The notes beneath the pieces were generated by a model, which did not search any database, was not told the origin of the DNA, and was given only the letters and a program-made list of their open reading frames with translations. This document shows positions 1 to 32,165 of a stretch of DNA of 32,165 bases, in pieces. Source of the DNA: JBDRGX01 sp043817485 [NCBI: bacterium] (GTDB lineage Bacteria > JBDRGX01); NCBI GenBank assembly GCA_043817485.1, contig JBDRGX010000058.1, positions 1 through 32,165 on the forward strand. Direction: 5' to 3'. Numbering within the stretch: the first letter of the stretch is position 1; each line of letters starts with the position of its first letter. A program made the translations under genes and the position numbers.

Positions 1-58
1 CTATTTAGTAATTATCGTTAACATTTTGATTTAGTAATCACAATTTTTTAAAAAAAAC

Positions 59-85
59 TTGACAAAATTATCTTGAAAATATAAT
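59..85 (+). promoter_or_regulatory. sigma70-type promoter for the glcDFE-like operon
   Basis: TTGACA at 59-64 and TATAAT at 80-85 are separated by 15 nt, with an A/T tract just upstream that could act as an UP element. The predicted transcript starts a few bases before the ribosome site at 101-104. The two hexamers match consensus exactly, but the spacer is shorter than the usual 16-18. Confidence 0.5.
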
Positions 86-110
86 TAAAAGCCATTTTAT
101 GGAGAAAATT

Positions 111-1580
111 ATGTATGAAACAATTTCTAAAATTATAAATAAAGAAAATATAGCAAAAGATGATCTAAATATTTTATGTTATTCAAAAGATTTAGCCCCA
201 ATGCCAGAAGAATTATTAAATGCTTATGGTTTTTTAAAACCAAACATGGTTATAAGACCTAAAACCACGCAAGAAATTTCTGAGATTTTAAAATACGCTT
301 TTTATCAAAAAATTCCAATAACAACAAGAGCAGGCGGAACTTGGGCATTAGGTGGAACTATTCCTATAGAAGGTGGTATAGTAATAGATGTATCTAGTTT
401 AAACAAAATATTGGAATTTAATAAAGAAGATGAATATATAAAAGTTCAATCTGGCGTTATCTGGAAACATTTAATGGATTATCTTGAAAAAGAAAATTTT
501 CAAGTAGGAGCTAATCCAAGTAGTAGTCCTTCTGCTACTATTGGTGGATTTATTGCTACAGGTGGTGCTGGCGGAATTGGAGTTTCAAAATTTAATACTT
601 GCGGAGATCAAATTATTTCTATGCAAGTCATTTTATCAAATGGTAAAATTATTGAAACAAATCCCTATAATTCTTGGTTTTTTGTTGGATCTGAAGGAAC
701 GCTCGGAATTATTACAGAAGTAACTTTAAAAACATTTCCTCTTAATAATAAAAAGCATTTTATTTTTGGATTTAACAATATAGATGAAGGAATAGAAGCT
801 TTTCAAAAAATATCTAATTTAAAACCTTATTATTTATCTTTTATAGATAAAAATTTTGTAAAATGTTTAAATGAAAATAATCATCATTTTCCTGAAAAGG
901 AATTAACTGTTATTTTAACTATTAATGGAACAAAACAAAAACTTGATATTTTAGAAGAAAAAATTAAAGAAATTTGTAAAAAATCTGAAATTTATTCTAA
1001 TGACTTAGCAATAGAAGAATGGGAAAACAGATTTAAAAGTGTTTTAAGTATAAAAAAATTAGGTCCTACAATTTTTTCTCCAGAAATTCAAGTTCCTATA
1101 AAATTTATTGAATCTACTTTAAAAGAATTACAAAAATTGTTTATAAACAGAAAATGTGCAATAGAAGTTATGGCTAATACAAATGAAATGGTAACTATTT
1201 TACCAATACTTTTTACTGATGAAAGAAATAAAAGCGATTTTTTTAAAGTTTTTTCATATACAAAACCTATTACAAACATAGGATATAAAAATAAAGGTTG
1301 TATCTATGGAATTGGATTATACAATACTCCTCATATGGAAAAAATACATAAAAATGGTTTCAAAATTATGAAAGAAATAAGAAAAAATTTAGATCCTCAT
1401 AATATTTTGAATCCTTCAAAAACTACACAAATAAGAATTCCTGGTATTTTTCAAGATTTATTTATGATGCTAATGAGCATTTCTCCTGATTTTGTTTTTT
1501 TTGTTTTAAAAGTAGTAAATTCTCTTCCTAAAAAATTTATTAGATTTGGATTGAAAATAATAGGAGGAAAACTCCGATAA
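111..1580 (+). CDS. GlcD-like FAD-binding oxidase/dehydrogenase subunit
   Basis: Flavin subunit of a glycolate/D-lactate-type 2-hydroxyacid dehydrogenase, which oxidises a hydroxyacid to a ketoacid using bound FAD. The N-terminal half is a FAD_binding_4 (PCMH-type) domain with the glycine-rich segment TRAGGTWALGGT and a second Gly-rich stretch GGFIATGGAGGIG. The C-terminal half is the FAD-oxidase cap ending in LDPHNILNPSK, which is characteristic of GlcD. About 40 further residues, hydrophobic and basic, follow that motif and may associate with the membrane. I start at 111 rather than 99 because GGAG at 101-104 lies 6 nt before it, whereas the ATG at 99 has no ribosome site. The stop overlaps the next gene's ATG by one base (TAATG), so translation is probably coupled to the Fe-S subunit. 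The exact substrate cannot be read from sequence. Confidence 0.88.
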   Translation: MYETISKIINKENIAKDDLNILCYSKDLAPMPEELLNAYGFLKPNMVIRPKTTQEISEILKYAFYQKIPITTRAGGTWALGGTIPIEGGIVIDVSSLNKILEFNKEDEYIKVQSGVIWKHLMDYLEKENFQVGANPSSSPSATIGGFIATGGAGGIGVSKFNTCGDQIISMQVILSNGKIIETNPYNSWFFVGSEGTLGIITEVTLKTFPLNNKKHFIFGFNNIDEGIEAFQKISNLKPYYLSFIDKNFVKCLNENNHHFPEKELTVILTINGTKQKLDILEEKIKEICKKSEIYSNDLAIEEWENRFKSVLSIKKLGPTIFSPEIQVPIKFIESTLKELQKLFINRKCAIEVMANTNEMVTILPILFTDERNKSDFFKVFSYTKPITNIGYKNKGCIYGIGLYNTPHMEKIHKNGFKIMKEIRKNLDPHNILNPSKTTQIRIPGIFQDLFMMLMSISPDFVFFVLKVVNSLPKKFIRFGLKIIGGKLR

Positions 1581-2668
1581 TGAAAGAATTTATAAAAGAT
1601 ATATATACTTGTGCAAGCTGTGGTTATTGTAAATTTGGTTGTCCAGTAAATAAACAAATTGGTTTTGAAAGTTTTTCAGCTAAAGGAAGAATGTTAATTT
1701 TAAAAAATATTTATGAAAAAAAACTTCCTTATAATAATGAAATAATAGATTCTATTTATGCTTGTTCAGAATGTGGTAATTGTTCTCAAATGTGTCCTAC
1801 TGGAATTAATTATGAAGAAATTATGACAACCATAAAAAAAGAAATTGTTGAAATGGATAAATTGCCTCAATCTCAAAAAATAATACGAAATAATATTGAA
1901 AAAGAATATAATCCGTTTGCTGAAAAAAAAGAAGAAAGAGGATTATGGACTTCTAAAAAATCTACTAAAAGTAAATATCTTTATTTTGTTGGATGTTCTG
2001 CTTCTTATTCTTCTAATAGAATTCCCAAATCAATTACAAAAATTCTTGATATGATTAAATTTGATTATACTATTTTAGGAAATGATGAAGTTTGTTGTGG
2101 AGATCCATTAGAAAAAATGGGAGAAATAGAAAAAGCTAATAATCTTTTAAAACAAAATATAGAAAAAATTAAAGAACTTGAAGTAGAAACAATTTTTGCT
2201 TCTTGTTCTGGTTGTTATAAAAATTTTAAAAAAAAATTAAGCAAAGAATTTAAAGTAAAACATATTACAGAATTATTAAGTGATTTAATCAAAGAAGGTA
2301 AAATTAGTTTTAAAGATTTTTCTAAAAAAGTAATTTATGCTGATGGTTGCGATTTAGGGAGACATAGTGGAATTTATGAAGAACCACGAAAAATACTAAA
2401 ATCTATTCCAAAACTTGAATTATTAGAATTTGATTATAATAGAAAAGAATCTATTTGTTGTGGAGGCCCTTTAATGGCTTCTTATCCATCACTTTCTCGT
2501 AAAATTGCTGCAGAAAAAATAAAAGAAGCTTTTGAAAAAAAAGCTGATTTAATTGCAACAAGTTGTCCAACTTGTTTTGTTAATTTAAAAGAAGGTGCTA
2601 AAGAATCCGGAATAGAAATAGAAATACAAGATATTCCTTTATTATTACCAAAATTAGTTAAAAGTTAA
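1580..2668 (+). CDS. GlcF-like iron-sulfur subunit with two CCG domains
   Basis: Electron-transfer subunit of the same dehydrogenase. Two 4Fe-4S ferredoxin motifs lie near the N-terminus: CASCGYCKFGCP (about residues 11-22) and CSECGNCSQMCP (about 61-72). They are followed by two cysteine-rich CCG domains typical of GlcF, heterodisulfide reductase and LutA proteins: VCCGDP with SCSGCY, then ICCGGP with SCPTCF. The segment DGCDLGRHSGIYEEPR matches the second CCG core. The length of 362 aa is slightly short for GlcF (around 400). The start is fixed by the one-base overlap with the flavin gene, and an AGGAGG lies 12 nt upstream. It probably passes electrons to membrane quinone. No redox partner other than the flanking flavin-type genes is in the window. 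Confidence 0.88.
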   Translation: MKEFIKDIYTCASCGYCKFGCPVNKQIGFESFSAKGRMLILKNIYEKKLPYNNEIIDSIYACSECGNCSQMCPTGINYEEIMTTIKKEIVEMDKLPQSQKIIRNNIEKEYNPFAEKKEERGLWTSKKSTKSKYLYFVGCSASYSSNRIPKSITKILDMIKFDYTILGNDEVCCGDPLEKMGEIEKANNLLKQNIEKIKELEVETIFASCSGCYKNFKKKLSKEFKVKHITELLSDLIKEGKISFKDFSKKVIYADGCDLGRHSGIYEEPRKILKSIPKLELLEFDYNRKESICCGGPLMASYPSLSRKIAAEKIKEAFEKKADLIATSCPTCFVNLKEGAKESGIEIEIQDIPLLLPKLVKS

Positions 2669-2688
2669 AAATACAAGGAAATTTAAAA

Positions 2689-3468
2689 ATGTTCACAATA
2701 CAAAAAATAGAAGAAAATATAATTAGTGTTTCTGCTGAAATTACCTTAGAAAAATTATATCAACAATTAAATGGTTTTGAATTATTTATTGAACCATTAA
2801 GTCAAAAAAAAACATTAAAAGATTTTATTGCTGAAGGTGGATTAGGTTATAATTCATTAAAAGAAGGAACATTTTCTTCAAAAATATATAAAATAAAAAA
2901 TAAAATAAATAAAAGTTATTTTGAATATGGGTCAAATAATATGTCTTTATATAATGTTGGGTATCCTTTACATCGAATTGTAGACAATCCATTTTTTAAT
3001 TTAACAAAAGTAGATTTTGGAACTATAGAAAAAATTACTTTACCAATCAGAAAAAAACAAAATATAAAAATAACTTATATTAAAAAAGATACAAATATTA
3101 TAATTCCAGAATTTGCTACAAATGTAATTTATGTTAATAATATAGGAGCAAATCTTTTAGGATTAAATGAATCTGGTATTATTATTTTTCATCCAAATGA
3201 ATTTCAATTAGATGGAGAATTAAAAAATGAAATTGAAAAGAAAAAATTTATAGAAGATTTTATTCCTAAAGAAAATTGTACTTTAAAAATTTTGACAATG
3301 AAATCTAATTTACCAAAAATTTATGAACTTGCAGAAAAAAATAATAGTCTTTTTTTTGCTTTATTTACTAATTTAGGGATATTAGTACTAATTTCATCTA
3401 ATGAAGAAAAAATTAAAGAAATTAAAAATTCTATTAATTATCCAATGACTTGGTTTTTAACAAAATAA
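2689..3468 (+). CDS. GlcE-like protein, truncated FAD-binding domain
   Basis: Third gene of the operon, 20 nt after the Fe-S gene, with AAGGA before its ATG. The opening segment (ENIISVSAEITLEKLYQQL, then IAEGGLGYNSLKEGTFSSKIY) follows the second half of the GlcE FAD_binding_4 domain: the beta strand and helix after the PP loop, and the Gly-rich element before the cap. The N-terminal 60-70 residues that normally carry the pyrophosphate-binding PP loop are absent, and there is no room for them upstream because GlcF ends at 2668. The rest is poorly conserved. It may be a structural subunit that no longer binds FAD by itself. Family assignment rests on position plus this partial pattern. Confidence 0.55.
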   Translation: MFTIQKIEENIISVSAEITLEKLYQQLNGFELFIEPLSQKKTLKDFIAEGGLGYNSLKEGTFSSKIYKIKNKINKSYFEYGSNNMSLYNVGYPLHRIVDNPFFNLTKVDFGTIEKITLPIRKKQNIKITYIKKDTNIIIPEFATNVIYVNNIGANLLGLNESGIIIFHPNEFQLDGELKNEIEKKKFIEDFIPKENCTLKILTMKSNLPKIYELAEKNNSLFFALFTNLGILVLISSNEEKIKEIKNSINYPMTWFLTK

Positions 3469-3484
3469 AAAACTACACTTGATA

Positions 3485-3829
3485 TTAATCATTATCATGC
3501 TTCATGATTTTTTGAATTGTTTTTCGTAATTCAGGAATTTGTTGTTCTATGGTTAGTTTTGCAACAGACAAATTAATTCCATTATAATCATGTACAATAA
3601 CATTACGAAATCCGATAGCTCCTTTAATTGGTAAAATCGAACGATATTCTTCAGATTTTATTTTATTTAAAATCTCCCCTATTTGCTGAAGACACATCAA
3701 AATTGCATATTGTCCCTCCATATCCGAAAGCACGCCTTGAACTGAACCATGTTTTATAGTTATCTTTTCAATATCGTCTATATAGTCAAGAATAGATTCT
3801 AATCTTGCCATATCGCTTTTTTTAGACAT
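3485..3829 (-). CDS. hepT: HepT-like HEPN toxin (DUF86)
   Basis: Small all-helical HEPN ribonuclease of the type VII HepT/MntA toxin-antitoxin family. The catalytic motif RX4HXY is intact as RNVIVHDY at about residues 74-81, so the toxin is predicted active. Length (114 aa) is normal for DUF86. The start is supported by AGAGGT at 3835-3840, 5 nt upstream. It overlaps the 3' end of the antitoxin gene by 8 nt, the usual arrangement of a translationally coupled pair. Family knowledge: HepT cleaves RNA (tRNA in studied cases) and is silenced when MntA adds AMP to the tyrosine of this motif. The gene converges on the glc-like operon with only 16 nt between stops and no clear terminator. Confidence 0.87.
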   Translation of the reverse strand: MSKKSDMARLESILDYIDDIEKITIKHGSVQGVLSDMEGQYAILMCLQQIGEILNKIKSEEYRSILPIKGAIGFRNVIVHDYNGINLSVAKLTIEQQIPELRKTIQKIMKHDND

Positions 3830-4130
3830 ATACTACCTCTGAAAGTATATACTTTCTACCTACCCTCTTTAACCCGTTTTTATCCGCTAAATCAACAAAC
3901 TGTCCTATAATTTGGTGTATTTCATTTTTTATTTCTTCAATTCGAACATATACATCCCATCCAGAATATTTCTGGATAAAATTGCTATTCATTTCAAAAA
4001 GAATATCAATATCGCTTTTATGAGTTTGTTCATTTCTCACATATGACCCAAATACACCAATAATAATAAATCCTTCAGGTTCATATTTTTTTTTTATATC
4101 TTTAATTTTTTTCATAAGTTCTTGATTCAT
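3822..4130 (-). CDS. mntA: MntA-like minimal nucleotidyltransferase antitoxin
   Basis: Antitoxin partner of the downstream HEPN toxin. It is a minimal DNA polymerase beta-type nucleotidyltransferase with the defining motif GSX10DXD: GSYVRNEQTHKSDID at about residues 28-42, followed by ILFEM. In studied pairs this enzyme AMPylates the toxin's motif tyrosine. The 102-aa length is normal. The ATG at 4130 is preceded by AAGGA with 7 nt spacing. The pair lies between unrelated native operons and has its own promoter (4183-4210), as expected for a mobile defence or stabilisation module. The C-terminal pattern VDL..G.K....YI...VY is also seen in the broken fragment at 31880-32011. Confidence 0.87.
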   Translation of the reverse strand: MNQELMKKIKDIKKKYEPEGFIIIGVFGSYVRNEQTHKSDIDILFEMNSNFIQKYSGWDVYVRIEEIKNEIHQIIGQFVDLADKNGLKRVGRKYILSEVVYV

Positions 4131-4182
4131 TGCTTTTTCCTTAAAAATTCATATTACATAAAATTACAGTCCTTTTGTTGAA

Positions 4183-4210
4183 AAAATAGCATATTTCTTT
4201 ATTCTGTCAA
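4183..4210 (-). promoter_or_regulatory. promoter of the mntA-hepT pair
   Basis: Read on the minus strand, TTGACA (4205-4210) and TATTTT (4183-4188) are 16 nt apart. The start of transcription would fall about 50 nt before the mntA ATG. The -35 is exact and the -10 imperfect. Confidence 0.4.
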
Positions 4211-4294
4211 GAAATTTTCTCTATATTTTTGAATAGGGCAAATTTAATAGAAAAACTGCTGATCAATAGGTTAAATCTTTAAAAATTTTGTTTT

Positions 4295-5419
4295 TTAGCG
4301 AACCCAAAAAAAATCATATAAATTTTCAATTTCTTTTACCATTTTTTCACAAGTAAAATATTTTTCTACTTTTATTCTTCCTTGTTTTCCCATTTCTATT
4401 CTTTTTTCTTTATTATCCAAAAGTTCTTTTATTGCTTTAGCTAAAGCAAAAGAATCTTTGACTGGTACTAATAACCCAGTATTTTCATCTACTAATTCCT
4501 GATTTCCACTAATTTTACTCGCGATAACAGGAATAGAAGATGCCATTGCTTCTAAAATACTTACAGAAAGACCTTCTCTCAATGAAGGTAAAACAAAAAT
4601 ATCTGTTATTTTCAATATCTCTGGAATATTTTTCTTTACTCCAGTAAAAATAACATTTTTACTTATTTCTAATTTATAAGTAATTTTTTTTAATTCATTT
4701 AATAAAAAACCTTCTCCAACAATTAAAAGAATTGTATTTGGATATGATTCTAATATTAATTTCATTGCTTCAAAAAGAAAAATATGTCCTTTTTCTAAAA
4801 CTAACCGAGCAACATAAGTAATTATATATGGCTCATTTATAATTTTCAATTCTTTATACATCTTTTTTTTATCAACAATAATATTAAACTCTTGTAAATT
4901 AATTCCATTATAAATAACAATAATTTTATTTGGATTTATTTTCGCTTTTTCAATCATAAAATCTTTTATTTTTTGACAAACTACGATTATTTTATTTACA
5001 AAAAAAGAACTTATTTTTTCTAAATAAAGTTTATATTTTTTTTCTGATTGCAAAGTATGAATTGATGAAATAACTGGAATTCCTACTAATTTTCCAGATA
5101 TTCTACTGAAAATATTTGCTCTAAAAAGATGGCTATGAATAATATTTATTTTTTCTTTTAAACAAATAAAAACTAATTTTATAATAATTCTAAAACTATC
5201 TAAAACTGCCCAAAAATTTTCTTTATCAAAAGTATTTAAACTAATTACTTTAATTCCTTGTTTTTCTAATTCTAAAGCAATTTCTCCCTTTTTTTTAAGA
5301 GAACAAACGACTATTTGATATTTTTTTTTATCAAGTCCTTGAATAATTTGAAAAAAAATTTTTTCTGCACCACCAATTCCAGTGCTTGTAATAACCATTA
5401 AAATATTAATTTTTTTCAT
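4295..5419 (-). CDS. GT4-family glycosyltransferase
   Basis: Retaining GT-B fold glycosyltransferase (GT4/WaaG-like), expected to add a sugar to a lipid-linked glycan at the inner face of the cytoplasmic membrane. The N-terminal acceptor domain begins with a Rossmann strand and the loop STGIGGAEKIFFQI. The C-terminal donor domain has the EX7E signature in PSLREGLSVSILEAMA (about residues 278-293), with both glutamates present. Length (374 aa) is typical. Composition matches the AT-rich native genes and contrasts with the next gene upstream (5515-6798), so it probably belongs to the resident locus. The ribosome site is weak (GAG about 15 nt upstream). Sugar specificity cannot be read. Confidence 0.88.
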   Translation of the reverse strand: MKKINILMVITSTGIGGAEKIFFQIIQGLDKKKYQIVVCSLKKKGEIALELEKQGIKVISLNTFDKENFWAVLDSFRIIIKLVFICLKEKINIIHSHLFRANIFSRISGKLVGIPVISSIHTLQSEKKYKLYLEKISSFFVNKIIVVCQKIKDFMIEKAKINPNKIIVIYNGINLQEFNIIVDKKKMYKELKIINEPYIITYVARLVLEKGHIFLFEAMKLILESYPNTILLIVGEGFLLNELKKITYKLEISKNVIFTGVKKNIPEILKITDIFVLPSLREGLSVSILEAMASSIPVIASKISGNQELVDENTGLLVPVKDSFALAKAIKELLDNKEKRIEMGKQGRIKVEKYFTCEKMVKEIENLYDFFWVR

Positions 5420-5514
5420 AATTTTGATAAATTTTCTCTATTTTATTGATAATTAATTCCCATAAATAATTTTTCAATACATATTCTCTATATTTGATGT
5501 TTTATATTTTTTTT

Positions 5515-6798
5515 TTACTCATCTTTAATGTCATCAGAAACGAAATGCAAGTGTTCATAATTAAATACTAACTTTTCAAGCACTGCAAATGGCCCCAATT
5601 TTTCTTCTGCAAATTTCTTAGAACAAACAGATATTGTTTTTCTAAACAAAGAATCGCTTAACGCAACCATGCAATTACAAATCTCCTCCGGAGTTTCGGC
5701 ATTCATGATAGGCGACTCACCCAAAAAACTCAAATTCCTTGCATTGGCAATAAGAGGTTTCCCTATATAGAGTGCATACATGCCAGCACCTATCCAATGT
5801 TTCCCTACTTGATCGAAACATATGTCAGCCAATTCATAAAGATTGATTAGCTCATTGAAAGGCATCTCTTTATGCCACACAACAACATCAGACAATCCAA
5901 TCTCATCACAAAGAAGCTTTGCATAGTGAACATCTTCCCCTTTTTCAACAAAATGAATCTCAATATTTTTATTAAGTTTTTTATACATAGCCAACCCATG
6001 AATTATTTTATCATTTCCCTTGGAATATTCCTCATTTGCCTCAGGAAAAGTTTTATACAAAAATCTAACTCCCGAAAAAATCACTAACTTTTTTCCCTCA
6101 AGTTTAAACTCGCGATTAACATGCTTAAGTTGCTCAAAAGAAGCATCGTATCGCGGTATATAAGTTACCCCTGAATCTTCAATCTCAGAAATTAATCGAT
6201 CTCCAACTTTATTTAGTCCTTTTGGAAAGTACAATAAAATATTAGCATTTTTTGCCGACTTAAAGTTTTGACTCACTATTAATTTAATTATTTTTCTTGT
6301 AATAATATATGGAAAAAATTTAAAAACTGATCGCTGTTTCATCCCCCAAGAAAGTAACGATATGTTTTGAGTATTGCACCAAACATCAAAATCTGAACCA
6401 TGTGAAAGAAATATTTTTAAAGTCTCTTTCTTTAAAAATGGTACAAATGATATAAACGATCCTCCTAAAAAAACTGCTTTTATAGTATCAAATTTTTTTT
6501 TACGATTAGCTTTTTGCAACATTAATAGCAAAATTAATTTTGGAAATGCATTAACAATAAATTGAGTTGGAAGAATAAACTCAATCACCCAGTCTGGATA
6601 AGGGTAAGAAATATTTGGAAAATGATTTTCTGGACGACATAACGCATTCTTTTTAAAAACATCAACGAAATAAATAACATCTTGACCTAATTTCCTCAAC
6701 TCATGTGCATACATCATTGGCATCGCATTCATTGTGCCAAAAAAAATAACCACACCTGATGCATTTATATCTATCATACTATCCCACTTCTTTTCCAT
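5515..6798 (-). CDS. glycosyltransferase (GT-B type), transferred cassette
   Basis: Predicted GT-B glycosyltransferase of 427 aa. It has an N-terminal Rossmann start (SGVVIFFGTMNAMPMMYAHELRKLG) and a C-terminal donor-type domain in which ELADICFDQ, GAGMYALYIGKPLIA and AETPEEI follow the order seen in GT4/GT1 proteins. The classical EX7E is not evident, so the family is less certain than for the neighbouring GT4. The start at 6798 has AGAGGT 7 nt upstream and overlaps the flippase stop by 20 nt, so the two are coupled. Codon use is intermediate between the native genes and the G+C-richer flippase. It presumably builds the repeat unit exported by that flippase. Confidence 0.7.
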   Translation of the reverse strand: MEKKWDSMIDINASGVVIFFGTMNAMPMMYAHELRKLGQDVIYFVDVFKKNALCRPENHFPNISYPYPDWVIEFILPTQFIVNAFPKLILLLMLQKANRKKKFDTIKAVFLGGSFISFVPFLKKETLKIFLSHGSDFDVWCNTQNISLLSWGMKQRSVFKFFPYIITRKIIKLIVSQNFKSAKNANILLYFPKGLNKVGDRLISEIEDSGVTYIPRYDASFEQLKHVNREFKLEGKKLVIFSGVRFLYKTFPEANEEYSKGNDKIIHGLAMYKKLNKNIEIHFVEKGEDVHYAKLLCDEIGLSDVVVWHKEMPFNELINLYELADICFDQVGKHWIGAGMYALYIGKPLIANARNLSFLGESPIMNAETPEEICNCMVALSDSLFRKTISVCSKKFAEEKLGPFAVLEKLVFNYEHLHFVSDDIKDE

Positions 6799-8299
6799 TC
6801 AAATTACCTCTAATCAGCATACAAAAACTCTTTCGAACAAAAGTTGATGTTATAGATCCAGACATCATAACTATTAATCCAAAACCAATCACAATACCTA
6901 TCTGCCACCAGCGGTTATCATTATGTGGTAAAATTAAATTTAATCCATAGCCGACTATCGCAACAACTAAAAAAATTATCAGAATATCTTGAACATACCA
7001 TTTCAAATTTAACCCTGGTGCAAATTTACGATGTACAAGAGGTAACCACGCAACAAAGGAAATTACATTCATTATCAACCAAACATAACCTGCACCTACA
7101 CCACCATATTGACTGGCAGCCCATATGATGACAGGTATCAGCAGTACTACAAAAACAATATTACCTATCAAATGCAATCGCAAGTCACCTTTAGCATATT
7201 GCAGATAATACGGAAAAGCCGAGACCGCCAAAATGCCATTGCCAATCGCGTAAAGCACTAAAATAGAGGCTGCTTGATGTGCCAAAATTTTGTTGCCTGT
7301 CCATGCCCACAGCAACGGCTCAGCACAAAATACCATTGTGATAGAAACAGCACCTGCAATTACTGCAACTAATTGTGTTGCCTGCCGATAAACACGAATT
7401 ACGCCTGTATAGTCACCTTCTGCTTCTAATTTTGCCATGTGTGGCATAATGGCACCGCTAACAGGTCCACTAATCACCATTACACCACTGGCAACTAATA
7501 CTGCCAAAGTAAAATAGCCATAGTCTGCTAATGACAATAGCTTAGAAAGTACTAATTTGTCAGTCTGCGTAATTAGCACCCAAACTGATGAAGTAAAAGC
7601 TATACTGAGTGAAAACTTGAACACAGGTTTAAGTGGTGTCCAAGACCAGGATAACCGCTTGCCTTGAGGAATGATTGGCAATAGTCGATAAGCATAAAAA
7701 AGCAACCCTACCAGTTCCAACACAGCCACACCAAACTGGTATCTAAAAAAAATCGCTGGTGTTGCACCAATGAATATCAAAACTGGTAATATGCTAACAA
7801 AGCGTAATGTGGCAATAAATGAGTTGTATTTCCCTAACCACACCAACCGCTCCGATCCACTAATTATACCACGATACAGTCCGCACATCCATCGCATGGC
7901 AATAATTATCGCCATAAATTGCACTGCTGTTTGTACTTCGACAATTGGTAGTTGTGTTGTCTGCAACCAGTCAACAGAAATATAACCTGCGGCTGCAAAC
8001 ATAACTATACCACCAACCAATGCCACCACAAAAAATATGCCCTCCAGTGCTCGCACTAAACGACGATAACTGAGTGCATCCGTTGTACCACCCCGAAATC
8101 GTGCCGTTTCCCGTGCCATAGTAGGCGTTAATCCCATGTCCAGCAGATTGAACCATACTTGCAACATGGCAAAAAATCCTACCAACCCATACGCCTCCGC
8201 CCCCATATATTTGATATACAAAGGCAATATTACAATGCCAATAATCGTAACATATATTTGACTAATATAGTTGGCGAGAATGTTGCGTTTGAGGGACAT
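6779..8299 (-). CDS. Wzx-like O-antigen flippase (MOP/MATE superfamily)
   Basis: Integral membrane protein of 506 aa with about 12-14 hydrophobic segments, belonging to the polysaccharide transporter (PST/Wzx) family. It moves undecaprenyl-linked repeat units across the inner membrane. Diagnostic features are the N-terminal YISQIYVTIIGIVILPLYI helix, the motif GLVGFFAMLQVW, and LLDMGLTPTMARETAR, all typical of proteobacterial Wzx. GGAG lies 7 nt before the ATG at 8299. Codon choice is clearly richer in G/C than the flanking resident genes; one sample line (7321-7380) has 23 G/C in 60, against 14 in 60 at 15001-15060. This indicates acquisition from another lineage. A 192-nt gap with a small inverted repeat separates it from the methyltransferase gene. 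Confidence 0.9.
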   Translation of the reverse strand: MSLKRNILANYISQIYVTIIGIVILPLYIKYMGAEAYGLVGFFAMLQVWFNLLDMGLTPTMARETARFRGGTTDALSYRRLVRALEGIFFVVALVGGIVMFAAAGYISVDWLQTTQLPIVEVQTAVQFMAIIIAMRWMCGLYRGIISGSERLVWLGKYNSFIATLRFVSILPVLIFIGATPAIFFRYQFGVAVLELVGLLFYAYRLLPIIPQGKRLSWSWTPLKPVFKFSLSIAFTSSVWVLITQTDKLVLSKLLSLADYGYFTLAVLVASGVMVISGPVSGAIMPHMAKLEAEGDYTGVIRVYRQATQLVAVIAGAVSITMVFCAEPLLWAWTGNKILAHQAASILVLYAIGNGILAVSAFPYYLQYAKGDLRLHLIGNIVFVVLLIPVIIWAASQYGGVGAGYVWLIMNVISFVAWLPLVHRKFAPGLNLKWYVQDILIIFLVVAIVGYGLNLILPHNDNRWWQIGIVIGFGLIVMMSGSITSTFVRKSFCMLIRGNLNGKEVG

Positions 8300-8315
8300 T
8301 AGCCTACTCCATGCA

Positions 8316-8340
8316 CAACAGATATTATATTAATCTGTTG
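8316..8340. repeat. 8-bp inverted repeat upstream of the flippase gene
   Basis: CAACAGAT and ATCTGTTG form a perfect 8-bp stem around a 9-nt A/T loop, 17 nt before the flippase start. There is no following T run on either strand, so it is unlikely to be a simple terminator. It could be a regulatory hairpin or operator in the leader. The rest of the 8300-8491 gap shows nothing recognisable. Confidence 0.35.
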
Positions 8341-8491
8341 CAAAAAAATATATTTGGTAAATTCCATAGTAAAAACTTCTCTCATTTATTTTTCTTCTTT
8401 ATTGTGTGATTGAACTTCAAAACTACAAAATTCATTTTCTAAATCTTACGACCTTGCAACACGGCTTAACGGAATATTCTATTGCGCCTAA

Positions 8492-9217
8492 TCACTTCCG
8501 AGTACATATAAAATAAATGCTAGCTGTCAATTCTGGATACTGCATACCAAGAGCATAACAACCATCAAGATAACCTTCGTCAATTACCTTATTCTTCAAG
8601 AGTAGATCAAACTGAAAATTAGCAAATGGCTTGAAAAACACCCCACCCCTTGATTCAATATTTAATTTTGCTTGGCGAATCTCATGTTCAAGAGTATCCA
8701 TGCTGTATGTACAACAATGACCGTGTACAAGCTCACCCGCAGTAACAGAATTATTGGTTTCTATCAAACCCATTTTTACGGCGATCTGTCGCGATGCAGC
8801 ATTCGCATTGGGAACAACTACAAAAAGTCGACCAGTTGGACTTAACCAATTACCTATGCACAAAAGTGCCTCAATTGGATTATCCAAATGCTCTAATGTA
8901 TGTACTAAAAAAATCGAATCATAAATAGGCTCAAGTTTGGCTGTTTCAATTGTAGAATGAATAAAGCGAACATTTGCCGGTACTTTTTTTTTTGCCACCT
9001 CAATTAAACTATCAGCAGCTTCAAGCACCGTTAAGTCGTCAAAATGCTCAACGTATAATTTGGTTGTTTCGCCTTCAAAACAGCCCAGTTCCAATGCCTT
9101 ACCGTTTGTAAAGAACGGTAAGAATGTGCGCATCATATAACGACGAATTACATAGTCAAAATCATAGGCATATTGCCTATCTTTATTGTCTTGGTACTCA
9201 TTGTTATAGTCTCTCAT
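8492..9217 (-). CDS. class I SAM-dependent methyltransferase
   Basis: Methyltransferase of 241 aa with a standard Rossmann SAM site: motif I ALELGCFEGETT (about residues 41-52), an acidic loop after strand 2 (LTVLEAAD), and HTLEHLDNPIEAL, the Methyltransf_11/23 post-motif. The C-terminal part is unfamiliar and probably binds the acceptor. It is the last gene of the coupled set starting at the aminotransferase, and its ATG overlaps the acetyltransferase stop by 4 nt. Context suggests O- or N-methylation of a sugar or of the glycan end. The substrate is not deducible. Confidence 0.82.
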   Translation of the reverse strand: MRDYNNEYQDNKDRQYAYDFDYVIRRYMMRTFLPFFTNGKALELGCFEGETTKLYVEHFDDLTVLEAADSLIEVAKKKVPANVRFIHSTIETAKLEPIYDSIFLVHTLEHLDNPIEALLCIGNWLSPTGRLFVVVPNANAASRQIAVKMGLIETNNSVTAGELVHGHCCTYSMDTLEHEIRQAKLNIESRGGVFFKPFANFQFDLLLKNKVIDEGYLDGCYALGMQYPELTASIYFICTRK

Positions 9218-9690
9218 TGATATTCTCCTTTACCTTGTTCTGAAAAATTTAATTGCATTAACACCATATTGCCTTGGTTTTCAATTTTTTTAAACCCAAA
9301 CTTTTTGTATAGGCACATTGCAGAATAATTATTTATCAATACTTCCATCGTAATATTTTTAATATCGCATTGTTTAGCATATTTAAGACAGTTATTCATT
9401 AAAGTAGTTGCAATTCCCTTTCCCATGAAATCCAAATTTACACTCACATTGGTAATGTAGCCAGTACAGCCACTTGAATCATTAAAATATGCAGCTACAA
9501 GGCCAATGAGTTTTTTGTCATGCCATGCTTCAAAAGTTATAGCCTTGTCAAATATTTTTTTCGAATATTTATCAATATTAACCCGTTGAATTAGTGGCGG
9601 ACTAAAATTGTTATTGCAACAATATAAGTGTGAACATATTTCTTCTTCAGAAACTGTTTTTATTTTGTAACTTACGACTGCAATACTCAT
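9214..9690 (-). CDS. GNAT-family N-acetyltransferase
   Basis: Acyl-CoA-dependent acetyltransferase of 158 aa. The acetyl-CoA-binding motif A is visible as VSVNLDFMGKGIATTLMN, with the G-K-G-I-A pyrophosphate loop. The typical C-terminal strand and helix follow as YSAMCLYKKFGFKKI. It overlaps both neighbours by 4 nt (ATGA), so it is part of the cassette operon. Downstream of a sugar aminotransferase its plausible job is N-acylation of the amino sugar, in place of the LbH acetyltransferase (VioB type) usually found. This role is inferred from position only. Confidence 0.8.
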   Translation of the reverse strand: MSIAVVSYKIKTVSEEEICSHLYCCNNNFSPPLIQRVNIDKYSKKIFDKAITFEAWHDKKLIGLVAAYFNDSSGCTGYITNVSVNLDFMGKGIATTLMNNCLKYAKQCDIKNITMEVLINNYSAMCLYKKFGFKKIENQGNMVLMQLNFSEQGKGEYQ

Positions 9691-10643
9691 TCCAACACCG
9701 CAATGCCAAAACCATATTTCCCGAACTCATTGCCATTATATAGCAAATATATTTTACTGTCACATTCAAAAACATGAGGGTAACATTGCATATCGGAATC
9801 CCATTCGCCTTCCGAGACATCAATTCCCACATTTTTATCGTCTCTAATCCAAGTTTTTAAGTCATCTGAAAATGCATAGCCAATCCTGTAACCCCTACTT
9901 TTGTTCTCCCTGAAATCGAAAGATTGTCTATAGCAAAAAAACATATGGTATTTACTATCAAACTTGATAACAGTAGGCAACGCCTGACTTTCATCAATGT
10001 TCAATTTATTAGTAATTATCTGTTTGCCATCTTCTTTTTCCCAGACAATACCATCTTTTGATGTGGCATGACCAATTTTATAAACACGATCTGGGGCATC
10101 TTCCTTTGAAAATTTTTTCCAATGAATGCCAAAGATGTACCACATATGAAAGGTATTTTCAAAAATATTTACAAACGGATCACCAACTAAACATGGCTCA
10201 TGCAATGAAGATGTGAGAATGGGTCCATCTCCAATCTTTTGAAAAGTAATGCCATCATCCTGACTTATTGCAAAACCAATTGAGGTATCTACTGCTACGG
10301 AAACTCTTCTGTTCCAACCACAGGTATAGCCATATATTTTATCTCTGCATCTAAAAACATTCATCGGGAATATCCCATGCTCGTCAAAACAGCCTAACTT
10401 ACCTAACTCGATGACTATATTTTTAGATACCTTAATTATCTCTTTAAAATTTTTCGTCATGTCAACAAAAGAAATATGACTCAAATACTTATCGTTCTTT
10501 ACATCTTTTTCCCTGGTAGAGAAATATATCCTTACGAAATTATCAAAAACCAGTGCTTGAGGAGATTGAGCATACTGGAAACAATTATTCGATAAATTAA
10601 ATTCCGTAGGATCAAATATTTTTCCAATTTTTAGCCATTTCAT
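9687..10643 (-). CDS. five-bladed beta-propeller protein (GH43/GH130-like), copy 2
   Basis: Predicted beta-propeller of 318 aa resembling the glycosidase clan GH32/43/62/68/117/130. Blade-like repeats recur as IGFAISQDDGITF, IGHATSKDGIVWEK and RIGYAFSDDLKTWIRDD, each with the Y/F-A-x-S-x-D-x-x-x-W pattern. Candidate acidic residues sit in IDESQALPTVI and VSEGEWDSDMQCYPHVF. It is a paralog of the next gene upstream (10665-11627), sharing layout and many motifs. Such proteins occur inside O-antigen clusters without known activity. There is no signal peptide, so it acts in the cytoplasm. Either a sugar hydrolase/phosphorylase-like enzyme or a binding protein is possible. Confidence 0.65.
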   Translation of the reverse strand: MKWLKIGKIFDPTEFNLSNNCFQYAQSPQALVFDNFVRIYFSTREKDVKNDKYLSHISFVDMTKNFKEIIKVSKNIVIELGKLGCFDEHGIFPMNVFRCRDKIYGYTCGWNRRVSVAVDTSIGFAISQDDGITFQKIGDGPILTSSLHEPCLVGDPFVNIFENTFHMWYIFGIHWKKFSKEDAPDRVYKIGHATSKDGIVWEKEDGKQIITNKLNIDESQALPTVIKFDSKYHMFFCYRQSFDFRENKSRGYRIGYAFSDDLKTWIRDDKNVGIDVSEGEWDSDMQCYPHVFECDSKIYLLYNGNEFGKYGFGIAVLE

Positions 10644-10664
10644 AAAAACTCACCACCCTACTAT

Positions 10665-11627
10665 TTAGATTAGCTTTCCATCTAATTGAGCCAAACCGAA
10701 ACCATGTCGCCCAACTTGGTTTCCGAGATAAAGCATGTAAATACTCTTGTCGCATTCAAAAACATGAGGATAGCTGATCATCTCAGAATCCCATCCTTCA
10801 TCAGAAACATCAATACCTGCTTTTAAATCATCTCTAATCCAGTTAATTAAATCAATAGAGAATGCATAGCCAATTCTATATCCGTTCTTTTTTCCCCTAT
10901 AATTCTGACTATATCTATAGCAAAAAAACATGTGATATTTTCCATTGCAAAAAAAAACATCTGGGCTGGCTTGAGCTTCATCTTCTTCTAATTTATTTTC
11001 AATAAGATCCTTATTGATTTTTGTCCAGTTTATACCATTAGTCGAAGTCGCCATACGGATCTTATAAACTGGCTCCGCTCTTTCATCTACAACTTTCCAC
11101 TTTCTACCCGCGATATACCATAGATACCACAGATTATTGTATTTTCTAATCTTCGGGCCACTTAGAACAAAAGGTTCATCAATGGTATATGACAAAATAG
11201 GACCATTGCCGAGCTTGGTGAATGTCTTGCCCTCATCTTGACTTGTTGCAAAGCCGATTGCGACATTGAATGGAACAGACTCGCACCGTGTCCAACCAGC
11301 ATAATATGCAAAAACATCATTGCCATTTTTTATTACAGATACTGGGTAGGTTCCAAATTCATCGAACTCTCCTAAATTACCTAATTTCAATATCGAATTT
11401 TTACTTACATTAAGTATTTCAAATAAATTAAGTCTATTCAAATCAACATAACCAGAGTAACTTACATATTGTGCATTTTCGTCGGGTAAAGGCCGACAAG
11501 AAAAATAGACTCTAACAAATTTATCAAAAATTAAAACTGAAGGTGCTTGTGCGAATTCTTTCATCCAGCTTATAGTTTTAACTTCAATAGGGTTAAAAAC
11601 CCTTCCAAGTTTTTTCCATGTAAACAT
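10665..11627 (-). CDS. five-bladed beta-propeller protein (GH43/GH130-like), copy 1
   Basis: 320-aa paralog of the protein at 9687-10643, from which it is separated by 21 nt. The same blade motifs occur: IGFATSQDEGKTFTKLG, RMATSTNGINWTKI and RIGYAFSIDLINWIRDD. Acidic positions are preserved in EDEAQASPDVFF and VSDEGWDSEMISYPHVFECD. The shared end (GRHGFGLAQLDG versus GKYGFGIAVLE) shows that both are full length. AAGGGTG precedes the ATG. A tandem duplication kept intact within a coupled operon suggests two related substrates or a heterodimer. No signal peptide is present. Function is unassigned; the clan is inferred from blade pattern. Confidence 0.65.
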   Translation of the reverse strand: MFTWKKLGRVFNPIEVKTISWMKEFAQAPSVLIFDKFVRVYFSCRPLPDENAQYVSYSGYVDLNRLNLFEILNVSKNSILKLGNLGEFDEFGTYPVSVIKNGNDVFAYYAGWTRCESVPFNVAIGFATSQDEGKTFTKLGNGPILSYTIDEPFVLSGPKIRKYNNLWYLWYIAGRKWKVVDERAEPVYKIRMATSTNGINWTKINKDLIENKLEEDEAQASPDVFFCNGKYHMFFCYRYSQNYRGKKNGYRIGYAFSIDLINWIRDDLKAGIDVSDEGWDSEMISYPHVFECDKSIYMLYLGNQVGRHGFGLAQLDGKLI

Positions 11628-11647
11628 TTTTCACCCTTCTTACATAT

Positions 11648-12343
11648 TTATATCAATTCGTAATTATCCAACAATTTGCCCATTTCTATGGGATCATTAA
11701 ACATCATTACATCAATAATAGAAAGCCAAGGAACAAACGCATTATTAAATTGTTGGTATTCAATAGGCATTGATTTAATAAATTTCAAGTCAAGCCCATG
11801 TTCTCTAAAAATATCATTTGAATAAAGCCTTTGTCCTCCAATTGCATTTATATAAGTACTCGCGTCAAAATATTGACATATATCTATTACCTTGTCTTGA
11901 GACTTTATTGAATGATCTATACCAATATTTGAACATATAACAATTTCAGTTTCAATTTTTAACTCTTTGCATATTTCTTTAATTGAAAAATATATATACT
12001 TAAACAAGTTGGTTTCATTATTTAACAACACTTTTTCAAAAAGATAAAATATTTGTTTAAAATACGGAGCTTTTTTATAAGCCTCTTTCATTTTGTTAAG
12101 CAATTTAATTTTATTAAAATCAACAGATATTATTCTATCTTTCACATCTAAATAATCTGAATCTTTCTTTATCGAAATAAAAAAATTAGTAGCTTTTCTA
12201 TTTTGTAGAAACCTATTTCTGTTGATCCATCCCTTTTTAGTGTACTTGATATTGTCATAAACTACAAATTTGTCAACAGATTTTATTAACTGAAAATATC
12301 CAATATATGGGAAAAAATATGGTTGCATTATGCCAATTTTCAT
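11648..12343 (-). CDS. WbqC-like family protein
   Basis: 231-aa member of the WbqC-like family, identified by the opening IGIMQPYFFPYIGYFQLI and the following VYDNIKYTKKGWINRNR. Members are common in O-antigen and glycosylation clusters near sugar aminotransferases. They have been proposed to act in amino-sugar acylation or glycine-type amide formation, but no general activity is established to my knowledge. The ATG overlaps the aminotransferase stop by 4 nt, and the propeller gene follows after 20 nt. Codon use is more AT-rich than in the aminotransferase. Family call is firm; role is unknown. Confidence 0.82.
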   Translation of the reverse strand: MKIGIMQPYFFPYIGYFQLIKSVDKFVVYDNIKYTKKGWINRNRFLQNRKATNFFISIKKDSDYLDVKDRIISVDFNKIKLLNKMKEAYKKAPYFKQIFYLFEKVLLNNETNLFKYIYFSIKEICKELKIETEIVICSNIGIDHSIKSQDKVIDICQYFDASTYINAIGGQRLYSNDIFREHGLDLKFIKSMPIEYQQFNNAFVPWLSIIDVMMFNDPIEMGKLLDNYELI

Positions 12344-13449
12344 AATATCTTATCTTTAATAATTGATATTATTTTCATAACTGCTTCATTTTCTAAAGCG
12401 GAGTAAATTGGCAAACAAAGCACGGTATCTGCCACTTTTCTCGCCACTGGTAAATTAGACTGCAATGCAGAAGGCAACCCTCTATACATCGGAAATTCAC
12501 TTATCAATGGATAAAAATAGCGTCGAGCATAAATCCCATGTTGCCGAAGTTTTTCATAAAGTTCATCTCGTAATAATGGATATTCTTTTTCAATCAATAT
12601 TGGAAAATACGAATAATTGTGTGTTGCCTCGACAGGTAATGGTGGACAGAAAATACCAGGAACAGATAAAAGTTGTTTCCGGTATTGTACATTTATCTCT
12701 CGGCGACTATCAATTGCTTTATCAATATACTTGAGTTGCAACAGGCCAAATGCTGCTTGTACTTCATTCATTTTTCCATTGATTCCAGTCGCTACTACGG
12801 TAACTTCACCGGAATAGCCAAAATTTTTCAGGTCATCAATGTGTTTTTTCGTTTTAGCGTCAGAACAAACTATAGCACCACCCTCAAAGGTATTGAATAC
12901 TTTTGTTGCATGGAAACTCAATATTGACAGATCTCCATGCTTCAACAAGCTCTCACCCTTATAGTTGATTCCAAACGCATGTGCCGCATCATAAATGACT
13001 TTCAAACCATATGTATCAGCAATCTTTTGTATTTTTTCTACATCACACGGGTTTCCATATATATGTACCGGCAAAATTGCAGTAGTATGCGGTGTGATTG
13101 CCGCTTCGATCTTTTCCGGATCAAGATTGAATGTTTCGGGATGAATATCAACAAAAACAGGTTTTATGCCATTCCACAAAAGAGAATGTGCGGTTGCAAC
13201 AAAAGAAAACGGAGTAGTAATAACCTCACCGGTAATTCGTAATGACTGAAGTGCTATAACAAGAGCAAGAGTGCCATTAGCAAACAAAGCAAGATGCTTA
13301 ACTCCCAAATACTCAGCCAGTTTTTTTTCCAATTCCTGATGAAATGGTCCGTCATTGGTAAGCCATTTGTTCTCCCAGATTTGTTCCAGATACGACACAA
13401 ATTCTTCTAGTGGAGGAAGAAATGGTTGTGTTACATAGATGTTTTTCAT
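12340..13449 (-). CDS. DegT/DnrJ/EryC1-type sugar aminotransferase, VioA-like
   Basis: PLP-dependent aminotransferase that converts a nucleotide-linked ketosugar to an amino sugar. The sequence around KNIYVTQPFLPPLEEF and LFANGTLALVIALQ resembles E. coli O7 VioA, which makes dTDP-4-amino-4,6-dideoxyglucose; the exact sugar is inferred. The PLP-binding lysine is in SFHATK, the aspartate pairing with the pyridine nitrogen is in IYDAAHAFG, and HIYGNPCDVEKI is conserved. The start at 13449 is chosen over the ATG at 13497 because AAAGGAAG (13457-13464) lies 7 nt upstream and homologs begin at this Met. The first gene of the transferred cassette operon, it has its own promoter. The dTDP-glucose pathway genes (rmlA, rmlB) are not in the window. 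Confidence 0.88.
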   Translation of the reverse strand: MKNIYVTQPFLPPLEEFVSYLEQIWENKWLTNDGPFHQELEKKLAEYLGVKHLALFANGTLALVIALQSLRITGEVITTPFSFVATAHSLLWNGIKPVFVDIHPETFNLDPEKIEAAITPHTTAILPVHIYGNPCDVEKIQKIADTYGLKVIYDAAHAFGINYKGESLLKHGDLSILSFHATKVFNTFEGGAIVCSDAKTKKHIDDLKNFGYSGEVTVVATGINGKMNEVQAAFGLLQLKYIDKAIDSRREINVQYRKQLLSVPGIFCPPLPVEATHNYSYFPILIEKEYPLLRDELYEKLRQHGIYARRYFYPLISEFPMYRGLPSALQSNLPVARKVADTVLCLPIYSALENEAVMKIISIIKDKIL

Positions 13450-13521
13450 GCTACTACTTCCTTTGTTTTCTTTTTTATTTTTCATTGAAACAACCATTAA
13501 TTTTCTCTAATGGTTAATATT

Positions 13522-13548
13522 ATTATATCATAAAAAAAATTTTAGCAA
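13522..13548 (-). promoter_or_regulatory. promoter of the sugar cassette operon
   Basis: On the minus strand TTGCTA (13543-13548) and TATAAT (13522-13527) are 15 nt apart, placing transcription start about 65 nt before the aminotransferase ATG. The -10 is exact and the -35 matches 4 of 6. Confidence 0.4.
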
Positions 13549-13670
13549 GCATTATTTATCTGTTATATCTTTAAAAAATGGTTATAAATTAACATGATAA
13601 AACTTCTTCTTTTTCACTACTTTTATATGTTCTGACTTTAAAGCCTATTCCAAAAAACCTTCAAATTTTT

Positions 13671-15516
13671 TCATTGTGAAAAATTCATAAAAATTTTTTC
13701 AAATTCTTGATTAATTTTTTCAATATCTTTTTCTATAAAAAGTGCTTTTTTATACTCTTTTAAAAAATCATTGTTATAATGTAATTTTTTATAAATCACT
13801 GCTAATAACAAATGATAATAAGCATTATTTGGATATAATTCACTTGCTTTTTGAATTTCAAAAATTGCTTTATTCATATCTCCTTTTTGTAAATACAAAA
13901 TTCCTATATCTTTATGTAAATAAGGAAGATGTGGATTAAGTTTAATAGACTGAGAATACGCATCAATAGCTTTTAAAATTTCACCTTTAAATTTATAACA
14001 ATATCCTAAATGTGCATAAGGAAGATAATTTAAAGGATTTAATTTTTTAGATATTTGATATTCTTCAATAGATCTATCTATATTATCTTTGAAAATATTT
14101 TTTGCTTTATTAAAATGAACTTCACTTTGATAAACACAAAAAATATAACTTAAATAAATTAACGAAATAATGACAAAAAAAATAATTATAAATTTTTTAA
14201 AAGAGCTTTTAATTTCTATTTTTTTCTTTTCTAAAAACATTAAAGGAAACCCTAAAAAAATTACGGCTAAAATACTAAGATTAGGAATATAAAAATCAAA
14301 ATCAAATAAATTGTGAATTAAAAAACCTATACTTCCGCTAATAAAACCAAAACAAAGAATTTTATTTTCAAAATCCAAACTTTTAATTTTTTTAAAAATA
14401 AAATTTATTAAGCAAAAAAGAAATAAAAGAAAAAAGAAAAAACCATGAATGCCAATTTCTGATGTTAACTCTAAAAAAGAATTATGACAATGTTGCATAG
14501 TTCCAGATTCAATTGATTTGTATTTTGGATAAATACTTGAAAAAGTACCAAAACCAGTACCAAATGGATAATCTTTAATTATTTTTAAAGTATCTATTGA
14601 TGTGCGAAAACGAGACATAATTGGATTATACCCAATTATATCGTTTTTCCGACACAAAAAAATAAAAAATAAAATAATGAATAATAGAAAAATAACAATA
14701 AAAATATTTTTAATATTTTTTATTTTAAATAATTTTTCCTTGTTATTTATAGCAGGATTTTTTTCTTTCAAAAAAAACATCTTATTACACCAATTTATCC
14801 CTGTTTCAAAAAATAAGATATTTTTCACTTTTCCAAGTAGACATAAAAATATAAAAAAAGAAAAAATTAAACTTATCCATCCACCTAAAGAAAGAGTAAG
14901 AAATAAAGATATAAATAAAAAAATCAAAAGCATAAAAAACAACATTTTTTGTTTTTTATATATCATAAAGCAACTTGCGGATAATGGAATAAGCATAACA
15001 ATATATCCAGCCAATGTATTCGGTAAAAGAAAAAATGAAAAAATTCTTTTTCTTTCTAAACTATTTTTAACTATATCTCCCAAAGAAAAATCAAAAACTA
15101 AATTAGATGTTTTAAAAATAAAAAAGTATTGTAAAAAACCATATAAACAAACAACAAAAGAAGGTATAAGTATTATATAAATAAATTTTTTGCTTTGCTC
15201 AAAATTTACAACAGAAACAAAAAGATGAAAAATCAAAATATAACTAATTATTTTCATTATTTCTAATAATGTTTCATAAAAATGAATAGAATAAAAAAGA
15301 GAAATAAATAAAGAAAAAAAGAAAAGAAAAAAAGGAATTTTATTTATAGCTACAACTTGAAAATACTGGTTTTTTAAAGATGAAATAAGCCAAATAACAA
15401 ATAAAAGTGTAGTTAAAATATGAATAAAAAAAAAGATAATCTGGATATATATGAGTAGATAAAAAAGGAGTTAACAATAATATAATAAAAAGACCTAATT
15501 TAATAATTTTAATAAT
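13671..15516 (-). pseudogene. O-antigen ligase/polymerase (Wzy/WaaL-like) with TPRs, frameshifted
   Basis: Membrane protein that ligates or polymerises O-antigen. Many hydrophobic helices precede a periplasmic loop with the Wzy_C motif QHCHNSFLELTSEIG. The C-terminal 130 or so residues carry TPR repeats (YLPYAHLGYCYKFKG, YLHKDIGILYLQKGD). The longest ATG-initiated frame starts at 15257, but the same frame remains open and protein-like back to 15434. There a run of nine A (15426-15434, + strand) shifts it. The true N-terminus continues in another frame (KLGLFIILLLTPFLSTHIYPD). With eight A the gene would be one frame of about 614 aa. No ATG is found for it; an ATT at 15514-15516 after AGGTG is the best candidate start. 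Native AT-rich composition. Confidence 0.8.
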
Positions 15517-15548
15517 ATAAACACCTAATTTTTTTTGTGATGAAAAAT

Positions 15549-16631
15549 TTATAATTTTTTATTTATAACATTTTTAAATTGTTTATTATATAAAGAAGCA
15601 TAAAATTCATTCTTTTCTAAAAGTTCTTTATGAGTTCCTTTTTCAACAAACTTTCCTTTATTCATTACTATAATTATATCTGCTTCTATAATAGTCGATA
15701 AACGATGTGCAATAATAAATGTAGTTCTATCTTTCATTAATTTTTGAATAGCATTTTGAATCAAAGACTCACTTTCTGCATCTAAAGCAGAAGTTATTTC
15801 ATCAAAAATTAAAATTTTAGGATTTTTAAGAAATGTTCTTGCAATAGAAATTCTTTGTTTTTGTCCCATTGATAATGTTTTTCCATGCTCTCCAATAATA
15901 GAATTAAACCCTTGTTCAAAATTCATAATAAAATCATAAGCATTAGCTTGTTTTGACGCTTCTTTTATTTCTTCAAAAGAAGCATCAAAATTACCTAATC
16001 TAATATTTTCTTCAATTGTTCCAGAAAAAAGAATGCTTTGTTGCATTACTACACCGATATTTTGTCGTAAAAAAGACAATTTTATTTTTTTTATATCAAC
16101 ATCATCAATTAATATTTGTCCTTCATCTGGATCATAAAATCTTGAAATTAAATCCATTAAAGTACTTTTGCCAGATCCACTGTAACCAACTAAAGCAATT
16201 GTTTTTCCTGCTGAACCTATAAAAGAAATGTTTTCTAAAACTTTTTTTAAAGAATTTTTAGAATAATTAAAAGATACATTTTTAAATTCTACTTTTCCTT
16301 TTATTGGCAAATTTACAGTTTTTTCAATATCAATTTCTGAACTAATATCTAAATATTCAAAAACTCTTTCTGTAGATGCTAAACTTGTGGCAATTTCAAT
16401 AGACATTTCTGAAAGAGTAGCAATAGGACTATAAATAAGAGGCAAATATAATAAAAAAGTTACTAAACTTCCAATAGAAATTTGATTATTAAAAACTAAA
16501 TAAATACCTACCCAAAGAACAATTATTTTTCCTAAATGTTGTAAAATTTCATGCAAAGATTGAAAAATAGAACCAATTTTTGCTTTTTTTAAAAAATTAT
16601 CATAATATTTTTTTAAAAAATTTAAAAAAAT
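15549..16631 (-). CDS. MsbA-like ABC exporter, C-terminal part after an in-frame stop
   Basis: C-terminal part of a lipid A/glycolipid-type ABC exporter: the rest of the transmembrane domain (LHEILQHLGKIIVLW, GSLVTFLLYLPLI) and the complete nucleotide-binding domain. Walker A is GYSGSGKST, the signature is LSMGQ (for LSGGQ), Walker B is ILIFDEITSALD, and the switch histidine is in IIAHRLST. It is in the same frame as the N-terminal part, separated only by the TAA at 16632-16634. The residues between (IFLNFLKKYYDNFLKKAKIG) align gap-free with the usual exporter helix. TTG at 16556 could start a separate product, but it would lack most of the membrane domain. The original reading was very likely one protein of 584 aa. 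Confidence 0.8.
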   Translation of the reverse strand: MFLNFLKKYYDNFLKKAKIGSIFQSLHEILQHLGKIIVLWVGIYLVFNNQISIGSLVTFLLYLPLIYSPIATLSEMSIEIATSLASTERVFEYLDISSEIDIEKTVNLPIKGKVEFKNVSFNYSKNSLKKVLENISFIGSAGKTIALVGYSGSGKSTLMDLISRFYDPDEGQILIDDVDIKKIKLSFLRQNIGVVMQQSILFSGTIEENIRLGNFDASFEEIKEASKQANAYDFIMNFEQGFNSIIGEHGKTLSMGQKQRISIARTFLKNPKILIFDEITSALDAESESLIQNAIQKLMKDRTTFIIAHRLSTIIEADIIIVMNKGKFVEKGTHKELLEKNEFYASLYNKQFKNVINKKL

Positions 16632-17303
16632 TTAACTTTGTTTTTTTTCTAAAACAAAAGATTTAATTACTTTTATTCCACCTATTTTTTCTGTTGCTTC
16701 ACCAGAAATATCAGATATTTTTTTTTGTAAATTTTTACTCTGTTTTTTTATAATAGGCAAGCATATTTTTAAAAGAATTGCATAAATTACACAAGTTAAA
16801 AAAGTAATAAAAGTTAGTTTTTTGCTTGTAATCCATCCAAAAATTAAAAAAGGAATAAAATTAACTATGTTAAGTACAATAGATGGAATAGCATTTCCTA
16901 CAAGAGTTTCTATTTGTTCAATATCATTAATAAGTCTTGAAATAATTTCACCAATTCTTTTTTTATCATAAAAAGAATTGCTTAATTTTAAAAGATGATT
17001 ATAAAAATGAGATCTTATTTCCATTTTTACCTTATTAGCTAATAAACGAGGTAAAAATGTTCGTAAAAAATAAACAATCGTAAGCAACAAAAACAAAATA
17101 ATAAGAAACAAGAAAAAAGAATTTAATTCTTTTAAAGAATATTTATTTTCTTTAATACCATCAATAATTTTTCCCAAAAAAAAAGGAATAATATATCCTG
17201 TAACAGATTTAATAATAGCAAAAAAAGTAGCTGCTATTAATATCCATTTATGTGGTTTTAAAAACATGAACAATTTTTTTAAGGTGTGTGTTTTTTGCTC
17301 CAT
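16632..17303 (-). CDS. MsbA-like ABC exporter, N-terminal part ending at an in-frame TAA
   Basis: N-terminal half of the exporter transmembrane domain, with about four to five hydrophobic helices and the conserved LSNSFYDKKRIGEIISRLINDIEQIE segment of type IV ABC exporters. It ends abruptly in the middle of the intracellular helix after VIKSFVLEKKQS. MsbA itself is about 580 aa, so this product is less than half a protein. I prefer ATG 17303 to the TTG at 17315. The gene follows the GldA-like ATPase gene by about 40 nt and precedes the O-antigen ligase, so all probably form one operon. Expected role: flipping a lipid-linked glycan or lipid A across the inner membrane. Confidence 0.78.
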   Translation of the reverse strand: MEQKTHTLKKLFMFLKPHKWILIAATFFAIIKSVTGYIIPFFLGKIIDGIKENKYSLKELNSFFLFLIILFLLLTIVYFLRTFLPRLLANKVKMEIRSHFYNHLLKLSNSFYDKKRIGEIISRLINDIEQIETLVGNAIPSIVLNIVNFIPFLIFGWITSKKLTFITFLTCVIYAILLKICLPIIKKQSKNLQKKISDISGEATEKIGGIKVIKSFVLEKKQS

Positions 17304-17343
17304 ATTATCTTTCAAAATTAAATTTATTTTATATTTGTACCAC

Positions 17344-18270
17344 TTAAGATGCTGTTAAACTCAAAAAAATATTTTCTAATGTAGTTTTTTCTGGTTTTAA
17401 TTCTAAAAGACTCCATCCATTATCACGGGTTAAAAAATATATTTCTTCACATATTTTTTCATTTTTTTCTTTAGTAAAAACTTCATAAGTAATTATTTCA
17501 TTATTTCTTTCTATGACACTGACTTCTTTTACTTGTGATATTGTTTGAATTTTAGGTAATACTATATTTTCATTTCCTCTAATTTTAACAAATATTCTAC
17601 TTTCTCCTTGAGACATGTTTTGCAATTCTTTAGGAGTTCCTGAAATAACTATTTTTCCATTGTTAATAATTAAAACTTGTGTACAAGTTGCTTCTACTTC
17701 AGATAAAATATGAGTACTTAAAATAACTGTTTTTTCCTTTCCCAAATCCTTAATTAAACTTCTAATTTCAACTATTTGTTTAGGATCTAACCCTGAAGTC
17801 GGCTCATCTAAAATCAAAATTTCTGGATTATGAATCATTGCTTGAGCTAACCCAACTCTTTGTTTATACCCTTTAGAAAGTTCTCCTATATCTTTTTTAA
17901 TTACTTTTTCTAAACTACAAATTTTAACTATTTCTTTTACTCTTTCTTTTTTATTAGAAATACCTCTTATTTCTGCTATAAAATCCAAATAATCTATTAC
18001 TTGAATATCTTCATATAAAGGATTATTTTCTGGCAAATAACCTATATGTTTTTTTATTTCAAAAGAAGATTCAAATATATCTAAACCAGCTACTTTAGCA
18101 GTACCCTCTTGAGGCAACATATACCCAGTAAGCATTCGCATTGTAGTAGTTTTTCCAGCAGCATTAGGTCCTAAAAAACCCAAAATTTCTCCTTTTTTTA
18201 CTTCAAAAGAAATATCATTTACAGCTGTAACATCACCATATTTTTTAGTTAAATTTTTAACTTCTATCAT
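17344..18270 (-). CDS. ABC-2-type transporter ATPase, GldA-like
   Basis: ATP-binding subunit of 308 aa with all NBD motifs: Walker A LGPNAAGKTT (Ala for the common Gly), signature LSKGYKQR, Walker B ILILDEPTSGLDP and switch HILSE. The first 220 residues and the KVAGLDIFESSFEIKKHIGYLPENNPLY stretch are close to GldA-type (gliding-associated) and other ABC-2 exporter ATPases. GGAG sits 8 nt before the ATG. GldA homologs are normally followed by permease genes, but here the next genes are the MsbA-like exporter and the ligase, so its membrane partner is elsewhere or lost. The intact C-terminal tail argues for a functional gene. Confidence 0.87.
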   Translation of the reverse strand: MIEVKNLTKKYGDVTAVNDISFEVKKGEILGFLGPNAAGKTTTMRMLTGYMLPQEGTAKVAGLDIFESSFEIKKHIGYLPENNPLYEDIQVIDYLDFIAEIRGISNKKERVKEIVKICSLEKVIKKDIGELSKGYKQRVGLAQAMIHNPEILILDEPTSGLDPKQIVEIRSLIKDLGKEKTVILSTHILSEVEATCTQVLIINNGKIVISGTPKELQNMSQGESRIFVKIRGNENIVLPKIQTISQVKEVSVIERNNEIITYEVFTKEKNEKICEEIYFLTRDNGWSLLELKPEKTTLENIFLSLTAS

Positions 18271-18321
18271 AAATTATTTCTCCTTAATAAAACTATTAAA
18301 AAATGATTTTTTTCTTTTTTT

Positions 18322-18341
18322 TTCATTTTTAATTCATAATT
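18322..18341. repeat. dispersed 20-bp AT-rich repeat, copy 1
   Basis: This stretch (ttcatttttaattcataatt) is identical to 19355-19374. Both are followed within about 25 nt by TGTATTCT or TGTATTCTT. A partial inverted copy lies at about 21279-21297. The copies lie in gaps beside the ABC ATPase, DUF4160 and solute-binding genes. Confidence 0.45.
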
Positions 18342-18426
18342 CTTTTCTGTATTCTTACTTAATTATATAAATTTTCTGGCAACTTAATATTAAACATACT
18401 GAATTTCTTGCAAAATTCATTTGCCT

Positions 18427-18663
18427 TTAACTTCTTATTACCTTCCATTGTGCTTCAATGGTATCAGCTGACAAATCAGCACCACAATCCCATTCAATAA
18501 AATATCCACCATTGAAGACCTTTAGAAATTCGTTGTGATCTCGAAGGGCTTCAAACGCCTCATATTCCAAATAGGGACTAACATCAAAATGACCAATGCG
18601 ACCATCATCTGCAATAATAGACAACACCCAATTAGATTTTGGAAAAAGTTTTGTTATTCTCAT
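18427..18663 (-). CDS. DUF2442 protein
   Basis: Small protein of 78 aa of the DUF2442 family, recognised by FDVSPYLEYEAFEALRD and the C-terminal GGYFIEWDCGADLSADTIEA. I start at 18663, not 18717, because that ATG overlaps the upstream stop as ATGA and has GAGGA 8 nt before it. DUF2442 genes are very often paired with DUF4160 genes, as here, and the pairs are scattered and mobile in distribution, suggesting a toxin-antitoxin-like or regulatory module. No activity is established. Base composition is slightly richer in G/C than neighbouring native genes. Confidence 0.82.
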   Translation of the reverse strand: MRITKLFPKSNWVLSIIADDGRIGHFDVSPYLEYEAFEALRDHNEFLKVFNGGYFIEWDCGADLSADTIEAQWKVIRS

Positions 18664-18932
18664 TGATCGATTCCTCTGATTGGAAATAGTTTCTTTCCGC
18701 TTACAGCCAAATTCCAATCAGCAAGCAAATCTTCTTGATGAATCTCAATCCATGCAATAACTAATTTGTGCTTATTCGGTAGTATTTCCCCAGCCAAAAG
18801 CATTCCATCAAAAATTGAGTATACTGCAACTTTCCCTTGGTAATCAGCATGTATATGTGGTACATGATATTTCTCGGCATCTCGAAAAAACATTCGAATC
18901 AAAATTCCATAAAACATTGAAATTGTTGGCAT
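18660..18932 (-). CDS. DUF4160 protein
   Basis: 90-aa protein of the DUF4160 family, with the hallmark opening MPTISMFYGILIRMFFRDAE and the histidine motif HVPHIHADYQGK, then WIEIHQEDLLADWNLA. The conserved HxPHxHA could bind metal, which is an inference. It is first of a two-gene set with the DUF2442 gene (4-nt overlap). Its function is unknown; co-occurrence suggests that the two proteins act together. The start is at the first ATG, preceded by AAAGGAAAAG. Confidence 0.83.
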   Translation of the reverse strand: MPTISMFYGILIRMFFRDAEKYHVPHIHADYQGKVAVYSIFDGMLLAGEILPNKHKLVIAWIEIHQEDLLADWNLAVSGKKLFPIRGIDQ

Positions 18933-19458
18933 TCAATCTTTTCCTTTTTTACTTTTCCATGAAATAATTAAGTGAAAATTCTTGTAATGGTAAATTTTGT
19001 TATTTTCTCTATATTCTTTATCTTTCAATCTGTTTTACTAAATAATAAAAAATGATTTGTAAGTTTTTATATAATTTGATATTGACTATTATTTTACTTT
19101 TTCTTATAAGTCTAACAAGTATTTATATAATTTTTATATTTTACCAAAATTGTATCAAACATGTCAAGAAAAAAGTTGACAATATTTAAAAAAATTGTTA
19201 ATTTTTGCATTATTTTATTGATTGTAAATAAAAGACTTATAAGTTTTATTAAATACAAAATAACAAAAAAATAGTATATAAAAAGGTTTTTAAAAAAAAA
19301 TTTGGATTTTAGATTGAAAAAAATAATAAAAAACAGAATTCAAATAATTTTTCCTTCATTTTTAATTCATAATTTTTAATTATATTTTGTATTCTATTTC
19401 CTAACACATTTTTTTAATTTACTTTTAAATGCAATTTAATATAAGGAGGTTTTTAAAA
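18933..19458. other. long AT-rich intergenic region between divergent genes
   Basis: This 526-nt gap divides the leftward DUF4160 gene from the rightward binding-protein gene. It holds TTGACA-like hexamers facing both ways (leftward at 19162-19167, rightward at 19176-19181), but no convincing -10 at normal distance. It also holds copy 2 of the 20-bp repeat (19355-19374). I see no conserved ORF or structured RNA. It presumably contains both promoters. Confidence 0.5.
19355..19374. repeat. dispersed 20-bp AT-rich repeat, copy 2
   Basis: Exact 20-of-20 match to 18322-18341, on the same strand, 1033 nt away. It sits 85 nt before the binding-protein start. Low complexity makes chance similarity possible, but the matching downstream TGTATTCT supports a shared origin. 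Confidence 0.45.
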
Positions 19459-21249
19459 ATGGCTCATCGATATAAAATAATTATTTTCATTGTTTTGGCA
19501 ATTATCATAAGCGTTGTTTGTCTGCAAATTAAAAAAAAACCACAAAAATTAACAAAAAAAATGGTTTATAGAATGGCTTTTCGAACTGATATTAAAACAT
19601 TAGATCCTGCAAATGTTGGGGATTTATATTCTCATATAGTAGTAAGCCAAATATATGAACCTTTATTACAATATGCTTATTTAAAAAGACCTTATGAATT
19701 AGAACCTTGTTTAGCAGAAAAAATGCCAGAAATTTCTTCTGATAATTTAATTTATACTTTTAAAATTAAAAATAAAGTTTATTTTCAAGATGATATTTGT
19801 TTTCCTAATGGAAAAGGAAAAGAACTTATAGCAAGTGATTTTGTTTATTCTTTTAAAAGATTAGCTGATATTAAAAACATTTCTGAAGGATGGTGGATTT
19901 TTGATGGAATGATAAAAGGCTTAAATGAATTTAGAGAACAATCAAAAAAAGATAAAAAAACAAATTATAATTTAGAAGTAGAAGGATTAAAAGTTTTAAA
20001 TAATTATACTTTTCAAATAAAATTAACTCGAAATTATCCTCAATTACTTTATGTTTTAGCAATGTCTTATACTTCAGCTGTTCCTTGTGAAGCAATAGAA
20101 AAATATGGAAATGAAATTATCTCTCATCCAATTGGTACTGGTCCTTACAAATTACAACAATGGATTAGAAATTCTAAATTAATATTAGTTAAAAATCCTA
20201 ATTTTAGAAATGAATTTTATCCATCAGAAGGAGAAATTGGAGATAAAGAAAAAGGCTTGTTAATAGATGCTAATAAAAAAATGCCATTTATTGATAAAGT
20301 TGATATATCTTTTATTTTAGAAGATCAGCCTTATTGGTTAAATTTTATGAAAGCAAATTTAGATGCAGCAGGAATTCCTAAAGATAATTTTCAAACTTGT
20401 ATCAATGAGCAAAAAGAATTAAAACCAGATATGATTAAAAAAGGTATTATTTTAACAAAAACACCTGAACCAGATACTACTTATATTGGTTTTAATATGA
20501 ACCATTCTATTTTAGGTAAAAATAAATATTTAAGACAAGCAATAAGTTTAGCTTATGATACTTCCAAAACAATTAAATTATTTTATAATGATTGTGCTAT
20601 TGCAGCACAAGGACCTATTCCTCCAAATATAGCAGGATATGATTCAACTTTAAAAAATTCTTATAGAGAATATAATTTAACAAAAGCTAAAGAATTATTA
20701 ATCAAAGCTGGTTATCCAAATGGTAAAGGGTTACCTGTTTTTATATATGAAAATAGTGGCAGCGATACAACTAGTCGTCAAATGGCAGAATATTTTGTTA
20801 AACAAATGTCACAAATTGGAATAAAAATAGAAATTAACAATAATACTTGGCCTCAATTTTTACAAAAATTAAAAACTAAAAGTGCTACAATTTTTGGATT
20901 AGCTTGGATTATTGATTATCCAGATGCTGAAAATTTCTTACAACTTTTTTATGGACCTAATAGTTCTCCAGGCCCTAATAGCACTAATTTCAATCATTTA
21001 GAATATAATAAATTATACGAAAAAATAAAATATCTCTCTGATAGTCCTAAAAGAAGAGAAATAATTAAAAAAATGGTAAGTATTTTAACAGAAGAATGTC
21101 CTTGGATTTTTGGAACACATCGTATTGCTTATGGATTATCTTATAAATGGAATAAAAACTATAAACCACATACTTTTAATTATGCATTAAAATATAAAAG
21201 AATAGATATGCAAATAAGAGAAAAAATGTTAAAAAAAGAAATAAATTAA
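19459..21249 (+). CDS. family 5 extracellular solute-binding protein (DppA/OppA-like)
   Basis: Substrate-binding component of a peptide- or nickel-type ABC importer, family SBP_bac_5. Residues 7-21 form a hydrophobic N-terminal segment, which acts as a signal or anchor; the Cys after ISVV is a poor lipobox. Then come the family entry motif FRTDIKTLDPANVGDLYS, SDFVYSFKRL, HPIGTGPYKL and the C-terminal domain up to residue 596. AAGGAGG lies 9 nt before the ATG at 19459, while the upstream ATG at 19429 has no site, so 19459 is used. No permease or ATPase for the importer is nearby, so it is an orphan component. Composition is native. Confidence 0.88.
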   Translation: MAHRYKIIIFIVLAIIISVVCLQIKKKPQKLTKKMVYRMAFRTDIKTLDPANVGDLYSHIVVSQIYEPLLQYAYLKRPYELEPCLAEKMPEISSDNLIYTFKIKNKVYFQDDICFPNGKGKELIASDFVYSFKRLADIKNISEGWWIFDGMIKGLNEFREQSKKDKKTNYNLEVEGLKVLNNYTFQIKLTRNYPQLLYVLAMSYTSAVPCEAIEKYGNEIISHPIGTGPYKLQQWIRNSKLILVKNPNFRNEFYPSEGEIGDKEKGLLIDANKKMPFIDKVDISFILEDQPYWLNFMKANLDAAGIPKDNFQTCINEQKELKPDMIKKGIILTKTPEPDTTYIGFNMNHSILGKNKYLRQAISLAYDTSKTIKLFYNDCAIAAQGPIPPNIAGYDSTLKNSYREYNLTKAKELLIKAGYPNGKGLPVFIYENSGSDTTSRQMAEYFVKQMSQIGIKIEINNNTWPQFLQKLKTKSATIFGLAWIIDYPDAENFLQLFYGPNSSPGPNSTNFNHLEYNKLYEKIKYLSDSPKRREIIKKMVSILTEECPWIFGTHRIAYGLSYKWNKNYKPHTFNYALKYKRIDMQIREKMLKKEIN

Positions 21250-21311
21250 TTTTTCATGAAAGGGGCAAGAGACAGAAAAGAATTAAAAATGAAGAAAAGA
21301 AATTTTTAAAT

Positions 21312-21346
21312 GAAAAAACAACTTAAACATTTTAAATTGTTTTTTC
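21312..21346. terminator. bidirectional hairpin terminator between convergent genes
   Basis: A 16-bp stem with one mismatch (left arm 21312-21327, right arm 21331-21346) closes a 3-nt loop. The arms begin with A runs and end with T runs, so the structure works on both strands. It lies 62 nt after the binding-protein stop and directly at the methyltransferase stop. Confidence 0.65.
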
Positions 21347-21917
21347 AGGAATTTACATGGATGTGATTATTTTCATTCCATATAAAAACAAAAACGCTAT
21401 GAACTTTTTTATTTTTATATTCTATTATGTTTATTTTATTAAAATATTTTTTGCACAAAGAAGTTAAATCATCATAAGAAATAATTTTTCCTAATTCAAA
21501 AAATCTATTAGAAACTTTTTCTCTTATAAATAAATATTGAAAATTATTTTTAAGATTACTTAAAAAATTTTCTGGAGATTTTAAATGATGAAGTGTTCCC
21601 CATAAAATTCCTAATTCACCTTTAAATTCATTTTTTTCTAGATCTAAACAATAAGATTCTATTCCTTTTTTTTTCGCACTTTTAATTAAAGAATTTATTC
21701 TATCATAACCTTTAACTGAAATTGGATTAAAAATATTTTTTATTCGAAGTGTATTAGTACCATCTCCACAACCTAAATCTATTAAATTTTTATTTTTAAA
21801 TTCTACTGGTATTTTATTTTTAATAAATTCAAATTCTTTTTTGTATTCATCAATAACTATATTTCCACACATAGAATAAAAAGCTTTTTCTAAAATTAAT
21901 TTTGACTTAAAAAACAA
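21345..21917 (-). CDS. small class I SAM-dependent methyltransferase
   Basis: 190-aa methyltransferase with motif I LIDLGCGDGTNTLRI (about residues 40-54), the post-motif acidic pair in VKGYDRIN, and GTLHHLKSPENFLSNL in the position of the Methyltransf_11 catalytic-face helix. It stands alone, transcribed toward the binding-protein gene. The assigned start is TTG at 21917 with AGAGGA only 4 nt upstream, which is short; a later start is possible, but nothing better is seen. Substrate unknown. Native composition. Confidence 0.75.
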   Translation of the reverse strand: MFFKSKLILEKAFYSMCGNIVIDEYKKEFEFIKNKIPVEFKNKNLIDLGCGDGTNTLRIKNIFNPISVKGYDRINSLIKSAKKKGIESYCLDLEKNEFKGELGILWGTLHHLKSPENFLSNLKNNFQYLFIREKVSNRFFELGKIISYDDLTSLCKKYFNKINIIEYKNKKVHSVFVFIWNENNHIHVNS

Positions 21918-22142
21918 TTTTTCCTCTTTTTTATATTTTTAAAAATAAACTTTTAATAAGTATTATTTTATTAAAATATTTACAATAAATTATAATGATA
22001 ATTGCAGATTTTAGCCTGTGTTAATTAGTGCACAAAAAAAATATAGCTAAAATATATATGACTTTTTACAATAATATAACGAAGTTTTAGATAAAATAAC
22101 ACATTATATAAACATTTAAAAAAATTTGTTATTTAAAAATAG

Positions 22143-22179
22143 TAAAGCCCGATACTTATTTTGTAAATATCGGGCTTTA
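22143..22179 (-). terminator. rho-independent terminator of groES-groEL
   Basis: A perfect 12-bp stem (22143-22154 with 22168-22179) with GCCCG core closes a 13-nt loop, 12 nt after the groEL stop. On the minus strand it is followed by TATTTTT. It is the clearest terminator in the window. Confidence 0.85.
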
Positions 22180-22191
22180 TAAAACTCTCTT

Positions 22192-23826
<1,635 letters not shown>

Positions 23827-23866
23827 TTATGTGTCTCCTTTTTCTTTTTATTTATTTTATTTATTT

Positions 23867-24152
23867 TTATAGAACAATACCTAATATATCTTCTTCTCTT
23901 AAAATTAAATGTTCTTCATCATCAACTTTTACTTCAGTACCTGCATATTTAGAAAAAAGTATTTTATCTCCAACTTTAACTTCTAAAGAAATTTTATCAC
24001 CTTTTTCATTTAATTTCCCTATTCCAACAGCAATTACTTCCCCTTGTTGTGGTTTTTCTTTAGCAGTATCTGGAATTATAATACCACCTTTTTTTTTCTT
24101 CTATTTCTATTCTTTTAACTAAAATTTTATCACCTAAAGGTCTTATTTTCAT
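23867..24152 (-). pseudogene. groES: co-chaperonin GroES, one-base frameshift in a 9-A run
   Basis: The 10-kDa lid of the GroEL cage. The reading frame opens [20 protein letters not shown], then is shifted at the T run 24089-24097 (nine A on the coding strand). Removing one A joins it to [18 protein letters not shown] and then [20 protein letters not shown], the canonical GroES end, giving 94 aa. Without the fix the product is cut short. The mobile-loop residues GGIIIPD lie immediately after the lesion. AAGGAG is 8 nt before the ATG, and groEL follows in the same operon. Since GroES is essential, an assembly error or transcript slippage is more likely than true loss. Confidence 0.93.
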
Positions 24153-24227
24153 AAAATCATCTCCTTTTTTTTATACCAAATCTCATTTAAACGCTAACTG
24201 TGTTGGCTTTGTCATCGGCTCCTTCAA

Positions 24228-24267
24228 TGTATATTAATATAGTTCCGTGTATATTAATACAGTTCCG
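24228..24267. repeat. tandem 20-bp direct repeat in the groES leader
   Basis: Two adjacent 20-mers (24228-24247 and 24248-24267), differing at one base, start with TGTATATTAATA and end with AGTTCCG. They lie between the groES promoter and its ribosome site in a stretch (about 24185-24295) with clearly more G/C than its surroundings. That stretch looks like an inserted repeat or element remnant. Confidence 0.7.
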
Positions 24268-24351
24268 TCGCCTCTTCTTAGCCGCCTTATTATCATTTTA
24301 AATACAACTTGTTATTTTATGTTAATTATTTTTGAAAAATGTTATAAAAGC

Positions 24352-24377
24352 ATTATACACATTTAATAAATTGTCAA
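24352..24377 (-). promoter_or_regulatory. groES-groEL promoter
   Basis: Minus-strand TTGACA (24372-24377) and TATAAT (24352-24357) both match consensus, 14 nt apart, with A/T runs upstream. The leader would be about 190 nt. No CIRCE inverted repeat (TTAGCACTC with its complement) is found between it and groES, so HrcA control is not indicated. Confidence 0.55.
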
Positions 24378-24415
24378 GTTTTTTTAAAAAAAAATAGTAA
24401 ACGCTTATTTAATTT

Positions 24416-25639
24416 TTACCCTTGAATTTGAGAGCTAACAGTTAATAAAGGTAAGAATAATGCTATTACTATAGCACCAACAACAATTCCTAAAAATATC
24501 ATTAAAAATGGCTCTATTGTTGAAGTTAAAGAATCTACGGCAGTATCTACTTCTTGATCATAAAAATCTGCAATTTTAGATAGCATAGCATCTAAAGCAC
24601 CTGCTTGTTCACCAACACCAATCATTGAAACTACCATATGGGGAAAAACCTTTGATTGTCTTAATGGATCGACTAAAGTTTTTCCTTCTTGAATTTGAAG
24701 TCGTGCTTCTAATACATGTTTTTCAATAAATTTATTACCAGATGTTTTAGCTGTAATAATTAAAGCATCTAATATTGAAACACCACTATTAATTAAAGTA
24801 CTTAAAGTACGAGCAAATTTTGCTACAGCTACTTTTTTCAATAAAATCCCAAAAATAGGTAGTTTTAACTGATATTTATCTACTTCAATTCCACCTTTAG
24901 GAGTTCGTTTATAAGAAACAAATAATATTATTAAAATAATAATTGCTACGACAATAAAAGGTAAAAATTTAATCAAAAAATTACTAAACCCTAAAAGCAC
25001 TTGAGTAGGCATAGGTAGCTTAGCCCCCATATCTTCAAACATTTTTTTAAAAACTGGAACAATAGTTAATATAATAAAAACGCTTATTCCAATAGCAAAA
25101 GTACCTACAACTGTTGGATACATCATAGCACCTTTTACTTTTGCTTTTAAATTTTCAGATTTTTCTACATACGCAGAGAGTCTATTAAGAATAACATCCA
25201 AAACACCACCAGCTTCACCTGCTTCTGTCATATGAACAAAAAGATTATTAAAAACACTTGGATGTTTAGATAAAGCAGCTGCTAAAGTAGAACCACTTTC
25301 AACTGAAATTTTAACCTGATCAATAATTTTGCCAAAATTTTTATTTTCTGATTGAGAGCCCAATATTTCTAAACATTGAACTAAAGGAAGCCCTGCATTA
25401 ATCATTGTAGCAAACTGTCGTGTAAAAATTACAATATCTTTAGTAGGAACACTACTTTTTTTAAGAAAATCTAAAGAAAAAGAAAATTTGAATTTTGAAG
25501 ATTTTACGTTAATAGTAATAGGAATAATTCCTTGTTCTCGTAAAATGCGAAGCGCAGATATTTTATCTAAACTTTCCAATTCTCCATTTATGGACTTACC
25601 TGTTTTTCTATTTTTTCCTTTGTAAATAAATATTGGCAT
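24416..25639 (-). CDS. pilC: type IV pilus inner-membrane platform protein PilC
   Basis: Platform protein on which the PilB and PilT motors act. Two T2SSF domains are visible: the first at about residues 70-190, with FTRQFATMINAGLPLVQCLE and MTEAGEAGGVLDVIL, and the second at about 270-395, with FARTLSTLINSGVSILDAL and MIGVGEQAGALDAML. Three hydrophobic helices lie near 170-190, 220-245 and the C-terminus. The start at 25639 is chosen because AAGGA is 6 nt upstream; the ATG at 25645 touches that site. It ends the pilBTC set. Full length (407 aa). Confidence 0.93.
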   Translation of the reverse strand: MPIFIYKGKNRKTGKSINGELESLDKISALRILREQGIIPITINVKSSKFKFSFSLDFLKKSSVPTKDIVIFTRQFATMINAGLPLVQCLEILGSQSENKNFGKIIDQVKISVESGSTLAAALSKHPSVFNNLFVHMTEAGEAGGVLDVILNRLSAYVEKSENLKAKVKGAMMYPTVVGTFAIGISVFIILTIVPVFKKMFEDMGAKLPMPTQVLLGFSNFLIKFLPFIVVAIIILIILFVSYKRTPKGGIEVDKYQLKLPIFGILLKKVAVAKFARTLSTLINSGVSILDALIITAKTSGNKFIEKHVLEARLQIQEGKTLVDPLRQSKVFPHMVVSMIGVGEQAGALDAMLSKIADFYDQEVDTAVDSLTSTIEPFLMIFLGIVVGAIVIALFLPLLTVSSQIQG

Positions 25640-25660
25640 ATTCATTCCTTTTTTTTAAAT

Positions 25661-26749
25661 TTATATTACTTCTTTTCCTCTTGTAAACATATCTCTTAAT
25701 TCGTCTAAACGAAGAGTGTTAGACATAGCTTCTTCATAAGAAATAAGTCTTTTTGAATATAAATTATAAAGAGATTGATTCATTGTTTGCATTCCAAATT
25801 TTTGTCCTGTTTGCATAACTGAATAAACTTGGTGAAGTTTATCTTCTCGTATTAAAGATCTTAATGCGGGAGTAATAACTAAAACTTCTAAAGCTAAAAC
25901 CCTACCTTTAGCATTATACCGAGGAAGCAATTGTTGAGAAAGTATTCCTTCTAAAACAAATGAAAGTTGTCCTCTTACTTGTGGTTGTTGATATGGAGGA
26001 AAAACATCAACAATTCGATTAATTGATTGAATAGTATCCTGAGTGTGTAAAGTAGCTAAAACAAGATGCCCTGTTTCACTAATAGTTAAAGCTGCTTCAA
26101 TAGTTTCTAAATCTCTCATTTCTCCAATAAGAATTATATCTGGATCTTGACGAAGCACATATTTTAAAGCAGTAGGAAAATTTTTAGTATCTGATTGAAT
26201 TTCTCTTTGATTAATTAAACATTTTTTATGATGATGAAGATATTCTATTGGATCTTCAATAGTAATTATATGTAAAGATTTATTTATATTTATTTTATCT
26301 ATCATTGCAGCTAAAGTAGTTGATTTTCCAGATCCAGTAGGTCCAGTTACTAAAATAAGTCCTTTTGGTTTTTGAATAAAACTATCTACTACTGAAGGTA
26401 AATTCAATTCTTCAAAAGAAGGAATTCTGTAAGGAATTGTTCTAATAGATAAAGCAACACAACCTCTTTGTTTAAAAACATTTGCCCTAAATCGAGAAAG
26501 ATGATGAATTCCAAAAGAAAAATCTAATTCACTTTCTTGTTCAAATTGTTTTTTTTGAGCATCTGTTAAAAGACTATATGTTAACTGCTGTGTTAAATCT
26601 GGTGTTAAATCTTCATAATCCAATCTTAGTAATTTACCATCTATTCGTAATTGTGGTGGTGTTCCTACTGTTAAATGTAAATCTGATGCTTCTTTTTCCA
26701 CCATTAAGGACAATAATTCTTTTATATTAACTAATTTCGTCTTCTCCAA
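25661..26749 (-). CDS. pilT: type IV pilus retraction ATPase PilT
   Basis: Hexameric ATPase that powers pilus depolymerisation and twitching. It shows SDLHLTVG at the N-terminus, Walker A GPTGSGKST (about residue 136), Walker B IILIGEMRDLETIEAAL, the His box GHLVLATLHTQD and the variant ALRSLIRE of the PilT-specific AIRNLIRE motif. It is 362 aa, as is usual. The start is TTG at 26749, with GAGGG 7 nt upstream inside the pilB end, so pilB and pilT overlap by 23 nt and are coupled. No pilin, prepilin peptidase, or PilM/N/O/Q genes are in the window. Confidence 0.93.
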   Translation of the reverse strand: MEKTKLVNIKELLSLMVEKEASDLHLTVGTPPQLRIDGKLLRLDYEDLTPDLTQQLTYSLLTDAQKKQFEQESELDFSFGIHHLSRFRANVFKQRGCVALSIRTIPYRIPSFEELNLPSVVDSFIQKPKGLILVTGPTGSGKSTTLAAMIDKININKSLHIITIEDPIEYLHHHKKCLINQREIQSDTKNFPTALKYVLRQDPDIILIGEMRDLETIEAALTISETGHLVLATLHTQDTIQSINRIVDVFPPYQQPQVRGQLSFVLEGILSQQLLPRYNAKGRVLALEVLVITPALRSLIREDKLHQVYSVMQTGQKFGMQTMNQSLYNLYSKRLISYEEAMSNTLRLDELRDMFTRGKEVI

Positions 26750-28457
26750 AAGTTACCCTCACTACTTCTTCTATGGTTGTTAAACCTTGTTTACACTTTA
26801 AAATAGCACTTTTTCTTAAAGCAGTCATTCCCGACTCAACTGCTTTTTTCTTAACTTCTCCACTAGATGCTCTTTTAAGAATTAATTCTCTAATAGCATC
26901 ATTTAAAGGCATTATTTCATAAATAGCTATTCTTCCTTTATAGCCCGTATTATTACAGGCTTCACATCCTTTTCCTTTATATAAATATTCTACTTTTTCA
27001 TTTTCTTGCTCAAAAATATTTCTTGTTTTTTGAGTAATTTCTACTTCTGTTTTGCATTTTTGACAAACTTTTCTTACTAATCTTTGAGCTAAACTCATTA
27101 AAAGGGAAGAAGAAATTAAAAAAGGTTCTATCCCCATATTAAGAAGCCGATTAATAGCACTTGGAGCATCATTTGTATGAAGAGTAGAAAAAACTAAATG
27201 TCCTGTAAGTGCTGCTTTAATTGATATTTCTGCTGTTTCATAATCTCTAATTTCTCCAACCATTATTATGTCTGGATCTTGACGCAAAAATGAACGAAGA
27301 GAACTTGCAAAAGTTAAACCAATTTCTGCTTTTGTTTGTACTTGATTAATCCCCATCAAATTGTATTCTACTGGATCTTCTGCTGTCATAATATTAATAT
27401 CAGGTACATTTATTGTATTAAGAGCTGAATATAAAGTAGTAGTTTTTCCACTACCAGTAGGTCCAGTAATTAAAATTATTCCATAAGGAGCGCCAATACA
27501 CTTTTCAAATTTTCTAAGTTCAATTTCTTCAAATCCCAATTTAGTAAGATCTAAAGAAAGAGATGATTTATCTAATATTCTCATTACTACCTTTTCTCCA
27601 AACAAGGTAGGTAAAGTAGAAACTCGAAGATCAATAGTTTTATTACGTACTTTTATTTTTATACGACCATCTTGCGGCAATCTTCTTTCTGCAATATCTA
27701 AATCTGCCATTATTTTTAATCTTGATGTAATTGCTGGTTTTAATTTTAAAGGTGGAGACATTGCTTCATATAAAATACCATCTATTCTATAACGAACTCT
27801 AAATTGTTTTTCATAGGGTTCTATGTGAATATCACTTGCTTCTCTTTTTACTGCATCAGAAATTATCAAATTTACCAATTTCACTACTGGAGCATCTTCA
27901 ATTTCTTTTTGAAGAGAAAAAATATCTACTTCTTTTTCAGATTCAACAACTTCTATTGCTGCATCTTCAACATCTTTAAGAACATCTTCAATGTTTTGTT
28001 CAACAATCTCTGTTTCTGCATCTATTTTTTTTTGATAATATTTTTCTATTACTTTATTTATAGAAATTTCTGGACTAACTACTGGTTCTACTTGTAGACC
28101 AGTGATAAATTTAATTTCATCAATTGCAACAATATTAGAAGGATCTGCCATTGCTAAAATAATAGCATCTCCTATTTTATCAATAGGAACTACCTTATAT
28201 TTTAATGCTATATTTACTGGAACTAATTTTATAGCAGATTCATTAATATCATAATTAGAAATATCAATAGAAGTAATTCCTAATTGTTTTGCTAAAATAT
28301 CTGCAATTACATTTTCTGCAACAAAGCCCAATTTTATAAAAACAGAACCTAATTTATTTTTAGTTTTTTCTTGTTCAATAAGTGCTAAAAGTAATTGATC
28401 TGAATTAATTAGTCCTTCTTTTAAAAGCAAATCACCTAATTTAATATTTTCTTCCAT
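26727..28457 (-). CDS. pilB: type IV pilus assembly ATPase PilB (GspE family)
   Basis: Extension motor of the pilus. The N-terminal T2SSE_N domain (KLGDLLLKEGLI to about residue 150) is followed by an acidic linker (about 150-190), then the GspE core. Key motifs are SDIHIEPYE, Walker A GPTGSGKTTT (near 330), Walker B DPDIIMVGEIRDYETAEI and GHLVFSTLHTND. The tetracysteine zinc site is present as CQKC and CEAC. AGGA precedes the ATG by 5 nt. At 576 aa it is of normal length. It is the second gene of the operon, after the exported protein at 28470-29327. Confidence 0.95.
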   Translation of the reverse strand: MEENIKLGDLLLKEGLINSDQLLLALIEQEKTKNKLGSVFIKLGFVAENVIADILAKQLGITSIDISNYDINESAIKLVPVNIALKYKVVPIDKIGDAIILAMADPSNIVAIDEIKFITGLQVEPVVSPEISINKVIEKYYQKKIDAETEIVEQNIEDVLKDVEDAAIEVVESEKEVDIFSLQKEIEDAPVVKLVNLIISDAVKREASDIHIEPYEKQFRVRYRIDGILYEAMSPPLKLKPAITSRLKIMADLDIAERRLPQDGRIKIKVRNKTIDLRVSTLPTLFGEKVVMRILDKSSLSLDLTKLGFEEIELRKFEKCIGAPYGIILITGPTGSGKTTTLYSALNTINVPDINIMTAEDPVEYNLMGINQVQTKAEIGLTFASSLRSFLRQDPDIIMVGEIRDYETAEISIKAALTGHLVFSTLHTNDAPSAINRLLNMGIEPFLISSSLLMSLAQRLVRKVCQKCKTEVEITQKTRNIFEQENEKVEYLYKGKGCEACNNTGYKGRIAIYEIMPLNDAIRELILKRASSGEVKKKAVESGMTALRKSAILKCKQGLTTIEEVVRVTFGEDEIS

Positions 28458-28469
28458 TTTTATCCTATT

Positions 28470-29327
28470 TTATCTAAAAGAAAAACTAGATCCTAAAGAA
28501 ACACAAGGATATTTCCCTATATTATAATCAGCATTTATGTTTATAAATAAAATATTAAAAGAAGCACCTATAATTAATCTCATTTTATTTTCACCTTCAA
28601 TTGCAACTGAAGCAGATTTTGCTTGAGAAGTTCCTTGTTTGTAAACATAAGAAATATCAGCTTTTGTATTATCAATTCCAATTCCTACATAAGGAGTAAA
28701 TAAAATTAAATTTTTACTTACATGCATATTTACATTTATTGTTTTACATTTCAAAACATCAGCTAAATTTAATGTTTGATAAGCTAATTGTGTAGAAATA
28801 TTAACAGGACAAAAAGGAATTAAGGTACTTAATTCATATTTAACACCAATTCCTAAAACAGTAAAATTGCTTTCTTCTATCGGAATAGTCATATATCGAC
28901 CCATTACTTCTAATCCTTTGAAAACACCTATGCTTGCTTGAGGAATTACAAAAGGAATTATAGATATATTAGCACCACCAGGAAAAATTATTCCATCAAC
29001 ATTTTTTTCTTCAGAAGATCCTAAAATAGTACTTACTTTAACTTTTTCCGTTAATCCTGGAACTTGTATTTCAAAAGTTTTTGCTTCTTCTGGCACAAGA
29101 AGAATCATTCCTTTTAAGCCCAAATCAAAACCTAATATTCCATGTACTTTAGCAGTATGAAATAAACCAGATCCCATATTAACTCCTAAAGCAGTTACAA
29201 AAGGTGTTAAATATCCTGAAATATATTCTTCAGAAGTTTTTTTAATTAAATCTTCTGGAGATTCAGAATAAAGTAATGTAATTCCAAGAATAAACATTAA
29301 AAACATTATTTTTATTTTCATTTTCAT
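28470..29327 (-). CDS. exported beta-barrel-like protein (DUF6588-like)
   Basis: 285-aa secreted protein with a clear N-terminal signal peptide (about residues 1-21, ending near LLYSES). The mature part alternates polar and hydrophobic residues and ends in an aromatic-rich SLGSSFSFR, as in outer-membrane barrels. The segment YLTPFVTALGVNMGSGLFHTAK, then FGLDLG-like GFDLGLKG, resembles DUF6588 proteins; that match is from memory and moderate. GGAG is 6 nt before the ATG. It is the first gene of the transcription unit leading to pilB-pilT-pilC (12-nt gap), so it may serve as an outer-membrane partner of the pilus or be co-transcribed by chance. Confidence 0.6.
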   Translation of the reverse strand: MKMKIKIMFLMFILGITLLYSESPEDLIKKTSEEYISGYLTPFVTALGVNMGSGLFHTAKVHGILGFDLGLKGMILLVPEEAKTFEIQVPGLTEKVKVSTILGSSEEKNVDGIIFPGGANISIIPFVIPQASIGVFKGLEVMGRYMTIPIEESNFTVLGIGVKYELSTLIPFCPVNISTQLAYQTLNLADVLKCKTINVNMHVSKNLILFTPYVGIGIDNTKADISYVYKQGTSQAKSASVAIEGENKMRLIIGASFNILFININADYNIGKYPCVSLGSSFSFR

Positions 29328-29358
29328 TTAAAACTCCTTTTTTGATTTTAAAAAATTT

Positions 29359-29384
29359 ATTATAGGTTATTAAACAAAAGTCAA
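29359..29384 (-). promoter_or_regulatory. promoter of the exported protein-pilBTC operon
   Basis: Minus-strand TTGACT (29379-29384) and TATAAT (29359-29364) are 14 nt apart, with an A run upstream, in the same layout as the groES promoter. Transcription would start about 25 nt before the ATG. Confidence 0.55.
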
Positions 29385-29433
29385 GTTTTTTATTAAAGTT
29401 TAAAAATATATAATTAATAATCCATAGTAATTT

Positions 29434-30147
29434 TTATTTTATCAATACTAACATCTCTTTAATAGCTTTTTCTAATCCAACAAAAACTGCTCTACTAATT
29501 ATTGAATGTCCTATTGCTAAAATTTCAATACCTTGAATTTTTGCAATAGAAACAACATTTTTATAATCTAAACCATGTCCAGCATTAATTTTTAATCCTT
29601 GTTTAATGGCAAAATCAACAGATGATTTTATTTTATTTAATTCTTTTATTTGTTCTTTATGATCAGTTGTATCAGCATATACTCCAGTATGTATTTCTAT
29701 AAAATCTGCTCCAAGATTTTTAGATTCTTTTATTTGATCTAAATTAGAATCAACAAATAAACTTACTTTAATATTATTATCTTTTAAATTTTTAATAAAC
29801 GATTTTAACATTTTTTTATTTTCAATTACATCTAATCCTCTTTCTGTAGTAAGTTCTTTTCTTTTTTCTGGAACTAATGTCACCATCTCTGGTTTTGTTT
29901 TTAAAGCAATTTCAAGAATACTATTTATAGGTGCCATTTCTAAATTTAATTCTATTTTAACAATGTCCTTTAAAATTTTTAAATCTCTATCTTGAATATG
30001 CCTTCTATCTTCTCTTAAATGAACTGTAATTCCATAAGCCCCAGATAATTCTACTAAAACTGCTCCAAAAATAGGATCAGGATTTTTCCCTTGTCTTGCT
30101 TGTCTAATAGTAGCAATATGGTCAATATTTACACTTAATAAAGCCAT
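29434..30147 (-). CDS. pdxJ: pyridoxine 5'-phosphate synthase PdxJ
   Basis: Catalyses the ring closure of 3-amino-1-hydroxyacetone phosphate with deoxyxylulose phosphate in vitamin B6 synthesis. It is full length (237 aa). Diagnostic segments are LSVNIDHIATIRQARQG at the N-terminus, GITVHLREDRRHI, NLEMAP, TLVPEKR(K)ELTTERGLDV, IEIHTG and the phosphate-binding INAGHGLDY. It follows cdaR closely (2-nt gap), with its GGAG inside the end of cdaR. The gene set cdaA-cdaR-pdxJ is a conserved neighbourhood in several phyla. Confidence 0.97.
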   Translation of the reverse strand: MALLSVNIDHIATIRQARQGKNPDPIFGAVLVELSGAYGITVHLREDRRHIQDRDLKILKDIVKIELNLEMAPINSILEIALKTKPEMVTLVPEKRKELTTERGLDVIENKKMLKSFIKNLKDNNIKVSLFVDSNLDQIKESKNLGADFIEIHTGVYADTTDHKEQIKELNKIKSSVDFAIKQGLKINAGHGLDYKNVVSIAKIQGIEILAIGHSIISRAVFVGLEKAIKEMLVLIK

Positions 30148-30149
30148 AA

Positions 30150-30536
30150 TTACTGATTCTCCTTATTATTTAATTTTATAATAACTTTCGAAGGATTAAA
30201 AATAAGTTCTACTTCTTTTTCTTTAAGTAAATAAAAATTTGCTGAAGATAATTTATAAATATTTATTCCCAATCTTGCCTCTTTTAAATTAATTACTGCT
30301 TTTATTTTAGTTAAGTCTATATTATTAAATATGCTTTTTTCCCCTTGAATCTTCAATTTAATATATTTTGGAATTGTATCAACTATATATAAATTAGATG
30401 GAATATTAACTATTTGTATCGGCACTTTTTTTATTGTTCGAAAAAAAATAAATTCTTCTTTAACATAAATCCAAAGTATAATAGATAAAATAAGAGATAA
30501 AATTTTTAGCCAAAAATTAGATAACAAAAATTTCAT
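30150..30536 (-). CDS. cdaR: CdaR/YbbR-type regulator of diadenylate cyclase, short form
   Basis: Membrane-anchored protein of 128 aa. An N-terminal transmembrane helix (about residues 8-25, IILWIYVKEE at its end) is followed by a single YbbR-like beta domain. The typical pattern begins IQIVNIPSNLYIVDTIPKYIKLKIQGE. Family knowledge: CdaR binds CdaA and modulates c-di-AMP synthesis; Firmicute CdaR has several YbbR repeats, here there is one. The ATG at 30536 is used because AAGGA lies 7 nt upstream; the TTG at 30542 is less likely. It is separated from cdaA by 446 nt of repeats. Confidence 0.8.
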   Translation of the reverse strand: MKFLLSNFWLKILSLILSIILWIYVKEEFIFFRTIKKVPIQIVNIPSNLYIVDTIPKYIKLKIQGEKSIFNNIDLTKIKAVINLKEARLGINIYKLSSANFYLLKEKEVELIFNPSKVIIKLNNKENQ

Positions 30537-30593
30537 TGTCAATTCCTTAAAAAATTATAAATTTCACAATCCAAAATTTCAATATTTTTTTTT

Positions 30594-30619
30594 GGTAAGG
30601 GCGAACGCCGTGCCTCTAC
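30594..30619. repeat. degenerate palindromic repeat of the GTAGGGGCGAAC type
   Basis: The stretch 30594-30619 runs from GGTAAGGGCGAAC to CGTGCCTCTAC and folds back imperfectly. It resembles the widespread dispersed palindromes that begin GTAGGGGCGAA. G/C-rich in an AT-rich gap, it looks like an old insertion. Confidence 0.5.
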
Positions 30620-30673
30620 AAATATAAAATCATCTTGAATTTTCATATTTTTTTGTTTTAAACATTTTGTATT

Positions 30674-30756
30674 TACCAATAATTCGTTCCTATGGAACGA
30701 ATTATTTTTATGCTTTATCCATAAATGTTCCGTTAGAAACAATATATCGGGAAAAA
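30674..30756. repeat. MITE-like composite repeat, unit 1 (decayed)
   Basis: It begins TACCAATAA and contains a perfect 13-bp hairpin, AATAATTCGTTCC-TAT-GGAACGAATTATT (30679-30707). After a spacer ending CATAAATG comes a second, damaged hairpin (TTCCGTTAGAAAC). It ends with ATATCGGGAAAAA, a degraded version of the unit 2 terminus. It shares layout and most bases with unit 2. Confidence 0.7.
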
Positions 30757-30800
30757 CATCTAAATTGAAAATTTATTTTTGTCATTTGAATTTGTTTCAT

Positions 30801-30900
30801 TTTTACCAATATTTCGTTCCTATGGAACGAATATTATTGTACTTTATCAATAATTATTATTCCATAAATGTCCCATCGGGACAACATATTGGTAGAAAAA
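30801..30900. repeat. MITE-like composite repeat, unit 2, with terminal inverted repeats
   Basis: About 100 bp bounded by TACCAATAT (30804-30812) and its exact complement ATATTGGTA (30886-30894), each flanked by T or A runs. Inside are two hairpins with 3-nt loops: TTCGTTCC-TAT-GGAACGAA and TGTCCC-ATC-GGGACA. No ORF is present. It lies between cdaA and cdaR, so it interrupts what is normally a tight operon. Confidence 0.75.
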
Positions 30901-30920
30901 ATCATTCTCGCATAATCCAA

Positions 30921-30933
30921 ATGCCGTAGGCAT
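30921..30933. repeat. short palindrome ATGCC-GTA-GGCAT
   Basis: A perfect 5-bp stem with 3-nt loop, followed by GATATATAAAA. It looks like a third, shorter member of the hairpin family in the two composite units just before it. Confidence 0.5.
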
Positions 30934-30982
30934 GATATATAAAATTTCAATTATTTTAGCACCAATTTATTTTTACAGCAAA

Positions 30983-31765
30983 CTATAAAATTTTTTTGGG
31001 ATAATTTGATTTTTTTTTTTTAACAGAAGAAACAAGCAATTTTAAAAGAATTTTTTCTAAAGTTTCTTTGTTTAAACTTTTAGTAAGTTTTCCTTTTGTT
31101 GCTATAGAAATTTCTCCTGTTTCCTCTGATACTATAATAGAAATCGCATCTGTTTCTTCAGTAATACCAAGAGCAGCTCTATGTCGACTTCCTAAATTTT
31201 TATTGATTTTGGGATTTTGTGTTAAAGGAAAAAAACAACCAGCTGATACAATTTTCCCATTTTTTATTATAATAGACCCATCATGAAGTGATGTCCCAGG
31301 ATAAAAAAGTGTAGTTAAAAGTTCAACAGAAACTTCTGCATTTATTTTAGTTCCAGCTTCAATATAATTTTTCAAACCTATTTCTCTTTCAATTGTAATT
31401 AATGCACCAGATTTATTATATGAAAAATTTTCTACTGCTTTAATTATCTCATTTAAGTATTCTATTTTTTCTTTAGTATTCCATAAATCAAACAATTTTT
31501 GTCGTTGTCCCATATGAACTAAAACTTCTCTTAATTCTGACTGAAAAATAATAATAATAACTAAAACCCACATACTCCATAAATTGCTTAAAAGCCAATT
31601 AACAGTATGAAAATGAAATTTTTTAGTAATAAAAGAAGTTAAAAGAAGAAGAAGAATTCCAATAAACATTTGAACTGCTTTAGTTCCTTTAATCAAAATA
31701 AAAAATTGATAAAAAATAAAAGCAATAATTAAAATATCTATAATTTCGTTTATTCTAAAAATCAA
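30983..31765 (-). CDS. cdaA: diadenylate cyclase CdaA
   Basis: Makes c-di-AMP from two ATP at the membrane. Three hydrophobic helices lie in the first 95 residues, followed by the DAC domain. Its catalytic motifs read LHDGSIII (DGS where DGA is usual) and LGSRHRAALGITEETDA, then IIVSEETGEIS. The start is TTG at 31765, with AAGGGG 6 nt upstream; an in-frame stop lies further upstream, so no longer start exists. The C-terminal tail includes a 12-A run coding for four lysines. Full length (260 aa). It is expected to be controlled by the downstream CdaR. Confidence 0.93.
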   Translation of the reverse strand: MIFRINEIIDILIIAFIFYQFFILIKGTKAVQMFIGILLLLLTSFITKKFHFHTVNWLLSNLWSMWVLVIIIIFQSELREVLVHMGQRQKLFDLWNTKEKIEYLNEIIKAVENFSYNKSGALITIEREIGLKNYIEAGTKINAEVSVELLTTLFYPGTSLHDGSIIIKNGKIVSAGCFFPLTQNPKINKNLGSRHRAALGITEETDAISIIVSEETGEISIATKGKLTKSLNKETLEKILLKLLVSSVKKKKSNYPKKIL

Positions 31766-31813
31766 AAATAACCCCTTTTTTCATAAATATTTTAATAAAA
31801 CATTTTTATGTAA

Positions 31814-31843
31814 TTACGACACAGTCTCATGAATTGCCCCTAC
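31814..31843. repeat. remnant of a GTAGGGGCAATTCATG-type palindromic repeat
   Basis: The right half CATGAATTGCCCCTAC (31828-31843) is intact. The expected left half is missing and replaced by TTACGACACAGTCTC, which recurs inverted at 32010-32024 (13 of 15 bases). The palindrome type is a widely dispersed bacterial repeat. Confidence 0.55.
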
Positions 31844-31879
31844 AAATAATTTCTATAATAGCAATTTCATCTACCTTTT

Positions 31880-32011
31880 TCATAGATATACCATATCCTT
31901 GTAAATATATTGCTTAATTTCTTCACGAATAGCTCTTTGAGAAACCACATCAACCTTAAGTTGCAATTTTTCCTCAAGAAAATTACCAAAACCAACCAAA
32001 TTTAACAAAGA
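31880..32011 (-). pseudogene. C-terminal fragment of an MntA-like nucleotidyltransferase
   Basis: The last 43 codons of an open frame (from about 32011 to the stop at 31880) read LVGFGNFLEEKLQLKVDVV, then AIREEIKQYIYKDMVYL. This is the typical end of a minimal nucleotidyltransferase: the KVD acidic strand followed by a helix ending YI...VYL, as in the intact mntA at 3822-4130 (FVDLADKNGLKR, YILSEVVYV). The N-terminal GSX10DXD part is absent. Upstream sequence begins at the inverted repeat 32010-32024 and is unrelated. A HEPN partner is also absent. It is the relic of a second HEPN/MNT pair. Confidence 0.55.
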
Positions 32012-32024
32012 GACTGTGTAGCAA

Positions 32025-32165
32025 TAGAAATTTGGCATGAGAAGTATACAATGTTGTGCCAATATTAGCAATAAATACTATATATGGGATAGTTTTGCCA
32101 TTAATTATCAATTGTATATATAAAGACTTGACTCTATTCATAGGTATATTCTTAAAATGATTATC
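32025..32165. other. window edge, no recognisable gene
   Basis: AT-rich sequence with only short open frames on either strand. I see no conserved domain, RNA gene or clear promoter here. Confidence 0.5.

What the first reader, a model, noticed from the sequence alone, without database searches (positions are those of the whole stretch)
9687..11627. Tandem paralogous propeller proteins within an O-antigen operon
Two five-bladed propeller proteins of the GH43/GH130 type lie back to back between a WbqC-like gene and a GNAT gene. They have no signal peptides, so they act in the cytoplasm, where a secreted-type glycan hydrolase would be unexpected. With VioA-like, WbqC-like, GNAT and methyltransferase genes they could form an undescribed pathway that makes and attaches an unusual acylated, methylated amino sugar.
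Basis: inference. Interest (0 to 1): 0.6.

Follow-up and report, generated by a model that had tools for sequence, protein, structure and literature searches.

The report
Propeller proteins in amino-sugar decorating cassette
Two related sugar-enzyme-shaped proteins belong to a six-gene kit, found in many unrelated bacteria and (in single-propeller form) on virus contigs, that most likely builds an unusual sugar carrying an amino acid and a methyl group for cell-surface and flagellum glycans; what the two proteins themselves do is still open.

Summary
PropA (10665-11627) and PropB (9687-10643), minus strand, are real paralogues (48% identical) without a signal-like N-terminus. AlphaFold gives PropA as a propeller (pLDDT 97) closest to GH130/GH43-type enzymes (Z about 29).

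The gene order recurs. In the 80 best bacterial relatives PropA-PropB are adjacent in 78, WbqC lies nearby in 75, and DegT-WbqC-PropA-PropB-GNAT-MT occurs in that order in 42. Viral contigs carry a single-propeller form. In 299 evenly drawn genomes, 18 of 21 with a strong propeller also have WbqC (79 of 299 overall).

What the cassette makes is inferred. DegT is 64% identical to E. coli O7 VioA. The two E. coli serogroups seen with WbqC (O121, O123) make viosamine bearing an amino acid; six VioA regions read lack WbqC, and one of these (O116) is cited for plain N-acetyl. WbqC's predicted fold best matches BshC, which joins cysteine to an amino sugar, without sequence support. In a few loci ATP-grasp or PF13480 genes stand where WbqC is missing, and a PurN-like gene where GNAT is missing.

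I read it as a pathway to N-acyl-aminoacyl, methylated viosamine. The propellers' own reaction is unresolved; GH membership is not established.

The parts
12340..13497 (-). DegT/VioA-like 4-aminotransferase, first cassette gene
   Evidence: PF01041 366 bits; 64% identical to E. coli O7 VioA, 61% to the O123 enzyme, 56% to the O121 enzyme; of 43 NCBIfam matches the 25 shown are all under their cut-offs, best DesI 315.7 against 650
11648..12343 (-). WbqC-family protein; inferred amino acid:amino-sugar ligase
   Evidence: PF08889 224 bits; predicted fold pLDDT 96.2; best structural match BshC, Z 13.8, 3.4 A, 224 residues; profile comparison with BshC negative
10665..11627 (-). PropA, five-bladed propeller
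   Evidence: AlphaFold2 pLDDT 97.2; Z 29.0 to GH130 9fj8, 29.3 to 5mt2
9687..10643 (-). PropB, paralogous propeller
   Evidence: 48% identical to PropA; separate clade from PropA in the tree; own structure not predicted
9214..9690 (-). GNAT acyltransferase, inferred to acylate the amino acid
   Evidence: PF00583 59 bits; 27% identical over 108 residues, E 4e-13, to the GNAT of the E. coli O121 cluster
8492..9217 (-). class I SAM methyltransferase, last cassette gene
   Evidence: PF13489 65 bits; 5 of 80 bacterial loci have the order WbqC-PropA-PropB-MT with an MT ORF over 380 residues, read as a GNAT-MT fusion
6779..8299 (-). Wzx-type flippase (context)
   Evidence: PF01943 46 bits
5515..6798 (-). 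weak GT4-like glycosyltransferase (context)
   Evidence: PF00534 22.1 bits, under the cut-off of 26.4
4295..5419 (-). GT4 glycosyltransferase (context)
   Evidence: PF00534 141.6 bits
13671..15257 (-). O-antigen ligase/polymerase-like protein with TPR (context)
   Evidence: PF04932 38.2 bits and TPR models

Best explanation
PropA and PropB are core parts of a mobile cytoplasmic cassette that makes a nucleotide-linked viosamine (dTDP-4-amino-4,6-dideoxyglucose) whose 4-amino group carries an N-acylated amino acid and which, or whose side chain, is methylated. Steps: DegT/VioA sets the amine (inferred from 64% identity); WbqC joins an amino acid to it (inferred from three lines); GNAT acylates that amino acid (inferred); MT methylates (inferred); a glycosyltransferase and flippase, or a GT41-type flagellin transferase, use the product (inferred from context). 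The propellers most likely bind the nucleotide-linked aminoacyl sugar in their funnel, where I place the conserved Arg45, Arg238, Asp280, Asn303, Trp112 and Trp177 by strand ends and not by measured geometry, and carry out a tailoring step that the propeller-free E. coli clusters lack. PropA is probably the essential part, because viral cassettes of the closer type keep only a PropA-like copy; PropB is an old diverged partner. That propeller step is a commitment, not a result (about 0.3); the confidence below is for the cassette-level statement.
For: Recurrence: in the 80 best bacterial loci PropA-PropB are adjacent in 78, WbqC-PropA-PropB-GNAT-MT follow in order in 51, in 42 with DegT directly before (order among these families only, other ORFs may lie between); WbqC nearby 75/80, MT 73/80, GNAT type 69/80, DegT 65/80. 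Less biased sample: 18 of 21 genomes with a strong propeller also have WbqC against 79 of 299 overall, Fisher p 5.4e-9. Rhizobium and Tateyamaria plasmids show the same order in their annotation. Chemistry: E. coli O121 has rfbB-rfbA-DegT-WbqC-GNAT and its glycan is cited for N-acetylglycyl Qui4N (PMC3210612 passages); O123/O186 has DegT-WbqC-unknown-GNAT-MaoC and O123 bears N-[(S)-3-hydroxybutanoyl]-D-alanyl Qui4N (PMC10609480 passages). Six E. coli VioA regions have no WbqC; O116 is cited for N-acetyl Qui4N. Fold: WbqC matches BshC, Z 13.8 over 224 of 231 residues, next row 8.7. Swaps: ATP-grasp in the WbqC slot in L032, L033; a PF13480 protein beside the propeller in 3 of 4 sampled genomes without adjacent WbqC; PurN-like formyltransferase and no GNAT found in L078, L085. 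A 3-hydroxyacyl-CoA dehydrogenase gene in 3 of the 5 bacterial loci with an O123-type GNAT (L051, L052, L074).
Against: No cluster with a propeller has a known glycan structure in anything I found, so the product is extrapolated from propeller-free E. coli clusters. The E. coli correlation rests on two WbqC serogroups, and for five of the six VioA regions without WbqC the glycan was not looked up. The WbqC-BshC link is structural only: Foldseek's own E-value is 0.053 with probability 0.57, and profile-profile comparison is no better than unrelated controls (0.3% against 0.1-2.6%). The window GNAT is not close to the O123 GNAT (E 0.015). The PurN-like proteins (130 and 137 bits) are under the PurN cut-off of 150. 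MT-type genes were found in only 45 of 71 viral loci. Viral cassettes mostly hold a 210-residue mini-DegT of unknown activity. WbqC is not tied to propellers: 61 of the 79 WbqC genomes lack a strong one. The 80 bacterial loci are the best hits, biased to close relatives, and L073 and L083 show neither WbqC nor a stand-in that I could name.
Confidence: 0.65

Rival explanations
1. The propellers are glycosyl-transferring enzymes: GH130-like proteins that run in the synthetic direction, moving the modified viosamine from a nucleotide or 1-phosphate donor to an acceptor.
For: Closest folds include GH130 phosphorylases and a mannoside synthase (9erg Z 26.6); two strongly conserved arginines (Arg45, Arg238; 86-100% by group) could bind phosphate; GH130 enzymes work reversibly (recalled).
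Against: In the compact Buttiauxella island a GT41-type transferase already sits beside flagellin; Rhizobium cassettes have a glycosyltransferase gene after MT; the GH130 EDPR motif is not kept in the one available alignment register, which is uncertain.
Confidence: 0.13
2. The propellers are non-catalytic: they bind the nucleotide sugar or scaffold the intermediates between WbqC, GNAT and MT.
For: I could not place a canonical GH catalytic residue in PropA (my reading; PropB has one fully conserved Asp at a blade start, Asp155); genes are tightly coupled; partners swap while propellers stay.
Against: Polar residues kept across diverged groups, Asp280 and Arg238 among them, suggest more than a scaffold; two old paralogues are kept side by side in 78 of 80 loci.
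Confidence: 0.25
3. Ordinary cytoplasmic glycosidase or phosphorylase that recycles or edits wrong glycans.
For: GH32N score above cut-off in PropA; fold.
Against: It keeps biosynthetic company: WbqC nearby in 75 of 80 bacterial and 65 of 71 viral loci; both window copies are below the GH130 cut-off. I did not annotate every neighbour, so a breakdown setting elsewhere is not excluded.
Confidence: 0.1
4. The cassette makes something other than an aminoacyl viosamine, for example a 3-amino sugar or a direct N-acyl sugar, and WbqC does another job.
For: A FdtA/QdtA cupin precedes the cassette in Tateyamaria; the amino sugar may vary between hosts; I found no direct proof of WbqC chemistry (one paper search by name).
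Against: 64% identity to VioA and the E. coli O121/O123 correlation.
Confidence: 0.25

Closest known systems
GH130 (1,2-beta-oligomannan phosphorylase 9fj8, beta-1,2-mannobiose phosphorylase 7fip), with GH43, GH117, GH32, GH159
   Same: Propeller fold, Z about 25-29 over 256-291 residues in the 50 listed entries
   Different: 7-17% identity in those rows; window copies are below the Pfam GH130 cut-off; catalytic motif not placed; sits in a biosynthetic gene set
E. coli O121 and O123/O186 O-antigen clusters (VioA-like DegT, WbqC, GNAT)
   Same: Same first two genes in the same order and a GNAT further on; published aminoacyl viosamine in the glycan
   Different: No propeller and no separate methyltransferase gene in the regions read
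Pseudomonas syringae viosamine island (vioA, vioB, vioM, vioR, vioS, vioT)
   Same: VioA, acyltransferase and a 241-residue methyltransferase making a modified viosamine for flagellin; the vioM mutant has demethylated viosamine (PMC3927599 passages)
   Different: Its seven listed genes include no WbqC or propeller; it uses acyl-carrier-type genes. Sequence identity of its methyltransferase to the window's was not tested
BshC, bacillithiol synthase
   Same: Predicted WbqC fold, Z 13.8; joins an amino acid to a sugar amine (recalled); a PIG-L-like gene beside WbqC in other genomes, as BshB in bacillithiol synthesis (recalled)
   Different: No sequence-profile relation; the BshC proteins fetched are 525-547 residues against 231
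PurD/PurN steps of purine synthesis
   Same: ATP-grasp ligation of glycine to a sugar amine followed by formylation (recalled), mirrored by the ATP-grasp and PurN-like swaps
   Different: Analogy only; different substrate, and the swaps were seen in different loci, not together

Membership tests
GH130 | five-bladed propeller fold | tested here: met
   PropA model: Z 29.0, 2.7 A, 278 residues to 9fj8
GH130 | Pfam PF04041 score over the curated cut-off of 26 bits | tested here: not met
   23.1 (PropB) and 25.6 bits (PropA); 66 of 81 relatives match at E 0.01 or better
GH130 | catalytic Asp of the EDPR motif (motif recalled) | tested here: inconclusive
   aligned to a stretch without Asp in the HMMER register, which is blade-shifted
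GH130 | phosphorolysis or hydrolysis of mannosides | not testable with these tools
   needs enzyme assay
GH32 | Pfam PF00251 over cut-off, full length | tested here: inconclusive
   PropA 27.7 against 22.1 bits, best stretch residues 225-303 only; PropB not listed
GH43 | Pfam PF04616 over the cut-off of 32.2 | tested here: not met
   PropA 18.1 bits; PropB not listed at E 1
WbqC | Pfam PF08889 over cut-off | tested here: met
   224.1 bits against 21.3, positions 1-213 of 218
VioA | close identity to annotated VioA | tested here: met
   64% over 367 residues to E. coli O7 VioA
VioA | transamination of dTDP-4-keto-6-deoxyglucose | not testable with these tools
   needs enzyme assay; best NCBIfam model is DesI, 315.7 against cut-off 650
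BshC | shared fold | tested here: met
   WbqC model: Z 13.8, 3.4 A, 224 residues to 4wbd; Foldseek probability 0.57
BshC | sequence-profile relation | tested here: not met
   hhalign probability 0.3%, like unrelated controls at 0.1-2.6%; PF10079 absent from the Pfam scan at E 1

The most novel reading that the evidence does not exclude
The propellers catalyse a reaction new for this fold on a nucleotide-linked aminoacyl sugar, such as closing or transferring the N-acyl-aminoacyl side chain, with PropA and PropB as successive or paired steps; and WbqC founds a BshC-like family of amino acid:amino-sugar ligases used from bacteria to phages.
Probability: 0.22. Interest if true: 0.85.

Novelty: new variant of a known kind. 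Interest (0 to 1): 0.62.

Why it matters
WbqC occurs in 79 of 299 sampled genomes, yet the one paper search for its name gave no functional account that I recognised in its listing (12 papers, most of them unrelated). A concrete reaction for it, and a defined companion set, turn a family of unknown job into something one assay can settle. The propellers would be carbohydrate-enzyme folds used in building, not breaking, glycans. The cassette crosses phyla, plasmids and viral contigs and lies in both O-antigen-type and flagellin-type settings, so it would help to predict surface structures from genomes.

Tried and rejected
Prop in E. coli: I first took the 'hypothetical protein' of the O123 cluster for a propeller; comparison shows it is not, nor a mini-DegT by BLASTP, and it has no Pfam or NCBIfam match. 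Blastn with the window's and with Buttiauxella's propeller DNA finds no propeller in 5426 E. coli genomes, at DNA-level sensitivity only.

A catalytic mechanism read from GH residues: no GH signature could be placed safely; I had no coordinates to measure the pocket, so the funnel residues come from conservation and strand ends, not from geometry.

A strict propeller-methyltransferase link: suggestive (both absent from the E. coli O121/O123 regions), but MT-type genes were found in only 45 of 71 viral loci (two seed proteins, E 1e-5), so it is not claimed as a rule.

Chemistry idea set aside: cyclised N-acetoacetyl amino acids would give the known oxoprolyl substituents; this is paper chemistry only.

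Phage records with names: tblastn at E 1e-5 found none in 50,697 with a window or a distant viral propeller. The 50 rows listed for PropA against predicted viral structures hold only loosely similar propellers. Of the flanking genes tested, those of L002 match phage structural families, the two of L001 match none, so the viral nature of the other contigs rests on IMG/VR. GINT1_N proteins (37 of 299 genomes) were considered as kin; the one long example scanned has no other Pfam domain in its N-terminal half, so a formyltransferase fusion that I recalled was not confirmed.

WbqC without a propeller: 20 loci were fetched and up to seven genes around WbqC read in each; no propeller showed there, and many are a different module with a PIG-L-like gene.

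Literature for the propellers: searches gave no paper on them in the listings; the library holds open-licence PMC papers only.
Full report
What is there. They lie in a tightly spaced run DegT (12340-13497), WbqC (11648-12343), PropA, PropB, GNAT (9214-9690), MT (8492-9217), followed by a Wzx-type flippase and two glycosyltransferase-like genes; an O-antigen ligase-like gene lies before it. DegT/WbqC, PropB/GNAT and GNAT/MT overlap by four bases. The genes from 5515 to 13497 have 25-41% G+C, while most genes measured around them have 20-26% (chaperonin and type II secretion genes 29-31%), which fits import into an AT-rich genome.

Fold. An alignment of 81 relatives gave an AlphaFold model of PropA with mean pLDDT 97.2 and pTM 0.94. 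The 50 listed best PDB entries are glycoside hydrolases, phosphorylases or a synthase, from families known as five-bladed propellers (recalled): 5mt2 Z 29.3, GH130 oligomannan phosphorylase 9fj8 Z 29.0, GH159 7zei Z 27.8, then GH43, GH117 and GH32 members (Foldseek). PropB was not modelled. By sequence neither window copy reaches the GH130 or GH43 cut-off; PropA passes GH32N on a short stretch. Membership in a GH family is therefore not claimed. Neither protein, nor any of the 81, has a signal-like N-terminus by hydropathy.

Conservation. A tree of the 81 puts PropA and PropB in two separate well-supported clades; the 11 viral copies of the closer type fall in or beside the PropA clade, and 21 distant viral copies fall outside both (midpoint rooted, many inner nodes weak). 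Counting bacterial PropA (22), closer viral (11), PropB (27) and distant (21) apart, residues kept at 80% or more in each group include Arg45, Trp112, Trp177, Arg238, Trp279, Asp280, Tyr286 and Asn303; Asp89 is complete except in the distant group (71%). PropA and PropB differ sharply at several blade starts, for example Gly157/Lys159 against Asp155/Phe157. So both look functional and different.

Recurrence. In these 80: PropA-PropB adjacent in 78; WbqC-PropA-PropB-GNAT-MT in order in 51, with DegT directly in front in 42; another 5 have a long MT ORF read as fused GNAT-MT (only these families were ordered, other ORFs may lie between). Within 4 kb upstream to 3.5 kb downstream on the same strand, WbqC is found in 75, MT in 73, a GNAT type in 69 and DegT in 65; some misses are contig ends or fusions. 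The record titles span Pseudomonadota, Bacteroidota, Nitrospirae, Chloroflexi and Kerfeldbacteria among others; many are metagenome bins whose assignment may err. Rhizobium leguminosarum, Rhizobium sp. CIAT894 and Tateyamaria plasmids carry the same order. As a less biased test, 299 genomes of the phylum of one bearer were searched: 34 have any match and 21 a strong one (over 190 bits, a line I drew after seeing the list; the 13 weaker were dropped); 18 of the 21 have WbqC, against 79 of 299 overall, Fisher p 5.4e-9, and in 17 of the 18 both lie within about 4 kb by their coordinates. The reverse does not hold: 61 of the 79 WbqC genomes have no strong propeller.

Viral contigs. IMG/VR gave 72 loci; 71 have a propeller ORF, one each in the stretch held. 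WbqC is present in 65 of 71, DegT or a roughly 210-residue mini-DegT in 62, MT-type genes in 45; 30 have WbqC-PropA-(GNAT)-MT, and 24 of 71 have a long MT ORF that fits a GNAT-MT fusion, one of which was confirmed by Pfam (L101). Several contigs are near-copies. Beside the cassette of L002 lie a structural and a tail-fibre protein; the two flanking proteins of L001 match no phage family. Named phages gave no match.

What it probably makes. DegT is 64% identical to annotated VioA of E. coli O7. In E. coli, clusters with WbqC could be tied to structures. O121: rfbB, rfbA, DegT, WbqC, GNAT, this WbqC found in 13 of 5426 genomes; a review cites N-acetylglycyl Qui4N with the O121 structure paper (PMC3210612, passages) and a table gives N-acetyl-glycyl Qui4N for S. 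dysenteriae D7 (PMC10609480, passages). O123/O186: DegT, WbqC, an unknown protein, GNAT, MaoC, this WbqC found in 10 of 5426, with N-[(S)-3-hydroxybutanoyl]-D-alanyl Qui4N for O123 (PMC10609480, passages). Six other regions with annotated VioA have no WbqC: O116, one with an O116-family flippase, O7, O39, O49 and one untyped. O116 is cited for N-acetyl Qui4N; the structures of the other five were not looked up. Two further DegT regions, a plasmid one with an ATP-grasp gene among them, also lack WbqC. In O121 two genes beyond DegT, WbqC and GNAT, face two added groups, glycyl and acetyl; the simplest reading gives glycyl to WbqC and acetyl to GNAT.

Independent support for WbqC. Its model (64 sequences, pLDDT 96.2) has as best PDB match BshC, Z 13.8, 3.4 A, 224 of 231 residues; the next row is Z 8.7 and further rows include pantoate-beta-alanine ligase and aminoacyl-tRNA synthetases. 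BshC joins cysteine to an amino sugar (recalled). Against this, Foldseek gives only E 0.053, and hhalign between WbqC and 12 BshC proteins gives 0.3% probability, against 0.1-2.6% for five unrelated controls. In other genomes WbqC stands beside a PIG-L-like gene; two were confirmed by Pfam.

Swapped parts. In L032 and L033 the WbqC slot holds an ATP-grasp protein. Of the four sampled genomes with a strong propeller but no adjacent WbqC, three have a PF13480 protein next to it; in the fourth (L253) I saw none. In L078 and L085 a PurN-like formyltransferase (under the PurN cut-off) stands in and no GNAT was found. Of the five bacterial loci with an O123-type GNAT (L051, L052, L070, L074, L080), three (L051, L052, which give identical scores, and L074) have a 3-hydroxyacyl-CoA dehydrogenase gene inside the cassette; the viral GNAT of this type in L002 is 47% identical to the O123 GNAT. 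These swaps fit 'join an amino acid, then acylate it'. L073 and L083 have neither WbqC nor a stand-in that I could name; in L070 WbqC lies on the other strand.

Where the product goes. Twelve of 80 loci hold a flagellin gene and 18 of 80 a protein similar to the Buttiauxella GT41-type transferase, which also has methyltransferase and TPR parts that can draw hits. In Buttiauxella sp. B2 the cassette lies between fliD-fliC-GT41 and a sigma-70 gene that I read as fliA, the place where flagellin glycosylation islands of Enterobacteriaceae lie (PMC4875605, passages; its two Buttiauxella strains had none). In the window the neighbours point to a Wzx-type polysaccharide.

What remains open. No propeller-bearing cluster has a known glycan in what I could search, so the propellers' reaction is not deduced. 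My commitment is tailoring of the nucleotide-linked aminoacyl sugar (about 0.3), ahead of a binding role (0.25), glycosyl transfer (0.13) and plain hydrolysis (0.1).

Noticed in passing
window 15549-17315: An ABC exporter appears in two pieces: a membrane part (16632-17315) and a piece with the end of the membrane part plus the ATPase (15549-16556), as if broken between them.
   Followed up: no
L001:3056-3691, L090-L161: Viral cassettes mostly carry a mini-DegT of about 210 residues; the one scanned matches only positions 25-99 of 360 of the DegT profile, yet such a gene is found in 57 of 71 propeller-bearing viral loci.
   Followed up: partly
L260-L272: A recurrent WbqC - PIG-L-like deacetylase - short DegT module in other genomes; PIG-L confirmed by Pfam in L260 and L272 only.
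   Followed up: partly
L162:8452-9426: Unknown 324-residue protein between WbqC and GNAT in E. coli O123/O186 with no Pfam or NCBIfam match; a candidate for supplying or attaching D-alanine.
   Followed up: no
L003:2615-4922 (same contig as L132): Viral cassette with E1 dehydrogenase-like and transketolase-like genes and an ATP-grasp-like gene between WbqC and the propeller (for the first two; the third by similarity to L055).
   Followed up: no
L055:8349-9988, L081:8310-9942: Extra ATP-grasp and metallophosphoesterase genes between WbqC and PropA (the L081 pair read by similarity only).
   Followed up: no
L172:7957-12355: E. coli plasmid with DegT, GNAT, PALP-type PLP enzyme, ATP-grasp and glycosyltransferase genes, perhaps an alternative aminoacyl-sugar set without WbqC.
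   Followed up: no
window 5515-13497: Foreign-looking G+C content (25-41% by gene) against mostly 20-26% around it.
   Followed up: partly
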